From Corynebacterium pygosceleis (GTDB taxonomy: Bacteria; Actinomycetota; Actinomycetes; Mycobacteriales; Mycobacteriaceae), in assembly GCF_016595275.2 (NCBI RefSeq), contig NZ_JAENIQ020000007.1:1-64000 (forward strand): a DNA stretch of 64,000 nt. Reading direction: 5' to 3'. Below the pieces are notes generated by a model. That model worked only from the letters and a program-made list of their open reading frames with translations, did not search any database and was not told where the DNA came from. Both the position numbers and the translations under genes were made by a program. Shown here in pieces: positions 1 to 64,000 of this stretch; the first letter of the stretch is position 1; the number at the start of each line of letters is the position of its first letter.

Positions 1-787
1 TTCCCTAGGGGTGGTGCCCCCTTTTTCGTCGTTGCCCCACCGGACACGCGGCACCGCCCCACGTCGACCGTGGCCCGCGTCCCACCGAACCGGGAACAAC
101 ACACCCGGGTCAGATAAGTCCCGGCGTATGCGTCGCAGAATGTCCTTCCTGCTCCGGACCGGTCCTCATCCCGGTGTCGACTGCCCCTGTTGCGGACCGT
201 GCCGAAGTCACGGGCCATGTGCAGGTAGGACACGTACGGCTTGTACCCCGTAGACGGGCCTCCGGTAGACGGAACGCCGGAACGGAGAAAAGGATACGTC
301 CACCACGTCTCAGATGTGGTCAACGTATCCTCCCCACATTTCCGGGAGTACGGTGCCACCGGGTGATCCGGAGCTCATCTCGTCGACCGCCCTCCCGGCG
401 ATTCAGTGCCGGTGCCACCGGGAGGCCATCGCCGGCAGCTTGTCGAGGTGGGGTAACTGACCTTTGCTGCGGAGACACCCCGACGGCGGTGGGGCCACGG
501 GTCCGACGGACCCTGGCCCGATTGCGGTGTGACCCGCCGAACCTGCTGATGGTTTACCTGCGGACGATGTCTTTCCGTCGATACGGGGTAACGGCTTCGC
601 TGGTCGGCGGCACGTGTGCCTTTGTGCTCCGGTCGACCACCGGAGGGCGTGTGACGCTAAGCGGTCCTCCGGTAACCCCCGTGGCGTTTTTCCCCGGGAT
701 GTCTCCCGTGTCGGCTGGGCCGGTTCCGACGGGGAGGGCCCCTGTTCCGAGGAAACCGCACCCGGATGGTTGTAGCCGAAGCAAGAG
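1..787. other. Non-coding stretch before the first gene
   Basis: I see no convincing gene here. The open frames that exist have arginine/proline-rich translations, no ribosome binding site and no recognisable domain. The stretch holds a G-run/C-run hairpin followed by five T residues at the very start (about 8-27), which may end a gene lying outside the window, the long hairpin at 291-331, and a repeated CGGTGCCACCGGG element (351-363 and about 411-423). It ends at the terminator of the ABC permease gene. Confidence 0.6.
291..331 (-). terminator. Long hairpin, terminator-like on the minus strand
   Basis: Arms 291-306 and 316-331 pair at 14 of 16 positions (outer arm AGGATACGT / ACGTATCCT) around a 9-base loop. 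Read on the minus strand the stem is followed by TTTT, as expected for an intrinsic terminator. No gene ends immediately upstream on that strand, so it may instead be an isolated structured element or part of a small RNA. Confidence 0.4.
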
Positions 788-831
788 AAAGGGCGGGCCA
801 CCGGAAACGAGAATCCGGTGGCCCGCCCTTT
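788..831 (-). terminator. Terminator of the ABC permease gene
   Basis: A perfect 17-bp inverted repeat (788-804 and 815-831, arm AAAGGGCGGGCCACCGG) with a 10-base loop sits 9 bases after the stop codon of the minus-strand FtsX-type permease gene. The A-rich left end gives a short U tract on the minus transcript. Confidence 0.85.
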
Positions 832-840
832 CGGTGGGGC

Positions 841-3450
841 TCAGCGATCGCTGATCGCGTCGAGTGGTTTGGTCTTCGCGGCCCGGTGTCCGGGCCACAC
901 GGCGGCGATGACGCCGACGACGGCTGACGCCACGAGCATGATGCCGAGCTGTCCCCACGGAACGATGACGGTCTCGAGGGAATCCTCACCGACGGTTCGG
1001 GTGAAGCACCATCCGAGTCCGAGACCGACCGCGGCGCCCAGCAGCGCACCGAACAGGGCGATGACGACGGACTCGAGGTAGATCATCCGGCGGATCTGGC
1101 CGCGTTGGGTGCCCAGCGCGCGGAGCATGCCGATTTCGCGGCGGCGTTCGGTGACGGACAGTGCGAGCGTGTTGATGATTCCGAGGACGGCGATGATGAC
1201 GGCGAGTCCGAGGAGACCGTAGAGAATGCCCAGGAGCTGGTCGACCTGGTTGGCCTGGGAACTGGCGTACTCGTCCTTCGACATCACCTGGACGACGAGG
1301 TAGTCGGACATCGCGGTGCGGAGTGCGTCACCGAGTTCGGATTCTGAGGTTCCGTCGGACCGGTCGACGAGGACCGTCTCGATGTCCATCTGATTCAGGG
1401 GCAGGAGTTCCGTCGCCGCGGAGACACTGATGAAACCGGGGCCTCCGGCCTGCATCTCCTCATAGGTGCCGAGGAGGGGTACCTCGACGGGGCCGGATCC
1501 GGCGGGAGTGGAGAGGGCGACGGTGTCACCGACGTGGAGGTTGAAGCGGTCGGCGATGTCCCTGAAGAGAATGACACCACGTTCGTCGCGGAGGTTGCCG
1601 GATCCCTCGGTGATGGTGACGGCCAGTCCCTCACCGGAGTCGAGGTTGAGGTTCGAGACAGGGCTCTTCGGGATCCCGCCGAAGGCCGGGTACAACGGTG
1701 CACCGTTGACCAGGATCGGTGCGTGGTAGACGGTGTGCGCCGCCTCAACCTCGTCGAGGGCCGTGATCCGGTCGGGTACGGAGGACGGGATCTTGAACAC
1801 GTTGGAGTTCTGTGCGGTGACGACGTAGTCGGAGGTGAACACGTCGTCGACGATGCTCTCGATGCTGTGGCGCATGGTGGCGCCGAGCATGCCGATGGAG
1901 CTGACCATCATCAGCCCCAGGGTGAGCGCGAAGGCTGTGGCGGCGGTACGTCGGGGGCTGCGCCGGGAGTTTGTCGAGGCGAGCTTGCCGACCGCGCCGA
2001 AGGGTGCGCCGATGATGCGGCCGAGTCCCCCGACCACCGGGATGGACAGTGCCGGGCCGATGAGCCACACGCCGATGATGACGGCGAGCGCGCCGACGCC
2101 GATGGAGATGAGCCGGTACTTGATCTCGTCGACACTGGTGGTGAACGCCCCGAAGAGGCAGAGTGCCGCGCCGACGCCGGTGATGAGGCCACCGATGACC
2201 GTGCGGGCGCGGAGGGAGTTGTGGGAGGAGCTGTCTCCGCTGCGCATCGCTTCGACGGGGTGGATGGAACCTGCGCGGCGTGCGGGGGCCCAGGCGCTCA
2301 GGACGGTGACGATCGCACCGACCACCAGCGGAACGATGATGGTGGAGGGGGTGAGGGACAGGCCACTGTCCGGCATGCCGATGCCGCCGGTCTTCAGGGC
2401 GAAGAAGAGCCCCTTGGCCAGGGCGACACCGAGGACGATGCCGAGTGCGGAGCCGATGACACCGACGATGACGGCCTCACCGATGACGGACCGGGTGATC
2501 TGGGAGCGGGAGGCGCCGATGCTGCGGAGCAGCGCGAACTCGCGGGTCCGTTCGGCGACGATCATCGCGAAGGTGTTGGAGATGATGAACGTTCCGACGA
2601 GGAGCGCGATCGCCGCGAACGCCCACAGGAAGTAGTTGACGAAGCTCAGGGCCTTCTTGAGTTCCTTGGTCTGACGTTCGACGAGAACATCGGCGTCGTC
2701 GACGGACAGGTCCGGGTAGGTGGCGCGGAGATCGTCGATGACCCCGTCGAGGTCGGCGCCGTCCGCGAGGACGAGAGACGCGGAGTTCACCAGGTTGTCG
2801 GGGGCGTAGATGTCCAGGAACTGGTCCTCGGGCAGGAGGACGCCGATCCACCCGCCGGTGGCGGTCGGTACATCGTAGGTGCCGGTGACGGTGACCTCGA
2901 ACTGATCGCCGGGGGTGACCACGGTGACCTTGTCACCGATGGTGATGTCCCCGCGTTCCGCGGCACTGGTGTTGACCGCCACCTCGTCGGTGTCCCCGGG
3001 CCATGCGCCGTCGACGAGGGTGAGGGAGCCGGCGTTCTCCTGGTCCGGGTTGTACGGGATCGCGTCCGAGGGGGCACCGCCGGTCTGGATGGCTTTTCCG
3101 TCGCTGCCGGCGAGAATCATCGGCGCGGGCTGGACGATCATGTCGGCGGCGGTGAGGTCGTCCCGCTCACGGATCTCGCGGACCGTGTCGGCGTCCAGTG
3201 CGCGCCCCGCACCGTCCGGACCGGAGACGACGATGTCGACGTCGTCGTACTGTGTGGCGATGATCTTGGCGAAACTGCTCGACAGGGATGCGGTGAACAT
3301 CGAGGAACCCGCGATGAAGGCGGTTCCGAGGACGACGGCGAGGATCGTCAGGGCGAGGCGGAGCTTGTGGGCGGCGATCGTCCGGCGGGAGATCGTCCGC
3401 ATGGGTTTGCGGAGCCCGGTGTGTGTGGATGTGCTCATGGTGCGGCTCAC
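841..3450 (-). CDS. FtsX/MacB-type ABC transporter permease
   Basis: This is an 869-residue inner-membrane permease with two FtsX domains. An N-terminal membrane segment at about residues 30-55 is followed by an extracytoplasmic MacB_PCD-like region to about 260. The first FtsX domain lies around 268-350 (with TREFALLRSIGAS), further membrane segments follow in the middle, and the second FtsX domain is around 735-865 (with RREIGMLRALG). Paired with the adjacent ATPase it should form a MacB/LolCDE-like mechanotransmission exporter for lipids, peptides or drugs; the substrate cannot be told from sequence. The GTG start at 3450 overlaps the ATPase stop in a GTGA junction, indicating translational coupling; an ATG at 3438 is the alternative. 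Confidence 0.93.
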   Translation of the reverse strand: MSRTMSTSTHTGLRKPMRTISRRTIAAHKLRLALTILAVVLGTAFIAGSSMFTASLSSSFAKIIATQYDDVDIVVSGPDGAGRALDADTVREIRERDDLTAADMIVQPAPMILAGSDGKAIQTGGAPSDAIPYNPDQENAGSLTLVDGAWPGDTDEVAVNTSAAERGDITIGDKVTVVTPGDQFEVTVTGTYDVPTATGGWIGVLLPEDQFLDIYAPDNLVNSASLVLADGADLDGVIDDLRATYPDLSVDDADVLVERQTKELKKALSFVNYFLWAFAAIALLVGTFIISNTFAMIVAERTREFALLRSIGASRSQITRSVIGEAVIVGVIGSALGIVLGVALAKGLFFALKTGGIGMPDSGLSLTPSTIIVPLVVGAIVTVLSAWAPARRAGSIHPVEAMRSGDSSSHNSLRARTVIGGLITGVGAALCLFGAFTTSVDEIKYRLISIGVGALAVIIGVWLIGPALSIPVVGGLGRIIGAPFGAVGKLASTNSRRSPRRTAATAFALTLGLMMVSSIGMLGATMRHSIESIVDDVFTSDYVVTAQNSNVFKIPSSVPDRITALDEVEAAHTVYHAPILVNGAPLYPAFGGIPKSPVSNLNLDSGEGLAVTITEGSGNLRDERGVILFRDIADRFNLHVGDTVALSTPAGSGPVEVPLLGTYEEMQAGGPGFISVSAATELLPLNQMDIETVLVDRSDGTSESELGDALRTAMSDYLVVQVMSKDEYASSQANQVDQLLGILYGLLGLAVIIAVLGIINTLALSVTERRREIGMLRALGTQRGQIRRMIYLESVVIALFGALLGAAVGLGLGWCFTRTVGEDSLETVIVPWGQLGIMLVASAVVGVIAAVWPGHRAAKTKPLDAISDR

Positions 3451-4220
3451 AGTTTCTCGATGTCGGCCATCACGGACAGGATGCTCTCGGCGGTGGGATC
3501 GTCGAGTTCGTTGACGATCCTGCCGTCGGCGAGGAAGATCACCCGGTCGGCGTAGCTCGCGGCTTTGGCGTCGTGGGTGACGATGACGACGGTCTGGTCG
3601 AGATCGTCGACGGCGGCGCGGAGAATGTCCATGACCTCGGCCGAGGCGTTGGAGTCCAGGTTTCCGGTCGGTTCATCGCCGAAGATGATCTCGGGACGGC
3701 TGATGAGCGCCCGGGCGACGGCGACGCGCTGCTGCTGTCCGCCGGAGAGTTCGGTGGGCCGGTGGTCGAGTCGCCTGGCGAGGCCGAGTCGGGTGGTCAC
3801 CTCCCCGAACCAGTCCCGGTCGACGGTTCCGCCCGCGATGTCGACGGGGAGGGTGATGTTCTCGGCCGCGGTGAGCGTGGGGACGAGATTGAAGGACTGG
3901 AAGACGAAACCGAGCCGGTCGCGCCGCAGTGCGGTGATCTGACGGTCGGGCAGTCCCGCCAGGTTCGTGTCACCGATGAACGTCGCGCCTTCGGTGACGC
4001 TGTCGAGTCCGGCCATGCAGTGCATGAGGGTGGACTTGCCGGATCCGGAGGGGCCCATGATCGCGGTGAACTGGCCCTTCTTCAGGGTGACGGAGACCCC
4101 GTCGAGAGCGCTGACGACGGTCTCACCGGATCCGTAACGCTTGACCAGGTTCTCGGCGCGGGCGGCGGGAGTGCCGTCCGGGGTCGGGTCGGTGGGCGTC
4201 GTGGAAACAGGACAGGTCAC
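3447..4220 (-). CDS. ABC transporter ATP-binding protein (MacB/LolD type)
   Basis: This 257-residue ATPase energises the FtsX-type permease encoded directly downstream. Walker A (GPSGSGKST), the Q-loop region ([12 protein letters not shown]), signature [15 protein letters not shown], Walker B ([13 protein letters not shown]) and the H-loop (VTHD) are all present, and the [12 protein letters not shown] pattern is typical of the LolD/MacB family. I chose the GTG at 4220 because GAGGAG lies 5-6 bases upstream; an in-frame ATG further upstream has no such site. A short palindrome in the promoter region (4292-4306) suggests repressor control. Confidence 0.92.
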
Positions 4221-4289
4221 GTTCTCTCCTCGAAAATTCATGTTTGTGCAGGGCATTCCGGTTCATCCGGGTGGACTCACCCCAAGCCT

Positions 4290-4306
4290 AAACCCTGCCG
4301 CAGGGT
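4290..4306 (-). promoter_or_regulatory. Promoter with palindromic operator candidate for the ABC exporter
   Basis: The perfect palindrome ACCCTGCCGCAGGGT (4292-4306) abuts a TAGGCT -10-like hexamer on the minus strand, 60-70 bases upstream of the ABC ATPase start. A palindrome next to a -10 box is what one expects of a repressor operator. The binding protein is unknown; no regulator gene is adjacent. Confidence 0.4.
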
Positions 4307-4337
4307 AAAGGTACAGGGCAACCGTCCACGGGTCTGC

Positions 4338-4353
4338 CCGGGCGGTCGCCCGG
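4338..4353 (-). terminator. Short hairpin after the rluA-family gene
   Basis: CCGGGCG (4338-4344) and CGCCCGG (4347-4353) form a compact GC hairpin immediately after the stop codon of the pseudouridine synthase gene. There is no T tract, so termination is uncertain. Confidence 0.3.
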
Positions 4354-4354
4354 T

Positions 4355-5350
4355 TCAGGGGCGGTCCGACGTGAAGGTGCGGTGTTCGCCGCTGAGGGGA
4401 TCGGTGAATGCGAGGGCGGTCGCGCGGAGGTGCATGGGGATCCGGAAGTCCTCGTCGTCCTCGGGGAGGATGTCCGGGTAGAGCGGATCACCGAGGATGG
4501 GGGCTCCTGCGGTGAGCATGTGCAACCGGAGTTGGTGGGTACGTCCGGTGGCCGGGTGGAGGGTGTAGTGGGCCTGCCGGGGGAGTGGCCCGTGGACGGA
4601 CTCGAGGGCGGCCTGTTCTGTGTCGTTGACGGGGGACACGGAGCTGACGGTGGTCCGTGCGTTCGGTTCCCCGTCCTCGAGGTAGGCCTGTAGCCTGCCC
4701 CGGGTCTTCTGCATCCTGTGCTCCCAGGTCACCGGGCCTTCCGCCACGGCTGTCGCCAGGTCGGGAAGGAACGTGGCCGTCGCCCGGTATGTCTTGCGGA
4801 CGCTGCGGGAGGCGAACAGTTGCTGGTAGGCGCCGCGGACGGCGGGGTCGCAGGTCAGGACGAGGATCCCCGCTGTCAGCCGGTCGAGGCGGTGGGCCGG
4901 TGTGAGATCGGGGTTCCCGGTCTTCCGGCGCAGTCTGACCACGGCGGTTTCGGTGATGTGACGTCCGCGTGGCATCGTCGCGAGGAAGTGCGGCTTGTCG
5001 ACGACGAGGAGGTGTTCGTCGTGGTGGATGATGCGGCAGTCGCCGGGGACGGGTGTTTCGGGTGCGGGGGTGCGGTAGAACCAGACGTCCTGTCCGGGGG
5101 CCAGTACCCTGTCCGGGGGGAGTGGCCTGCCCTGCGGATCGACGACGTCGCCGGCGTCGAAACGTGCGCGGACCGCTCGGGCGTCGTCGCCGGTCGCACG
5201 GTGCGACTGGGTGGTGATGAGGGTGGTGACGAACGCGAGTGCTGTCACGGGTGCAGCATCGTCGGGGAGTCGTGCACGGGACGGATTCAGGCCGTCGCGG
5301 ACCGGAAGAGGTGCCTGACGACGTCTGCGCTGTACTATCCTTTGGCCCAT
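4355..5350 (-). CDS. RluA-family RNA pseudouridine synthase
   Basis: A protein of 331 residues that isomerises uridine to pseudouridine in rRNA or tRNA. The catalytic motif is HRLDRLTAGILVLT, with the active-site Asp in HRLD, followed by the GRTHQLRLHM motif near the C-terminus (ATGRTHQLRLHM...GDPLYP), both typical of RluA/RsuA enzymes. The conserved actinobacterial N-terminus PLPVRDGLNPSR requires a start upstream of it; the ATG at 5350 is used here, with ATGs at 5356 and 5368 as alternatives. That start overlaps the divergent ATG of the 60-residue gene (shared CATG), so the two genes' promoters must lie inside each other's 5' ends. The precise RNA target is not predictable. Confidence 0.9.
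   Translation of the reverse strand: MGQRIVQRRRRQAPLPVRDGLNPSRARLPDDAAPVTALAFVTTLITTQSHRATGDDARAVRARFDAGDVVDPQGRPLPPDRVLAPGQDVWFYRTPAPETPVPGDCRIIHHDEHLLVVDKPHFLATMPRGRHITETAVVRLRRKTGNPDLTPAHRLDRLTAGILVLTCDPAVRGAYQQLFASRSVRKTYRATATFLPDLATAVAEGPVTWEHRMQKTRGRLQAYLEDGEPNARTTVSSVSPVNDTEQAALESVHGPLPRQAHYTLHPATGRTHQLRLHMLTAGAPILGDPLYPDILPEDDEDFRIPMHLRATALAFTDPLSGEHRTFTSDRP
5333..5338 (+). promoter_or_regulatory. -10 box for the 60-residue peptide gene
   Basis: TACTAT lies 10 bases upstream of the ATG at 5349, so transcription would begin only a few bases before the start codon. No Shine-Dalgarno sequence is present, consistent with near-leaderless translation. Confidence 0.5.
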
Positions 5351-5531
5351 GGACATCAATTCTCTCATGGCTCAGCTGGCTGATTTCTTCAGCAACGGAA
5401 TCGGCAAGATCATCGGTGACGTGATGCGCGTCATCTATCATTTCCTCTACCCCGCGAACGCTGACGCGGCACGTGTCCTCGAGGCCGCGGATGCCGCGAA
5501 GGCTGCGGCCGGAGCCACCGCGGCCCAGTGA
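5349..5531 (+). CDS. Small amphipathic 60-residue protein, unknown function
   Basis: I do not recognise this protein. It begins MDINSLMAQLADFF, continues with an amphipathic stretch containing Gly-Ile-Gly and a VIYHFLYP segment, and ends in an alanine-rich helix (AADAAKAAAGATAAQ). There is no signal peptide. Support for a real gene: a good -10 hexamer (5333-5338) 10 bases upstream, and a stop codon overlapping the next gene's GTG start (GTGA), i.e. translational coupling to the flavin monooxygenase gene. Small amphipathic proteins of this size in corynebacteria include the PorA/PorH channel peptides; that resemblance is only in size and amphipathicity. Confidence 0.6.
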   Translation: MDINSLMAQLADFFSNGIGKIIGDVMRVIYHFLYPANADAARVLEAADAAKAAAGATAAQ

Positions 5532-6544
5532 GTTCCGCCCCGCCCGGTCTCTCCGTTCTCGATCTCGTCCCCGTTTCCTCGGGGTCGGGGCCGGCTGCGG
5601 CGATCCGGGCGGCGTGTGCGGCGGCGCAGACCGCCGAACGGCACGGGTACGACCGCTACTGGTTGGCGGAGCACCACAATTCACCGGCGCTCGCCTGTTC
5701 CGCGACGACCGTGCTCATGGGTGCGGTGGCGGCGGCGACGGAGACGATCTGGGTGGGGTCCGGGGGGATCATGCTGCCTAACCATGCTCCCCTGAGGGTC
5801 GCGGAGGATCTGGGCACCCTCGCGGTCATGTACCCGGGCCGGATCGACTGCGGGCTCGGGCGCGCGCCGGGGACCGATCCGGGGACCGCCGCCCGGTTAC
5901 GGCGGGGGTCGGCTGATCTGGTTGATTTCACCCGGGACCTGACGGAACTGCACGACTATCTCGGCCCGGCCACCGGTGCACCGGGGGAGACCGAGGTCAT
6001 CGGACGCGGTGCCGGTGTGCGGCTCTTCGTGCTCGGTTCGTCGACGGGCGGGGCCCGTGCGGCGGCGGAGCTGGGGTTGCCCTTCTCCTTCGCCAGTCAC
6101 TTCGCGCCCGACCAGCTGCATGAGGCGCTCGCCGTGTACCGGGGGAACTTCAATCCCGACGCCCCGACCGCCCAGGTCTCCGCGCCGTGGGTGAGCGCCG
6201 CCGTGAACGTCATGGCCGCGGACACCGTGGCGGAGGCTCAGCGGCAGCTTCTGACGCTGCGGCACTCCTTCGCCGGTGTGCTCACGGGCCGGAGGGGTCC
6301 GCTCGTCGCGCCCGGGGACACCGTGGAACCGCACCCGATCCTTGAGGCACGTGTCCATCACTCGCTCCGTGTGACCGCCTGTGGAACGGCGGCGGGGGTC
6401 GTGGACCAGTTGCTCGACTGGGCGGTCCCGCTGGGGTTGGACGAGATCGTCACGGTCACCTACGCGCACGACCCGGAGGTTCGGCGGAGATCCCTCGCTC
6501 TCGTCGGGGACGAGTGGGCACGGCGGCGGAATTGCTGCATGTGA
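5528..6544 (+). CDS. LLM-class flavin-dependent oxidoreductase
   Basis: A protein of 338 residues of the bacterial luciferase-like superfamily, which uses reduced flavin and O2 for monooxygenation. Family signs are the N-terminal LSVLDLVPV segment, YWLAEHHN, the GSGGIMLPNHAPLRVAEDLGTL block and FPGRID-type YPGRIDCGLGRAPGTD. These are characteristic of the MsnO8/YhbW-like subgroup. It starts with GTG overlapping the stop codon of the 60-residue gene, so the two are co-translated. The substrate is unknown. Confidence 0.9.
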   Translation: MSSAPPGLSVLDLVPVSSGSGPAAAIRAACAAAQTAERHGYDRYWLAEHHNSPALACSATTVLMGAVAAATETIWVGSGGIMLPNHAPLRVAEDLGTLAVMYPGRIDCGLGRAPGTDPGTAARLRRGSADLVDFTRDLTELHDYLGPATGAPGETEVIGRGAGVRLFVLGSSTGGARAAAELGLPFSFASHFAPDQLHEALAVYRGNFNPDAPTAQVSAPWVSAAVNVMAADTVAEAQRQLLTLRHSFAGVLTGRRGPLVAPGDTVEPHPILEARVHHSLRVTACGTAAGVVDQLLDWAVPLGLDEIVTVTYAHDPEVRRRSLALVGDEWARRRNCCM

Positions 6545-6600
6545 CGGCCCTTTCATCCCCTTCCCCGCGGATGTCGAGTGGGTAGAATGGGGGGTGGAAA

Positions 6601-6621
6601 CGGTGTCCGGACCGGACACCG
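6601..6621 (+). promoter_or_regulatory. 21-bp perfect palindrome upstream of the usp gene
   Basis: The arms 6601-6610 (CGGTGTCCGG) and 6612-6621 are perfect inverted repeats around a single central base, so a hairpin loop is unlikely and a dimeric DNA-binding protein is more plausible. A TAGAAT -10-like hexamer sits at 6583-6588, placing the palindrome just downstream of the expected transcription start, where a bound repressor would block transcription of the Usp gene. Confidence 0.5.
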
Positions 6622-6664
6622 GACAGAGGCCGGATCAGGTCCGGCGGGAAAGGTCGTGATCGGG

Positions 6665-7591
6665 ATGACCCAGCACACCAGTGAACGGAAACCAGGGCGT
6701 GAGGACATCGTCGTTGTCGCGGTGGACGGTTCCGAGGCGTCGAAGGTCGCGGTCAGGTGGGCCGCGAACACCGCGGACAAGCGGGGTGTCCCGTTGCGTC
6801 TCGCGGCGAGCTACACCATGCCCCAGTTCCTCTACGCGGAGGGGATGGTTCCCCCGCAGTCCATCTTCGATGAACTCCGGGCGGAGACGATGGAGAAGGT
6901 CGACGAGGCACGGGCCATCGCCCATGAGCTGGTGCCCGACCTGAGGATCGGCCACGTGGTGGCGGAGGGCAGCCCGATCGACATGCTGCTGGAGATGTCG
7001 CCGTCGGTGACGATGATCGTGATGGGTTCCCGTGGTCTCGGGGGGCTGAGCGGCATGGTCATGGGATCTGTGTCCGCGGCGGTCGTCAGCCACGCGAACT
7101 GTCCCGTCGTCGTGGTCCGGGAGGACTCGGGGGTGCGGGACGAGACCCGGTACGGTCCCGTGGTCGTCGGTGTGGACGGTTCCGGTACCTCCCGGAAGGC
7201 CATCGAGTACGCGTTCGCCGAGGCGTCGGCACGCGGTGCGGAACTCATCGCGGTACACACGTGGATGGACATGCAGGTGCAGACGTCGCTCGCGGGACTG
7301 TCCGCGGCGCAGGAACAGTGGGTCACGATCGAGGAGGAACAGGAGGCCCTGCTCGCGGAGCGGCTCGCCGGATTCGCCTCGGAGTACCCGGACGTTCCGG
7401 TGAAGAGGCTCGTCACGCGGGACCGTCCCGTCCGGGCGTTGTCGGACGCGGCTCAGGGCGCCCAGCTTCTGGTCGTCGGCTCGCACGGTCGTGGCGGTTT
7501 CAAGGGGATGCTGCTCGGTTCGACGTCCCGTGCGCTGCTCCAGTCGGCGCCCTGCCCGATGATGGTCGTGCGCGGACAGGTCGGGGACTGA
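6665..7591 (+). CDS. Universal stress protein with two Usp domains
   Basis: A protein of 308 residues with tandem Usp domains. The first covers about residues 15-155 and contains the ATP-binding G-2X-G-9X-G(S/T) pattern in GSRGLGGLSGMVMGSVS. The second covers about 165-308 with GSHGRGGFKGMLLGSTSRALL. Such proteins bind ATP and help survival under growth arrest, oxidative or DNA stress. The ATG at 6665 is chosen with GGGAAAGG upstream; a GTG at 6656 is possible. The gene stands alone, with a 21-bp palindrome (6601-6621) in its leader and a GC hairpin after the stop. Confidence 0.92.
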   Translation: MTQHTSERKPGREDIVVVAVDGSEASKVAVRWAANTADKRGVPLRLAASYTMPQFLYAEGMVPPQSIFDELRAETMEKVDEARAIAHELVPDLRIGHVVAEGSPIDMLLEMSPSVTMIVMGSRGLGGLSGMVMGSVSAAVVSHANCPVVVVREDSGVRDETRYGPVVVGVDGSGTSRKAIEYAFAEASARGAELIAVHTWMDMQVQTSLAGLSAAQEQWVTIEEEQEALLAERLAGFASEYPDVPVKRLVTRDRPVRALSDAAQGAQLLVVGSHGRGGFKGMLLGSTSRALLQSAPCPMMVVRGQVGD

Positions 7592-7603
7592 CGGTGAACG
7601 CCG

Positions 7604-7634
7604 CCGGGGGTGTGCGGGTTTTCCCGGCCCCCGG
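7604..7634 (+). terminator. Hairpin after the usp gene
   Basis: CCGGGGG (7604-7610) pairs with CCCCCGG (7628-7634), and CGGG (7615-7618) with CCCG (7623-7626) around TTTT. It sits 12 bases after the usp stop codon. No U tract follows, as is common in high-G+C actinobacteria. Confidence 0.5.
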
Positions 7635-7729
7635 TGACGGCATCGCACCGCGAACCTGCTGATCGTGTGGCGTGGGTAACGCCCGGGTTTCAGTAGGGGA
7701 ACACTTTGGGTCCAACGGGCCTCCGGGGT

Positions 7730-7757
7730 TTGTCTGCCGCCGGACACGACCTATATT
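7730..7757 (+). promoter_or_regulatory. Promoter of the GlsB-like gene
   Basis: TTGTCT (7730-7735), a 16-base spacer and TATATT (7752-7757) form a good housekeeping-type promoter. It lies about 100 bases upstream of the gene, leaving a roughly 90-base leader. Confidence 0.55.
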
Positions 7758-7854
7758 CATTTGTGGACACCATTGTGGTGGTTTAACGGCGTCATGTTCT
7801 TGTTTTCCGGATGCCGGATGAATACCGAAGACTATCTGTAAAAGGAGAATTACA

Positions 7855-8106
7855 ATGCCCGGTCTTTCTTTCCTCGGCTGGATCATCATCGGCGGACTCG
7901 CCGGCTGGATCGCCTCCAAGATCAAGGGGACCGATGCCCAGCAGGGCCTGCTCCTCAACATCGTCGTCGGTGTCGTCGGCGGTCTCATCGGCGGCTGGCT
8001 GCTCACCCTCTTCGGAATTGATGGTGGCGGCTGGATCTTCAGCTTCCTCACCTGCCTGGTCGGCGCGGTGATCCTGCTGTCGATCGTTCAGGCGGTCCGC
8101 AAGTAG
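7855..8106 (+). CDS. GlsB/YeaQ/YmgE family stress-response membrane protein
   Basis: A protein of 83 residues with three hydrophobic helices and glycine-rich GGLAGWIASKIKG and GVVGGLIGGWLL segments typical of the transglycosylase-associated (GlsB/YeaQ/YmgE) family. It is an inner-membrane protein often induced by envelope or general stress; the molecular activity is unknown. AAAGGAGAATTACA precedes the ATG, an excellent ribosome binding site. The gene has its own promoter and a strong terminator, so it is monocistronic. Confidence 0.93.
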   Translation: MPGLSFLGWIIIGGLAGWIASKIKGTDAQQGLLLNIVVGVVGGLIGGWLLTLFGIDGGGWIFSFLTCLVGAVILLSIVQAVRK

Positions 8107-8130
8107 TTCCCGGTCTCCGTTTCCGGGAGA

Positions 8131-8162
8131 GTGGCCGGCACCTGTTTTCAGGTGCCGGCCAC
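8131..8162 (+). terminator. Terminator of the GlsB-like gene
   Basis: A perfect 14-bp stem (GTGGCCGGCACCTG, 8131-8144, with 8149-8162) closes a TTTT loop and is followed by TTTTG on the plus strand. Confidence 0.9.
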
Positions 8163-8218
8163 TTTTGTGCGCGGGGTCGTCCGTGGTCGCGGCACCGAGG
8201 GGGTATTGTGGAGGTGAC

Positions 8219-8299
8219 ATGTCTGACCCGGAGCCCCACAGGTGCCGGGTCCCGCCGCCTGCGTCCGTGCAGCCGGGCGGAGAGGAAGGACATCGCTGA
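8219..8299 (+). CDS. Possible 26-residue leader peptide upstream of the TetR gene
   Basis: An ATG with a strong Shine-Dalgarno (GGAGG, 4 bases upstream) opens a 26-codon frame ending at 8297-8299, just before the likely GTG start of the TetR regulator, in another frame. The peptide is proline-rich with no known motif. It could be a regulatory leader peptide. Alternatively the good Shine-Dalgarno marks the original TetR start and a frameshift separates the two. Confidence 0.3.
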   Translation: MSDPEPHRCRVPPPASVQPGGEEGHR

Positions 8300-8315
8300 C
8301 GAGCGCAGGAAGGAT

Positions 8316-8987
8316 GTGGGCGTCATCGCCGCCGCTACAACTAAGCCCGATAAACCAACCGGTCGGTCTACCACGAAAGGGCGGAGCGGCAGCCGCCGCC
8401 GGAATCGCCCGAGTCCGCGTGAACGTCTGCTGACGAGCGCCACCAAGCTCTTCACCACGGAGGGGATCCGGGTCATCGGCATCGACCGTATCCTGCGTGA
8501 GGCCGATGTGGCGAAGGCATCGCTCTACTCCCTGTTCGGTTCCAAGGATGCACTGGTCATCGCCTACCTCCAGGATCTGGACGAGAAGTCCCGGGCGGAC
8601 TGGGTGCGGAGGACCAGCGGGATGAAGGATCCGGTGGACAGGATCCTCGCGTTCTTCGACCAGGCCATCGATGATGAGCCGGGCCAGGATTTCCGTGGGT
8701 CGCACTTCCAGAATGCCGCGAATGAGTATCCCCGCCCCGAGACCGAGAGTGAGCGGGGCATCGTCTCGGCTGTGCAGGAACACCGCCGGTGGATGTTGCA
8801 GACGATGGTGGATCTGTTGACGGAGCTCAACGGCTATCCGGGCACGGCGCAGGCGAATCAGCTGCTGATCTTCCTCGACGGCGGCCTCGCGGGGGCCCGG
8901 TTGAACCGTAGCGTCGAACCGCTCCGCACCGCCCGTGATCTGGCGAAGCAGCTCCTGATGGTTCCCCCCGCCGACTACTCCATCTGA
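8316..8987 (+). CDS. TetR/AcrR family transcriptional regulator
   Basis: A DNA-binding repressor of about 223 residues. The TetR helix-turn-helix region is RERLLTSATKLFTTEGI..VIGIDRILREADVAKASLYSLFGSKDAL; the remainder is an all-helical ligand-binding domain. The start is uncertain: GTG at 8316 is used, while the frame stays open to a GTG at 8208. A TetR-like operator candidate (ACCAACC/GGTCGGT, 8354-8367) lies within the first codons, hinting at autoregulation or at a start different from the one chosen. The 3' end overlaps the convergent YidC gene by 13 bases. The target genes are unknown. Confidence 0.85.
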   Translation: MGVIAAATTKPDKPTGRSTTKGRSGSRRRNRPSPRERLLTSATKLFTTEGIRVIGIDRILREADVAKASLYSLFGSKDALVIAYLQDLDEKSRADWVRRTSGMKDPVDRILAFFDQAIDDEPGQDFRGSHFQNAANEYPRPETESERGIVSAVQEHRRWMLQTMVDLLTELNGYPGTAQANQLLIFLDGGLAGARLNRSVEPLRTARDLAKQLLMVPPADYSI

Positions 8988-10246
8988 TCTGCGGGACGGT
9001 TCCCGTCATCCCCGGACCCGGGGGTGTGGTCCGGGGTCTCGGGCGTACCGGCGGTGTCCGTACCGGCGGCGTCCGCGGCTCCCTCATCGGACTGCCCGCC
9101 GGTACCCGGGTTCTTTTTCCGGCGTGCCTTCTCCTCGCGTTTCCGGCGCGCCTTCTCCCGGTCGCGTTCCCGGACCGCTTGACGCCGCTTCTCCTTCGCC
9201 TCCTTTTTCGGTGCGTTCAGGGCGTCGATCTCGGCTTTCCGGGTTGCCCGGGCATCGACGTTCATCCGGTGCAGCCTGCCGATCCGGTGGGGGGTGAGCA
9301 CCATGAGCAGTCGGCGGCGGCGGATATCTCGCCGGACGGCGCGGTCCTCACGGAGCTGCCCGCTGACCTGTTGCTTCGTCTCGTCGCGGAACGCCCTGAA
9401 CTCCTCGGTCAGCGGATGTTTCTGGTCGAGGATGGCGTTGAGGATGATGGTCTGGCACATGGTCCAGAGATTGCCGGCGAACCAGTAGAGTGCGATGGCG
9501 GCGGGGGCCGGGCCGGTGAGACCGAACGCGAGCGGGAAGACGGGGATCACCACGGCGATCATGATCATGAACTTCTGGATCCTGCGGGCGGCCGCGCTCC
9601 CGTGGTCCAGGGTGATCTGGGAGCGGTAGATGGAGACCAGCATGTTGATGGTGGTGAACACGGCGGCCGCGATGAGGAACGGGAGCACGAAATGGAACAC
9701 CGTGTCCCGGTCGGTGCCCAGTGCGGTGAGCTGGTCGGTGGACATCGCCGGGTACGCGGGCATGGGGACGCCGCTGATTCGTCCGTGGAGGAACGCCTCG
9801 ATGTCTGTGGAGGTGAGGAAGCCGATGGGTTGTTGTTGTGCCGAGTCGAGTCCGCCGGAGGGACGCGCCATCTGGAGAAGAACCTGGTAGAGGCCGATGA
9901 ACACGGGTAGCTGGATCAGGGCGGGGACACAACCGCCCGCGGGCGAGTAGCGGTGCTTTTTGTAGAGCTCCTTGCGTTCCGCCGTGAGTTCGTCGTCCGC
10001 GTCGGCGTCCGTGCGCAGTTCGTACCTCTCCTCGAGTGCACGCAGTTCCGGTCGGAGATTGATGAAGACGCGGTTGGAACGGTACTGGGTCCAGGCGAAG
10101 GGCAGGATGATCAGCCTGACGGTGATGATCAGTCCGAAGAGGGACAGCAGCCAGGCGAGGGAGTCGTCCATCCCGATCCAGGAGTGGAGCGCGATGTGCC
10201 AGAGCTTCATCACGCCGGAGACCGGGTAGATCAGGAAATCGAGCAT
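8975..10246 (-). CDS. yidC: YidC/Oxa1/Alb3 family membrane protein insertase
   Basis: A 423-residue protein that inserts proteins into the cytoplasmic membrane, with or without SecYEG. It begins MLDFLIYPVSGVMKLWH, as Gram-positive YidCs without a large periplasmic domain do. The core motifs are LYKKHRYSPAGGCVPALIQLPVFIGLYQVL and an aromatic PAAIALYWFAGNLWTMCQ segment. From about residue 300 there is a long, strongly basic tail (KARRKREEKARRKK), compatible with ribosome binding, and an acidic/proline-rich end. I chose the ATG at 10246 over an extended N-terminus. This is probably a second YidC, since the housekeeping copy normally sits next to rnpA at the origin. Confidence 0.92.
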   Translation of the reverse strand: MLDFLIYPVSGVMKLWHIALHSWIGMDDSLAWLLSLFGLIITVRLIILPFAWTQYRSNRVFINLRPELRALEERYELRTDADADDELTAERKELYKKHRYSPAGGCVPALIQLPVFIGLYQVLLQMARPSGGLDSAQQQPIGFLTSTDIEAFLHGRISGVPMPAYPAMSTDQLTALGTDRDTVFHFVLPFLIAAAVFTTINMLVSIYRSQITLDHGSAAARRIQKFMIMIAVVIPVFPLAFGLTGPAPAAIALYWFAGNLWTMCQTIILNAILDQKHPLTEEFRAFRDETKQQVSGQLREDRAVRRDIRRRRLLMVLTPHRIGRLHRMNVDARATRKAEIDALNAPKKEAKEKRRQAVRERDREKARRKREEKARRKKNPGTGGQSDEGAADAAGTDTAGTPETPDHTPGSGDDGNRPADQME

Positions 10247-10373
10247 GACGGGTGGTTGTCCTCGTACTGTCCGGGGGCCTGCCTCTCGGCAGGAGGGCCG
10301 CCCATGATCGTAGTCCAGCGCGGGGCCGGTGCGTCCGGTGGTCGGGGAAGCGGTCGAGCTATGATGGTTGGTC

Positions 10374-11240
10374 ATGAGTCACCGCGCGCCAGATCCGTCG
10401 TCACGGACGTCACCGATGTCGCCGCCACAACCGCCGTCACGCCGATTCAGCATCGTGGAGTTCATCGGTGAACTGCTGTTGACGGCGGGTGCGCTTCTCC
10501 TCCTGTTCGCGTTCTACGAGTCGTACTGGACGAACATCGAGGCCAGCCGTGAGCAGGAGCGGGTGGCGTCTAACCTCGAGCAGCGGTGGGCGGGGCCGCA
10601 GGAGGACGCCGGGGAGGGGCAGCGGGAGAATCCCCGGGTCCGGCGGGAGCTGGCTCTGGGCGAGGCATTCGCCCGCATGTACATTCCCTCGTTCGGACCG
10701 GACTTCCATTTCGCGATCGTGGAGGGCACGGAGGACGCGGATCTGCTGGCGGGTCCGGGACGCTACACGGACACCCAGATGCCGGGGCAGCCGGGTAACT
10801 TCGCGGTGGCGGGGCACCGCGTCGGCAAGGGGGCCCCGTTCAACGATCTCGGGAACCTCCGCACCTGTGACCCGGTCGTGGTGGAGACCCGGGATTCGTG
10901 GGACATCTACCGTGTTCTCCCCGTTGACGCGACGACCGGGGAGCAGCGACGTGCCGCGGCGGCGGAGTGTCTGACACCGGAGCAGGTCGAGCGTGTGGCC
11001 GTCGGTGACTACGCCGGTGTCGACGGACGCCTGATAACGGTGCCCGGTGACGTGTCGGTGATCGATCCGGTCCCGGGGCTCCCCGGGGTCGTCGCCGACC
11101 CGCACCTGGAGGGGCTGATGACGATGACGACCTGTCATCCGAGGTTCTCGAACGCGCAGCGGATGATCGTGCACGCGATGCTGGTACGGACGGACACGAA
11201 GCGGGACGGTTTCCGTCCGGCGGAGCTGGAGGAGAACTGA
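10374..11240 (+). CDS. Class E sortase
   Basis: A 288-residue membrane-anchored transpeptidase that attaches surface proteins to the cell wall. There is one N-terminal transmembrane helix (about residues 25-45, VEFIGELLLTAGALLLLFAF). The catalytic residues are visible: His in FAVAGHRVGKGAPF, Cys in MTMTTCHPRFSNAQR and the Arg of the same motif. TCHPRFS-type motifs identify class E. The ATG at 10374 follows a TATGAT -10 box (10360-10365) by 8 bases, so the message is probably leaderless. The small membrane gene follows one base after the stop. Confidence 0.93.
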   Translation: MSHRAPDPSSRTSPMSPPQPPSRRFSIVEFIGELLLTAGALLLLFAFYESYWTNIEASREQERVASNLEQRWAGPQEDAGEGQRENPRVRRELALGEAFARMYIPSFGPDFHFAIVEGTEDADLLAGPGRYTDTQMPGQPGNFAVAGHRVGKGAPFNDLGNLRTCDPVVVETRDSWDIYRVLPVDATTGEQRRAAAAECLTPEQVERVAVGDYAGVDGRLITVPGDVSVIDPVPGLPGVVADPHLEGLMTMTTCHPRFSNAQRMIVHAMLVRTDTKRDGFRPAELEEN

Positions 11241-11241
11241 C

Positions 11242-11394
11242 ATGTACGGATTCATCTGGCGTCATCTGCCCGGACCCCGCGCGGTGAAGGCACTGTTGGC
11301 CGTTCTTCTCCTGGTCGCCGTGTTCTTCCTGCTGATGGAGGTCGTCTACCCCTGGGTGTCCACCCTGATGCCGTACAACGACGTGGCGGTCTAG
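11242..11394 (+). CDS. Small conserved actinobacterial membrane protein (50 residues)
   Basis: The frame MYGFIWRHLPGPRAVKALL... has a single hydrophobic helix (about residues 16-35) and ends in VSTLMPYNDVAV. Proteins with the WRHLPGP start and P(Y/F)NDV end are, from memory, widely conserved next to class E sortase genes in actinobacteria. It begins one base after the sortase stop with GGAGGAGAAC upstream, so it is co-transcribed. Its stop lies in a CTAG that is also the stop of the convergent lipoprotein gene. Its function is unknown; partnership with the sortase is an inference from context. Confidence 0.85.
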   Translation: MYGFIWRHLPGPRAVKALLAVLLLVAVFFLLMEVVYPWVSTLMPYNDVAV

Positions 11395-11996
11395 CCCAGC
11401 TGGAGTCGGCGGATCACCTGCTCGGCGACGATCTGCGGTTTGACGGACTGTTCCTGGTTGGAGAAGACGACCACCGCCGTGGCGCCCTTCTGGACCGCGT
11501 AGAGCGCGTGCCCGTTGCCGCCGAACCGGCCGCCGGACCAGCCTTCGGGTTCCTCCGCCGGGTCGGTGGAGGCGACGGGGGCCGCCCAGTCGACGACGGC
11601 GGTGGCGGCGTCGGTGGAGTCCATGTGCCGGACGATGACGGTGAGCTGGGGTTCCTCGGGATAGGACCAGTAGACGCAGGCGGGTGTGTCGAAGCGGTCG
11701 TCGACGCCGACACCGGTGACACGCTGGCCGTTGGTGTCCGCGACCCACTGTGTGTCCAGGTAGGGGCACTCGACCCAGGAGCCGCGCCCACCGGGGACGA
11801 CCGGCATCGCGTCGGTCGGCAGCCCGGAGTCGTGGACGGGAGCTTCAGGCGGTGCGGGAGCGTCGGCTGCGGTCTGGTCCTGCGCGGGAGCGGACATCGC
11901 GGTGTCCGGTGCGGGTTCCCCGTCGGGGGTCTCACCGCAGGAGGTGAGGGCGAGGAGCGGCAGCAGACTGGACAGTGCAAGTAAGGTACGGCGCAT
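11391..11996 (-). CDS. DUF2020 lipoprotein
   Basis: A 201-residue secreted lipoprotein. The signal peptide MRRTLLALSSLLPLLALTSC ends in a lipobox with Cys20, followed by a low-complexity Ala/Pro linker and a folded domain with conserved cysteines (WVECPYL, PACVYWSYP) of the DUF2020 type found in corynebacteria. The ATG at 11996 is 7 bases after a TACGCT -10 box (12009-12004, minus strand), so translation is probably leaderless. Its start codon overlaps that of the divergent sensor kinase. Function unknown. Confidence 0.88.
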   Translation of the reverse strand: MRRTLLALSSLLPLLALTSCGETPDGEPAPDTAMSAPAQDQTAADAPAPPEAPVHDSGLPTDAMPVVPGGRGSWVECPYLDTQWVADTNGQRVTGVGVDDRFDTPACVYWSYPEEPQLTVIVRHMDSTDAATAVVDWAAPVASTDPAEEPEGWSGGRFGGNGHALYAVQKGATAVVVFSNQEQSVKPQIVAEQVIRRLQLG

Positions 11997-13284
11997 GGGA
12001 CTTAGCGTAGGGACCGAATCCGCCGACCGCACCTCGGGTGCTCCCGGGGAGCGGAGCATACGGCAGGGTATCCACATACTCACCGGGGTGCTGCTGCTCG
12101 TGGTGGCGTTCGCGGCGGTGAAGTCCGAGGCCGTGCAGCTGCTCATCACACTGGCGTTGTGTGCGGGGTTCTCGGGCACCTACGTTCTGGGGGCGCGGAC
12201 ACGTGACCGGATGTCGGGCGGCCAGAGTCAGGTGTGGTTGCTGGCGTTGACGTTGCTGTGGGTGCTCCTCATCCCGATGCAGCCGACCGCCATCTACCTG
12301 GTTTTTCCGCTGTACTTCCTGTATCTGCAGGTACTGGATGACGTCCGTGGTGTCATTGCCGTGATCGGGGCGACAGCGGTGTCGGTGTTCTCGCAGTGGC
12401 CGCATCTCACGGCGGGGGCGATTCTCGGCCCGACCGTCGCTGCGTTGGTGTCCATCGGCATCGACTACGCCTTCAAGACGCTGTGGAAGGTCTCCGCCGA
12501 ACGTGAGGAACTCATCGCGGAACTGCTGGAGACCCGGTCCCAGCTGGCGGACACCGAACGGGCAGCGGGGATCGCCGCCGAGCGGCAGCGTATCGCGCAC
12601 GAGATCCATGACACCCTGGCGCAGGGGTTGTCGAGCATCCAGATGCTGCTGTACGTCGCCGAGCAGGAGCTGAAGAAGACGGGGATCCGTGATGATGAGG
12701 CGGAGACGATCCTGAAGCGTATCGATCAGGCTCGGACGACTGCGGCGGACAACCTGGGTGAGGCCCGGGCGATGATCGCCGCACTGCAACCGGCGGCCCT
12801 GTCGCGGACCTCCCTGGAGGGGGCGCTGCACCGGGTCGCGAACGGTATCGTCGGCACCGAGGTGACGATCGCCGTCGAGGGGGATGAGCGGCAGCTCCCG
12901 ATGCGGACGGAGGCGTCACTGCTGCGGATCGCGCAGGGTGCGATGGGGAATGTCGCGAAACACGCTGACGCCGGGCGGTGCCATGTCACGCTGACCTACG
13001 GTGAGGACGAGGTCCGGCTGGATGTGGTGGATGACGGGTGCGGCTTCGATCCCGAGGCCGTGGGGGAGCGTCCGCGTGGGTTGGGGCACATCGGCCTTGA
13101 CGCCATGCGGCAACGTGCAGCAGAGCAACACGGTACGCTGACTGTTGAATCCGCGCCGGGTCAGGGGACCGCGGTGTCCATCGCGATTCCCGTGGAGGAT
13201 GGTGCACCGGTTCAGGCCCGTCGTGCCATGGCGCTCACACAGTTCGATGAACCCGGTTGCACACCGGAGGACACCGATCGGTAG
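11995..13284 (+). CDS. hrrS: Two-component sensor histidine kinase, HrrS-like
   Basis: A 429-residue kinase. Five or six hydrophobic segments (about residues 22-155) form the sensor part. A HisKA_3 dimerisation domain carries the phospho-acceptor His205 in AHEIHDTLAQGLSSIQ, and a HATPase domain follows with NVAKHADAG, VVDDGCGFD and GLGHIGL. With the LuxR-type regulator downstream it matches the haem-responsive HrrSA pair of corynebacteria, which controls haem oxygenase and respiratory genes; the assignment rests on partner similarity and on the nearby sodA/msrA/ldh order. A paralogue such as ChrS is the alternative. The start 11995 is 7 bases after TAAGGT (11982-11987). Confidence 0.85.
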   Translation: MGLSVGTESADRTSGAPGERSIRQGIHILTGVLLLVVAFAAVKSEAVQLLITLALCAGFSGTYVLGARTRDRMSGGQSQVWLLALTLLWVLLIPMQPTAIYLVFPLYFLYLQVLDDVRGVIAVIGATAVSVFSQWPHLTAGAILGPTVAALVSIGIDYAFKTLWKVSAEREELIAELLETRSQLADTERAAGIAAERQRIAHEIHDTLAQGLSSIQMLLYVAEQELKKTGIRDDEAETILKRIDQARTTAADNLGEARAMIAALQPAALSRTSLEGALHRVANGIVGTEVTIAVEGDERQLPMRTEASLLRIAQGAMGNVAKHADAGRCHVTLTYGEDEVRLDVVDDGCGFDPEAVGERPRGLGHIGLDAMRQRAAEQHGTLTVESAPGQGTAVSIAIPVEDGAPVQARRAMALTQFDEPGCTPEDTDR

Positions 13285-13363
13285 CGGAGGCCGCCGGGAC
13301 CGGTGTCGGTGTGCAGTCCCCGGTCGCCCGTGAAAAACACAAGGGAAGAGACGTTAGTAGACG

Positions 13364-14002
13364 ATGATCAGAGTCTTGCTCGCTGATGACCATGAGATTG
13401 TCCGGTTGGGTCTGCGTGCCGTGCTGGAGGAGGCCGAGGACATTGAGGTGGTCGGTGAGGTCGCCACTGCCGAAGCTGCGATCGCGGCCGCTCAGGCAGG
13501 TGGCCTCGATGTCATCCTGATGGATCTGCGCTTCGGTGCGGGTGCGGAGGGGACGCTGGTGTCCACCGGCGCCGACGCCACCGCGGAGATCAAGCGCACG
13601 ATGAAGAATCCGCCGAACGTTCTGGTGGTGACCAACTACGACACCGATGCCGAGATCATGGGTGCGATAGAGGCCGGTGCCGTCGGGTACCTGTTGAAGG
13701 ATGCCCCGCCCTCCGAGCTGCTGGCCGCGGTGCGGTCGGCGGCGGAGGGTGATTCCGCGTTGTCCCCGGTGGTGGCGAACCGTCTGATGACGCGGGTGCG
13801 TACCCCCCGGACGTCTCTCACCCCCCGGGAACTGGAGGTTCTCAAGTTGGTTGCTGCGGGGTCGTCGAACCGGGAGATCGGGAAGGTTCTCTTCCTCTCC
13901 GAGGCGACCGTGAAGTCGCATCTGGTGCACATCTACGACAAACTCGGTGTCCGGTCACGGACTTCTGCGGTGGCTGCGGCCCGGGAACAGGGAGTTCTGT
14001 AG
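13364..14002 (+). CDS. hrrA: LuxR-family response regulator, HrrA-like
   Basis: A 212-residue NarL/FixJ-type regulator. The receiver domain has the acidic pocket LADDHE and the phosphorylated Asp54 in VILMDLRFG, the conserved Lys in YLLKDAPP, and a long insertion after Asp54 (GAGAEGTLVSTGADAT). The C-terminal LuxR helix-turn-helix is SLTPRELEVLKLVAAGSSNREIG...SEATVKSHLVHIYDKLGV. The sequence agrees closely with what I remember of HrrA. It lies 79 bases after the kinase gene. A strong bidirectional terminator follows. Confidence 0.9.
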   Translation: MIRVLLADDHEIVRLGLRAVLEEAEDIEVVGEVATAEAAIAAAQAGGLDVILMDLRFGAGAEGTLVSTGADATAEIKRTMKNPPNVLVVTNYDTDAEIMGAIEAGAVGYLLKDAPPSELLAAVRSAAEGDSALSPVVANRLMTRVRTPRTSLTPRELEVLKLVAAGSSNREIGKVLFLSEATVKSHLVHIYDKLGVRSRTSAVAAAREQGVL

Positions 14003-14110
14003 CGCCGGGGTGACATGCTCAGCCGCCATTAGTGTGTGGCGGGGTGTTTGCCACGGTGGGCACCGGTGGTTGAGTGGCGGTGTCGAATTCTCCGGTTGTC
14101 CTGTCCACGG

Positions 14111-14163
14111 AAAAGCGGGAACACCGGTGGCTGATGATGTTAGCCACCGGTGTTCCCGCTTTT
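14111..14163. terminator. Bidirectional terminator between hrrA and lsr2
   Basis: A perfect 22-bp inverted repeat (14111-14132 and 14142-14163, arm beginning AAAAGCGGGAACACC) with a 9-base loop. A/T runs on both outer ends give a U tract in either direction. It separates the convergent hrrA and lsr2 genes. Confidence 0.93.
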
Positions 14164-14227
14164 GCCTCACCCGGCTCACCCGGATTCGGTTCATTCGCCT
14201 CTCGCCGGCACCACCGGGAGACGGAAC

Positions 14228-14563
14228 TCAGTTCGCCGCAGTGAAGGCCTCGACGATGTTGTCCGGGATCTTGCCGCGGTCGGCGACCTCGTAGCCGTTC
14301 TCCCGGGCCCACTGGCGGATCTCCTTGGTGCGGCTCCGGGAGCCACCGCCGGAACGGCGACGCTGGCGTGTCGTGCCGGTCCGCTTGCGGCCGACCTCGA
14401 TGTAGCGCTGGAGAGACTCGCGGAGCTCGTTGGCGTGCTCCTCGTTCAGGTCCACGGAGTAGTCCGTGCCGTCGAGGGAGAAGTGCACGACGTGCAGCTC
14501 ATCCTCGCTGAGCGGGGTCTTGGTCAGATCGTCGAAGTACTGGGTGATTTCCCGTCGTGCCAT
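14228..14563 (-). CDS. lsr2: Lsr2-family nucleoid-associated protein (xenogeneic silencer)
   Basis: A protein of 111 residues. The N-terminal part (MARREITQYFDDL...VHFSLDGTDYSVDLNEEHANELRESL) is the dimerisation domain, followed by a basic linker and the C-terminal DNA-binding domain (EIRQWARENGYEVADRGKIPDNIVEAF). Lsr2/CgpS proteins bridge and silence AT-rich, often horizontally acquired DNA. The minor-groove motif reads RGK here where RGR is usual. AAGGAG lies 7 bases upstream of the ATG at 14563. An AT-rich, long upstream region suggests autoregulation. The low-G+C loci at 31.5-47 and 51-56.7 kb would be natural targets. Confidence 0.95.
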   Translation of the reverse strand: MARREITQYFDDLTKTPLSEDELHVVHFSLDGTDYSVDLNEEHANELRESLQRYIEVGRKRTGTTRQRRRSGGGSRSRTKEIRQWARENGYEVADRGKIPDNIVEAFTAAN

Positions 14564-15076
14564 GGTGTCTGCTCCTTCATTGGTGTGTTGCGTGATTGGT
14601 TCACGGAAGACGTGGGTGGAGACGGCCGCCCGGATGGAATCCGGGGATCCACTGTGGGGAAAAACACGAATCCATTCTGTCGGATTTCCCGGTTCCGATT
14701 CAGCCGGAACCTGTCCGGCTGAAAACGGCAATACCGCATCTGGATCGTATCCGGAGATCGGGTGATTCTGGGAAGTGGAGTGGACATACAGCGTTTCTCA
14801 CCGCTTCGGAGAAAGAATATACGATTCCTGTAATTTGCACAATGTGACAGGTAGTTAGAAGGCGAAGCGGGAATCCGGACATTCTCGACCTCTAATCACT
14901 TGATGATCTCCGAGAATCAATTCTGGGACTGGTGTAGCTGAGAAAGATTCAAAAATTCATGAGGACAGCTGTGAATTGAATCTAAAACAGATGTACGGCG
15001 AATTGAAGTGCCCGTCCCGGCTGTGGTGTCGCGGGGCCCGGAGAGGCGCACCGTCACCCCGGACCCCGCGTAAAAA
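14564..15076. other. Long AT-rich region upstream of lsr2
   Basis: No gene is supported here. On the minus strand a TATATT -10-like hexamer (14821-14816) would give lsr2 a leader of roughly 245 bases. Within that leader is a perfect 10-bp hairpin (14699-14708 with 14714-14723). Further out, AATTCA/TGAATT inverted repeats (about 14955-14980) lie in an AT-rich tract (about 14780-14990), which stands out from the surrounding GC-rich DNA and resembles an Lsr2 binding region. Confidence 0.45.
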
Positions 15077-15083
15077 CGAAAAG

Positions 15084-15124
15084 ACCCGTCGTCCCCGCCG
15101 ACACGATGCCGGAGGGATGACGGG
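15084..15124 (-). terminator. Terminator of the DUF6474 gene
   Basis: An imperfect stem (ACCCGTCGTCCC ... GGGATGACGGGC) lies just after the stop codon of the minus-strand DUF6474 gene. Read on that strand it is followed by TCTTTTCGTTTTT. Confidence 0.75.
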
Positions 15125-15151
15125 CGGTGCGAGAGAACCCGACCCCGGATT

Positions 15152-15790
15152 TCAGTTCCTGTTCTGCAGGCGGTCCTGGATCTGTGCCGCGAGGGCGTCC
15201 AACTCCCTGGCCACGCTGTTGTGGCTCCGCCGCCGCTGTTGCGGTGCGAGGTACTCGGCGTTGTTCACGGCACTGACGAGTTCGTCGAGCCGGTCCTTCG
15301 CGTCGATCCGGAAACCGGCGGCGACGGGAGCGGAATCGAGATTCTCCCGGATCCCGTCGATGCGGGCCTTCAACGGGGCGCCGTGGCCGGAGTGGCGGGC
15401 CAGCTGATCCGTGGTGACACCGTGGCGGCGCGCCTGCTTCTTCTCGAGCTGCTCACGGACGAGGGTGGCGCCCCGGTAGATCAACGGCAGGGCCAACGGG
15501 ACGATCATCCGGGCTGCGGCACCGTAGCGGCGCACATTCTGGGTGTTGAAACGTCCCTGCCTGATCTGGGCCAGCTGGTTCTGCGCCATCTTCTTCTCGT
15601 GCCGCCGTTTCGCCTTCAGGCCCTTCTTCTCGGCCTTCAGCAGTGACTTCTCCTGCTTCGCGAGGAGCTTGGACCGACGGTGGTTGAGTTTGGCGGTCTG
15701 CTTGACCTCGGACTTGGCGCGGGCCTGCGCGGCCTTGATCTCCGCTTTGGTCCTGGCGCGGTTCTTCCGGATCGCCTCGAAAATGCCCAT
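15152..15790 (-). CDS. DUF6474 family protein
   Basis: A protein of 212 residues typical of corynebacteria and without a known function. It starts with a highly charged, lysine/arginine-rich coiled-coil-like part (about residues 1-75). A hydrophobic stretch follows (MIVPLALPLIYRG, about 95-108), then a second charged helical part. It is probably peripheral to the membrane. The start ATG at 15790 is preceded by GGGAGATC at some distance. It is divergent from the TM0106-like nuclease gene. Confidence 0.85.
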   Translation of the reverse strand: MGIFEAIRKNRARTKAEIKAAQARAKSEVKQTAKLNHRRSKLLAKQEKSLLKAEKKGLKAKRRHEKKMAQNQLAQIRQGRFNTQNVRRYGAAARMIVPLALPLIYRGATLVREQLEKKQARRHGVTTDQLARHSGHGAPLKARIDGIRENLDSAPVAAGFRIDAKDRLDELVSAVNNAEYLAPQQRRRSHNSVARELDALAAQIQDRLQNRN

Positions 15791-15874
15791 GGTGTCTGTC
15801 AGATCTCCCGTTAACGTTGTCGCGGTCGTTTCTTTTCAACCCTACCCGCAGCCGGGGTTAAGCTGACTGTCATT

Positions 15875-17404
15875 GTGGAGCTGGACATCGAATTGCAACC
15901 GTCGGACCTCGTCGGGTGCCGGTACCGGGCGGTGCAACGGCACCTGTTCGCCGACCGGGCACCGACCGAGGCGACGGTGCGGCGTATCGAGCGCGCGGAA
16001 GCGGGGAAGGCCCGGGTCCTCGCGCTCCTCCCCGACGGGCCGCGTCCGTGGGACCCGCCCCGGTTCCACCGCGTGCACGTCGACGGCGCCGGGGACGAGG
16101 CCGAGTTCGGGACCCTGGAGGCTCTCGCGGCACAGGCCACGATCATCACGGGCGCCGTGTTCACCGGGGTGTCCGGGGGCAGGCGCTGGCGGTCCACACC
16201 GGACGTGCTCATCCGTGACACGGAGGGGCGCTATCTTCCGGTGATCGTCTCCAACCACCGCATAGCCCGGCCGGATGAGGGGCGTCGACAGCGGGTCATC
16301 GCCACGTGCCGACTGGGGCTCGGGACGCCCTCCACGGCCGGATACCGGCTCCGGCACCACGCCGTCGACGGTTACCGTCTGGGACTGGCCGCCCGGGCGC
16401 TGGCCGAGTTCGGACTGGACAGTGGGCGCGGTGCCGCCATCGGTCAGGACCGGGAACTGGCGTTCCTCGTGGACACCGGCCACTACCAGGCTGCATTGTC
16501 GACGGCGCTCGCGGCGCCGCTACCGGACCGGCCGCGGCGCCTGAAGGAGTGCGGTGAGTGCCGCTTCTGGTTCGACTGCGGACCCCGGCTGACGGCGGCG
16601 GACGACATCTCGCTGCTGTTTCCCGGTGACCGTGGGGAGCCGTACCGACAGCGTGGCATCGGCACCGTGGCGGAACTCATCGACGCGGACCTCGGGGAAC
16701 CGTCGGCCCTGGCTGCGGCGTGGCGGGAGCGGATCCCGGTGCTCCGGCGCGTCGGCCGTGTGACGGCACGCCGTTTCGACGTGGAGATCGACATCGACGT
16801 GGAGGCCTACCTGGATCAGGGGGCGTATCTCTGGGGGACATATGACGGGCGCGACTACCGCCCGTTCGTCACCTGGGGTGGTCTGGGTACCACCGCCGAG
16901 GCGGACACCTTCGCGGAGTTCTGGGCATGGCTGAACTCGGTGCGTGACGACGCGCGCGCCCGGGGACTCGGTTTCGCCGCGTTCTGCTATGCCCGACACG
17001 GGGAGAACCACTGGTTGTCCACCAGTGCCCGGAGATTCGCCGGGCACGTCAGCCCGGCCGGGCACCGGGTTCCCCCGGAGGCGGAGATCTCCGCGTTCAT
17101 CTCCTCCGACGAGTGGGTCGACGTGTTCGCCGCCGTTCGGTCCCAGCTCGTGGGGCCCCGTGGTCTCGGGCTGAAGACGGTGGCGCCGCAGGCCGGGTTC
17201 ACGTGGGCGGAGGCGGATCTCGACGGGGAGGCCAGCGTCGATCTGTACCGGATCGCGGCAGGTCACACGGATGCGGCGCCGGATGAGGTGATCGAGGCCC
17301 GTGATCGACTCCTCAGCTACAACGGTGATGACTGCCGGGCGACATCCGTGGTCCGTGCCTGGCTGGCCGCCGGCGCGCCCGGCACCCCACCGCTCATGGG
17401 CTGA
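15875..17404 (+). CDS. TM0106-family RecB-like putative nuclease
   Basis: A 509-residue protein. The N-terminal half resembles a RecB-like (PD-(D/E)XK) domain with the cysteine cluster KECGECRFWFDC (about residues 224-235) that in this family may bind an iron-sulfur cluster. The C-terminal half ends in an RNase_H_2/YprB-like exonuclease motif (LLSYNGDDCRATSVVRAWL). Proteins of this build occur in mycobacteria and corynebacteria; their cellular role is not established, and DNA repair or phage defence are guesses. The GTG start at 15875 lies 10 bases after TAAGCT (15859-15864). The 3' end overlaps the convergent membrane gene by 11 bases. Confidence 0.75.
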   Translation: MELDIELQPSDLVGCRYRAVQRHLFADRAPTEATVRRIERAEAGKARVLALLPDGPRPWDPPRFHRVHVDGAGDEAEFGTLEALAAQATIITGAVFTGVSGGRRWRSTPDVLIRDTEGRYLPVIVSNHRIARPDEGRRQRVIATCRLGLGTPSTAGYRLRHHAVDGYRLGLAARALAEFGLDSGRGAAIGQDRELAFLVDTGHYQAALSTALAAPLPDRPRRLKECGECRFWFDCGPRLTAADDISLLFPGDRGEPYRQRGIGTVAELIDADLGEPSALAAAWRERIPVLRRVGRVTARRFDVEIDIDVEAYLDQGAYLWGTYDGRDYRPFVTWGGLGTTAEADTFAEFWAWLNSVRDDARARGLGFAAFCYARHGENHWLSTSARRFAGHVSPAGHRVPPEAEISAFISSDEWVDVFAAVRSQLVGPRGLGLKTVAPQAGFTWAEADLDGEASVDLYRIAAGHTDAAPDEVIEARDRLLSYNGDDCRATSVVRAWLAAGAPGTPPLMG

Positions 17405-18764
17405 ATGCGCCCGCGAGAATCAGCCCGGTGAGCGCGCCGAGAACGGTCAGGCCCACCACGACCTGACCGTACGCCGGCCTGTTCCCGCCCGTCGCGGTCG
17501 GCGGAGTGCCTGGTTCGTGCGACTCCCGCGGACGGTGTCTCTGCACCGGCACGGCGGTGACCGCCAGCGGGAGGAAAGCTCCGAGGCTCAGCACGACGAA
17601 GACGGCGGGAACGGGCCCCGGATCGCCTGGGAGGGGGAGCAGGAGCAGTGCGAGTGAGCCGTTGAGCAGAGTGGACCGCAGCAGACCCAGGGTGTCGAGC
17701 AGGCCCATTCCCAGCCGGACGGCGGCCGGCCCACCGCCGATGACCGAGGGGACCAGGAAACTCAGCACCCCGATCAGCAGCTGCGCACCGAACCCCACGA
17801 GAAGCGGAGCCACCGGCGGGGAGACGGCGACATGTCCCCCGCGCAGTGCATCGGCGGCGGCGGTGAGGACCCCGACGATCAGCCACGCCGGTGCGGCGAG
17901 GACGGCGACCGCCGCGAAGGTGACGCGGTCCCGGGGCTCGGCCAGGACGTCGCGGACGTTCCCCAGCCACGGTAGCGCGGCGATGGCCCACCCGACGGCG
18001 TACAGGACGAGACCCGCCCCCAGTGCTGGTGCGAACCCGAGCAGTGCGCCTGTCACGGAGGTGGCGAGGCCGCAGGCCAGGGAGGCGAGCGCCGGTATCG
18101 TACGGTCCACCCCTCCCCGTGTGCGCCAGACCGCGGGGAACATGAGCGTGAGGGAACCGAACGCGGCCAGCCCGACGAACCCCGGGAGGTTCAGCAGCAG
18201 ATGGGCGGTGTGCAGTCGCGGCACCCACGCGCCGGGTACCCCGACGATCAGGAGCGCGCCCGCGGTGACGCCGCCCAGCAGACAGGTCGTGGCGAGCACG
18301 TACACGGCGACGACGGGCCGGAAGCGTCGGGTCCGCTCCGCGGCGAGGTACTGCGCGGCGAGGGAGATCCCGTGGAGCAGGGCCCCGGCGGCGACCGAGG
18401 CGGCACCGAACAGGGACAGTCGAGGGGACGCGGTTGCCGGGAGCTGGCCCGCGAGGAGCAGCACGGTACCCACGCTCACGGCTCCGATCCGGTACAGCTG
18501 GCGTACCTGGTGTGCGCGGGTGGGCCGGGTCCCGGTGAACTGCGCCGTGAAGTACTGGGACCACACCATGATCGAGGTCGTGATCACCCCGATTCCGAGG
18601 ACGTGAACCGGGATCCAGGTGCCGACCCGCCCTGTTGCGGCTGCCGCGGCTGAACCGGTCAGGAGCAGGAACCAGCAGGCCACCGGGATGTTCGCGTACA
18701 GCATCCACCGGCGGCGGGACCATGCGGCCGGAGTCCCCCGGTCAGCGGGGTGTGATGCGGTCAT
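17394..18764 (-). CDS. Polytopic membrane protein, NnrS/COX1-like
   Basis: A protein of 456 residues with about twelve transmembrane helices and no long soluble domain. Several helices carry histidines in positions resembling NnrS or the membrane half of actinobacterial copper oxidases (WIPVHVLGIGV, LHGISLAAQYLAAE, LHTAHLLLNLPGFVG). Such proteins are linked to haem-copper chemistry or nitric oxide stress, but no catalytic activity can be assigned here. TGAGGG precedes the ATG at 18764, and the gene follows the MFS transporter gene by only 4 bases, so the two form an operon. Confidence 0.7.
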   Translation of the reverse strand: MTASHPADRGTPAAWSRRRWMLYANIPVACWFLLLTGSAAAAATGRVGTWIPVHVLGIGVITTSIMVWSQYFTAQFTGTRPTRAHQVRQLYRIGAVSVGTVLLLAGQLPATASPRLSLFGAASVAAGALLHGISLAAQYLAAERTRRFRPVVAVYVLATTCLLGGVTAGALLIVGVPGAWVPRLHTAHLLLNLPGFVGLAAFGSLTLMFPAVWRTRGGVDRTIPALASLACGLATSVTGALLGFAPALGAGLVLYAVGWAIAALPWLGNVRDVLAEPRDRVTFAAVAVLAAPAWLIVGVLTAAADALRGGHVAVSPPVAPLLVGFGAQLLIGVLSFLVPSVIGGGPAAVRLGMGLLDTLGLLRSTLLNGSLALLLLPLPGDPGPVPAVFVVLSLGAFLPLAVTAVPVQRHRPRESHEPGTPPTATGGNRPAYGQVVVGLTVLGALTGLILAGAFSP

Positions 18765-18768
18765 GCCC

Positions 18769-20028
18769 TCAGGTTAAACCCGACCCCGTGCCGCGGTGGC
18801 GCCGGATCCGGTCCCGGGTGAGCGCCACGGCGATGAGCAGTTGCACCCCGAGTACGGCGAGCAGCCAGACGATGAGACCGGTCCACGAGTGACGGACGAG
18901 GATGAGACCGGAGAACCAGCCCACGAGCGAGGATCCCAGGTAATAGCAGAACAGGTACATGCTGGAGGCCTCGGCGCGGTCCGAGGTGGCCAGCCTTCCG
19001 ATCCACCCGGATGCGGTGGAGTGCACGGCGAAGAACGCCGCCGTGAACAACAGGGTCCCGAGGACGGTCACCGCCAGGTTGCCGGACACGGTGAGCGCGA
19101 TACCCGCGAGGGCGGTGAGGATCATCACGACGAGCACCCTGCCCGGCCCGAACCGGGATGCCCAGGCGCCCGCCCGGGCCGACGACCAGGTGCCCGAGAG
19201 GTAGAGGATGAACAGGGCGCCGACGAGCCCCTCGGAGAGTCCGAACCGGTCGATCATCCGGAAACCCAGGTAGTTGTAGAAGGACACGAACACACCCATC
19301 ACGAGGAATGCCGTGATGAACAGTGCGGCGAGCCGGGGATCGCGCCAGTGTCCGACCATCGCCGTGAACTCACTGCGGACGTGGAGTTCCTTCCGGGTGA
19401 AGCGCCGTTGGGCCGGCAGCATCCGCAGGATCACGACGACGAACACCGTGGCGACGAGCGCATCCGCACCGAGCGCCCATCGCCAGGACGCGACCTCGAG
19501 GACCCCGGCGGGCACGATCCGGCCGATCAACCCACCGAGTGACGTACCCGCGACATAGACGCCCATCGCGCGGGAGAGGTGGTCGGGGTGCAGTTCCTCC
19601 GCCAGCCAGGTCATGGCGACAGCGGGAACACCCGCGAGGAGCGCCCCCTGGAGCCCCCGTCCGGCGATCAGCCACCAGATGCCGGGGGCGAGGGGGAGCA
19701 GCGCCCCCAGCGCCACGGCCGCGATCACCGACGCCACGAGCACCCGCCCCCGTCCGAACCTCTCGGAGAGGATGGAGGCCGGAACGATCGCCAGCGCCAG
19801 TGCGCCGGTCGTCGCGGAGACGGTCAGGGCCGACTGTGTGGGGGTGACCCCGAGTTCGGTGGTGAGTGTCGGCAGCATCGCCTGGGTGCAGTAGAGGGCG
19901 TTGAAGCTGGCGAGTCCCGCCGCGAGCATCGCGAGAACGGCCCGGCGGTAGTCGGGGTCGCCACGCCGCAGTCCCTCCGGGAGGTCGGCGGTGGAGGCGT
20001 TGTCGGCGGCGGATGAGGTGGTGCCCAT
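18769..20028 (-). CDS. MFS transporter (YnfM-like)
   Basis: A 419-residue major facilitator superfamily exporter with 12 predicted helices. The motif A region is PASILSERFGRGRVLVAS, and GRGLQGALLAGVPAVAMTWLAEE is typical of the YnfM/drug-efflux subgroup. The divergent LysR gene is its probable regulator, as in other YnfM/YnfL-type pairs. The 86-base gap between the two is AT-rich and contains the presumed operator. The substrate is not predictable. Confidence 0.9.
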   Translation of the reverse strand: MGTTSSAADNASTADLPEGLRRGDPDYRRAVLAMLAAGLASFNALYCTQAMLPTLTTELGVTPTQSALTVSATTGALALAIVPASILSERFGRGRVLVASVIAAVALGALLPLAPGIWWLIAGRGLQGALLAGVPAVAMTWLAEELHPDHLSRAMGVYVAGTSLGGLIGRIVPAGVLEVASWRWALGADALVATVFVVVILRMLPAQRRFTRKELHVRSEFTAMVGHWRDPRLAALFITAFLVMGVFVSFYNYLGFRMIDRFGLSEGLVGALFILYLSGTWSSARAGAWASRFGPGRVLVVMILTALAGIALTVSGNLAVTVLGTLLFTAAFFAVHSTASGWIGRLATSDRAEASSMYLFCYYLGSSLVGWFSGLILVRHSWTGLIVWLLAVLGVQLLIAVALTRDRIRRHRGTGSGLT

Positions 20029-20114
20029 GTGACCATCGTGCCGTGCACCGCATAATTAGTAAAATATGAATAACACAGGAAAATAATGCAGAAAACGCAT
20101 GAAAGGGGTGTCCG

Positions 20115-21032
20115 GTGCCACGCCGCTCCTCACCACGGCTCGATGACGTTGACGCGTTCATCCACCTCGCGGAATGCGGACACCTCACCGCCACCGCCCG
20201 GGAACTCGGAATCCCGCAGCCCACGCTCTCCCGGCGGATCGCCCGACTGGAGGGGGATCTCGGCACCACACTCTTCGACCGTGCCGGACGGTCCCTCACC
20301 CTCAACGCCAGGGGACGGGCGTTCCTCGGGCACGCACGCCGCATCAGTGCGGGTTTCGCCGCCGCCAGGACCGACATGGAACGACTCATGGATCCCGAAC
20401 GGGGGACCGTGCGCATCGACTTCATGCACTCCCTGGGGACCTGGCTGGTGCCGAAACTGCTCCGCTCCTACCGCGCCGGGCACGCGGCGGTGCAGTTCGA
20501 ACTCCACCAGGGTGCCGCCAGACATCTCGTGGAGCGGGTCCTGACCGATGCCACCGACCTTGCTCTCGTCGGTCCCCGACCCGAGGAGAGCCGTGGCGAG
20601 GGGGCCGCACTCGGCTGGCTCCGGCTCCACCGTCAGCCGCTCGCACTCGCCGTCCCGGACGGGCATCCGCTCGCCTCCGGGACGGGACCGCTGGCACTGT
20701 CCGCCGCCGCCGGGGAACCGTTCATCGGTATGCGGGCCGGATACGGAACCCGGCAACTGCTCGACGAGCTCACCGCCGGGGCGGGTTTCCGTCCGGACGT
20801 CATCTTCGAGTCGATGGAGCTCAGCACCGTCGCCGGGTTGGTCAGTGCGGGGCTCGGGGTGGCGCTGCTGCCCATGGACGATCCCTACCTCACCCCCGTC
20901 GGACTGCTGCTCCGTCCCCTGGATCCGCCGGCGCACCGTGAACTCGGGCTGGTCTGGCGCGCGGGGGCCTCCCCCGCTCCACCGGTCGACAGGTTCAGGG
21001 AGTTCGTGTCGGCCGTCGGTCCCCGGTCGTGA
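20115..21032 (+). CDS. LysR-family transcriptional regulator
   Basis: A 305-residue regulator. The winged HTH is at the N-terminus (LDDVDAFIHLAECGHLTATARELGIPQPTLSRRIARLEGDLG), followed by a LysR substrate-binding domain from about residue 90. It is divergent from the MFS gene and probably controls it in response to the transported compound. The GTG start is preceded by AAAGGGG at 7 bases. The gap between the genes carries AT-rich dyads (about 20050-20085) suited to a LysR T-N11-A site. Confidence 0.9.
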   Translation: MPRRSSPRLDDVDAFIHLAECGHLTATARELGIPQPTLSRRIARLEGDLGTTLFDRAGRSLTLNARGRAFLGHARRISAGFAAARTDMERLMDPERGTVRIDFMHSLGTWLVPKLLRSYRAGHAAVQFELHQGAARHLVERVLTDATDLALVGPRPEESRGEGAALGWLRLHRQPLALAVPDGHPLASGTGPLALSAAAGEPFIGMRAGYGTRQLLDELTAGAGFRPDVIFESMELSTVAGLVSAGLGVALLPMDDPYLTPVGLLLRPLDPPAHRELGLVWRAGASPAPPVDRFREFVSAVGPRS

Positions 21033-21056
21033 CCCGGAGGTGCCGGGACACGGGAA

Positions 21057-21084
21057 AACCGCCCACCGTTGCCGGTGGGCGGTT
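21057..21084. terminator. Bidirectional terminator between the LysR gene and sodA
   Basis: A perfect 12-bp stem (AACCGCCCACCG, 21057-21068, with 21073-21084) around TTGC. Read on the minus strand, the direction of sodA, it is followed by TTTTCCCG. Confidence 0.88.
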
Positions 21085-21107
21085 GAAGGTCCCGTACTGC
21101 CGGTGTC

Positions 21108-21716
21108 CTACTTCTTGGCTGCGCCGGCGTAACGCTCGGCGACGTCATCCCAGTTGAAGACGTTCCACACGGCCTTGACGTAATCGGCCTTCACGTTCTT
21201 GTACTGGAGGTAGAAGGCGTGCTCCCACATGTCCAGCATGAGCAGCGGGGTCAGGTTCGCGGAGATGTTGCCCTGCTGGTCGGTCAGCTGCTCGATGACG
21301 AGACGGCCGCCGATGTGGTCGTAACCCAGGATAGCCCAGCCGGAGCCCTGGAGGCCCAGCGCGGCACCGGAGAAGTGCTCCTTGAACTTCTCGAAGGAGC
21401 CGAAGTCCCGCTCGATGGCCTCGGCCAGTTCGCCGGTGGGCTCGCCGCCACCGTTGGGGGAGAGGTTCTTCCAGAAGATGGAGTGGTTGGTGTGGCCACC
21501 GAGGTTGAAGGCGAGGTTCTTCGACAGTGCGGTGACCTCATCGCCGATGGTGCCGTTCTCGCGGGCCTTGGCGAGCGCCTCCATGGCGGCGTTGGCGCCC
21601 TTGACGTAGTTGGCGTGGTGCTTGGAGTGGTGCAGCTCCATGATCTCGGCGGCGATGTGCGGCTCGAGGGCGTCGTAGGCGTAATCCAGCTCGGGAAGCT
21701 CGTAGTAGGTGGTCAT
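21108..21716 (-). CDS. sodA: Superoxide dismutase (Mn/Fe type)
   Basis: A 202-residue cytoplasmic or exported enzyme that converts superoxide to O2 and H2O2. It has [17 protein letters not shown] at the N-terminus, the helix [15 protein letters not shown] with one metal-ligand His, [10 protein letters not shown] with the second, and the C-terminal metal motif [17 protein letters not shown] with Asp and His ligands. GGPN-type residues and overall similarity point to the manganese form of corynebacteria. AAAGGA precedes the ATG at 21716. It is divergent from msrA, another oxidative-stress gene. Confidence 0.97.
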
Positions 21717-21970
21717 GTGACAATCCTTTCGCATAAGTCGAATCACGGATCGTGCCCGCGTCGTTGCCCCATGATAGGTCAAGACAGAATAACGTCACAC
21801 ATCTAGGACGAAATTGTTATAAGTACGTGTGTGCGAACATTTGTCTCCGTATGCTGTCGCCTGCCGCTAGGCGATTAATACCCGAATGGGGGTGGCTCCG
21901 TCAGGGGGACATCCATCCCACCCGCCGTCTAGGCTGGTGGTCGGAAAAACCGCCGGGAAAGGAGCCCCAC

Positions 21971-22648
21971 ATGGGATGGTTGATCGGTCGTAAACCGGAG
22001 ATGGTCACCGCCGACGAGGCACTCGGAGGAGGTGCCCACCCGGTTCTGGACGACCCGCGACCCCATGCGGTCCTCGGAACCCCGGTCACCGGTCCCTGGC
22101 GGGAGGGGCAGGCCAGTGTCCTCATCGGGATCGGCTGCTTCTGGGGTGCGGAGAAGATCTTCTGGGAGCTCGACGGAGTGGAATCCACCTCCGTCGGATA
22201 CGCCGGCGGATACACGCCCAACCCCACCTACCGTGAGGTCTGCACCGGCCGGACCGGGCACACGGAGGTCGTCGAGGTGGTGTTCGACCCGACACGCGTC
22301 ACACTCACGACGATCGTCGCCACGGCCCTCGAGGCCCACGATCCCACCCAGGGTTTCCGCCAGGGCAACGACGTGGGCACCCAGTACCGCTCGGCCTTCT
22401 ACACGACCGGCACCCCGGAGGGCGCCGCCGCCGACGCCGACGTGATCCGTGGGATGGTCACCGACTACGGCGAACGGCTCTCGGCCGCCGGCTACGGCCC
22501 CGTCACCACCGAGATCCTCCCGCTCGCGGACACCCCCGCCGGGGACTACTACCGTGCCGAGGACCACCACCAGCAGTATCTGCACAAGAATCCCGGAGGC
22601 TACTGCCCCCACCATTCAACAGGTGTGGCCTGCGGTATTCCGGACTAG
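21971..22648 (+). CDS. msrA: Peptide-methionine (S)-S-oxide reductase
   Basis: A 225-residue enzyme that repairs methionine-S-sulfoxide in proteins. The catalytic Cys56 lies in [13 protein letters not shown], the substrate-binding block is [23 protein letters not shown], and resolving cysteines are near the end ([16 protein letters not shown]). There is a roughly 45-residue N-terminal extension, usual in actinobacterial MsrA. AAAGGAG sits 7 bases before the ATG at 21971. A TAGGCT -10-like box is at 21930-21935. Divergent from sodA. Confidence 0.96.
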
Positions 22649-22666
22649 GCCACGTCAGGGCCCGGG

Positions 22667-23332
22667 TCAGGTGCGGAGGAACTCATCCAGGGAACGGATC
22701 CCGGACTCCCCGGCCACGGCGGGCAGGCCTTCCCGGTTCAACCACACCGCCGTCATGCCGGCACTTCTCGGGCCGGCGACGTCATTGACGTGACTGTCGC
22801 CGACCATCAGAGCCTCGTGGGGTGCGACACCGAGGATCGACAGGGCCTTCCGGTAACACTCCGGCCGGGGCTTCGCGACCCCCAGGTCGCCCGATGCGAG
22901 CAACCGTACCCCGGGCAGATCCAGGCCGGTACGACTGAGCTTCGCCGACTGCACCTCCGCGACACTGTTGGTGAGCACCCCGACCCGTGCCCCGGTCGCC
23001 AACGCCCGACGCAGCGCGGGTTCCGCGTCCGGGAACGCGGTCCAGGCCTCGCGGTACAGGGTCAGGAAACGGCCGAAGATCTCGTCGCACTCGGCGTCGG
23101 TCAGCGTGTCGTCGCCGGTGAACTCCCTCGTGCGCCCGCGGCGTTGTTCGGGATGGCTCACCAGGCCCCGTTCATAGGCGTCGAACCACCGTCGTTCGAT
23201 CTCGAACCAGCGGTCGGTCTGATCACCGGTGAAGCCCAGCTCACGGGACCATGTCCGGGCGGCGCGTCCGGCGGCGGCGACATGGTCGATGAGGGTGCCG
23301 TCGAGATCGAAGATGATCGCTCTGTAATCCAC
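22667..23332 (-). CDS. HAD-superfamily hydrolase (phosphatase)
   Basis: A protein of 221 residues with all four HAD motifs: [11 protein letters not shown] with the nucleophilic Asp, VLTNS, the Lys of GVAKPRPE, and [12 protein letters not shown]. The helical cap between motifs I and II is of the YjjG/phosphoglycolate phosphatase kind. The substrate is not evident. I chose the GTG at 23332, which follows a TAGCCT -10 hexamer (23346-23341, minus strand) by 8 bases and is therefore probably leaderless; longer frames upstream look non-coding. The 3' end faces msrA. Confidence 0.9.
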
Positions 23333-23471
23333 GCCACGTAAGGCTAGCAGTTTCAGTGTTACGGCAGGTAGGGTGTCCCGCGGCAGTGGCTCGGCGGTGC
23401 CCCGGTGGGGTGCTGCGGAGCCGGGTGCCGGGACCCGATTCCATGGACAGTCAGCCGGAGGAAGCGACGAC

Positions 23472-24068
23472 GTGAACGACCGAACAGCCGAGCAGGCGCA
23501 GCACCTCATCGACAGCGGGGAGATCGATGACGTCCTGGACGAACTCGGGCAGCGCATCATCAACGGAGCCGTCACCGAATTGACCGACGCCACCGATCAC
23601 CTGACCGAACAGCTGCTGAACTCCCGGCTCGACCATCGGGACGCCCGTGGGTCGGTGGAACACATCTCCGGGGCGCTCGCCGGGCATGTGTGGGCCAACT
23701 GCGCACGGACCGCACGGCGGTGGGCTGACCAGACCACCGATCCCGACCGGCTGCTCGCCGCCTTCGCCGAGCTGAACCGCGCCGGGATCGTCTCCGGACT
23801 GTTCACCAACTGGAAGGCCATGGAGATCACGCCGGAACACCGTGGGGCGGTGCTGGTTCGCCGCGACGACTGGCAGGACCTGAGTTTCCTGCACCGCAGG
23901 CGTCTGACGATCAGTTTCGTCGGGGTCTCCGAGGACGAGTCCGAGGTCGGGCGGGAACTCACCCGCGCACTGCGTGCCGCAGGCCTGGCCGCCTCCGCGC
24001 CGAACCACGGAAAGGTGACCGTCCGGCTGCTGTGGAAGTGGCATGTGCCGGAACCCGTCGGCGCCTGA
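23472..24068 (+). CDS. Hypothetical protein, possibly DUF6891-like
   Basis: I cannot assign a function. The 198-residue protein is soluble and mostly helical at the N-terminus (about residues 1-110). A segment GLFTNWKAMEITPEHRGAVLVRRDDWQDL follows, then a short beta-rich part ending KVTVRLLWKW. The general pattern is reminiscent of actinobacterial DUF6891 proteins, which are uncharacterised. GGAGGAAG lies 6 bases upstream of the GTG at 23472, a strong ribosome binding site that fixes the start. It is transcribed alone between the HAD gene and ldh. Confidence 0.75.
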   Translation: MNDRTAEQAQHLIDSGEIDDVLDELGQRIINGAVTELTDATDHLTEQLLNSRLDHRDARGSVEHISGALAGHVWANCARTARRWADQTTDPDRLLAAFAELNRAGIVSGLFTNWKAMEITPEHRGAVLVRRDDWQDLSFLHRRRLTISFVGVSEDESEVGRELTRALRAAGLAASAPNHGKVTVRLLWKWHVPEPVGA

Positions 24069-24268
24069 ATGTACCGGAAAACGGAGATCCGATCGGGCAT
24101 CAAGGATGCTTTTCGGTCGCCCCGGGCGGGTACGGGGGAAAGATTCCTCACATTTTCCACATGAAGCAACATAAACGGGCATGATTGGTGGTGGAAGAAC
24201 GTACAGCGTCGGACAACCGGCGCCCAGCAGCCGGTACCACCACCGGGGCCGGCAGGGAGAAGGTATCC

Positions 24269-25228
24269 ATGAAGGTCAGTGTCGGTAACAAAATTGTTCT
24301 CATCGGCGCCGGCGATGTCGGGGTCGCCTACGCTTTCGCCCTCGTCAACCAGGGAATCTGTGACCACCTCGCCATCATCGACATCGATGAGAAGAAGCTC
24401 GAGGGCAACGTCATGGACCTCAACCACGGCGTGGTCTGGGCACCGTCCCGCACCAAGGTCACGAAGGGCACCTACGCCGACTGCGAGGACGCCGCCATGG
24501 TCGTCATCTGTGCCGGTGCCGCCCAGAAACCGGGCGAGACCCGCCTCCAGCTGGTGGACAAGAACATGAAGATCATGAAGTCCATCGTCGACGATGTCAT
24601 GGCCAACGGCTTCGACGGCATCTTCCTGGTGGCCTCCAACCCGGTGGACATCCTCACCTACGCCTGCTGGAAGTACTCCGGTCTGCCCGCCCACCGGGTC
24701 ATCGGTTCCGGCACCGTCCTCGATTCCGCCCGTTTCCGCTACATGCTGGGTGAAATGTACGAGGTCGCACCGACCTCCGTGCACTCCTACATCATCGGTG
24801 AGCACGGCGACACCGAGCTCCCCGTCCTCTCGTCCGCCACCATCGCCGGTGTCTCCATGCGGAAGCAGCTGGAGAAGGACCCGTCACTCGAGCCGAAGCT
24901 GGAGAAGATCTTCGAGGACACCCGCGACATGGCGTACAAGATCATCGACGCCAAGGGGTCGACCTCCTACGGCATCGGAATGGGTCTCGCGCGCATCAGC
25001 CGTGCGGTCCTGCAGAACCAGGATGTCGCCGTCCCGGTCGCCGCTCTGCTGCGCGGTGAATACGGCGAAGAGAACATCTACATCGGAACCCCGGCCATCG
25101 TGAACCGTCGCGGCATCCGCCGCGTCGTCGAGCTGGAACTCACCGACCACGAGCAGGAACGCTTCAAGCACTCCGCCGACACTCTCCGGGCGATCCAGGA
25201 GAAGTTCTTCCCGGCAGAGGAGAAGTAG
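24269..25228 (+). CDS. ldh: L-lactate dehydrogenase (NAD-dependent)
   Basis: A 319-residue enzyme that reduces pyruvate to L-lactate with NADH during oxygen limitation. The Rossmann motif is [14 protein letters not shown], the substrate and catalytic residues are in [28 protein letters not shown] and the proton-relay His of [14 protein letters not shown]. Length and sequence are normal for the family. AGGGAGAAGG precedes the ATG at 24269. The 200 bases upstream, free of other genes, hold the promoter and probably carbon-source control sites; I could not pin down a particular operator. Confidence 0.97.
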
Positions 25229-25247
25229 GGAAAGGCTTCACGGAAAG

Positions 25248-25277
25248 GGGGCGGACGCACCACGGTGCGCCCGCCCC
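25248..25277 (+). terminator. Hairpin after ldh
   Basis: GGGGCGGACGCACC pairs with GGTGCGCCCGCCCC across a tiny loop, with one A/C mismatch. It lies 20 bases after the ldh stop. There is no T tract. Confidence 0.6.
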
Positions 25278-25331
25278 GCGCTGTATCGTCGTGAAGGCGA
25301 CACGTGAGGGCCACGACGTCGGAGGTGGGGA

Positions 25332-26084
25332 GTGAAGCCAGTGCCAGCCGAGACAGCGGCATCCCGGACCCGGATCATCGCGCACCGCGGTGACTGCGAG
25401 AACCATCCGGAGATGACGATGCCGGCGTTCGAGTCCGCACTCGCACTCGGTGCGGACGGCATCGAATGCGACGTCCGACTGAGTTCCTGTGGAACCGTGA
25501 TGTGCATCCATGACCCGGTGGTCAACCGGGTGAGCAACGGATCCGGTCGGGTGTCCGCCATGAGTTTCGCGGAACTCGACCGCCTCAACTTCGGTACCCC
25601 GGTCGATCCGCAGCCCCCGCTACGCCTCGATGATCTCCTGGAACTCATCAGCGGCCATCCGGACCGCGAACTGTTCATCGAGACCAAGCATCCCCTGCGT
25701 TTCGGCCGGGAACTGGAGGAACAGGTCGCGCTCCGCCTCCGGTACTTCGGTCTCCTCGACGATCCCCGTATCCGCGTCATCTCCTTCTCCACCCTGTCGA
25801 TCCTCCGGATGCGGAGTCTGGCTCCGGAGATCCCGAGGATCCACCTTCGCCGGGACAGGTGCCCGATCTACGATCCGGTGGTGCATGTCCGGGGTTCGGT
25901 CGCCGGATGGGGTGTCTCCGTGGGCCGTGCCAGGCAGGATCCCTCACGGATCGGCCACCGGGGGCTACCCGGATACATGTGGACCGTCGATGACCCGGAG
26001 GACATGACGTGGGCCGCCGCGCACGGCGTGCGGTGGATGGCCACCAACCGGCCGGGGACGGCACTGCGGATCCTCGGCCGGTAG
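25332..26084 (+). CDS. glpQ: Glycerophosphodiester phosphodiesterase
   Basis: A 250-residue cytoplasmic enzyme (no signal peptide) that hydrolyses glycerophosphodiesters to sn-glycerol 3-phosphate and an alcohol. The GDPD motifs are present: IIAHRGD with the catalytic His, GIECDVRLSSCG with the metal-binding Glu/Asp, CIHDPVVNR with the second His, and ELFIETKH. The C-terminal YMWTVDDPEDM is also typical. It is probably GlpQ1 of the corynebacterial type, judging by its position after ldh. GGAGGTGG precedes the GTG at 25332. Confidence 0.93.
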   Translation: MKPVPAETAASRTRIIAHRGDCENHPEMTMPAFESALALGADGIECDVRLSSCGTVMCIHDPVVNRVSNGSGRVSAMSFAELDRLNFGTPVDPQPPLRLDDLLELISGHPDRELFIETKHPLRFGRELEEQVALRLRYFGLLDDPRIRVISFSTLSILRMRSLAPEIPRIHLRRDRCPIYDPVVHVRGSVAGWGVSVGRARQDPSRIGHRGLPGYMWTVDDPEDMTWAAAHGVRWMATNRPGTALRILGR

Positions 26085-26119
26085 CACCCCGGTCATCCGG
26101 CTACGGGTATCTTCGAGGT

Positions 26120-27034
26120 ATGGCCAAAAAGAAGAAGAATGAAGATCTGCCCGAGGGCATGAGCCGCCGCCAGGCGAAGCTCGCCGCCCGTGCCGCCGAA
26201 CGTGCCGCACTGGACCGGGATCCCCGCCCCTACGACGGTCTCGCCATGGAAGCGGATCTGGTGGCACTGCAGGAGTTCGTTCCCTCCGCGACCGCTGAAC
26301 TCAAGGTCACGGGCCTCGACCACCCCGTCACCCTCTGTACGGTTCTTCCCGGTGCCGTCGCCGCGGTCGTCCGGGAGAACGCCGACGGGGGCCTCGAGCG
26401 TCTCGTCGCCCTCCAGGTTCAGGCGCACAGCCACAACCCCGGACGCGATCTCGCGCACGCCCTCAACTGGGTGCGGGACGCGAAGTCCGGACAGACACTC
26501 GAATCCACGATCGCCGACGGCAGCCAGCCCGACATCAAGGACCTCATCGACCCGACCACGACCCTGGAACCGACCGCCCACGACACCTTCGACTGGTGGC
26601 TGGCCGACGGCGCGGCACTGGACCCGATGATGCAGCAGGGCATCCAGCAGGCCAACGCCGCGATCATGCCGTCGGAGGCGGTCCCCGCCGATGTCGAGGG
26701 AACCGTGTGGTGGATCGACCCGGGCGAGAAGGCCCACGTCCGGTGGGTCCGGCCCGGCAACGAGGACAAGCTCATCGCCGCGCTCGCCCGCATCGGGGCC
26801 GCCGGTGAGCTGACCCTCGGTGAGGGAACGAAGTTCGCCGGGGTCTTCCGTACCCACGGTCTCGCCGTCCCGGTCTTCGACCTCCCCCGCGAGACCGCTC
26901 CCACCGAGTTCGTCACACCACTCGAGGAGCTGGACAAGAAGATCATCCGCGAACTCGACAACGATGCCCCGCTCACCGCGGATGAGCGCAAGCAGCTCGA
27001 CAACATCAAGTCCCGCCAGGTCACCATCCGTTAG
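26120..27034 (+). CDS. DUF5926 family protein
   Basis: A protein of 304 residues, conserved in actinobacteria, of unknown function. It begins with a basic helix MAKKKKNEDLPEGMSRRQAKLAARAAERAAL and continues as a soluble alpha/beta protein (TVLPGAVAAVVRENADGG, HDTFDWWL, WWIDPGEKAHVRWVRPG). It ends in a charged tail. The ATG at 26120 comes 6 bases after a TATCTT -10 hexamer (26108-26113), so it is probably leaderless. A very strong terminator separates it from the convergent LCP gene. Confidence 0.88.
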   Translation: MAKKKKNEDLPEGMSRRQAKLAARAAERAALDRDPRPYDGLAMEADLVALQEFVPSATAELKVTGLDHPVTLCTVLPGAVAAVVRENADGGLERLVALQVQAHSHNPGRDLAHALNWVRDAKSGQTLESTIADGSQPDIKDLIDPTTTLEPTAHDTFDWWLADGAALDPMMQQGIQQANAAIMPSEAVPADVEGTVWWIDPGEKAHVRWVRPGNEDKLIAALARIGAAGELTLGEGTKFAGVFRTHGLAVPVFDLPRETAPTEFVTPLEELDKKIIRELDNDAPLTADERKQLDNIKSRQVTIR

Positions 27035-27047
27035 GACCCGAGCGGAA

Positions 27048-27097
27048 ACAGAGAAGGGCCCGGCCACCGTTTTCCCGGTGACCGGGCCCTTCTCTGT
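27048..27097. terminator. Bidirectional terminator between the DUF5926 and LCP genes
   Basis: A near-perfect 22-bp stem (27048-27069 with 27076-27097, arm starting ACAGAGAAGGGCCCGG) around a 6-base loop lies between two convergent genes. The outer sequence pairs further (GCGGA / TCCGC). Confidence 0.88.
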
Positions 27098-27116
27098 CTC
27101 CGCTATGACTGCCTGT

Positions 27117-28472
27117 TCACCGTAGTGAATCGAACAGTGACTGCGCGGCAGCCTCGTCCCACAGCACGACATTGCCCACCGCGGTGTCCCGGAAACCCCC
27201 GACAGGAACGGTTTCGGTGACGACACCCGAGCGCATCGCCAGGGCCAGACGGGCAAGGTTCCAGATGTGGTCACCGGTGCCCACCGTGAACGTGCCACTC
27301 GCACGGCTGATCAGCGGTCCGAGACGGAAAGGATTGAGCAGTGTCGTCGGATCGGTGGCCTTCTCCATCAACGCGGAGAGGAACTCCCGCTGATGGGAGA
27401 CCCGGTCCAGGTCGCCCATCGCGAAGGCCCTGCTACGGACGTAGCCGAGAGCCTCAGGGCCGGCCAGGTCCTGACAACCGGCCGGAAGATCGATGTTCGC
27501 CAGGGGGTCATTGATGGCCTCGGTGACACACATCTCCACCCCACCGACGGCATCGACGAGACCGGCGAATCCACCGAAGCCGATTTCCGCGTAGTGGTCG
27601 ATCCGCAGTCCCGTGGCCTGTTCCACCGTCTCCGTGAGCAACTGTGGACCGCCGAACGTGAACGCCGAGTTGATCTTGTTCATCCCGTAACCGGGGATGT
27701 TCACGTAAGAGTCGCGCGGAATGGAGACCAACGTCGGTTTCGATCCACGTCCGTAGTGCAGCAGCATGATCGTGTCCGTGCGGCCCACACCGATGTCCCC
27801 GCCGGTGCCGAGGGTGTCGATCTCCTCCTGGGTGAGACCCTGTCGGGAATCGGAACCGACGAGCAGCCAGTTCGTGCCGGCGGTGTTCGCCACCTGCTGC
27901 GCGGGCGTCGCCTCGACACGGTTCAGCTTCGCGTCGGCCCACAACCCGATGACGACGGTCAGCGTGAGGACCATCCCGATGATGAGGAGGAACGGCGTCA
28001 TGCACCCCATCCCGCAGCCACGTCGACGTCGGGGCCGGCGGGGCCGGGGGCCGGGCCCGAAGTCCCGCCGTTCACCGTCGTGCCGCTCCGGACGTACCGG
28101 GCGCCGTTCAGGTCGTGGCGCAGGGGGCTCATGGCGGTACCTCGGGACGGGCCGGGCCTCCGGACGGTACCGGGACGGCCGCTCCGGGGGAGGGGTCGGG
28201 CGTGTGTACGGCGGACGGTCCGGCGTCCGTGGCGTGTACCTCGTCTCCTCGGGGTTCCGACGGGGCGGTGGAACGGGTCGGCCCGGGCGTTCCCCGCGCG
28301 GCTGCGCGCTCCCGGGGACGTGCCGTCCGCCCTCCGGCCGTGACCCGGAGGGGGCGTCGCGCCGCCGCCGACGAACCGGCCTACCGAACCTGTCGAGGAT
28401 GGGCCTGCCCCGACTGTCGCGGGCGATGTCGTCCGGTAGATCACCATGATGGGACGGGCCTCGAGAATCCAT
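27117..28472 (-). CDS. LytR-CpsA-Psr (LCP) family cell-wall ligase
   Basis: A 451-residue membrane protein. A long proline/arginine-rich cytoplasmic N-terminus (about 1-155) is followed by one transmembrane helix (GCMTPFLLIIGMVLTLTVVI) and an extracellular LCP domain with the conserved GSDSRQG, GRTDTIMLLHY, SIPRDSYVNIPGYGMNKIN and YVRSRAF...DLDRVSHQREFL blocks. LCP proteins transfer polyprenyl-linked glycopolymers such as arabinogalactan to peptidoglycan. By position it corresponds to what I recall as LcpB (Cg3210) of C. glutamicum. It might also attach the polymer made by the nearby polysaccharide locus. The ATG at 28472 follows TAGGGT (28485-28480) by 7 bases, so it is leaderless; a GTG at 28481 is the alternative. 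Confidence 0.92.
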   Translation of the reverse strand: MDSRGPSHHGDLPDDIARDSRGRPILDRFGRPVRRRRRDAPSGSRPEGGRHVPGSAQPRGERPGRPVPPPRRNPEETRYTPRTPDRPPYTRPTPPPERPSRYRPEARPVPRYRHEPPAPRPERRPVRPERHDGERRDFGPGPRPRRPRRRRGCGMGCMTPFLLIIGMVLTLTVVIGLWADAKLNRVEATPAQQVANTAGTNWLLVGSDSRQGLTQEEIDTLGTGGDIGVGRTDTIMLLHYGRGSKPTLVSIPRDSYVNIPGYGMNKINSAFTFGGPQLLTETVEQATGLRIDHYAEIGFGGFAGLVDAVGGVEMCVTEAINDPLANIDLPAGCQDLAGPEALGYVRSRAFAMGDLDRVSHQREFLSALMEKATDPTTLLNPFRLGPLISRASGTFTVGTGDHIWNLARLALAMRSGVVTETVPVGGFRDTAVGNVVLWDEAAAQSLFDSLR

Positions 28473-28492
28473 GGAAACCACCCTAGCGGAGA

Positions 28493-29242
28493 CTAGGAAC
28501 CGAACAGTCCAGCCAGGCCCAGTGGTTCAACAAGTGTGCTGTAGCCGACGAACGCCACCGCATCGATCGCAAAATGCGCCACGATCAGCGGCCACACACG
28601 ACGGGTACGGGTGAAGAACCAGGCGAACACGATCCCCATCACGATGTTCCCCAGACCCGCGGAGAACCCCTGGTAAAGGTGGTAGCTCCCCCGCAGGAGC
28701 GCGGACGCCCCGATGACCGCGGGAGTCGACCAGCCCAACTGCCGGAGCCTCGTCACCAACCAGAACACCACCACGGTCTCCTCGGCGAACGCATTCGCGA
28801 AGGACCACACCAGCAGCACCGGAGCCTGCCACCACACCGCATCCAACGTCGTCGGCACGACCTGCCGACTGAACCCCACATGCACGGCCCCCAGATAGAA
28901 CACCAGACCCGGTACACCGATCAGGGCGGCCAGTCCCGCACCCCGGAACCAGTCCCCGGCACGCAGGGCCGACATCCGGATCCCGTCCCCGGCCAGCAGG
29001 AACAGCACCAGCAGACCCCACCCGGTCAACACCGACGCCGAACACAACTGCAACGCCAGATCCAGCCACTGCACATCCGCCTTCGGCGCATTCAACGTCA
29101 CCGTCTGCGCGTTCAAGGGCTCCGGTGCCAACGCCGCATCAATCAACCGGAGCGCCGAACGCACACCCGACATCCCGAAGGTCACCAACAGGACGACACC
29201 GATCTCGAGACGCACACGGGTTCCCGCCCCACGGGTTGTCAC
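28493..29242 (-). CDS. CPBP family intramembrane glutamic endopeptidase
   Basis: A 249-residue polytopic membrane protein of the CAAX-protease/bacteriocin-processing (CPBP) family. The three conserved motifs are visible: the Glu pair in FANAFAEETVVVFWLVTRL, the His of GSYHLYQGFSAGLGN, and HFAIDAVAFVG near the end. These enzymes cleave membrane-associated substrates or give bacteriocin self-immunity; the substrate here is unknown. The GTG start at 29242 overlaps the amidase stop in a GTGA junction, so both are translated from one mRNA. Confidence 0.9.
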   Translation of the reverse strand: MTTRGAGTRVRLEIGVVLLVTFGMSGVRSALRLIDAALAPEPLNAQTVTLNAPKADVQWLDLALQLCSASVLTGWGLLVLFLLAGDGIRMSALRAGDWFRGAGLAALIGVPGLVFYLGAVHVGFSRQVVPTTLDAVWWQAPVLLVWSFANAFAEETVVVFWLVTRLRQLGWSTPAVIGASALLRGSYHLYQGFSAGLGNIVMGIVFAWFFTRTRRVWPLIVAHFAIDAVAFVGYSTLVEPLGLAGLFGS

Positions 29243-30477
29243 GGATGCACCTCCGACGCCACACCGAGCAACTCACCGAACGAAGCACGCACCGCCCCCA
29301 GCTGCACACCCACCGGAGGCCGGCCGGGCACCTCGACCGGAACACTCACCGCCGCCCCACCCGTCATGTTGAACAACGTCGCCCACGGGGTCCACCGGGT
29401 CTGCTCCACGAAATCCTCCGGCGGTTCCATCCGGGAGAAATGGCCGATCTCCGGTGGATCGAACGCCAACGTCGGGGTCAGCAGCACGTCAATGTCCCAT
29501 GCGGTCAGAACCGTTTGTCGGACGGCACCGAAATCCGCGACAGCTTCAGCGCGCCGATCCTCCGACAGAGCTGAACCCCGTTCCCGCAGCCACTCGATGA
29601 TGTCGCTCGCCGGGCCGGGGATGTGGATCGAACGGGACGCCAGAACATCAGCGAACGCCGCGAACGGGCGCCCCCCGTACGGACGGGACACCTGACGGAC
29701 CCTGTGCCCCAGATCCGAGAGTCGATCAGCCACCGTGCACACCGTGGACACCATCACCGGATCGACGGATCCATCACCGTGCAGCGGTTCAACGAGTACA
29801 CCGATCCGCAGCGACCGCTTCACCGGAGAAACACCGAACACGAACGCGGCATCCTCCACCGACCGGGTGATGAAACCCTGTGCCGTCGGGGAACCACCCG
29901 AACTGTCATGCGGTGGTTTGACCCCCACGGTGCCCGTCGCCGCAGCGGGAACCCGGATGGAACCGCCGCCGTCTGAAGCGTGGGCGACATCCACCAGGCC
30001 GAGCGCCACCGCAGCAGCGGCACCGCCCGATGATCCACCCGGTGTCCGCCCCGGCCACAACGGATTCGCCACGGCAGGCATCCCCACCGGTTCACAGTAG
30101 GCCGTCATACCCATCTCGGATGTCTGGGTCTTACCCGGAATGACGACTCCCTCCCGCAGCAGCCGCAACGCCCACGGATCCGTCACGGCAGGCACTTCCG
30201 TCCGTGTGACGGAACCATAGGAACACGGGAACCCGGCCACAGGCATCAGATCCTTGATCGCGAGAACCAGTCCGTGAAGCCTTCCCCGCCGGTCAACCGG
30301 AACAGAATCGAGGAAACGGGCCCGTGCCAACGCGAGATCGGAATCAAACGTGACAAAACCATGTACAGCAGAAACCAAGGGCGCCATCGTTTCCAGGTTC
30401 CCCTCCACAGCACGAACCAGATCAGAGGATGTCGCGTGGAGTTTTTCCGTGAGCAGAACCAGAGAACTGTCGATCAT
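29239..30477 (-). CDS. Amidase signature family enzyme
   Basis: A 412-residue serine hydrolase with the Ser-cisSer-Lys triad: Lys in VLAIKDLMP, the cis-Ser in TPGGSSGGAAAAVALG and the nucleophilic Ser in SDGGGSIRVPAAATG. It hydrolyses an amide; the natural substrate cannot be read from the sequence. It is too short and poorly matching for GatA. The ATG at 30477 is 7 bases after TACCCT (30490-30485, minus strand), so it is probably leaderless. It is the first gene of a two-gene operon with the CPBP protease and is divergent from pheA. Confidence 0.9.
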   Translation of the reverse strand: MIDSSLVLLTEKLHATSSDLVRAVEGNLETMAPLVSAVHGFVTFDSDLALARARFLDSVPVDRRGRLHGLVLAIKDLMPVAGFPCSYGSVTRTEVPAVTDPWALRLLREGVVIPGKTQTSEMGMTAYCEPVGMPAVANPLWPGRTPGGSSGGAAAAVALGLVDVAHASDGGGSIRVPAAATGTVGVKPPHDSSGGSPTAQGFITRSVEDAAFVFGVSPVKRSLRIGVLVEPLHGDGSVDPVMVSTVCTVADRLSDLGHRVRQVSRPYGGRPFAAFADVLASRSIHIPGPASDIIEWLRERGSALSEDRRAEAVADFGAVRQTVLTAWDIDVLLTPTLAFDPPEIGHFSRMEPPEDFVEQTRWTPWATLFNMTGGAAVSVPVEVPGRPPVGVQLGAVRASFGELLGVASEVHP

Positions 30478-30536
30478 GACGAGCAGGGTACCCCGACCGG
30501 GTCGGTTGAACCTCAGTGGCGGCTAGACTCCGATAC

Positions 30537-31379
30537 ATGAGAACAGTCGTCGCCTATCTCGGGCCCGAAGGAACCTTCACTGAATCCGCGCTGCTGGCTT
30601 TTCAGCGGCAGGGATGCTTCGGTACAAGTGAAGTGGCGAAACTCCCGGTGGAAAGCCCTCATGAGGCATTGGGGAAGGTGCGCAACGGTATTGCGCAGTA
30701 CGCCTGTGTGGCCATCGAGAACTCGGTGGACGGTCCGGTGACGCACACCTTCGACGCACTTGCGGACGGTGGGGGCGTAAGAATCTTCGCGGAAACCGAG
30801 ATTGACGTCTATTTTTCCGTGATGGTGCGTCCGGGGACCACGGCCGGAGACGTCCGCACCTTCACCACCCATCCGGTGGCGCGTCAGCAGGTCCGTAATT
30901 GGACCGAGCATGCTTTCCCCGCTGCCGAGTTCATCCCCTCGTCGTCGAATGCCGCTGCGGCCCGTTCGGTAGCCGAGGGACGTGCTGATGCGGCAATTGC
31001 GCCTCAACGGGCAGCGGACATATTCGAACTGGATTCGATCGCCCGAGAAGTGATCGATGTACCCGGGGCCCGGACCAGATTCGTGGTCGTGGGCGGGCTC
31101 CACAGTCCACCTCCTCCGACCGGGACGGATCGCTCGGCCGTTGTCTTTACCCTCCCCAACATCCCCGGGGCCCTCGTATCGGCGCTCAGGGTGTTCTCCT
31201 CGCGGGGAATAGACCTCTCCCGTATCGAGTCTCGTCCAACCCGCACCGTTCTGGGTACCTACCGGTTCCACGTTGAAGTATCCGGGCACATTGAGAGCCC
31301 AATGGTAGCTACGGCGTTTCAGGAACTCGGCTCCATATCGGATGAGCTAACCTATTTAGGGTCATGGCCGGCCATGTAA
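30537..31379 (+). CDS. pheA: Prephenate dehydratase
   Basis: A 280-residue enzyme converting prephenate to phenylpyruvate in phenylalanine synthesis. The N-terminus VVAYLGPEGTFTESAL, the catalytic TRF motif in ARTRFVVVGG and a C-terminal ACT domain with GALVSALRVFSSRGIDLSRIESRP mark it as an allosteric, phenylalanine-inhibited monofunctional dehydratase. The ATG at 30537 lies 7 bases after TAGACT (30524-30529) and is probably leaderless. In C. glutamicum a phosphoglycerate-mutase-like gene follows as I recall; here the polysaccharide locus begins instead. Confidence 0.96.
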   Translation: MRTVVAYLGPEGTFTESALLAFQRQGCFGTSEVAKLPVESPHEALGKVRNGIAQYACVAIENSVDGPVTHTFDALADGGGVRIFAETEIDVYFSVMVRPGTTAGDVRTFTTHPVARQQVRNWTEHAFPAAEFIPSSSNAAAARSVAEGRADAAIAPQRAADIFELDSIAREVIDVPGARTRFVVVGGLHSPPPPTGTDRSAVVFTLPNIPGALVSALRVFSSRGIDLSRIESRPTRTVLGTYRFHVEVSGHIESPMVATAFQELGSISDELTYLGSWPAM

Positions 31380-31443
31380 AGGCATATGGATGGTCTGGCG
31401 TGTATGCAACTGAAAATCGGCCGACTGGGACAAACTGTCGGCC

Positions 31444-31471
31444 TTGACAGGAAAAAGGCACTGCACATAAA
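31444..31471 (+). promoter_or_regulatory. Strong promoter of the polysaccharide operon
   Basis: TTGACA (31444-31449), a perfect -35 element, is followed by a 16-base spacer and CATAAA (31466-31471); a 17-base reading gives ATAAAT. The surrounding DNA is AT-rich. Transcription would start about 100 bases upstream of the first dehydrogenase gene, whose start has AAGGAG. Confidence 0.6.
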
Positions 31472-31579
31472 TTAAAAAATCACCCTAAAAATTGTTAAGC
31501 TGGAAACAATCGCCTGTCGTGGCGCATCTCAACCCCGATCCACATATTCTGCAAAGTCAAAAACTAAGGAGTCAACAAC

Positions 31580-32842
31580 ATGCTCGGTACAGTGACGATC
31601 ATTGGTCAGGGCTACGTCGGTCTTCCGCTTGCCCAGGAAGCAACTCGTTCCGGATACAAGGTCTGGGGCTTCGATGTCAATGAATCGACTGTTTCCAATC
31701 TTAATAACGGGCTCTCGCACATCGATGATCTCGAAAACGAAGATGTTCAAAACATGATTGACGGCGGGTACCGAGCGACGTCGGATCCGGAATGCATCAA
31801 ACAATCGGAAATAATTGTAATCTGTGTGCCTACACCGCTTGGTGAAGGGGGTACGCCAGAGCTTTCCTTTATTGAGAAGGCGACCAGTACGGCCGGAAAA
31901 TATCTTGCAAAAGGAACCACGGTAGTCCTTGAATCGACAACCTATCCCGGGACAACAGAAGAAATTTGCCTGCCGTTGCTGGAGAAAGAATCAGGGCTTC
32001 AGGCCGGGAAAGACTTCTCCCTTGCTTTTAGTCCTGAACGTGTTGATCCAGGATCGAACAAATTCGGAATAAGCAATACTCCTAAATTGGTAGGGGGTAT
32101 TGATGAGAAATCCACGGAAGAAGCGAAGAAATTCTATGCTTCATTTGTGGATGAAGTGGTGTCGATGTCGGGGACCAAGGAGGCGGAGACGGCAAAGCTT
32201 CTCGAGAATACCTTCCGACACGTCAACATCGCTTTGGTAAATGAAATGGCGAAATTATGCCATGAGCTTGAAATTGATATATGGGAGGTAATTCGAGGAG
32301 CTGCCACCAAGCCGTTTGGATTCATGCGCTTCAATCCAGGTGCTGGCGTCGGGGGCCACTGTATACCGATCGATCCCAACTATCTTTCCTATGAAGTTCG
32401 CAAAGAGCTTGGTTACCCATTCCGTTTCGTGGAGCTTGCCCAAGAAGTAAACAACTCAATGCCAAACTATGTTGTTGACAGAATTGGTGAAATACTCAAT
32501 GAAAAAAGAAAGCCTCTGAACGGTTCGACAGTTCTTCTCTTGGGGGTTACCTACAAGCCTAATATCGCTGATCAGCGGCAGTCTCCCGCTCAGCCGATCG
32601 CCGAACAACTCCTGAAGAAACAAGCTGAGGTGCAGTACCATGACCCATTTGTTGAAAAATGGGAACTTGCTAACGGTGACGTAATCGAGCGTGTTTCTCA
32701 ACTTCATGAAGCACTGGAAAACGCTGACATTGTTGTTCTTCTCCAGGCGCACTCAGAATACGACGTGCAACGGATCAAGGATACTTCAATAGTATTCTTT
32801 GATACTTGCGGTGCCGTGGAATCGTCAGAATACCGACTGTAA
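31580..32842 (+). CDS. Nucleotide-sugar dehydrogenase (UDP-GlcNAc/UDP-GalNAc 6-dehydrogenase type, WbpA-like)
   Basis: A 420-residue NAD-dependent four-electron dehydrogenase that oxidises C6 of a UDP-HexNAc to the uronic acid. The Rossmann motif is IIGQGYVGLPLA, the middle helix is ETAKLLENTFRHVNIALVNEMA, and the catalytic Cys lies in GVGGHCIPIDPNYLSYEV. The GGHCIPIDPxYLSY form is usual for WbpA/TviB-like enzymes on UDP-GlcNAc or UDP-GalNAc rather than UDP-glucose. AAGGAG precedes the ATG. It is the first gene of the polysaccharide operon and is distinct from the WecC-type enzyme encoded further on. Confidence 0.9.
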   Translation: MLGTVTIIGQGYVGLPLAQEATRSGYKVWGFDVNESTVSNLNNGLSHIDDLENEDVQNMIDGGYRATSDPECIKQSEIIVICVPTPLGEGGTPELSFIEKATSTAGKYLAKGTTVVLESTTYPGTTEEICLPLLEKESGLQAGKDFSLAFSPERVDPGSNKFGISNTPKLVGGIDEKSTEEAKKFYASFVDEVVSMSGTKEAETAKLLENTFRHVNIALVNEMAKLCHELEIDIWEVIRGAATKPFGFMRFNPGAGVGGHCIPIDPNYLSYEVRKELGYPFRFVELAQEVNNSMPNYVVDRIGEILNEKRKPLNGSTVLLLGVTYKPNIADQRQSPAQPIAEQLLKKQAEVQYHDPFVEKWELANGDVIERVSQLHEALENADIVVLLQAHSEYDVQRIKDTSIVFFDTCGAVESSEYRL

Positions 32843-32879
32843 TACTGAGTGGGCTGAAAGGGATCAGAAAGCGGCAGAT

Positions 32880-34091
32880 ATGAAATTAATATGGAGGGCG
32901 CCATTTCTTCGGTACGCGCTTCCGAATATTTTCTTGTCGAGGTTCGGCTTTCGCCGATATTTCTCCCGAATACCGCTGTTCAAACGGGGCCGTAGGTCTC
33001 CGTGTTCAGTTGACACCGACGTCGACGTTCTGTTTGTCACGAGCAACGGTGCAGGCCTGGGTCATTTGACACGAGTAAGTGCAATTCAGAAAGAGCTTGG
33101 TGCGAGGTCGAAAATTTACACCTTGTCTTCTGGATTCAAAAAGCTGGATCTTCCCCCTGATGATCTAATTTATTTCCCCTCATACGGAACCCTCGGTATG
33201 GGGAAAGAAGAATGGAATGCTGCTCTCACTGACCACTTTGGCGCAATTCTGAAGGTCTATAAACCCAAAGTCGTGGTTTTTGACGGTACGTTCATTTACC
33301 ACGGTGTTTATTCTCAGTGCTTCCAGAATCGGACTACCCTTGTCTGGATGCGTCGTGGATGCTGGAAGGAAGAGGTTGCGACGAATTCCGACCAGTACCG
33401 GAATCCTCATCGTTACTGTGATGAAGTTGTTGTCCCCGGAGATTATGGAGAGAAACGTGTAGAACTCGATAGTTGCAGAGTGCCTGCCGCTTTTTTCGAT
33501 CCGGTGATAGTTTCATCGCCCAGCGCTCAATATGACCGGCAGACTGCCAAAAATGAACTGGGGCTCGATGCGGACAAAAAGTATGTCTTGATTCAACTTG
33601 GTGCCGGAAATATAAATGATATACAGTCCGACATATCAGTGATACTAGATCAGCTTTCCGGGACTGGATTTTATCCGGTAATGCTAAACAATCCTGTGAG
33701 TAACTCTGAGGCTACAGGAGTTGGAGACATTGTTATTATCAATAAATATCCAATTTCTCCTTTTTACAAGGCTTTTGATGCGGTGGTAATGGCTGCAGGA
33801 TACAACTCGGTTCAGGAAGCGGTTAGTCACCGATTAAATGCTCTACTTATTCCTAACCTCGACACCGCAACCGACGACCAACTTCGACGGGCGATCAACT
33901 CCTCGAAGTTTGAAGGTATAGACTACGTGGATTCGAAGGATAACTTGCGTGAAAAGTTATGTAGTTTATTACGACAGGCAGAACTGGATCCGCAGCAATC
34001 TGACACTGTAGTGAATCCGATTCCGGAACCCCGCGGTGCGTACCAGATTGCAAGATACATCGAGAATGTTATTCTTGGAATGTCAAATTAA
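32880..34091 (+). CDS. GT28/MurG-like glycosyltransferase
   Basis: A glycosyltransferase of about 403 residues with a GT-B fold. The N-terminal domain starts with DVLFVTSNGAGLGHLTRVSAI, the C-terminal donor-binding domain with KKYVLIQLGAGNIND and VVMAAGYNSVQEAVSHRLNALLIPN...DDQLRRA, as in MurG and other GT28 enzymes. It transfers a UDP-activated sugar, likely to the lipid-linked polymer intermediate. The ATG at 32880 is used; in-frame codons upstream to 32799 overlap the preceding gene and look unlikely. Codon use is AT-rich like its neighbours. Confidence 0.85.
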   Translation: MKLIWRAPFLRYALPNIFLSRFGFRRYFSRIPLFKRGRRSPCSVDTDVDVLFVTSNGAGLGHLTRVSAIQKELGARSKIYTLSSGFKKLDLPPDDLIYFPSYGTLGMGKEEWNAALTDHFGAILKVYKPKVVVFDGTFIYHGVYSQCFQNRTTLVWMRRGCWKEEVATNSDQYRNPHRYCDEVVVPGDYGEKRVELDSCRVPAAFFDPVIVSSPSAQYDRQTAKNELGLDADKKYVLIQLGAGNINDIQSDISVILDQLSGTGFYPVMLNNPVSNSEATGVGDIVIINKYPISPFYKAFDAVVMAAGYNSVQEAVSHRLNALLIPNLDTATDDQLRRAINSSKFEGIDYVDSKDNLREKLCSLLRQAELDPQQSDTVVNPIPEPRGAYQIARYIENVILGMSN

Positions 34092-34106
34092 AAGAGAGCG
34101 GTCGAC

Positions 34107-37100
34107 ATGACTATGCAGAAAACAAAATTCAAGCACCAGGGCGCTGATGTCGAGATTTACGGCTACGAAGGTGAGTACATCTTTAAAACCATAAAATCAG
34201 CGAAGAATTTTTACGAGATAGATTTACTCGAGCTTCTGTCGGAGAGCTTTAGCTGCCCTGAAGGTAGTGTGATAGATGTCGGCGCCAACATAGGTAACCA
34301 CACCGTCTATTTCGGTAAAATCTGCTCGAGAAAGGTGGTTGCCTTCGAGCCGGTTCTGCAGAACATTGAGGTTCTGAAGAAAAACGTGCAAGCGAACGAT
34401 ATCGAAGATTTGGTCACCATTCATGCTCGGGGCTGCTGGAGTTCGGGTCGGCAGTTGTTTTTCAAACAAGTCATTGAAAATAACGGTGGCACCTTCACGG
34501 TTGGATCTGAAGGGGAAGAAGCCGGAGTCGTTGCACTTGATGATGCCATTGATGAAAATGAAGAGATTGCACTGATAAAGATAGATGTCGAGGGTTCGGA
34601 GATTGAGGTTCTGCGGGGAGCGGAAAAGCTTATTTCCCGATGCAGGCCGGTATTGTCGATTGAGTTACAGTCTTCCCCTCAGACTGCCGAGGTAGTTCGG
34701 TTTCTGGAGGAACAGGAATACGGAGTTTACGCGATCCGAGGACGTTCCGATAACTATATTTGCCTTCCTCTCGATAGCTTGGATCCTCGTGTATCCATAC
34801 ATGGAAGCAAAGTTGAAGTTGAAGACAGGCGTCAGAATAAACGCGATTTAAGTCGAATAATTGGGTTGCTAACCACGGTGTCGTCTCGGACTGAGGCCTT
34901 GAAAGAAATTGACGGGCACAGTCTCAAAAACGTTATAGAACTCATGCATCAATTTGATAGCTCGATCAAACAGATCGTGGCTATGAGTGGCAGAACAGAC
35001 AGGGCGCTTCAAGGGCTGGACACCTTAGGGCTGGAAGGCAAAAGGACCCAGATACTGCTGGGGGACGTGCGTCTGGATTTGAGGCAAGCACGGGATACCC
35101 TCTCCGATGGTCTCCTCGAGGTCGCGCGGGACATCAAGTCAGGAGTCCAGACTGTCCTCAATCAGCTGGATTCACAGGACATGTACGGCCCCTTCTCTTA
35201 TCTTGAAATGCAGAATCAGGAGTTGCACGAGGGCATCAAGGACCTCGAAGATTCGTTGATCAAGTGTGAAGCGTCTACCGCCAGAAACGCATTTAGTCTG
35301 AGCGAAGTGAGTGCACAACTCGACCGGATATCCGCTGCGGTTCTGGGCCTGGGTAGGGAGAGTCAGTCGATTCATGAGCAGCTGGAACAGCTCATGGAGC
35401 TAGAGCGGGAAAGTCGGAGCAGTCGATCCGGGGGCACCCATCGACCTGTTCCCGGTGACGTTGTGTCGAATTGTGCTGGTCCCGGGTACGGTGCCGTTGC
35501 AGAGGACGGTGAGTTCGCCAAGGTAGGTACCGCTATCGGTTTGGTCAGCGCAAAACTCGACAGATTGGCGAGCCGACTGACCAAGGACCAGGTCACAGGT
35601 AGACCAAAGGGCCTCCATCACTCTCCGGAGGGTAGTTACCCCGAAGTTCTCATCGCCCTCGGTGAAGTTGCGGTACTCCTGAAGGACCAACGGGCTGCGG
35701 TCCAGAGGGTTATCGACGCTGGTCTGCTATCAAAGGATTCCTCCGATCTCCACCTGGATCAGAACATTTCGGAATACACGTCGATTCTCGAGAAGTGCCT
35801 GCGAGAGCTCAAAGATTCACTAGATGAAGCCCTCGCGCCGGTTGGAGTCGGGGGATCGTCATCCTCGGATTCGGCGCTCATCGAAGATGACCTGAAGAAA
35901 GCCCTGAACGCCTACGTCAACCTCTCCAATCGTTACGAGTTGAAAAACCCGGATGATTGGGGGACCCTTCACTCACTCAAGGGGCTCAAGCGGGCTTTCA
36001 AGAGCGACGGTGCAGGGGAATTGGTGGATGAAGCTCTGGGAAGGATATCGGAAAAGGACGGCAACGCCGCTTCACCTCCTGTGTCCGCCAGTGGATCAGC
36101 AGTATCGGGGGAACCCGGATCGACGGTGTACCGGCTTCCTATGGAAGCGCGCGGGCGTAGAAGCGACCGGGTCCGTGTCGGGATCGCGAGCATGCCCGGG
36201 CGAGAAGCCGGACTAGCCACAGTTGTCTCCATCCTCCACCAACAGGCGGATGAGATCTTTGTCTATCTCAATGGGATGGAAGAGATTCCTCCGGCCCTTC
36301 CCAGCTTCCCGAATGTCCGGTACGTTTTCGGGCCGGACCTCGGGGACCGCGGGAAATTCGCCTTCCTCGAGGGATTCAATGGTTACTACCTGACCTGTGA
36401 CGATGACATAGCGTATGCACCGTTCCATGTTGACTCACTGATCGACGGCATCGAGCGGTACAACCGTGAAGCCGTGGTCGGGTGGCACGGGTCGATATTC
36501 AAACCCGGATTCGAGAAGTTCTACGACGCTCAATCCCGGCAGGTCCTGTCCTTCCGCTTCCTTCGCGGCCGAGATACTCCCGTCCATCTTCTGGGAACCG
36601 GCGTGTGCGGGTTCCACACCGACACGCTGCGCATTTCATTGGACGACTTCATATATCCGAACATGGCGGATGCATTCGTGGCTGTTGCGGCAAAGGAGCA
36701 GGGGGTGCCGATGGTCGTTCTGAAGCACGGAAAGGATGACGCAACACCCATTGAAGTGGGGCCCTCAATATCCACGGTCTCGTTGGGCCGGGATGTGGAC
36801 AAGAATGGAGGCCTTGATGTTGCTGCGACCGTCACTGACATCGTGAAGAAGAACCAACCGTGGTCTACTCTTGAAGCGGAACAAAAGTATCACCGTGAGG
36901 TGTTCTCGGTCGGGCTGGTCGGCCGGACCTCCAAGGAGCGCTGGAAGAAAGGTGGAATTCTGAAATCGTCACATTTGACGGTTCAGGCGCTAAAGAGATT
37001 TGGAGTCGAGACCTTCCTTGAAGACATAGAAGTTGGAGATCCCATCGGCTTCAACGGTGCGGAACCTTCGATTGTTCTCGTGTATGTCGGTGACCCTGAG

Positions 37101-37904
37101 CGCCCTGATTTCACCGAGGTCGAGAAAGTCGTCGCGCACCACGCCCGTCTCGGGAGACATGTCGTGATAAATCTCTCCTTGAACGGAAAAGAACGACGTA
37201 ACCAACTTATTGTCACTATGATAAAACGTTGGCGTAACCAGTTCGGCAATATTATTCGTCTTATGGTTTTTACCGAAGCCGCCAAAAATCTCGCGCAACT
37301 CGCGCCCATCCGTGAGGCGATTGTTGTCATTCCGAAAACGATTGAGTTGCCCGATGCGCCAATGGCTAATTTTTATCACTCGGAAGGCATATTCCTCGGG
37401 GACATTGCAAAACTCAATGATGATTCGCTCTGCGGAATACCTGCAAGAGAATGGATTGCATCTATTAGGAAAGTGCTCCCTGGCGTTCCGCTATACACTG
37501 TCAAGCAGTACAAGCCCAAAGTTGATCAAAAGCTCGACGTCGATGAAATCTGGCCCTTCCTGACCAAGGGGCAGTTCGGTGAGCAGATCTCCCGTACCAG
37601 ATTGATGATTTCCCTGGTCAAATACGCTACATTCGAAATGGTTCCACTGGAGGTCAGTGCACTCGGTATCCCGGTGTTGTACCCCGACATGCCTCAGTCG
37701 CTCAGTGAATACCTCGGACTTTCCGGTGTCTCGATATCAACGCCCGAAGATCTCGAGCTAATACTGCCGTCTATTTACCATGACCCTCTCGTCTGGAGAA
37801 GTCTCAGCCAGTCGGGGGTCGAGCGGGCGACCTCTTCGGAATTAAATAGAACCTCCGGGCAGACTTATCTTCAGCTGCTGAGACTTATCAGGGAGAATGC
37901 ATAA
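34107..37904 (+). CDS. Multidomain protein: FkbM methyltransferase, coiled coil, GT-A and GT-B-like domains
   Basis: A very long protein of 1265 residues. Residues 1-230 are an FkbM-type SAM methyltransferase (VIDVGANIGNHTVYFG, IKIDVEGSEIEVLRGAEKLI). About 235-640 is a mainly helical, coiled-coil-like region rich in Leu, Glu, Gln and Ser. A GT-A-like glycosyltransferase begins near 688 (RVRVGIASMPGREAGLATVVS) with acidic residues 765-767 in LTCDDDIAY. From about 925 there is a GT-B-like domain (FSVGLVGRTSKERWKKGG; FEMVPLEVSALGIPVLYPD). The G+C content varies along the gene, the middle being GC-richer than both ends, which hints at a recent fusion. By analogy with WbdD, methyl capping and a coiled-coil ruler could set chain length; that is inference. 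Confidence 0.8.
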   Translation: MTMQKTKFKHQGADVEIYGYEGEYIFKTIKSAKNFYEIDLLELLSESFSCPEGSVIDVGANIGNHTVYFGKICSRKVVAFEPVLQNIEVLKKNVQANDIEDLVTIHARGCWSSGRQLFFKQVIENNGGTFTVGSEGEEAGVVALDDAIDENEEIALIKIDVEGSEIEVLRGAEKLISRCRPVLSIELQSSPQTAEVVRFLEEQEYGVYAIRGRSDNYICLPLDSLDPRVSIHGSKVEVEDRRQNKRDLSRIIGLLTTVSSRTEALKEIDGHSLKNVIELMHQFDSSIKQIVAMSGRTDRALQGLDTLGLEGKRTQILLGDVRLDLRQARDTLSDGLLEVARDIKSGVQTVLNQLDSQDMYGPFSYLEMQNQELHEGIKDLEDSLIKCEASTARNAFSLSEVSAQLDRISAAVLGLGRESQSIHEQLEQLMELERESRSSRSGGTHRPVPGDVVSNCAGPGYGAVAEDGEFAKVGTAIGLVSAKLDRLASRLTKDQVTGRPKGLHHSPEGSYPEVLIALGEVAVLLKDQRAAVQRVIDAGLLSKDSSDLHLDQNISEYTSILEKCLRELKDSLDEALAPVGVGGSSSSDSALIEDDLKKALNAYVNLSNRYELKNPDDWGTLHSLKGLKRAFKSDGAGELVDEALGRISEKDGNAASPPVSASGSAVSGEPGSTVYRLPMEARGRRSDRVRVGIASMPGREAGLATVVSILHQQADEIFVYLNGMEEIPPALPSFPNVRYVFGPDLGDRGKFAFLEGFNGYYLTCDDDIAYAPFHVDSLIDGIERYNREAVVGWHGSIFKPGFEKFYDAQSRQVLSFRFLRGRDTPVHLLGTGVCGFHTDTLRISLDDFIYPNMADAFVAVAAKEQGVPMVVLKHGKDDATPIEVGPSISTVSLGRDVDKNGGLDVAATVTDIVKKNQPWSTLEAEQKYHREVFSVGLVGRTSKERWKKGGILKSSHLTVQALKRFGVETFLEDIEVGDPIGFNGAEPSIVLVYVGDPERPDFTEVEKVVAHHARLGRHVVINLSLNGKERRNQLIVTMIKRWRNQFGNIIRLMVFTEAAKNLAQLAPIREAIVVIPKTIELPDAPMANFYHSEGIFLGDIAKLNDDSLCGIPAREWIASIRKVLPGVPLYTVKQYKPKVDQKLDVDEIWPFLTKGQFGEQISRTRLMISLVKYATFEMVPLEVSALGIPVLYPDMPQSLSEYLGLSGVSISTPEDLELILPSIYHDPLVWRSLSQSGVERATSSELNRTSGQTYLQLLRLIRENA

Positions 37905-38273
37905 ATGAAAAAATTTCGTAGCGTACCGGTGGTTATCGCTGGAGCGGCCTTCGTATTTTCTGTGATTGTTTTTGCTGCGGCGAAGTTTGGAGGGGTTGAA
38001 TTGGGGCTTTCGGTATCCCTGTTCAGCTTCGGCATTTTATTGTCAATTACATACTGGAGGATCCGCCTGGTGTCCGCAAAGCAGCTAAATCTCGTTCGTT
38101 CGTTGAATCAGGAATTCACGCATACGGCCAGCAAAATAAATAAACTCTGTCTTCTTGTGGAGCAGAATGCGTCGAATCAAACGGCTATTACTGAAATGCG
38201 TACTATCAGTAGGTCGGTCAATAAACAACGGGATCTTCTCGTCCAGGTGCAGGCCCAACTGGACACGCTCTGA
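37905..38273 (+). CDS. Small membrane protein with C-terminal coiled coil
   Basis: An unrecognised protein of 122 residues. Two hydrophobic helices (about 8-27 and 32-50, VVIAGAAFVFSVIVFAAAKF and LGLSVSLFSFGILLSITYW) are followed by a helical, heptad-like tail (LVRSLNQEFTHTASKINKLCLLVEQ...VQVQAQLDTL). The ATG directly follows the stop of the 1265-residue gene (TAAATG), so the two are translated together. A membrane anchor or partner for the coiled coil of the large protein is a reasonable guess from context only. Confidence 0.75.
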   Translation: MKKFRSVPVVIAGAAFVFSVIVFAAAKFGGVELGLSVSLFSFGILLSITYWRIRLVSAKQLNLVRSLNQEFTHTASKINKLCLLVEQNASNQTAITEMRTISRSVNKQRDLLVQVQAQLDTL

Positions 38274-38312
38274 TCCCGGACCGATAGTTCAGCAATCAGG
38301 GAAGGCTAACCT

Positions 38313-38318
38313 TATAAT
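38313..38318 (+). promoter_or_regulatory. Possible internal promoter upstream of wecB
   Basis: A perfect TATAAT hexamer lies in the 260-base gap between the small membrane gene and wecB; no convincing -35 is present. The gap contains no gene I can support: a longer open frame from 38336 gives a non-conserved extension before the epimerase start. Confidence 0.35.
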
Positions 38319-38533
38319 CCGTTCCTCTGGCGCAAGTGGTGCAGCAAACCCAATACTTTTCGCCGGCTTCTACTTTGCGTCTACTGCGCTACTTTACCAT
38401 TAACTTTGACTTTGGTAGCGTTGGAAACACTCCAGACGGCAGTTCTGGATTTTCCTCGCATCGAAAATCATCTCCGCCGTTATCTAATACCGCATGGGAG
38501 ATCCTTGAATTTTTCCCTCGATTAGGACGGGAC

Positions 38534-39742
38534 ATGGTCTACAAAGTAGCTTTCATTTTCGGGACAAGACCTGAGTTGATTAAGATAGCGCCTGTTGCTG
38601 TTCAACTGGATCAGGTCGAGGATTTTTGCCCGACTCTGATTTCTACCGGGCAACACACCGATCTGGTTCAGGGGTTGTACGAAATTTTTGATCTGCCTGA
38701 AGTCGTGCATCTGGATCAGTCTTCGTCCATCAAGTCGCTGCCCATCTCTTTTGGGAGTATATACAATTCGGTGGCTAATTACCTGGATGGTCATTCATAT
38801 GATCTGGTAATCGTGCAGGGAGATACTAGTACTGCGTTGGCGGGAGCTCAGGCAGCATTTTTTCATCGTATTCCCCTCGTTCACCTGGAAGCTGGACTTC
38901 GGTCTCGAAAACTGAACGATCCTTTTCCCGAAGAGGCTAACAGGCGTCTAATCAGTAAAGTTGCGTCTCTACATTTAGCGCCCAGCCTGAGAGCGAAACA
39001 GAATCTTCTCGTGGAAAATGTGGACGATGAAGAGATCTCAATTACCGGAAATACAGGGATTGACGCTCTCCATCAAATCTTGAAGAGCGATTCTGTCTCG
39101 AATTCTCGCGTCGATACTTTCTTGTTTGAGGAAGGTGTCGACCATTACCTTTTGGTTACCGTGCACCGCAGAGAGAACTGGTCGCGAGTTTCAGAGATCT
39201 GTTCGGCGCTGAGACAAATTACTGAACAGTTTTCCTCTTGGGGTATCGTCGTTTCGATGCATGCGAATCCCGTTCTGAAGGAACAGCTGAGGGAGAGCCT
39301 GGCTGGGAAGGAGAGGATTCTACTGCTGGATCCTGTTCCGTATCCGGACTTCATAAAGCTGATGTCGGCAGCGCGGATTGTACTTTCCGACTCCGGCGGA
39401 GTACAGGAAGAAGCGCCGGCACTGGGGGTGCCCCTGATCTGTATGCGTGAAAACACCGAGCGTGAGGAAGTCGTTGAATCGGGAAACGTGAGATTGGTCG
39501 GTAGCTCGGCGGAATCTATTGTTCAGGAGTTCTCGTCAATTGTAGGGGATCCCGATCTGTACGCCCGTATGGCTACCAAGTTCTCCCCCTACGGGTCCGG
39601 TGAGGCCACAGCTGCGGTCATTGACTCGTTGCGTACGTTCCTTTCGGGGCGGAACGCTCACTTGGTCCACGATCGTGATGAGAGCGAGGGAGCCACCGGT
39701 GGGTTAGTTGGCGGTGTGTCCCGGGGGTCGGAACATGAGTAG
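38534..39742 (+). CDS. wecB: UDP-N-acetylglucosamine 2-epimerase (non-hydrolysing)
   Basis: A 402-residue enzyme interconverting UDP-GlcNAc and UDP-ManNAc. The N-terminus MVYKVAFIFGTRPELIKIAPV is diagnostic; further motifs are VQGDTSTALAGAQAAF, HLEAGLRS, VTVHRRENW and LSDSGGVQEEAPALGVPLICMRE. AGGACGG precedes the ATG at 38534. The 3' end overlaps the WecC-type gene by 8 bases, so product and next enzyme are made together: UDP-GlcNAc to UDP-ManNAc to UDP-ManNAcA. The protein extends about 30 residues past the usual end with a Gly/Glu-rich tail. Confidence 0.93.
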   Translation: MVYKVAFIFGTRPELIKIAPVAVQLDQVEDFCPTLISTGQHTDLVQGLYEIFDLPEVVHLDQSSSIKSLPISFGSIYNSVANYLDGHSYDLVIVQGDTSTALAGAQAAFFHRIPLVHLEAGLRSRKLNDPFPEEANRRLISKVASLHLAPSLRAKQNLLVENVDDEEISITGNTGIDALHQILKSDSVSNSRVDTFLFEEGVDHYLLVTVHRRENWSRVSEICSALRQITEQFSSWGIVVSMHANPVLKEQLRESLAGKERILLLDPVPYPDFIKLMSAARIVLSDSGGVQEEAPALGVPLICMRENTEREEVVESGNVRLVGSSAESIVQEFSSIVGDPDLYARMATKFSPYGSGEATAAVIDSLRTFLSGRNAHLVHDRDESEGATGGLVGGVSRGSEHE

Positions 39743-40982
39743 ATACGAAGTGACAGTGGTGGGGCTCGGATACATCGGTCTCTCCACAGCACTGGTCTTC
39801 GCGCACTCCGGTTATGTTGTAGCCGGTTACGATATCGATGAAACCAAACTGGACGGGATTCGGAAAGGCAGGCTCCCGTTTGAGGAACCCGGATTAGATG
39901 AGCTTCTGGAAGAGAACCTGCGGACCGGAAGGCTGGTTCCTGTTTCCGCTCTTCCGGAGTCCGAGTTCTATATTGTAGCTGTCCCCACCCCAGTGACCGA
40001 AGGTAACGAAGCCGACCTCACACAGGTATACGAGTCAGTCTCGAACATTGCGGACGTTGCTCCAAGTAACTCGATCATCATTGTTGAATCGACGATACCC
40101 CCGGGAACCATCCGTAAGCTGATGTCTTTCCTCGAAAGCGCTTACAGTGGCAGGGCGGGGAAACCATCGTCCGCTCCCGCCCTCGCGCACATTCCAGAAC
40201 GAGTCCTCCCCGGGCGTATGCTCGAGGAGATGACCGAGAATAACCGGGTAATTGGTGCGGACTCCAAAGAGGTTGCCGATAGATGTCGAAGTCTCTATCG
40301 AAAGACGACCCGGGGTCGAATCGAACTCTGCGATTCGATTACCGCGGAGTCGTGTAAGTTAGTTGAAAACTCGTATCGGGATGTCAATATCGCGTTTGCG
40401 AACGAGATCTCGATGCTCATGTCGGAAATGGAGGTTGACTTTACTCGAGTTATCGAACTGGCGAACATGCATCCCCGTGTAAATATTCTGCACCCCGGCC
40501 CCGGGGTTGGGGGACATTGCATCGCCGTCGATCCCTGGTTTCTCATCAATCTTCTGCCTTCGAGGGCAAAGCTACTCAGGACGGCTAGAGAAGTCAACGA
40601 TTACAAAAGCGAATGGTGTGTAGCGAGGATACGCCAGATTGTTCAGGAAAATGGTTACCAATATCTTGCGATAATGGGTATCACATTCAAGCCTGACGTC
40701 GATGATCTGAGAGGTTCACCTTCAACCGGAATTGCCGCCCTACTTTCTCAAATGAGCGAAATCGAAGAACTGTACGTTATTGATCCACATGTAAATAAAC
40801 TACCGGATGAGTTGGCCCGGTTGGACAATGTACACTTGGTCAAGTGTCTACCAGGGTTAGCTAATCTCCTGGTAGTAGGTACCGTTCCCCATCGCGAATT
40901 CGCGCCACTTTTAGCCTCCGGAATCTTTGATTCCGAACATTTTTATGATACCGGTAGTTTCGTGCAGGTGCTGAAGGGATAG
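39735..40982 (+). CDS. wecC: UDP-N-acetyl-D-mannosamine dehydrogenase
   Basis: A 415-residue NAD-dependent dehydrogenase producing UDP-ManNAcA from the product of WecB. The Rossmann motif is VVGLGYIGLSTALVFA, the UDP-binding region is HIPERVLPGRML, and the catalytic Cys is in HPRVNILHPGPGVGGHCIAVDPWFL, a block specific to the WecC class. Its start overlaps the wecB stop by 8 bases. Together with the WbpA-like enzyme it shows that the polymer contains acidic amino sugars, as in teichuronic-acid-type polysaccharides. Confidence 0.93.
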   Translation: MSRYEVTVVGLGYIGLSTALVFAHSGYVVAGYDIDETKLDGIRKGRLPFEEPGLDELLEENLRTGRLVPVSALPESEFYIVAVPTPVTEGNEADLTQVYESVSNIADVAPSNSIIIVESTIPPGTIRKLMSFLESAYSGRAGKPSSAPALAHIPERVLPGRMLEEMTENNRVIGADSKEVADRCRSLYRKTTRGRIELCDSITAESCKLVENSYRDVNIAFANEISMLMSEMEVDFTRVIELANMHPRVNILHPGPGVGGHCIAVDPWFLINLLPSRAKLLRTAREVNDYKSEWCVARIRQIVQENGYQYLAIMGITFKPDVDDLRGSPSTGIAALLSQMSEIEELYVIDPHVNKLPDELARLDNVHLVKCLPGLANLLVVGTVPHREFAPLLASGIFDSEHFYDTGSFVQVLKG

Positions 40983-40991
40983 CCCCTCGTC

Positions 40992-41008
40992 ATTCCCTTC
41001 AAGGGAAT
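40992..41008 (+). repeat. 17-bp perfect palindrome after wecC
   Basis: ATTCCCTT (40992-40999), one base, then AAGGGAAT (41001-41008). It lies in the 178-base gap before the hydrolase gene. A loop of one base argues for a protein-binding site rather than a terminator. Confidence 0.45.
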
Positions 41009-41160
41009 CAGCGCTTCGATGAGGTGGGCCTGGACAGAAACCTCGGGTTACAGTTTCCTCGAGGATCCACAGGCCAACGATGGCTCGCCGGGTTTCTCTA
41101 GAGGGTGTCCTCCGAGTATTGCTGGCTCATATCCGCAGATTCCGGTGGTATACTTGCCGC

Positions 41161-42411
41161 ATGAAATTCAGTAACGCAGACTTTCGGGGATTCCGGAACG
41201 CCAATGTTAAAGGGGAAACGATCTCCCAGTGCCTGGAATCGCAGGCTCTCTACGACCATGGGGCCACTGACGATCAGGGGATAGTGTCGTTAGGGGTGTA
41301 CGGAGACTCTTACGGGGATCAAGACATCGTCGATATCGCCAACTCGCTCCCCGAGGGGCAGACGCTTTGGGCTTTTTCGCCATTTGCGAGAAAAATCCGC
41401 AAAGGTAAAAATTTTACGGTAACCCACGTTCCGGCCAGGAGTAAAAGGGAGTTCACTCTCAAGATAAGTTCGCACCTTGACAGATTTATGAAAGGTCTTC
41501 CGGAGGGAAATGTAGCGTCCCCTGTCAGGCTTCCATTCCCGAAGAACAAGTATACTTGGACCGATCAGGAAGTCTTCCTTCCACCGTTGGATGAGCGTTA
41601 TACCGGGGTGAACTTCATCGGTGGGGTCCCCTTTGAGTTTTTCGCGGACTTGCGTGCGCAGTCGCCGTTTCTCGTCGTTTTCTGCCAGGATGCCATCAAC
41701 AGAGAGAAGTTACCGCTACCTTACTTCTTCCGGTGGAAGTGGTCGCACCGTATTCCCGCGTCGGTTATGGTGTTGAATGACCCCACCTTATATGTGGATG
41801 ATGAACTTGAGGGGGGATGGTGGATCGGCACGGAATCGCGGGACTACGTCCAAGATTCGGTTGATATGGTTATGACGACAATGGTTCGACTCGGTCTCGG
41901 GCCCGATGACGTGGTTTTCGTGGGAATGTCAGCTGGTGGTTTCTCCGCGATGCAGATGGCGGCGGAGCTACCGGGTTCCCGGGCTATTGTCGATATCCCC
42001 CGGCTTACGCTTCTTGCGGACGGCGAAATCGGTAAGTTTGTCAAACTCGCGGTTAAAGCCTGCTTCGGTGTTGACGATCCCACAGAGGTAGACAGCAGCC
42101 TTAGGTACAGAATTGACGTGCTTTCACGCTTTGTCCGGACCGGTAACTTTCCAGAATTTCTCGTTCTTCAGAATACATTAGATGAGAAACACTATAAGCC
42201 TCAGTGCTGCGCTTTCCGGTCAGAACTGAGTAAGTATCAGGAGTATGACCCTAAAAAGCACCGTTTTATCGAATATTCTCAATGGAATTTTATTAAAGGC
42301 GGACATTTTCCGCTAAAGGAAAATGCTTTCCTTCGGATACTCTTCTCTTTCCTTCATCGGTTGGATGACTTGCCGGCGAAGCTGGAGCCGGAGATGATCG
42401 CTAAAGATTGA
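41161..42411 (+). CDS. Alpha/beta-hydrolase-fold protein of the polysaccharide locus
   Basis: A protein of 416 residues with an N-terminal part of unknown fold and a C-terminal alpha/beta hydrolase. The nucleophile elbow is VVFVGMSAGGFSAMQMA with Ser257, and a His lies in FIKGGHFPLKE near the end. Similar arrangements occur in acyl esterases/transferases of glycan pathways (for example Asp2 of accessory Sec loci), so O-acetylation or deacylation of the polymer is plausible but unproven. The ATG at 41161 follows TATACT (41149-41154) by 6 bases with no Shine-Dalgarno, so the gene probably has its own promoter and a leaderless transcript. Confidence 0.7.
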   Translation: MKFSNADFRGFRNANVKGETISQCLESQALYDHGATDDQGIVSLGVYGDSYGDQDIVDIANSLPEGQTLWAFSPFARKIRKGKNFTVTHVPARSKREFTLKISSHLDRFMKGLPEGNVASPVRLPFPKNKYTWTDQEVFLPPLDERYTGVNFIGGVPFEFFADLRAQSPFLVVFCQDAINREKLPLPYFFRWKWSHRIPASVMVLNDPTLYVDDELEGGWWIGTESRDYVQDSVDMVMTTMVRLGLGPDDVVFVGMSAGGFSAMQMAAELPGSRAIVDIPRLTLLADGEIGKFVKLAVKACFGVDDPTEVDSSLRYRIDVLSRFVRTGNFPEFLVLQNTLDEKHYKPQCCAFRSELSKYQEYDPKKHRFIEYSQWNFIKGGHFPLKENAFLRILFSFLHRLDDLPAKLEPEMIAKD

Positions 42412-42480
42412 TTGTTTTGTCAAATTCTCTGGTGGGGACCATACCCTGAAAATATCTGCCCCTGTGTTTTGAGGTTCGGG

Positions 42481-42509
42481 TTGTTTAGGTTGGTGTCGCG
42501 AATTATGAT
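42481..42509 (+). promoter_or_regulatory. Promoter of the ABC export genes
   Basis: TTGTTT (42481-42486), a 17-base spacer and TATGAT (42504-42509). The GTG at 42518 lies 8 bases further on, which suits leaderless translation of the permease. Confidence 0.5.
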
Positions 42510-42517
42510 ACTTTGAA

Positions 42518-43495
42518 GTGTTTTGGTTAGACTGCGGGGCTTATTTAAGCCAATCGCTAGTAAAGTTAGGTTGGAAAGTGAAGCACAGTATAAATTCTGG
42601 TAAGAGAATTGCCGTTCAGGATCTGCTTGAAAGAAAGTACACTTCAGATCGTGTTTCCACTTCGTCTCGTCCCCTGAATCCCGTCGTCGCCCGACCTAGC
42701 CCTTTTGAGTATGCTTACCAGTTGTGGCGGAGACGCTATTTTATCCTCGCCGAGGGCCGGGCAAAGGCTTTTTACTCGGCGAAGAATATGGTGCTGGGGA
42801 ACTTTTGGCTGGTAGTGAATCCGTTGCTCAATGTCGCTGTGTACGGAGTCATATTCGGACTGCTATTGAAAACCTCTCGTGGAATTGAGAATTTCATTCC
42901 GTTCCTCATCGTGGGCGTCACATATTTTTCCTTCCTGCAAAGATCGATTATCGGTTCTATTGGACTGATGCGTCAGCAACGTAACCTTATCAGGGCATTT
43001 GCTTTTCCGAGGGCTGCCATACCCCTGGCTTTCGTGGTCCGACGTTTTCTCGATTCACTTCCCCCGGTTATTGTAACGTCGATTCTGATACTTCTAATCA
43101 CAAAAGGTGAAATTCTTTCCCTTACGTGGATTCTTTTTCTACCTTTGTTCCTGCTGCTTTATATTTTCATAACCGGAGTCGTCTTTCTTTCATCTTGGAT
43201 AACCCATATAGTCCCTGATCTAAAGCCTATAATTGAGGTCGGGGTACGGTTCTGGTTTTACGGATCTGGAGTATTTTTTTCTGTTGACCGCTTTGTCACG
43301 GATCCCGATATTTTGAAGATCTTTCAACTTAATCCTGGGTATATGTTCCTTGAGGCATTTCGTGATGTGTTGGTATACCGAGAAATTCCGCAGACAAGTT
43401 ACTGGTTGATATTGAGTGCTTGGTCGTTTTTTATGGTTCTCGTAGGGTTCTTTTGTTTTTGGTCAAGGGAAGTTGAGTACAGTCGTGGCGTCTGA
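42518..43495 (+). CDS. ABC-2 type polysaccharide export permease (Wzm/TagG-like)
   Basis: A 325-residue membrane protein of the ABC2_membrane family with about six helices after a roughly 85-residue cytoplasmic N-terminus; characteristic segments are YSAKNMVLGNFWLVVNPLLNVAVYGVIFG and LNPGYMFLEAFRDVLVY. With the ATPase it should export the completed lipid-linked polymer across the membrane. The start 42518 (GTG) is supported by the promoter just upstream; a GTG at 42578 with a weak AGGTTGGA would shorten it by 20 residues. It overlaps the ATPase gene. Confidence 0.88.
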   Translation: MFWLDCGAYLSQSLVKLGWKVKHSINSGKRIAVQDLLERKYTSDRVSTSSRPLNPVVARPSPFEYAYQLWRRRYFILAEGRAKAFYSAKNMVLGNFWLVVNPLLNVAVYGVIFGLLLKTSRGIENFIPFLIVGVTYFSFLQRSIIGSIGLMRQQRNLIRAFAFPRAAIPLAFVVRRFLDSLPPVIVTSILILLITKGEILSLTWILFLPLFLLLYIFITGVVFLSSWITHIVPDLKPIIEVGVRFWFYGSGVFFSVDRFVTDPDILKIFQLNPGYMFLEAFRDVLVYREIPQTSYWLILSAWSFFMVLVGFFCFWSREVEYSRGV

Positions 43496-44315
43496 GGCAT
43501 CTACTGGAGCTACTGAATCAGCCGTCACGGTGAAGGTCGACAACGTCTCGGTCAGTTACAAGGTTCTGTCAAAGGAAAACAGGGATAGAAAAGTCGGCAT
43601 TTCCAGGATTCTGGGTATAGAGCCCCGTGTGAGGGTCAATGCACTGCAGAATGTGTCTTTCGCGAGCTATTCCGGTGAGGCTATAGGGCTGGTCGGGGTC
43701 AACGGCTCCGGAAAATCGACCCTTCTTCGTGTCATCGCCGGGTTGGAGGCGCCAAGTGCTGGGTCGGTGGCCGCTGTCGCTCAACCTGTACTTCTGGGGG
43801 TTTCCGCGGCACTGGTCCCTACTCTTAGCGGCAGGGAGAACGTGCGACTGGGGTGCCTTGCCATCGGTCTCAGTCCTTCGGAGGTGAGAGATGTCATGCC
43901 GTCCGTGGTTGAGTTGGCGAGTCTCGGCGGAGCAATCGACTATCCCATGAACAGCTACTCTTCAGGTATGGCGGCCCGGTTGAGATTTGCCATCGCAACC
44001 GCTGCATCGCCTGAGATTCTCCTCATTGATGAGGCCTTGGCCACCGGGGATGCCTCATTCAAAATAAAGAGCAAAAAGAAGATGGATTCTCTGAGGGAAA
44101 AAGCGGGAACCTTTTTTCTTGTTTCCCACTCCATCGGAACTGTCAGGTCGATGTGTAGCCGGATAATCTGGCTTGATCGAGGTGTCATCGTGGCAGACGG
44201 GCCGACGAAACAAATTTCTCCATTGTATCAGAAATGGACAAAAATACACTCGGCCGGAGACTCGGACAAGAGCAGCGAGTTTCTCGCTGAAGTCGCTGCT
44301 GAATATTCACGGTGA
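43485..44315 (+). CDS. ABC polysaccharide export ATPase (Wzt/TagH-like, short form)
   Basis: A 276-residue ATPase. The family signature VKVDNVSVSYKV...AVNALQNVSF-like N-terminus, Walker A GVNGSGKSTLL, ABC signature NSYSSGMAARLRFAIA, Walker B ILLIDEALATGD and H-loop VSHS match the Wzt/TagH/KpsT group. It ends soon after the ATPase domain and so lacks the C-terminal carbohydrate-binding domain used by Wzt of E. coli O9a to recognise capped chains. The start is uncertain: GTG 43485 is used, TTG 43473 has AAGGGA very close. Both overlap the permease stop. Confidence 0.88.
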   Translation: MASEASTGATESAVTVKVDNVSVSYKVLSKENRDRKVGISRILGIEPRVRVNALQNVSFASYSGEAIGLVGVNGSGKSTLLRVIAGLEAPSAGSVAAVAQPVLLGVSAALVPTLSGRENVRLGCLAIGLSPSEVRDVMPSVVELASLGGAIDYPMNSYSSGMAARLRFAIATAASPEILLIDEALATGDASFKIKSKKKMDSLREKAGTFFLVSHSIGTVRSMCSRIIWLDRGVIVADGPTKQISPLYQKWTKIHSAGDSDKSSEFLAEVAAEYSR

Positions 44316-44444
44316 GAATCCAAGTAGGCTGATGCCTGGTGTCAGTGTGAGACTCGTACCGACCGGCCAGCCATGTGAGTTAGGCTGTCGGCGAGGTTGC
44401 GGCTTCGTCCTCCAGTGAATCTGAGAGGTGTGGACGGCGACAGG

Positions 44445-46100
44445 CTAACCAGCTGAAACTGATAGAGATGAATAGAGTGCAGCAAGCCTTTTCGCCTGGT
44501 GTTCCCAGGTTCTTGTACGCGCGAAAGATCTCGCTTTTTCGGGATCGATCCGAATACGCCCGGACTTGACTGAGCCGATGGCTGAAGCCCATGCGGCCGG
44601 ATCCTCAGGTTTGACCAACAGGTCCAGGTGGTCGGCGGGAACGACTTCCCTCAGTGCTGGTAGATCAGATGCCATGACAGGGATTCCCAGAGCCGAAGCC
44701 TGCAACGACTTCAAAGGAGTTACCACTCTGGTGACTGCCGTGTCTTTTCGGGGTAGGCAGAAAAGATCGAGCGCGTGATAGTATTCATGTGCTCTTTCTT
44801 CCGGAACTCTCCCCGGGAAGTGACAATGATCCTCCACCTCCAGTTCGCGGGCTTTTGCGCGTAGGGAATTGAGCGCTGATCCACTCCCGACCACGGCGAG
44901 GTTGATGTCGTGTCCGGATTTCAAGAGTCGATACAGTGCTTCGACGAGCAGTTCCAGGCCTTCATAGTCGACCACTGATGTTACGGTTCCGATCCAGAAA
45001 CCGGGACGTAAACCGAGTTCTCTTTGGCTTCTGAATTTATCTACGGCTTTTGCTGCTATTCGCTCTGACACACTATTCGGAAGCACATGTATTTTTTTTG
45101 ACGCCACCCCTCTGGTCAGCATTGATTCTGCCTGGTATTCAGACAAAACTATGACGGCATCCGCGGACGTCGCCAGTTCACTCTCAATTCTTCGGAGACT
45201 CAGGTATCTATCTGACCTCATGACGGATCGTTGGCTCTCTTTTGGAAAACCTGACAGCCACGTGTTTTCAATCTCGCCCCGCATCTCATAAATCCAGGGT
45301 AGTCCCAATGACCTCGCTGCAAGCCTGGTCGCGGTGCCATTTCTCCAGTCGGTTGTTGAGTGAAGTACCGCCGGCTTCAGTCTCCGGGATAGCTTAATGA
45401 TCGCTCCCGCGTGTTCTCGGGTCTGTTTGCTGGTTAAACTAGAGGGGAGGTGTGGAAGGTGGTGAAAGTAGCTGATCCCTTCATGGACCGTCGGGTTTGT
45501 TCGTGGGACTTTACCGATATTGGCCGGATATGATTCTCGGGTCACTGCCGCGACGCTCAGTCCTTCAGCTCGGAGCGATGTCAGGATGTTGTGGCTTCTT
45601 ATCGTATATCCGGACATGGTGAAAGGCTGACAGCTTGTCAGTACGTATAGCGCGTCCGTTGTTGTCGTCGTTTGGCCATGTGGTTCTATTTCGGTTCTAT
45701 CAGAATGTTCGAGAAATTTGAACTCATCGCGATACTTTTTTTTATGTAGATGGCATGATTCGGATATGGCTGTGGCGCAGTTTCCCTTTTTCCATTCTGC
45801 GAGAGCACTTCTGTTGCCCGCCCCTTCGGATAAGATGTAGCTGTCTACCTCAGTTTTGATTTTATTTCCGGCGAAGATATTCCGTTTGATTCCAAGGTTG
45901 CCGGGGTTTACTCCTTTGGCGAACCATTTGGGAATCAATGGGGTGGGCTGCGAAATTCCGCGTTTCCACACAGGTCCGATTCTTATCCTCTGGTGGACTT
46001 TGGAGATGGTGTCTCCCGGATCGAAATACAGCGCTGATCCATTGCTCACGAGAAAACAGGAGAGGCTCTGGATTAGGTGCGTTGTGTGGGGCGTCAACAT
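44445..46100 (-). CDS. GT4-family glycosyltransferase with N-terminal extension
   Basis: A 551-residue protein. The first roughly 145 residues are unlike anything I recognise and include a short Thr run. The remainder is a GT-B enzyme of family 4 (YVLTSCQPFTMSGYTIRSH, IYEMRGEIENTW, VIVLSEYQAESM, donor-site LPRKDTAVTRVVTPLKSLQASALGIPVMASD). The ATG at 46100 overlaps the stop of the upstream glycosyltransferase by 7 bases (ATGTTGA), supporting the full-length start and coupled translation. It is convergent with the export operon and should add a sugar to the same polymer. Confidence 0.85.
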   Translation of the reverse strand: MLTPHTTHLIQSLSCFLVSNGSALYFDPGDTISKVHQRIRIGPVWKRGISQPTPLIPKWFAKGVNPGNLGIKRNIFAGNKIKTEVDSYILSEGAGNRSALAEWKKGNCATAISESCHLHKKKYRDEFKFLEHSDRTEIEPHGQTTTTTDALYVLTSCQPFTMSGYTIRSHNILTSLRAEGLSVAAVTRESYPANIGKVPRTNPTVHEGISYFHHLPHLPSSLTSKQTREHAGAIIKLSRRLKPAVLHSTTDWRNGTATRLAARSLGLPWIYEMRGEIENTWLSGFPKESQRSVMRSDRYLSLRRIESELATSADAVIVLSEYQAESMLTRGVASKKIHVLPNSVSERIAAKAVDKFRSQRELGLRPGFWIGTVTSVVDYEGLELLVEALYRLLKSGHDINLAVVGSGSALNSLRAKARELEVEDHCHFPGRVPEERAHEYYHALDLFCLPRKDTAVTRVVTPLKSLQASALGIPVMASDLPALREVVPADHLDLLVKPEDPAAWASAIGSVKSGRIRIDPEKARSFARTRTWEHQAKRLAALYSSLSVSAG

Positions 46101-47365
46101 CTCAATGTTCTCTCGAGTGCGGTGATCCAGTCTTGTTCCGAAGATTCTCTGGTGTGCTCGTTCTCGAGCCAGGCCGTTCCATTGCCTGAAGTCCTCAGGA
46201 GATCCCGATTCCGGGAGAGTTTTGTCCAGAGCATGGCTAACGCTTCCGGATCCATCGGTGTCACTACGTGGCCGACTTGCGCTTCAGAGACTATCCGGGC
46301 GGCTTCTCCCGCAACTGCTGCGGTGATGTGTTTCTCGGCCTTCATCGCCTCGAACAACTTGGATGGGATGGTCGCACTCATGGGGGCCCAGGACTGCAGG
46401 TGTACCAGGGCGGTGTCGCACCACCGGTACTGCTCTGAAACCTCTTCGAACGGTATCCGTCCCAGGAAGTCCACCGGTAGGGAATGCTGTTGGGCCATCT
46501 CCTTAATTCTCTTCAGGTGGGCACCACCGCCGGCGATTCGGAGTTCCAACGATGTTCCCTTTTCGCGGGCGATTCTGAGGGCCTCGATGGCGTTCTCAAG
46601 CCCCTGTGCCCTTCCCACCGTTCCGGCATAAAGTACTTTCAGAGGGCCGGAAGGCGTCGGTTCGGTTGAGCAGTCGGGGATTCTGGTGTCGGGTCGGTTC
46701 CGGACGGTCACGACATGGCCGGTTGCGGTGGTACGCTTCATCGCCGCCAGAGATTCCGTGGTGGTGATGATGGTGTCGGCTCTACGGAGTATGTGACCCA
46801 GCGCTCTGCCTGCGGTCAAAAGAATCATATGGAAGGTCGCTATTTTTACCTTGCGCATGATTGAAAGTTCTCGTGGTTGCGGGTCCTTCCATTCATCCAG
46901 ATATTCCAGTATCTCAGGCCACGCGTCCCGAAGCTCGACCACCAGTGGGATTCTGAGTGCCCTGGAGAGGACGTAGGCTACGGGCGCCGAGGGTAATGCG
47001 GGCACCGTGCAACATACGACGTCTATCCGCGCGCCATTCCGGCGGGCGTCCCGCACGGCTGTACGGCATGTTGTGAGTTGCGAGACCATGATCACCCACT
47101 GGTCCTTGATCCTGCTGATCAGTGAAGAATCATGCTCGCGGAATGAGGTCCGGTAGACGTTCACTCCGGGCGTCGAGCGATCGACCGCGCCACTCTGGTG
47201 TTCGGGAGCGCTCGAGGTCAGGACTCCACTCGGATAATGTGGTGGTGGACAGATGACGGTGAGTTCATGCCCGGCTTTCACGAGGGCTCTATTGATCCAC
47301 TGCCAGCGACGCTGTACAACTCCCTGTTCCGGCTCCCAATACTGGGTGATGAGTAGAATGTGCAT
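46094..47365 (-). CDS. GT4-family glycosyltransferase (WbuB-like)
   Basis: A 423-residue GT-B glycosyltransferase. The N-terminus MHILLITQYWEPEQGVVQRRWQWI and VVELRDAWPEIL are typical of WbuB-like enzymes adding amino sugars such as FucNAc. The donor-binding region has VLYAGTVGRAQGLENAIEAL and ATIPSKLFEAMKAEKHITA. A TAGAAT -10-like box lies upstream on the minus strand (47529-47524). First of two coupled genes. Its G+C is higher than that of the plus-strand part of the locus. Confidence 0.88.
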   Translation of the reverse strand: MHILLITQYWEPEQGVVQRRWQWINRALVKAGHELTVICPPPHYPSGVLTSSAPEHQSGAVDRSTPGVNVYRTSFREHDSSLISRIKDQWVIMVSQLTTCRTAVRDARRNGARIDVVCCTVPALPSAPVAYVLSRALRIPLVVELRDAWPEILEYLDEWKDPQPRELSIMRKVKIATFHMILLTAGRALGHILRRADTIITTTESLAAMKRTTATGHVVTVRNRPDTRIPDCSTEPTPSGPLKVLYAGTVGRAQGLENAIEALRIAREKGTSLELRIAGGGAHLKRIKEMAQQHSLPVDFLGRIPFEEVSEQYRWCDTALVHLQSWAPMSATIPSKLFEAMKAEKHITAAVAGEAARIVSEAQVGHVVTPMDPEALAMLWTKLSRNRDLLRTSGNGTAWLENEHTRESSEQDWITALERTLRC

Positions 47366-47689
47366 CCAGATCAGGGCTTTCCGTTCAGAGGGGGTTTGTC
47401 GATGTCCCGGGGGCGCGATGGTTCACGCGGGGCCAGGTGCCCGGCGACTGCTGGAAGCACTGATGGTCCCGTTGAGAAACTAAGTGGAATCAAAACTGCT
47501 GATATTGGTTTGAATTAGACTTAATTCTACAGTGCTCGCCGTGTTCATCCTATTCGTTTGATGTGTTTGACCCTGTGTGGGGCGTGGCGGTCATCGGGAC
47601 GCTGGTGGTTCGTTTTCGGCGCGTCGCCCGGGGTGGTGATCCGGGGAAGACGCGAATTCCAGACCACCATTTGAGTTGGCGCCACCGCG
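47366..47689. other. Gene-free gap between glycosyltransferase and ABC genes
   Basis: I find no supported gene in these 324 bases. The part near 47480-47560 is AT-rich and holds the probable promoter of the two minus-strand glycosyltransferase genes (TAGAAT, 47529-47524). The rest is GC-rich and follows the stop codon of the FtsX-type permease gene without an evident terminator hairpin. Confidence 0.5.
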
Positions 47690-50173
47690 TCATGGGGAGC
47701 GCCTGTGGCGGGGGAGTGCTGTGAGCGTGAACACACATGTCACGAGGAGCGCTGCGAGGCAGATCTCGAGGATTGTGCCGGTGTCGGGCCGGAGTAGTGG
47801 CCACGTGCCGTCAGCCCGTGAGGTGACGGTTGTTCCGATCCACAAACCGAGTGCCCCGCCGGTGGTGGCTGCGATGAATGCCGTGGGGACTGAGAGAACG
47901 GTGATTTCTGTCAGTGGCATGATGATCTGTCCGCCACGGGTCATACCGAGAGCTCCCAGGAGTTCCCTGTCGCGTTTTCGTTCCCGGACCGCGAGAGTCA
48001 CGGTGTTGGCGACCCCCACGCCCGCGATCAACGTGGCGACGAGTGTCATCAGTGTCGACATGGTCAGTATGCGGTCAGCTGTCGCGGCGATCTCCCGGCG
48101 GGCGGAGAAGCTCTCCGCTACCGATACCCGCGCCCCGGTCTGGGCGATGGTCGCGGTGACGGCGGTGGGTACGGAGCCGTCTGCCGGCTGGTTTGCCGGA
48201 CCGTCGATCCGGACCAGTATCGCCGGGCGGGGGAGCGGCGGTGCGGTATCCACCGGTACGCCCTTGTCCTCCAGTGAACGGGTGCGGGCCGCGTCGACGA
48301 GCTCAGGTGCGATGAAGGTGGTTCGTCCGGACCCGTACCGGACCGTGGCGGTGACCGATTCGTCGAATATGGTCAGTTGGACCTGGTGCCCTTCCTTCAC
48401 GCGATCACGGATCGCTGAATGGTCACCGACGATGATCTCTCCGGGAGCGGCGCCCGTTCCGCCTCGGAGCAGTTGTTCCCCTGCGGTCTGGTCGAGGGCG
48501 AGGACGTTCTCCGCGGTACCCCAGGGGTTGACCACCCGGGCAGCGGCCGGTGCGATCGCCGCGGTGACACCGTCGGTGTTTCTGATCGAGGCAACGAGAC
48601 CGTCAGGGACCGATTCGTCGAGTGCCGTCACCGTCACGTCGATGTCTCCGGTTCCGTGGGCGCCTTCGGTGAGGTGGGTCCGGATGATGTCCTGACCGTG
48701 GAATACGGCGGAGACGAGGGTGACCCCGGCGAAGATGATCGCCACGATCGCCCCTGAGCGTTGGACCTGTCGTCCGACGAAGGCCGCACCCAGCTGGAGC
48801 GTCGGAACGGGGAGTGCCCCCATGACGCGGGACAGCCGGTTCACCAGTGCCGGTAGTACCACCGCCAGCACGATGAGTGTTCCGAGCGCGATGAGGCCGG
48901 CGGATCCCACGGAACCGATCACCGCCCGTTTCGCCGTCAGTCCGGGGACCACGGTCGCGGCGGCGAAACCGGCGATGGTCGTGGCCGAGCCGAGGAGAAG
49001 AAGGGATACGCGTCGGAGGGCACCCTGCTGGCTCACTGCCTGTGCGGCGAGTGACTGAGTGACGGGGCGCCGGACGGCCGACCTGCCCGCAGGAAGCGCG
49101 GCGAGGACGGCGGTCATCACCCCTAGAGCCACGATGGACACCATCCAGGTTCCGGGCAGTGTCACCTCCGCGAGCGGCACCCGGACACCGAGCGCGTCGG
49201 CGTGTTCACCTGCGGTGCGGGCGAGCAGAAGTCCGGAGGGCGCACCGAGTGCCCCCGCCAGGGTCGCGAGGATCGTGGCCTCCACGATGACGGAGAGAAG
49301 GATCTGTGCGGTGGAGGCTCCGGTGGACCGGAGAAGTGCGAATTCGCGTTGCCGTTGGCCGGTGAGCACGGAGAAAGCGGAGAAGATGACGAGTCCGGCT
49401 ACGGCGGCGACCACTGCGATGAACACCGCGAGCAGCAGGAAGTAGCGGTCGCGTTGGGACAGGTACCGGTCGGAGAGCTCGGCGGTGTGTGCCGCGGCTG
49501 TCGTGACGTCGGTCGTTGATGCGGGGAGAGCTTCACGAATCGCCTGTGCGAGGGCGGTCGGCGTGGTGCCGGGTGCCGCAGCAACGCGGATCTCCCCGAC
49601 ACGGGAACCACCGGCCCAGGTGTCGACGGCGGTCGGTGTGGCGAGGATTGATTCGGAGCCGATGAGCTGTTCCTGGGCGGATCTCTCCGCCCGTCCCACG
49701 ATCCTCACCCGGGCCGGGTCCTGGATCCCCGGTGCCTCGAGGAAGAGTTCCTGCCCGATCAGGTGATCGTCACCGGTGGCGATCACCTCGTCGTCCGAGG
49801 TCGGGAAACTGCCCTCGGTGAGGGTGCGCCACCGCAGGGGGCCGTCGGTGACGGACTGGACGTAGGTGGAGCGGTACACCGAGCCGGTGTCGGCGACCGC
49901 ACCCCGGAAGGTCCGGTCGAACACCGCATCGGTGACGCCGGGAACGGCGCGGATGGCCGCCAGTGGATCGTTGTCCCCGTCGGAGTTCCGGAGGGTGACG
50001 ACGACATCCGTGTTCGTGTAGGGACGGTCGAAGATCTCCCCGACCGTCCGCTGCAGCGTCGTGGTGATCGCCGCGGTCGCCACCGTGAGCGCGACGGCTG
50101 CGAAGATGGAGAAGAACAGTGAGAGATAGCGCAGTCCGCGGTGGCGGAGCTGCGCGACGGCGAGGCGGATCAC
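47690..50173 (-). CDS. FtsX/MacB-type ABC transporter permease (second system)
   Basis: A protein of 827 residues with two FtsX domains: about 245-330 (QREFALLRSTGASTAQILL) and about 695-825 (RDRELLGALGMTRGGQI), separated by further helices and a large extracytoplasmic region. It lacks clear family-level similarity to the exporter at 841-4220 beyond the common architecture. The G+C is high, in contrast to the genes on either side. The GTG start overlaps the ATPase stop (GTGA). It could export or expel the product of the neighbouring peptide cluster, but corynebacterial genomes carry several such exporters. Confidence 0.9.
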   Translation of the reverse strand: MIRLAVAQLRHRGLRYLSLFFSIFAAVALTVATAAITTTLQRTVGEIFDRPYTNTDVVVTLRNSDGDNDPLAAIRAVPGVTDAVFDRTFRGAVADTGSVYRSTYVQSVTDGPLRWRTLTEGSFPTSDDEVIATGDDHLIGQELFLEAPGIQDPARVRIVGRAERSAQEQLIGSESILATPTAVDTWAGGSRVGEIRVAAAPGTTPTALAQAIREALPASTTDVTTAAAHTAELSDRYLSQRDRYFLLLAVFIAVVAAVAGLVIFSAFSVLTGQRQREFALLRSTGASTAQILLSVIVEATILATLAGALGAPSGLLLARTAGEHADALGVRVPLAEVTLPGTWMVSIVALGVMTAVLAALPAGRSAVRRPVTQSLAAQAVSQQGALRRVSLLLLGSATTIAGFAAATVVPGLTAKRAVIGSVGSAGLIALGTLIVLAVVLPALVNRLSRVMGALPVPTLQLGAAFVGRQVQRSGAIVAIIFAGVTLVSAVFHGQDIIRTHLTEGAHGTGDIDVTVTALDESVPDGLVASIRNTDGVTAAIAPAAARVVNPWGTAENVLALDQTAGEQLLRGGTGAAPGEIIVGDHSAIRDRVKEGHQVQLTIFDESVTATVRYGSGRTTFIAPELVDAARTRSLEDKGVPVDTAPPLPRPAILVRIDGPANQPADGSVPTAVTATIAQTGARVSVAESFSARREIAATADRILTMSTLMTLVATLIAGVGVANTVTLAVRERKRDRELLGALGMTRGGQIIMPLTEITVLSVPTAFIAATTGGALGLWIGTTVTSRADGTWPLLRPDTGTILEICLAALLVTCVFTLTALPRHRRSP

Positions 50174-50982
50174 GCGTGGGCACCTCCGTCTGCGGAGTGC
50201 CGGGGGCGGCCGGACGACGCCGGGCGCCGGGTGCCGTGGGAACCGGTGACGCGTCCGTCGCGCATGGTGATCAGATGGTCACCGCACTCAGCGGCTGCCG
50301 GGTCGTGGGTCACCACGGTGAGTGTCTGGCCGAACTCGTCGACCAGTTGACGGAACAGGGAGAGCACCTCGGAGCCGGCCTCCGAGTCGAGGGACCCGGT
50401 CGGTTCATCGGCGAAGATGATGTCCGGGCGGGCGAGCAGGGCCCGGGCGATGGCGACACGCTGGCGCTGTCCCCCGGACAATTGATGCGGGAGGTGCTTC
50501 AGGCGTCCGACGAGTCCGAGACGTCCGGTGATTTCGTCGTACCAGGCTTGGTCTATGCGGGAATGCGCCAGGCGCAGCGGTAACCGGATGTTGTCGCGCA
50601 CCGTGAGCACGGGGACGAGGTTGAATTCCTGAAAGATCACACCGATCCGGGTGCGCCGGAGTTTCGCCCGTTGATTCTCGGACAGTGAGCTCAGGGCGGT
50701 GTTGCGCTCCCGTCGGTTCCCCGTACCCGTGCCGTGGAGTGTCACGGTTCCGGAGTCGGGCACCGACAGTCCGGAGAGACAGTGCAGGAGGGTTGTCTTT
50801 CCGGACCCGGAGGGGCCCATGAGAGTTGTCCAGCGCCCCCGGGGAATGGACACCGATACGTCATCGAGTGCGGTGACCCGCGCGTCACCGGTGCCGAACA
50901 CCCTGGTCAACCGGTTCGCGGTGAGGACGGCGTCGTGGTGGGTTGGGGTGGAATGGGACACGGTGGTCACGAGGTGGATCAC
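50170..50982 (-). CDS. ABC transporter ATP-binding protein (MacB/LolD type, second system)
   Basis: A 270-residue ATPase partner of the FtsX-type permease. Walker A is GPSGSGKTTLL, the Q-loop region VIFQEFNLVPVLT, the signature LSGGQRQRVAIARALL, Walker B IIFADEPTGSLDS and the H-loop VVTHD. The start is uncertain because several GTG codons follow each other (50982, 50970, 50961) and there is no good Shine-Dalgarno. Coupled to the permease by GTGA. Confidence 0.9.
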   Translation of the reverse strand: MIHLVTTVSHSTPTHHDAVLTANRLTRVFGTGDARVTALDDVSVSIPRGRWTTLMGPSGSGKTTLLHCLSGLSVPDSGTVTLHGTGTGNRRERNTALSSLSENQRAKLRRTRIGVIFQEFNLVPVLTVRDNIRLPLRLAHSRIDQAWYDEITGRLGLVGRLKHLPHQLSGGQRQRVAIARALLARPDIIFADEPTGSLDSEAGSEVLSLFRQLVDEFGQTLTVVTHDPAAAECGDHLITMRDGRVTGSHGTRRPASSGRPRHSADGGAHA

Positions 50983-51182
50983 GCCTTAGGTTGAGAATTA
51001 CTCGGGAACTTGTAGCCTAAAAATAAACGAATTTCGGAAAGATGAACCTCTCCATCATCCAGCAGACTACAAGATCTACTTGATCGCGAAAAACCAAGGA
51101 AGCTTCCCACCGTGTTACTAGGAAATCCGCACTCTTCGGAGAACCTAAAAACTAGGGTGAGGGTTACTTAATTTCGCGCCGG

Positions 51183-52847
51183 TTATAAGAACGATGCTGG
51201 GGGGCGTGTAGCATTGTCAGTCCGGGCGGCCAAAAAGTCGGATTTGCGCATGATTGCCTTCGACAAATCTACACCCCGAAAATCGACGTTATTCAAGGTT
51301 GCATTCGTGAAATTCGTTCCCGCAAGGTATGCGGATGAGTCTTCTCCTTCTTCGTAGGTAATCCGAAAACTTGCATCCGTAAGGTCGGAGTCGGAAAAAT
51401 CGGCTTTTTCCATTTTGGCTTCATCGAAACAGCAGCCTATGAGGCTACTGTCCTTAAAAGAGGTGTTCGCTAGGCAGCACTTACGGAAAATTGCGCTCCC
51501 TGTTTCAGTACCCTCCACGGGATAACTTGAGCCGTCTGAATTATCAAATTTACCTCCACGCAGATCCGATCCCGTAAAATCAGTGCCGTGGATTTTTGTA
51601 TCTTGAAGCCTACAGTCGGCCATCCTGACGTTCTTTAGAACTGCTAGTGCTAGGAAAGAACCTCTCCAGTTAATGTGCTGAAGCTTTGTAGAAGCGGGGA
51701 AAATCACACAAGCAAGGTTTGCTTTCAAGAGGCGAGAATTATCAAGAGACAATGACTCGAGACTTGAGAGTCTTGACTCGAGACTTGAGAGTCTAATTCT
51801 TCCGTCGTCTGGGCCGGACGCGCTGTGACATTCCGAACTTCTGTTCGATTCAAACCGATTTCTCAAAACGGTCGCCCTCGCCGAGGAGATGGCGGCTGAC
51901 TCCTCGACTGCCGTCGATCGGCCTAATCCACATTCTTCCGTCGGCCTGTTGAGTTTATTCAAAAGTTTCCGTTTTCTGCCCGAGGGTCGGTTATCCGGCC
52001 GTGAGGTTTCCAGCATAATATTCAGTAACTCTTGTCGAATCTGGCGGCTTTCGTATTCCAGATCTTGTGGCGTTACTCCACGATAATCTGGTGTCGGTTC
52101 TTTCTTCAAAAAATTAATTTCTGAATTGATTAAATTGTACCAACTATCTATTTGTTGAGCCAGTTGATAGATTGCAGCACATCGAACCTGTATAGAACGT
52201 GACCCCAAGGCTTCTATTGCCGTTGACAATTGTTTTGACAAGTCGATTCTGTAACGGAAAAAGTTATCTATCTCGGCGCTTCGTTGTGCCTGTTTGATAT
52301 GTTCATTGTGTCGCCGATTTTCATTAGAAATACGTGCTTGATTGCTGCGTTGTCCGACCAAAACAGACATCATCACGCCACCACCACCGATCAGGCCGCC
52401 GGCGATTCGACCGAAAAGTATACCATCCTGCCCCCTTTCTTGTGCGGTAATGAATAAAATAATTCCAGAACAAATCGCGGCAATTATTGCGGTTCCTAGC
52501 CAGGCCTCTGGTTCTAGCAGAGAATAGCGATTTTTTGATTCAAAAAACGTATCTGAGCATTCCTTTTTGAAGCGTTTCCAGGCGTCGATTATTTTTGTTG
52601 TTTCCTGATTTTTAAACGAGAAATAAAGACCTTGGATTATGTCCCCGCCGCGAATAAAAATAAACATCACGATCCCCGCCAACGCGATGACGAAAATCCG
52701 AACCAAAGGGGGGAGTCCGTAAAAGCCCTGTTTTAGTGGGGTATATAAAAATGCTGCCGTTACAATCAGTATTATCGCGGAAATGATCTTTGATTCCGGC
52801 GGAACTACTTTTGGCGGTTCGATATGTCGTGGATCATTGTACTCCAC
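51183..52847 (-). CDS. Membrane-anchored pentapeptide-repeat protein
   Basis: A protein of about 554 residues. The N-terminal half has four hydrophobic helices (about residues 20-40, 45-65, 115-135, 145-165), then a charged coiled-coil-like part. From about residue 375 to the end there is a series of pentapeptide repeats A(D/N)LXX (SFLALAVLKNVRMADCRLQ; DFTGSDLRGGKFDNS; KADFSDSDLTDASF; NATLNNVDFRGVDLSKA), which fold as a right-handed beta helix. A 21-bp tandem duplication (51753-51794) repeats seven residues just before it. GGAGG 5 bases before the GTG at 52847 favours that start over the ATG at 52859. The function is unknown; some pentapeptide proteins (McbG, Qnr) protect gyrase. Confidence 0.85.
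   Translation of the reverse strand: MEYNDPRHIEPPKVVPPESKIISAIILIVTAAFLYTPLKQGFYGLPPLVRIFVIALAGIVMFIFIRGGDIIQGLYFSFKNQETTKIIDAWKRFKKECSDTFFESKNRYSLLEPEAWLGTAIIAAICSGIILFITAQERGQDGILFGRIAGGLIGGGGVMMSVLVGQRSNQARISNENRRHNEHIKQAQRSAEIDNFFRYRIDLSKQLSTAIEALGSRSIQVRCAAIYQLAQQIDSWYNLINSEINFLKKEPTPDYRGVTPQDLEYESRQIRQELLNIMLETSRPDNRPSGRKRKLLNKLNRPTEECGLGRSTAVEESAAISSARATVLRNRFESNRSSECHSASGPDDGRIRLSSLESRLSSLESLSLDNSRLLKANLACVIFPASTKLQHINWRGSFLALAVLKNVRMADCRLQDTKIHGTDFTGSDLRGGKFDNSDGSSYPVEGTETGSAIFRKCCLANTSFKDSSLIGCCFDEAKMEKADFSDSDLTDASFRITYEEGEDSSAYLAGTNFTNATLNNVDFRGVDLSKAIMRKSDFLAARTDNATRPPASFL
51753..51794 (-). repeat. 21-bp perfect tandem duplication inside the pentapeptide gene
   Basis: Units 51753-51773 and 51774-51794 are identical and in frame, duplicating seven residues (the RLSSLES motif occurs twice). 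The unit also contains CTCGAG and near-palindromic GACTCGAGACTTGAGAGTC. It looks like a recent slippage event. Confidence 0.9.
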
Positions 52848-53157
52848 TTGAGCCTCCATAGATTGAGTGAAATTTTATTCTTGAGGTGGATGTATCCGTG
52901 CCTTTCGCCTAGATAGACTTCTTGAAACGCAAAATAAAATGGGGATAAGAAGATTATATATCAACTCTGCTGCGGTGTCATTATTTGCCGTGTTGATTTT
53001 AAACACGCTGACCTGCTTGACGACTTATTTACTTGCGGTCACTGGTTGAAAGAACGTGAATCGCCGTAACATGCAAGAGGGTGGGGTCGATCTGCCCATT
53101 GACGGGTATTACTTATTGAATTAGTTGATGTGGGAGCCATGGAAATGCAGCCATAGA
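52848..53157. other. Intergenic region upstream of the pentapeptide gene
   Basis: This low-G+C gap contains the promoter described at 52953-52981. A 36-codon hydrophobic frame on the plus strand (52939-53049) overlaps that promoter and has no ribosome binding site. No other gene is supported. Confidence 0.5.
52953..52981 (-). promoter_or_regulatory. Promoter of the pentapeptide-repeat gene
   Basis: On the minus strand ATGACA (52981-52976), a 17-base spacer and a perfect TATAAT (52958-52953). Transcription would start about 95 bases before the start codon. Confidence 0.65.
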
Positions 53158-53922
53158 TTAGGTAGGTGAATATACCCCGATTTCTAGCGATGAAGATATC
53201 AGGGGATCGTTCCTGGATATATCTTTTAGTGCGCGCCGACCCGTCTTCGGATCCAGTAGGCCCTTAAGGGTCAAGTCAGATATCTGGATCCGATGAATTG
53301 ACCGGACTGGATCTTCGGCACAGGTAGAAATCTGGGGGATGATCTGATGGTGTACCTGTCGAAAGCTAGAGAGTTTATCCCGTTTTAGTAATTTAAAGAC
53401 TGGTTCGTTGAACTGTGAGTAGGGGCTTGTATCCTGAACAACAGTCTTCATTACCTGCCGATACGCATCAAAAGCCTTTGAGTAGGGTTCTCTACTTGTG
53501 TGGCTGAGTTCGATAACGATGAGGTGGCCGTCCTGGCGAATTGCTCTGCGTATCTCCGATATTGCATTGCTGATGTCACGGCAGTGTGAAAGTGTGAGTC
53601 GTGCATGAATGATATGGAATGTCCCAGACTTTATTGGTAAATTCTCCACATCGGCTATCGCGTGGCGCCGTATTTCTCCGGTGATGAATTGAGATTTCTT
53701 TGGAAAGTGAATGTCGACACCATAATAGGCTAATCCAAGATCAGTCAGAGGGTCTCTCAGGGAGCAGGTGGCCGCCCCAAGATCGAGTATTGAGTGTCCC
53801 CATTTTATGTCAGGAAGATTAGAAACTAGACGGATGGATATAGGGTCGTACATTGTCGCTAAGCTATTGAGGCGATTAGCCTCGTCATGAGTGTTCCGGT
53901 AGAAGTATTTCGACCTATTCAT
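53158..53922 (-). CDS. Class I SAM-dependent methyltransferase of the YcaO cluster
   Basis: A 254-residue methyltransferase with a UbiE-like fold. Motif I is SILDLGAATCSLRDPL (the usual second Gly is replaced, LGAATC), motif II YYGVDIHF, and the post-motif regions are ADVENLPIKSGTFHIIHARLTLSHC and IRQDGHLIVIEL. The C-terminal third has no familiar motif and may bind the substrate. It begins 10 bases after the ycaO stop, with GGGATAGG overlapping that stop, so the two are co-transcribed; methylation of the peptide product is the natural inference. Confidence 0.85.
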   Translation of the reverse strand: MNRSKYFYRNTHDEANRLNSLATMYDPISIRLVSNLPDIKWGHSILDLGAATCSLRDPLTDLGLAYYGVDIHFPKKSQFITGEIRRHAIADVENLPIKSGTFHIIHARLTLSHCRDISNAISEIRRAIRQDGHLIVIELSHTSREPYSKAFDAYRQVMKTVVQDTSPYSQFNEPVFKLLKRDKLSSFRQVHHQIIPQISTCAEDPVRSIHRIQISDLTLKGLLDPKTGRRALKDISRNDPLISSSLEIGVYSPT

Positions 53923-53932
53923 TTAATTTGAC

Positions 53933-55609
53933 CTATCCCAGTATATGGGGAAGTAGGATATCTCGGTCATCATACATAGACTCGTGAGAATATTGGCCGA
54001 ATATCTCAGAGTGTCCTAATGTAGCATTATCATATCCAAATGTACAAGGTATTAGGCTCATATCTATCGCCCGCACGCAGACGCGATTGGACCGTACTCC
54101 AGGTATGTTCACGGCGATCGGGTTGGCCTTTTCGATGCTTGGCGGGGTACGGCACGAAACGTCGACGATTCTCAGTATCTCCTCCACCCTGCGGGGTCCT
54201 GCATTTCTCCAAAAACGTGCATGATCGAGTGAGGATCGGACTGTTTCTGGGGGGCGTGAAAAATCGTAGTCTAGAGGTATTCTCTTTATTCCTAACAGTG
54301 CTTCTTCTTGTGCTATATGGAATGCGGAGGTTTCATCGGCTTCTGGAGAGTCGATTTTGCCAGACGCCAATCCTGCCGCAAGTCCGTTTGTGTCCCAAGC
54401 GATAGAGAGTATGATACTTTCGTTACATGATCGGATTTTCCCGATATTGAGAAATATTAATTCGGGATTATCCCGGGTAGCCGTTTTGCAGGGGATCTGG
54501 TCGTATTTTATTAGCTCGCCCGTCACCATTCCGGTGGTCCACCACTTCATGAAGAAGTGGCGTTCAATAAGTTCCCGTGTGGCGGCTTCAAAAGCGGCTC
54601 GAAAGGTAAAATGGGCAGCAGTTCCGGAAGAATTAACAAGGCTCCTACGGCCTCTCTGGAATCGGGCTCTTGGGAAAAGTACTTCATCGCATATGCGAAA
54701 TATGGGTCCGGTGGTGTCTTCCGTGAAAATGGTCCGAACGTCGTCTTTAGGATCGCCATTTCGTTTCATGGGATCTCTTTGAATCTGGTCGGCGGTGAAA
54801 TGGTAATAGTCTTCATAGCTAGACCCAAGCTGCAGTCTGGCGCGAGGGCATTCCTCCATGCGCGCGAGTTCGAGCGTGCTCGGATAGAGGGATGACCGCT
54901 CTGCAGCTTCACTGACCGCTTTTATCTTGGCCAGTTCTCGAGTCTGATCCAATGCTGAAGCAACGATGTAAGGGGAGAATGTTCCATCCGATGCGACTGT
55001 CACAGGAGCGACGCCGAGATACCTGCGATCGCCACACAGTTCCAGGAGATGTTCTTGGTAGTTCGCCGCAGCTGCCAGAGGGCCTATTTCGCTGGAAGTG
55101 TTCGCTTGAAAGATCGGAGGATTCTCGAGCTGACATGGTTGTGCGGTGTTCAGCCCCCAAGGCGCTTCGTAGAGAATTTCGAGGCGTCCGACTACTAAGC
55201 CGATGAACGCCTCCCTGCGTTGTGCAGGCTGGAGGACTGACAGGGCTCTGAGCATCTCGACTTCGACCTGGTCGGCTCGTACGTCGTCGAGCTCAATTGA
55301 GAAGGTCGGTGCGTGGAGCGTTGGACCGTTCCCCTGGGGTGTCTGTTCTTGCTTGACGATGTATGTGGGAGTGAGGATTTTTTCCCAAGGGTATCGGGAG
55401 AGAGGGGGGGGGAGGTGAGGCACAGCCGACATGATTTTTCGTGCTGTGTCGATCTCGTCTTTTGGGGCTAGACGTACTGTGGCGCCAACCCCGTCGTGGA
55501 TGCTCCAGAATCTGACGGTTGAAGGAGCTAGGGCCACGCCGATGACCCCTACCCCCGTATCGGCTGGGGGCGTCGGGGGCCACGGGTCGGGCCGAGTCCT
55601 AGAACTCAA
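53933..55609 (-). CDS. YcaO-domain protein (TOMM/RiPP type)
   Basis: A 558-residue protein. The YcaO domain runs from about residue 195 (RYLGVAPVTVASDGTFSP) to the end. ATP/Mg-binding residues are evident: KAVSEAAER (Glu234, Glu237, Arg238), NSSGTAAHFTFRAAFEAATRELIER (326-350) and IAQEEALLG (434-437). The last part (NRVCVRAIDMSLIPCTFGYD) is like bacteriocin-type YcaO proteins, but the C-terminus LLPHILG lacks the PxPxP end of azoline cyclodehydratases. Residues 1-190 are unassigned and might be a degenerate leader-binding or E1-like part. YcaO enzymes use ATP to activate peptide backbone amides (azoline, thioamide or amidine formation). The TTG start overlaps the peptide gene's stop by 11 bases. 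Confidence 0.88.
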   Translation of the reverse strand: MSSRTRPDPWPPTPPADTGVGVIGVALAPSTVRFWSIHDGVGATVRLAPKDEIDTARKIMSAVPHLPPPLSRYPWEKILTPTYIVKQEQTPQGNGPTLHAPTFSIELDDVRADQVEVEMLRALSVLQPAQRREAFIGLVVGRLEILYEAPWGLNTAQPCQLENPPIFQANTSSEIGPLAAAANYQEHLLELCGDRRYLGVAPVTVASDGTFSPYIVASALDQTRELAKIKAVSEAAERSSLYPSTLELARMEECPRARLQLGSSYEDYYHFTADQIQRDPMKRNGDPKDDVRTIFTEDTTGPIFRICDEVLFPRARFQRGRRSLVNSSGTAAHFTFRAAFEAATRELIERHFFMKWWTTGMVTGELIKYDQIPCKTATRDNPELIFLNIGKIRSCNESIILSIAWDTNGLAAGLASGKIDSPEADETSAFHIAQEEALLGIKRIPLDYDFSRPPETVRSSLDHARFWRNAGPRRVEEILRIVDVSCRTPPSIEKANPIAVNIPGVRSNRVCVRAIDMSLIPCTFGYDNATLGHSEIFGQYSHESMYDDRDILLPHILG

Positions 55610-55682
55610 TCGTGTGTTCGGTGTCTGCGAAACTGCAGGTGCCGAGCATCTCGGTGTTGTCGATAATGTAGTTGACGTTCAT
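55599..55682 (-). CDS. 27-residue putative RiPP precursor peptide
   Basis: A short gene too small for usual gene finders. AGGAG lies 6 bases before the ATG at 55682, a consensus ribosome binding site, and a promoter lies about 37 bases upstream. The peptide is acidic and ends GTCSFADTEHTIEF, with one Cys (16), one Ser (17), four Thr (10, 15, 21, 24) and a C-terminal Phe. Its stop codon overlaps the TTG start of ycaO, so peptide and modifying enzyme are translationally coupled. Cys, Ser and Thr are the residues heterocyclised by YcaO cyclodehydratases. There is no Gly-Gly or other clear leader cleavage site. Confidence 0.65.
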   Translation of the reverse strand: MNVNYIIDNTEMLGTCSFADTEHTIEF

Positions 55683-55718
55683 GGAGTCTCCTAGAGGTTC
55701 ATTGTTGCAGGTGTATTG

Positions 55719-55747
55719 AGTGTACCGATGTCAGTTGATTTTGTAAA
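55719..55747 (-). promoter_or_regulatory. Promoter of the precursor-ycaO-methyltransferase operon
   Basis: On the minus strand TTTACA (55747-55742), exactly 17 bases, then TACACT (55724-55719). Transcription would start near 55712, about 30 bases before the precursor ATG. Confidence 0.6.
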
Positions 55748-55773
55748 GGTAACCAGTGGGCGTGAGTGTCCGT

Positions 55774-55790
55774 TATGATATTTAATCATA
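55774..55790 (-). promoter_or_regulatory. AT-rich inverted repeat upstream of the RiPP promoter
   Basis: TATGAT (55774-55779) and ATCATA (55785-55790) flank ATTTA, about 27 bases upstream of the -35 element of the operon promoter. The position fits an activator site; AT-richness also fits Lsr2 silencing. Confidence 0.35.
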
Positions 55791-55958
55791 TCTTTTTGGG
55801 GTGGTGACTTGTGGAATGGTGCACGTTGTAACTCGACGGGGGTGGGTGGGTTTTGTTGCGGGGTGTCGCCAGTGGTTGATGGCTTGTCGAGGTTGGATTT
55901 CACTTTCGCCCCAGGGGGCGACTTGCTTGGCTTGTCCGGGTTATAGATTATCTCTTGG

Positions 55959-56678
55959 CTACTGCTTTTGGGTCGTTTCGCCGCGGTCTACGATGTTTGC
56001 GTTGCCTCGTATGGAAGTTAAGAATGTGTCCCGTTGATCAAGGGAGTTTATCTCCGTGTATATCGGGCGGATATTTTTCCGGGTTTCCGCTACTGCTTTC
56101 CGATATTTAGCCGTGTTTCTTATGCTCCACCACAACGTTGACCGTGGTGAGAGAAGGGCGTGCGCGAATGATCGTTCGTACACTCCGGTCCAGATTTCTT
56201 CGTTTTTTCTGCGGCGTTCCAGTGTTCGTTTTAGGAGTGCCTGGAGGCGGTCCCTGCTGGGTAGGTCGATATAGAGTAAATGGGTAGCTCTTGAAAAAGA
56301 CGGCTTCAAAATTTCCCAGTGTTGGAAATCCGTTATCCAGCTTTGTGTAGTTAGTGCCGAGGATGCGCTCATGCTCAATTTGGTCGATCGCTTCCATCCG
56401 GGCAGGTAGTAGAGCGCGTCGAGTTCAACGTAAACTATGTTGGTGGACGTTGATAGTGCCTTCGATATTGTGGTCTTTCCTGCGCCGGGAAGTCCTGCGA
56501 CCAAGATGCGAGATTCGTGTGTTATCGAATTGAGCCAATCGGCAGGGTGTAGCAACGGTGGCACCTTCTTGGTGTTTGAATTCGATTGTAGGATTAATTT
56601 GTTGGCTTCGAGCCTTGATGCGATGATGGCTTGTGGCATTGATATGGACTTACTGCAAATTCGTGCTGGTCCTGTCAC
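55959..56678 (-). CDS. P-loop kinase, adenylate-kinase/FlaR (topology modulation)-like
   Basis: A protein of 239 residues. After about 55 unassigned residues comes an AAA_17-type P-loop kinase fold: Walker A ILVAGLPGAGKTTISKAL, VELDALYYLPGWKRS (equivalent to the HLDxLYWxPGW motif of FlaR-like proteins), LLYIDLPSRDRLQALLKRTLERRRK lid region and WWSIRNTAKYRKAV. FlaR-like proteins are uncharacterised nucleotide kinases. The start is uncertain (GTG 56678 or ATG 56639; no Shine-Dalgarno). It lies downstream of the zincin gene and upstream of the RiPP operon on the same strand, but 277 bases separate it from the precursor gene. Low G+C links it to the cluster. Confidence 0.75.
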   Translation of the reverse strand: MTGPARICSKSISMPQAIIASRLEANKLILQSNSNTKKVPPLLHPADWLNSITHESRILVAGLPGAGKTTISKALSTSTNIVYVELDALYYLPGWKRSTKLSMSASSALTTQSWITDFQHWEILKPSFSRATHLLYIDLPSRDRLQALLKRTLERRRKNEEIWTGVYERSFAHALLSPRSTLWWSIRNTAKYRKAVAETRKNIRPIYTEINSLDQRDTFLTSIRGNANIVDRGETTQKQ

Positions 56679-56699
56679 CTAGGATGACATCGGGACGCT

Positions 56700-57044
56700 T
56701 CACCCCCACCCCAGCTCGTGCAGTTCATCGTCGTCGAGCCCGAAGTGGTGCCCTATCTCGTGGCCGACGGTGATGCGGACCTGTTCGATCAGGTCCTCCT
56801 CGCTGGTGCAGTGGTCGAGCAGCGCCTCCTTGTAGATCGTGATCGAGGAGGGGAGTCCGGTGTGGTTGGCCAGCCGTTCCGGTAGGGGTACCCCGTTGTA
56901 GAGCCCGAGGATGGTGTTCGAGTCGGGGTTGTAGTCCTCGATGAGGATGGCGACGTTCCTGAGGTTGTCCAGGAACACATCCGGGATACGTTCGAACCCC
57001 ATGTCCACGAGCTCGTTGAAGCGTTCGTCGGAAACGTCGATCAC
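56700..57044 (-). CDS. Zincin-like metallopeptidase family protein
   Basis: A small protein of 114 residues of the actinobacterial Zincin_1 family. The metal-binding motif is TVGHEIGHHFGLDDDELHELGW (HExxH with a further acidic residue). No signal peptide is present, so it is cytoplasmic. The substrate is unknown. It marks the return to high-G+C core sequence. The GTG at 57044 is preceded by GAGGACGACAGGACC. It follows the Septum_form gene by 47 bases and is probably in its operon. Confidence 0.9.
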   Translation of the reverse strand: MIDVSDERFNELVDMGFERIPDVFLDNLRNVAILIEDYNPDSNTILGLYNGVPLPERLANHTGLPSSITIYKEALLDHCTSEEDLIEQVRITVGHEIGHHFGLDDDELHELGWG

Positions 57045-57091
57045 GGTCCTGTCGTCCTCGTTATTGTCGGCCTCGTCGCGTGCGGTGAACT

Positions 57092-58111
57092 CTACTGGCG
57101 GATGGGGTCGCGTTCCGGTTGGGGCTCAGGTGGCACGCCGTCGATCACGAACGGGCCGGTGGCGGCGCCCTCGAGGGTGGCGAAACCACCTTCGGCGTTC
57201 GCCTTGAACAGGGCACAGTTCACGGTGTTGGAGCCGCCGGTCCAGGCGTTGGCGTCGATGGCCGTCCAGAAGGAGTCCAGGGTCGAGTAGTAGAAGGGGT
57301 CGTCCCCGCCGAGATGGTCGCGTGCGGCCTGGGTGCAGGCGTCCTTGAGGAAGGCGTCCTGGTCCGCGACCGTCGGTGTGATCTCGGGGAAGATGGGCTT
57401 GAGGTCGATGACGGCGGTGATCTCCAGCTGGTGCGGTTCCGCGCAGTCCACGGCGCGGGGCGCTCCGGCGGCGTCGATGCTGACGCACTCGCCGGGCTGG
57501 AAGATCCGGGACTGGTCCTGTTCGGCCGCACGCCCCCGGGTCGTCATGGTCCTGCCGTCGTCATCGGTGACCTGTACGCCGCAGAGCATGGTGCGGTCAC
57601 CGGCCTCCCACGCGCTCGCCGGGGGGAGGATCGGGGCGATGGAGTACCGGCCGTGTGGTGTGTAGCGGCCACCGAGGTAGTCGATGGTGGGGGTCTTGCA
57701 GAGTTCCTCACGGAGTTGCGCCTGCCGGGTGAGGTTCGGCGCGGGGGCCGAGGGGCCGAACTCGCTGGACGGGTAGGTGCCCAGATCCTCCCGGGCGGAG
57801 ACCTCGAAACGGTGGTCTGCGGCGCAGTCCGCCTTCTCGAAGTCGGAGATGGTCCCGTCGTCGGCGACGTTCCAGGTGAGGCAGTCACCGATGTCCGCCG
57901 TGGTGAAGGGGGCGGCCTCCGGTTTGGTGGTGGTCGTCTCCCCGGTGCCGGTCGACGCCCCGGTGGTCACCGTTCCGGTGTCCGCGTCGGTGGGGGTGGG
58001 GGATTCGGCGGCGACGTGGCTGTAGGACCCGACGCCGACGGCGGCGACGAGCATCGCGATGAGTCCCGCCTGCACCGCAGTGGCTGAGCGCCAGGATCTG
58101 GTTGCTGTCAT
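57092..58111 (-). CDS. Septum_form domain membrane/secreted protein
   Basis: A 339-residue protein with an N-terminal hydrophobic anchor (about residues 12-34), a Thr/Pro-rich linker and two cysteine-containing Septum_form-type domains: GDCLTWNVADDGTISDFEKADCAADHRFEV and GECVSIDAAGAPRAVDCAEPHQLEI, each followed by further conserved Cys (LREELCKTP; FLKDACTQAA). The family is extracytoplasmic and has been linked to septation only by name. GGAGGAACC precedes the ATG. Confidence 0.88.
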   Translation of the reverse strand: MTATRSWRSATAVQAGLIAMLVAAVGVGSYSHVAAESPTPTDADTGTVTTGASTGTGETTTTKPEAAPFTTADIGDCLTWNVADDGTISDFEKADCAADHRFEVSAREDLGTYPSSEFGPSAPAPNLTRQAQLREELCKTPTIDYLGGRYTPHGRYSIAPILPPASAWEAGDRTMLCGVQVTDDDGRTMTTRGRAAEQDQSRIFQPGECVSIDAAGAPRAVDCAEPHQLEITAVIDLKPIFPEITPTVADQDAFLKDACTQAARDHLGGDDPFYYSTLDSFWTAIDANAWTGGSNTVNCALFKANAEGGFATLEGAATGPFVIDGVPPEPQPERDPIRQ

Positions 58112-58202
58112 GGTTCCTCCATCATGCCGGGTGTGTCGCCCGGGTGCACACCCCCGCCCCCGGGCGTGGAACGGGAGGGGAGAGGATGTGGCGGCGGTGT
58201 AC

Positions 58203-58973
58203 TCAGTCGGTGGGCTGTTCCGTGGCGCGTTCGACGTGTGTCTTCAGGGTGTAGCGGTCGGTGCGGTAGAGCGAGGAGCACCATTCCACGGGACGGTCAC
58301 CGGACAGTGACATGCGGACGATCTTGAGGAGCGCCGTGCCCGGTTCGACGTCGAGGACCCGGGCGGTGTCGGCATCGGCGTTGACGGCGGTGGCTATCTG
58401 TTCCGCCTCGGTGACGGGGAGCCCGTACTCCCCGTCGAGGATGCCGTAGACGGAGGCGTGGACGTCATGGTCGAGGATTCCCGCGACGTGGACGTTGTTG
58501 TACCAGCTGTCGTCGATGGCGTAGGGGAGCCCGTCGCCGAGACGGAGCCGCCGGAGGTGGGTGTGCGGGTGATCGCCGGACCGGAAGAACGCCTCCACCT
58601 CCACCGGCGGTGTGGCCGCGGCCTCGGCGAGGAGGACGTCGGATGTCGCGGTGAGTCCCTGGGCGCTCATCTCGGAGGAGAAGGACGCCAGGTGCAGGCG
58701 GGAGATGAGTGGGGCGGGGGCGACGAAGGTTCCCCGACCGCGCGCGCGTTTCAGGCGGCCCGATGCGACGAGGTCCCCGATGGCGCGGCGGACGGTGATG
58801 CGGGAAACCCCGAACGTGTCCTCGAGGACACGTTCACCGGGGAGCATGTCACCCGGTCGGAGTTCGGTGGTGCAGATGTCCTCGAGGATCTCCCGCAGTT
58901 GTGCGTGTTTCGGTTTCGGCCCGTCGGGGAGTTGTCGGGCGGGGAGCACCGGAAACTTCGGGGAGGTCACCAT
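58203..58973 (-). CDS. GntR/HutC-family regulator (FarR-like)
   Basis: A 256-residue regulator. The winged HTH ([62 protein letters not shown]) is followed by a UTRA ligand-binding domain ([30 protein letters not shown]-type region). Its position beside serS agrees with FarR of C. glutamicum, a regulator of amino-acid genes, as I recall. The ATG at 58973 follows TATAGT (58986-58981, minus strand) by 7 bases and is leaderless. It is divergent from serS. Confidence 0.9.
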
Positions 58974-59079
58974 GTACACGACTATACCCGGTGGTCATAA
59001 CCGGACGGGGTTTCCCGGAGTCCGGGGGATGCCCCACCATCCGGGCAGTGGTACTGCAGGGTTCGGTAGGCTGGCATCC

Positions 59080-60339
59080 GTGATTGATCTCAAATTCCTC
59101 CGCGACAACCCCGACGTGGTCCGTGCCTCCCAGCGCACCCGCGGCGAGGATCCAGGGCTCGTCGATCAGCTGATCGCCGCCGACGCCACCCGACGGGAGG
59201 CGATCGTCGCCGCCGACAGTCTGCGCTCCGAGCAGAAGGCCTTCGGGAAGAAGATCGGCCAGGCCGCGCCCGAGGACCGGCCCGCGCTGTTGGCCGGCTC
59301 CAATGAGCTCAAGGCCAGGGTCAAGGACGCCGAGGCGACCCAGAGGCAGGCCGCCGAAGACGTCGAGCGTCTCCAGGCGCGGATCGGCAACATCGTCGAG
59401 GGTGCGCCCGCCGGCGGTGAAGACGATTTCATCGTCCTCGAGCACGTCGGCGAGCCCCCGAGCTTCGACTTCGAACCGAAGGATCACCTCGAACTCGGTG
59501 AGTCCCTCGGTCTCCTCGACGTCGAGCGGGGCACCAAGGTCTCCGGTTCCCGTTTCTACTTCCTCACCGGATACGGTGCGCTCCTCCAGCTCGGCATGCT
59601 CACCCTCGCCGCGCAGCGCGCCACCGCGGCCGGATTCACCCTCATGGTCCCGCCGGTCCTCGTCCGCCCCGAGACGATGCAGGGCACCGGGTTCCTGGAC
59701 AGTCACGCCGACGAGATCTACCACCTCGAGGAGGACGACCTCTACCTCGTGGGCACCAGTGAGGTCGCACTCGCCGGCTACCACGCCGACGAGATCATCG
59801 ACCTCTCCGGTGGGCCACTGCGCTACGCCGGCTGGTCCTCCTGTTTCCGCCGTGAGGCGGGCTCCTACGGCAAGGACACCCGCGGAATCCTCCGCGTCCA
59901 CCAGTTCGACAAGGTCGAGATGTTCAGCTGGTGCAAGCCGGAGGACGCCACCGAGGAACACCGGAAGCTCCTCCAGATGGAACGCGACATGCTCGCGGCC
60001 GTCGAGGTCCCCTACCGCATCATCGACGTCGCCGGCGGTGACCTGGGAAGCTCTGCGGCACGGAAGTTCGACACCGAGGCGTGGGTCCCGACCCAGGGCA
60101 CCTACCGCGAACTCACCTCCACCTCGAACTGCACCACCTTCCAGGCCCGCCGCCTGAAGGTCCGGTACCGGGACGACGACGGCCGCACCCAGCCCTGCGC
60201 CACCCTGAACGGCACGCTCGCCACCACCCGCTGGCTCGTCGCCATCCTCGAGAACAACCAGCTGGCCGACGGATCCGTCCGGGTCCCCGAGGCACTGCAG
60301 CCCTTCGTGGGCCGCGAGATCCTCGAACCCGTCAAGTAG
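59080..60339 (+). CDS. serS: Seryl-tRNA synthetase
   Basis: A 419-residue class II aminoacyl-tRNA synthetase that charges tRNA-Ser. The N-terminal coiled-coil arm (about residues 25-105) binds the tRNA long variable arm. Class II motifs are visible: motif 2 [34 protein letters not shown], motif 3 [22 protein letters not shown]. The true start is the GTG at 59080 ([12 protein letters not shown]), 7 bases after TAGGCT (59067-59072), so the mRNA is leaderless; longer frames upstream are not supported. Confidence 0.98.
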
Positions 60340-60348
60340 AACATCCGT

Positions 60349-60391
60349 CCCGTCCCGCAGCAGGTGCACCCCGCAGGCGTGGCGGGACGGG
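60349..60391 (+). terminator. Hairpin between serS and the acyltransferase gene
   Basis: CCCGTCCCGC (60349-60358) pairs perfectly with GCGGGACGGG (60382-60391) across a 23-base loop, just after the serS stop. No T tract. Confidence 0.5.
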
Positions 60392-60430
60392 CGTCGAGAC
60401 GCCGCCAGCCGAACACAGACAGGACCCCCA

Positions 60431-61399
60431 ATGACCCAGCGTGAGTTCATCCGGGAAGGCATCTTCCGCTATCCGGCGGACCTCGAACGGGTACCCGACC
60501 ACCCGACCGAGGCAACCGAGCCGTTCTACTCCCGCATCGTCGCCGCCGTCCGCGCGCTGATGGGGGCCCAGGACATCACCATCACCATCGAGGGGGTCGA
60601 ACACGTCCCCACCGACGGCGGCGCACTCCTCGCCTACAACCACACCGGCTACTACGACTTCATCTTCGGCGGTGTCGCGGGCTACTTCCGGGGCCGCAGG
60701 CTCGTACGCTTCATGGCGAAACGCGAGATCTACGACGTGCCCGTCGTCGGCTGGTTCATGAACCGCATGCGCCACATCCGGGTCGACCGTTCCGCCGGAC
60801 GTGGAGCCCTCGACGAAGCGGTCCGCAGGCTCCGCGCCGGCGAACTCGTCGGCATCTTCCCCGAGGGCACCATCTCCCGCAGCTTCGAGATGGACCGGTT
60901 CAAGACCGGCGCCGCCCGCATCGCCGACGCCGCCGACGTCCCCCTCATCCCCATCGCCATGTGGGGATCGCAGCGCATCATCAGCAAAGGGGTGCCCCGG
61001 AACCTCGGACGGAAGCACATCCCGGTCTGGATCCGCATCGGCGAACCCCTCTCCGCCACCGGCGACCCCACCGAGGTCACCGAGAGACTCCGCTCCGCCG
61101 TCGCCGACCTCCTGGACGGTGTCCGCGCGGACTACGCCGCGGAATACGGCTCCTTCGAGGGTGCTCCCTGGATGCCCGCATCCCTCGGCGGCAGCGCCCC
61201 CACCCTCGAGGAGGCCGCCGTGATCACCGCGGAGAAGAAACGGGCCCGCGCCGACAGGAAAGCCGCCCGCGCCGCCCACCGCGCCGACCGGCGGGCAGAC
61301 GTCGCCCTCGAGAAGATCACCGGACACGGCCGTGCACTCCCGGCCCGGCTCCGTCGCGCACTCACCGGACTCGCCGACCTCATCCGGGGACGTCGGTGA
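60431..61399 (+). CDS. 1-acyl-sn-glycerol-3-phosphate acyltransferase (PlsC-like)
   Basis: A 322-residue acyltransferase acting at the membrane in phospholipid synthesis. The catalytic HX4D-type motif is YNHTGYYDF, the second conserved block is GIFPEGTISRSFEMDRFKTGAARIA and the third VPLIPIAMWG. The C-terminal 60 residues are a basic, Ala/Arg-rich helix, likely membrane-peripheral. The stop overlaps the HAD gene start in GTGA, so both enzymes are co-translated. A role in phosphatidic acid formation is inferred from the family. Confidence 0.92.
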   Translation: MTQREFIREGIFRYPADLERVPDHPTEATEPFYSRIVAAVRALMGAQDITITIEGVEHVPTDGGALLAYNHTGYYDFIFGGVAGYFRGRRLVRFMAKREIYDVPVVGWFMNRMRHIRVDRSAGRGALDEAVRRLRAGELVGIFPEGTISRSFEMDRFKTGAARIADAADVPLIPIAMWGSQRIISKGVPRNLGRKHIPVWIRIGEPLSATGDPTEVTERLRSAVADLLDGVRADYAAEYGSFEGAPWMPASLGGSAPTLEEAAVITAEKKRARADRKAARAAHRADRRADVALEKITGHGRALPARLRRALTGLADLIRGRR

Positions 61400-62220
61400 C
61401 CCGCCCGCTGCTCGTCGGAAGTGACATCGACGGGACCCTGATCACCAGTACCGAACGGGTCAGCCGCCGCACCCGTGACTGCCTCCGCCGCTTCACGGAC
61501 TCAGGGGGAGTCCTCGCCCTCGCGACGGGCCGCCCACCACGCTGGCTGCTGCCCGTCCTGGAACAGCTGCCCGTGCAACCGATGGCCGTCTGCGCGAACG
61601 GAGCCGTTCTCTACGACAGTGCCACCGACCGCATCGTCGACACGCACCCGCTGCTCCCGGACCAGCTGCGCGCCATCGTCGACACCGCCCGCACCGTCCT
61701 CGCCGACGCCGGCGGAGTGAACATCGCCATCGAACGGGCCGGCACCAGCGCCTTCAACCCCCAGTCCGAACTCTTCATCGTCGCCCCCGACTGGGCGCAC
61801 GCCTGGCACTCCGCCGACTTCGGGGAAGAAGAGGAAGAGGAACTCCTCTCCCGGCCCGCGATCAAACTCCTCCTCCAGAACGCGGAGCTCGACAGTGCGG
61901 ACATGCACCGCCGCCTCGTTCCCCACATCCCACCGGACACGGCACACCTGACCTACTCCGTCAGCGGTGGACTCCTCGAGGTCGCCGCGCCGGGCATCAC
62001 CAAGGCCTCGGGACTCCGCGCCATCGCCCGTAGCCTCGGAATCCCCGCAGAACGGGTGATCTGCTTCGGTGACATGCCCAACGACACGGAAATGCTCCGG
62101 TGGGCAGGAACCGGGGTCGCCATGGGCAATGCCGTCCGGCAACTCAGGGACATCGCCGATGAAACGACCCTCACCAACGATGACGACGGGCTCGCCACCG
62201 TCCTGGAACGCTGGTTCTGA
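61396..62220 (+). CDS. HAD hydrolase, Cof/IIB subfamily
   Basis: A 274-residue phosphatase: motif I LLVGSDIDGTLI, motif II ATGRPPRW, motif III Lys in GITKASGLRAI and motif IV CFGDMPNDTEML, with the IIB-type cap in between. Members dephosphorylate sugar phosphates or cofactors; the substrate is unknown. The GTG at 61396 overlaps the acyltransferase stop. An acidic patch (EEEEEELL) lies in the cap. Confidence 0.9.
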   Translation: MTRPLLVGSDIDGTLITSTERVSRRTRDCLRRFTDSGGVLALATGRPPRWLLPVLEQLPVQPMAVCANGAVLYDSATDRIVDTHPLLPDQLRAIVDTARTVLADAGGVNIAIERAGTSAFNPQSELFIVAPDWAHAWHSADFGEEEEEELLSRPAIKLLLQNAELDSADMHRRLVPHIPPDTAHLTYSVSGGLLEVAAPGITKASGLRAIARSLGIPAERVICFGDMPNDTEMLRWAGTGVAMGNAVRQLRDIADETTLTNDDDGLATVLERWF

Positions 62221-62482
62221 CCGTCGCCGGCCACCGGTAGCACCGTGAAACAAAACGGGAACGTCGGCAGATAGTACCTCTGACGGAACAATGTCCCACC
62301 TGGAGTGGCCACGACAACCATCCGGCATCCCCGGGTGCTCCGGCGATCGGGCGGGCTTTTCTTCCGGTCATCAGCACTACGAAGCCACGGTGTGGCGGGT
62401 GGACCCGGGCCCTGTCCCGCGAGATCCGCAGCCACCGGAACAGGGAACGGTGAACAATGCCAACGTCACAAGAGGTGGAAAC

Positions 62483-63127
62483 GTGAGCGGCCGACGCGGT
62501 CGCCCGCTCACGGTCTCCCGCGACCGGGTCATCGAGATCGCCGCGCGTCAGATCCGGGACAACGGCGCGGCGGGATTCTCCATGCGGGGTGTCGCGGAAG
62601 AGATCGGCGTCACCGCCATGGCGCTCTACCACCACTTCGACTGCAAGAACACACTCATAGCGGAAGCATTCCTCCACACCCTGAAGTCCCGCACCCCGGT
62701 CGACCTCCCCGCTGACACGGTGGAGAGACTCGTCGCGATCGCCGTGGAGATCATCAACCAGCTCGACGACTTCCCCTTCGCCAGGGAGATGGTGATCTCC
62801 GGCGAGGACACCTCCATCGTCTTCGGGGCGCTCTACCGCGACTTCGCCGCGACCGCCCACGCTTCAGGCGTCCCCGACGCGGAGATCATCCGCGCGGTCC
62901 AGTCGCTGCGCCGCATCATCGTCGGCGAGGTCATCGCACGGCAGGTGGACAGGGCCGCCTGCGAGGACGGCCGGTCCCTCTACCGGGGTGACACCCTCCC
63001 CGGGTCGATGCCCTGGGACCCGGAGGAGGCGGAACGCCTCCTCGAGGACGGGGCGCGGTCCTACTCGGTCGATGAACTCCTGCGTGCCGTCGCCGTGGAG
63101 ATGCTCGGTCAACACGTGCACAACTGA
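62483..63127 (+). CDS. TetR/AcrR family transcriptional regulator
   Basis: A 214-residue regulator. HTH region SRDRVIEIAARQIRDNGAAGFSMRGVAEEIGVTAMALYHHFDCKNTLI at the N-terminus; the C-terminal helical domain is of the TetR_C type seen in tetracycline-like repressors (MVISGEDTSIVFGALYRDF). AAGAGGTGG lies about 5 bases before the GTG at 62483. The 262 bases upstream hold no gene I can support. It stands alone before a strong terminator; the target is unknown. Confidence 0.9.
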   Translation: MSGRRGRPLTVSRDRVIEIAARQIRDNGAAGFSMRGVAEEIGVTAMALYHHFDCKNTLIAEAFLHTLKSRTPVDLPADTVERLVAIAVEIINQLDDFPFAREMVISGEDTSIVFGALYRDFAATAHASGVPDAEIIRAVQSLRRIIVGEVIARQVDRAACEDGRSLYRGDTLPGSMPWDPEEAERLLEDGARSYSVDELLRAVAVEMLGQHVHN

Positions 63128-63166
63128 CACGGGGAGGGGCCACCCGCCGGGTGGCCCCTCCCCGTG
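63128..63166. terminator. Bidirectional terminator between TetR and amidase genes
   Basis: A perfect 18-bp stem (63128-63145 with 63149-63166, arm starting CACGGGGAGGGGCC) with a 3-base loop lies between two convergent genes. No T tract in either direction. Confidence 0.85.
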
Positions 63167-63176
63167 AATCCGTGAA

Positions 63177-64000
63177 TCAGGACTCGTGGATCTGAACGTC
63201 GCCCGTCGCCGGGTCGAAGGTGATCCAGCCACCCTGGAAATCGGTGCGGATCAGATCGCCGTCCCGGTACTCCTCATTCACCGGCATCCCCAACGGGCCG
63301 GCGTCGAATCCCTGCGCGGCCCACGCATCACCGATCGCACCCCAGATCGCGTGCGTACCGGCCTCCGGGGAATCCACGACCAGTCCGCCATCGAACGGTG
63401 TCACCTCGATCCGTGAATTCCGCTCCCCGACCGGGGTCGCGACCTGGGTACCACCGCGAGGTGAACCGAGAACAGGCCCGGCCACGGCGGTGACACGTGT
63501 CCACGCGTTCTTCACCTTCGTGTCACCGCTGAATGACACGGCCTTGTCGACGAGCGCCGGGACATCGGAGAGTTTCAGTCCCGCGATGATCGGCGTCCGG
63601 CCGATCTGCGCGATCCGCTGCTGTCCTCCTTCGCGGGAGGCGAGGAACGCCACCGCGACAGCCAGGAGAGATCCCGCGACCCCCAGAATCGAATCCAGTC
63701 GACCCCCGCTGCTGCCCAGGCGCATCTCCGGCGCAGGCGCCGGGTCACCACCCGGTGCCGGTGCAGGCTCGCTGGTCGTGGTCGTCGTGGTCGTCGTGGG
63801 TTCTTCGGTGGGCTTTTCGGTCGGTTTCTCGGTGGGTGTGGTCGTGGTGGTGGTCGTGGTGTCGGTGGTGTCCCCACCACTGAGCAGCAGCCGGTACTTC
63901 GTGTTGGCGAGTGCCCTGATCGTGCCCATCTGCGCGTACCCGGCATCACCCGGACACGAGGTGTTCCCGACATCACGGTGCGCGAAGATGTTCGGCAGCC
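63177..64000 (-). CDS. PGRP-type N-acetylmuramoyl-L-alanine amidase, partial (5' end outside window)
   Basis: Only the C-terminal 273 residues are present; the frame is open to the window end. The first visible residues, IFAHRDVGNTSCPGDAGYAQM, are the end of a peptidoglycan-recognition (PGRP/amidase_2) domain with the zinc-ligand Cys. A Thr/Pro/Glu-rich linker follows, then a hydrophobic segment (ILGVAGSLLAVAVAFLAS), and a C-terminal LGFP-type repeat region (AIWGAIGDAWAAQGFDAGPLG). Such enzymes cleave the amide between MurNAc and the stem peptide, and LGFP repeats bind the mycolyl-arabinogalactan envelope. Confidence 0.88.
   Translation of the reverse strand, partial: LPNIFAHRDVGNTSCPGDAGYAQMGTIRALANTKYRLLLSGGDTTDTTTTTTTTPTEKPTEKPTEEPTTTTTTTTSEPAPAPGGDPAPAPEMRLGSSGGRLDSILGVAGSLLAVAVAFLASREGGQQRIAQIGRTPIIAGLKLSDVPALVDKAVSFSGDTKVKNAWTRVTAVAGPVLGSPRGGTQVATPVGERNSRIEVTPFDGGLVVDSPEAGTHAIWGAIGDAWAAQGFDAGPLGMPVNEEYRDGDLIRTDFQGGWITFDPATGDVQIHES

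Follow-up and report, generated by a model that had tools for sequence, protein, structure and literature searches.

In kind, the locus described here belongs with YcaO systems in which the YcaO protein stands alone. For bottromycin, the relevant passages of the literature describe YcaO proteins that function without a partner protein (PMC4603692, PMC8442711). The streptamidine study retrieved 2574 standalone YcaO proteins from actinobacteria, and according to its survey passages the commonest peptide family linked to such proteins has no regions rich in Ser, Thr or Cys (PMC8442711). The range of the chemistry is broad and, as summarised for the daptides, includes imidazoline formation on methylated amines (PMC12670281). 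For corynebacteria from the respiratory tract, one survey counts 40 RiPP clusters, of which 2 are azole peptides (LAPs) and 2 are thiopeptides (PMC12188740).

Here we analyse a three-gene locus of Corynebacterium pygosceleis with a 27-codon gene, a YcaO gene and a methyltransferase gene. It lies in a window of 64,000 nucleotides, which is the whole stretch of DNA analysed and is situated on contig C7 of a genome that is 98 % complete. In the open-licence literature, we found no paper on this operon. We conclude that the locus is, on balance, probably a minimal YcaO-RiPP operon, with the 27-mer as predicted precursor next to a stand-alone YcaO and a methyltransferase.

Operon layout and the peptide gene

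Three closely packed minus-strand genes, all with open frames, are found at the positions given in Table 1. The YcaO start overlaps the peptide stop by 11 nt, and 10 nt separate the YcaO stop from the methyltransferase start, in agreement with the compact layout described in the sequence-only reading. An in-frame GTG at codon 25 offers an alternative start for YcaO. By eye, no separate ribosome-binding site is recognisable for the YcaO start. Because this start overlaps the stop of the peptide gene, YcaO synthesis is probably coupled to translation of the peptide. The same reading assumed a common promoter. A consensus site is indeed present upstream, but the frequency of such sites equals chance, with 6 in the region versus 5.6 expected as the mean of shuffles. 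The operon contains no protease, exporter or immunity gene.

Table 1. Positions of the operon, its signals and the surrounding island in the window
Feature	Position	Strand	Description
Low-GC island	about 51000-56700		operon, pentapeptide-repeat protein and P-loop kinase-like gene
Class I SAM-dependent methyltransferase gene	53158-53922	-	254 aa; PF08241 44.2 bits
YcaO-domain protein gene	53933-55609	-	TTG start, 558 aa
YcaO N-terminal region, about 190-198 aa	55015-55609	-	without Pfam match at E<=1
Peptide gene	55599-55682	-	ATG, 27 aa; one Cys, acidic, without Lys or Arg; putative RiPP precursor
Ribosome-binding site AGGAG	55688-55692	-	from sequence; 5 nt 5' of the peptide ATG
Promoter-like site TTTACA-17-TACACT	55719-55747	-	consensus match only

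The peptide gene carries a strong coding signature. Its GC content at codon positions 1, 2 and 3 is 37, 30 and 81 %, and its CAI, calculated with the eleven host-like genes of the window as reference, reaches 0.63 versus 0.30-0.36 in four other genes of the island. None of the 1501 windows of 27 codons in these four genes attains this value, and of 5000 synonymous recodings that follow the codon usage of the island, 0.18 % do so. Both strands between 51.1 and 56.69 kb together hold 75 small ORFs (20-100 codons), among which the peptide gene ranks first by CAI (runner-up 0.48) as well as by GC3 minus GC2 (0.52; runner-up 0.32). A ribosome-binding-like motif is present in six minus-strand ORFs (15-110 codons, 50.9-57.1 kb). 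Two of them have AGGAG or GGAGG, namely the peptide gene and one ORF inside the pentapeptide gene. Given AGGAG and the top rank in both codon measures, the 27-codon ORF is very probably translated and does not represent a chance ORF. The small gene had been proposed from the sequence alone, and these measures bear it out. An upstream ORF of 70 codons (55691-55903) was set aside, as the promoter-like site falls inside it; among the 75 ORFs it is outside the best eight by CAI and outside the best six by codon-position bias. A query of the plasmid collection with the peptide returned no similar sequence, and the 27-mer resembles none of the precursors seen in this analysis.

A translated 27-codon ORF could also be a regulatory or coupling leader, an upstream ORF in front of a YcaO and a methyltransferase that modify a host protein. 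The direct overlap of its stop with a YcaO start lacking its own ribosome-binding site would fit such a role, as would the lack of a similar known precursor and the missing export and protease genes. YcaO proteins linked to host proteins do exist (PMC13063428, PMC5589413 and the NCBIfam name of NF040716), and ribosomal proteins and McrA are reported as targets. However, the small ORF uses host-type codons like those of the flanking genes, which an attenuator would not require. As of 2021, the streptamidine authors were not aware of any evidence that YcaO proteins of Actinobacteria have functions outside RiPPs (PMC8442711). In the genus, the YcaO search matched 1 of 242 genomes, the window's own, and the two genes are therefore not a conserved housekeeping pair. 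We consider a leader function unlikely.

The YcaO protein

The sequence-only reading had described a TOMM-type core, an end without PxPxP and an N-terminus of 190 residues without assignment, and all three descriptions hold. The quoted core motifs are present, and in the search of Pfam and NCBIfam families residues 223-362 match PF02624 with 29.4 bits, above the Pfam gathering cut-off of 25.7. The SagD-type model TIGR03604 gives 17.9 bits and misses the NCBI cut-off of 219.25. The two ExxER core motifs of YcaO proteins have a role in ATP and Mg binding. In an alignment of the window protein with seven YcaO proteins of the genus, E234, E237, R238, E346, E349 and R350 are invariant in 8 of 8 rows. 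The protein ends in LLPHILG. Six of 14 other YcaO proteins of the genus end in PHPFP or PHPLP, and the remaining eight in CHPFA, PHPFS, QPFA, PLPHC, PLPHM or PMPHM.

For residues 1-198 we could not detect any Pfam family at E<=1, and the N-terminus is also without an NCBIfam match. The search for an RRE in this region gave neither a Pfam nor an NCBIfam match, and the AlphaFold2 models are of low confidence, with a mean pLDDT of 31.6 from the single sequence and 33.1 from seven sequences. With the latter model as query, the top Foldseek matches are chains of TruD, LynD and MusD. Nine matches were obtained, each at E<=0.001, and they carry little weight because their TM-scores are only 0.17-0.24. 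We rejected the idea that the region is a relic of the N-terminus of SagB-YcaO fusions, since its profile score of 10.1 is lower than the best of 50 shuffles (18.3).

Relatives of the YcaO and the methyltransferase

Close relatives of the YcaO are missing from the collections searched. Matches were found in 2 of 401 family-sample and 2 of 396 phylum-sample genomes, which is one extra match each. These extra matches, G368 (family, E 3.8e-4) and G887 (phylum, E 3.1e-5), are treated as chance because they cover only about 90-110 residues, with stops counted inside. Plasmids and phages gave no match at E<=0.01. The scans of viral contigs and GTDB genomes all begin from short peptide patterns and detect only sequences having those patterns. 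Neither the viral contigs nor the first round with GTDB gave YcaO relatives. A motif-based GTDB scan gave six distant YcaO proteins, four of which (L069, L070, L072 and L074) are nitroreductase-YcaO fusions. A profile built from the four fusions matches residues 221-538 of the window protein with E 6e-16 and probability 98.6. The four fusions all score with the SagB-type dehydrogenase model, above its cut-off in the case of L069 and L070 and below it in the case of L072 and L074. They also miss the TIGR03604 cut-off, at 101-175 bits, and in L072 and L074 the first ExxER motif reads ExxEW. Their C-termini are PHFFA in L069, PHFFS in L070 and PHPYT in both L072 and L074, so that a full PxPxP is missing in 4 of 4. 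A degenerate C-terminus is thus common to the window YcaO and to relatives that keep the dehydrogenase. The sequence-only reading implied that the missing PxPxP is a sign of new chemistry. The absence is real, but it is weak evidence given the ends of the fusions and of the genus proteins, and since the SagB-fused relatives also have no full PxPxP, it gives no argument for new chemistry. Beside the SagB-YcaO gene, which is fused in L069 and split in L071 (two candidate-phylum contigs), lies a gene for a 213-residue protein without NCBIfam match (L069 4043-4681, L071 9037-9675).

Within the genus, PF02624 is matched in 19 of 242 genomes, in 17 of them over the cut-off, the window's genome included. 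In five genomes (L030, L033, L034, G427 and G510) two YcaO matches lie about 8-10 kb apart; these loci are perhaps thiopeptide- or LAP-type clusters.

The locus could be a cut-down or decaying LAP locus, once a normal cluster, from which the E1-like and dehydrogenase genes have disappeared and which is now non-functional or makes an unoxidised azoline only. This would agree with SagB-type fusions as nearest YcaO domains found, with the low YcaO score and the degenerate C-terminus, and with weak or fragmentary PF02624 matches elsewhere in the genus (among them L038 and L041). Decay is difficult to reconcile with three open and tightly packed frames, with core motifs that are kept and with the strong codon signature of the small ORF. 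We regard such a remnant as improbable.

The methyltransferase has matches in 195 of 397 order-sample genomes, the window's own included. Its best match in the 396 other genomes has E 1.3e-8 and 35 % identity over part of the protein. We fetched 38 loci with relatives of the methyltransferase or of the pentapeptide-repeat protein, and in the short flanks covered none of them has a YcaO match at E<=1.

Partner genes in the genome

The sequence-only reading found no E1-like, TfuA or dehydrogenase gene nearby, and this remains correct: none lies near the operon, and the genome-wide matches to the first and last of these are on contig C1. PF02624 has one match in the genome. The E1-like model TIGR03882 also has one, which contains one internal stop and scores 39.2 bits (cut-off 36.9); it adjoins ORFs that by eye look UvrD-like and zinc-peptidase-like. 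The same model is matched in 11 of 14 control genomes, in none of them over the cut-off. One nitroreductase match at E<=0.01 is observed. A distant partner for the YcaO is possible from these matches, and nothing ties the E1-like match on C1 to the operon. Radical SAM methyltransferases are absent among the six proteins scanned, which comprise the island and its edge.

A thioamide-forming pathway of the TfuA type, which the absence of PxPxP could suggest, is very improbable, as the genome gives no TfuA (PF07812) match at E<=1 and none of the four SagB-fused relatives has a complete PxPxP end either.

Genomic setting

The GC content is 0.41-0.58 in twelve 500-base bins from 51.0 to 57.0 kb, versus 0.64-0.70 on both sides. 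Beside the island are genes for a 339-residue protein and a zincin, which are adjacent in 12 of 12 relatives fetched, out of 38 other genomes having a match. By eye, a prephenate-dehydratase-like gene comes after the zincin in seven of the 12, the listings of the other five being not clear enough. A phosphoglycerate-mutase-like gene precedes the prephenate-dehydratase-like gene in six of these seven, and in two of the seven, L065 and L067, the latter gene comes after inserted genes. The window has its prephenate-dehydratase-like gene at 30516-31376. Because this gene and the zincin are close together in relatives, about 25 kb (31376-56700) looks inserted, and the operon island is apparently part of this insertion. 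The insertion contains a MacB-like ABC transporter of high GC and two low-GC parts, the polysaccharide-like genes and the operon island.

Two further genes share the island with the operon. The gene at 51183-52859 codes for a membrane pentapeptide-repeat protein and has a separate promoter-like site. Parts of the protein are matched at E<=1e-6 in 8 of 242 genus genomes, self included, with a second place in its own genome; among the seven others, PF02624 occurs only in G477, about 64 kb away. A gyrase-type immunity function of this protein is unsupported, considering its own promoter-like site and the absence of YcaO in the short flanks of its relatives. The other, a low-GC P-loop kinase-like gene (55959-56678), is separated from the zincin gene by about 20 nt and shows weak similarity to 'DNA topology modulation' kinases.

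At the same site, and again by eye, L065 has an AbiE-like pair (+420 to +2368) and L067 an adenine-methyltransferase-like gene with a partner (+515 to +2687), the offsets being counted from the end of the zincin match. From this differing gene content, the site looks like a variable hotspot. Such genes at this site in relatives would make a defence or conflict module conceivable, which is nevertheless hardly probable, as PADLOC has no match for the YcaO and, for the methyltransferase, only a weak one in a methyltransferase region (mads_2, E 0.00047).

Proposed pathway

We favour the RiPP reading because of the gene order with its overlaps, the codon rank and AGGAG of the peptide gene, the YcaO core motifs and the profile match of the fusions, because a LAP locus of the genus (L028, with C, D and B genes) also has a methyltransferase-like gene, and because bottromycin and streptamidine, as presented in the parts of the literature cited, provide precedents (PMC8442711, PMC4603692). 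On this basis, the 27-residue peptide would be a ribosomal precursor that is translated first and, as its codons suggest, well. The YcaO would bind it without an E1-like or TfuA partner, perhaps via its N-terminal region. It would then phosphorylate a backbone amide using ATP, and a nearby nucleophile would attack. Most simply this nucleophile would be the single Cys16, or the adjoining Thr15 or Ser17, and an azoline would result. The methyltransferase would then methylate the peptide, and some form of processing and export of the product is to be assumed.

Several observations speak against this pathway. In the genus, family, phylum, plasmid, phage and pattern searches we found no homologous operon that shows co-evolution of peptide and YcaO. 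The short peptide contains a single Cys and is unlike the precursors seen, and the operon is without protease, exporter and immunity genes. The low TIGR03604 score, the degenerate end, the unexplained N-terminus, the low-pLDDT models and the chance-level promoter also count on this side.

Beyond that, there is a bolder version of the RiPP reading. In it, the YcaO is self-contained, recognises the peptide with a new N-terminal peptide-binding domain and no partner, and gives a new methylated backbone modification; the operon would then presumably be among the most compact YcaO-RiPP systems. We put this forward tentatively and think it unlikely. If three genes suffice, the operon would be a very compact system for studying how a partnerless YcaO selects its peptide, with the YcaO N-terminus as a candidate for a new recognition domain. 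If they do not, the operon is one more orphan among many uncharacterised YcaO clusters.

Comparison with known systems

The nearest YcaO domains found are those of the four SagB-YcaO fusions, all from metagenome-assembled genomes (L069 Doudnabacteria, L070 Propionibacterium sp., L072 Moraniibacteriota, L074 Kerfeldbacteria). They share with the window protein the SSGxAxx and ELIER motifs, a DHxx[FL][YW] stretch and C-termini of the form FG...PH--. Identity is 19-21 %. In contrast to the window protein with its about 190 unrelated residues, the fusions have nitroreductase/SagB-type N-termini of about 330-376 residues.

Within the genus, L028 is a canonical azole-peptide locus with a C protein (TIGR03882), a D protein (TIGR03604), a dehydrogenase (TIGR03605) and a methyltransferase-like gene. 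It resembles the window operon in combining a YcaO with a methyltransferase-like gene, which is weakly similar to the window methyltransferase (E 0.0011). It differs by separate E1-like and dehydrogenase genes and by a YcaO that is over the SagD cut-off and ends in PHPFP. L029 is an azole-peptide locus similar to L028. On its minus strand, starting at 12536, an ORF of 46 codons has an AAGGAG motif and ends in a tail rich in Cys; by eye, it is a likely azole-peptide precursor of this cluster.

The bottromycin locus, as outlined in the passages available (PMC4603692, PMC8442711), also has YcaO proteins without a partner, methyltransferases and a precursor that is not rich in Gly, Cys, Ser or Thr. 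Two YcaO proteins and radical SAM proteins operate there, whereas here there is one YcaO with a class I methyltransferase. As in the window operon, a standalone YcaO of the streptamidine (ami) family has next to it a short precursor in which no region is rich in Ser, Thr or Cys (PMC8442711). AmiB (a predicted TruD-like RRE/E1 protein), a hydrolase, a dehydrogenase and transporters belong to the main type of ami cluster described in that source, and all of them are missing in the window operon. Precursors of the ami family have 31-89 residues versus 27 here, and the end of AmiD is proline-rich.

The sequence-only reading stated that the combination matches no azoline, thioamide or bottromycin locus known to it. 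This holds for the sequence: the YcaO and the methyltransferase are without a close match in the collections searched. The layout, however, lies within the known diversity of stand-alone YcaO RiPPs such as bottromycin and streptamidine. Given the published precedents for RiPP loci with a stand-alone YcaO, we see in the operon a variant of these loci and not a new kind.
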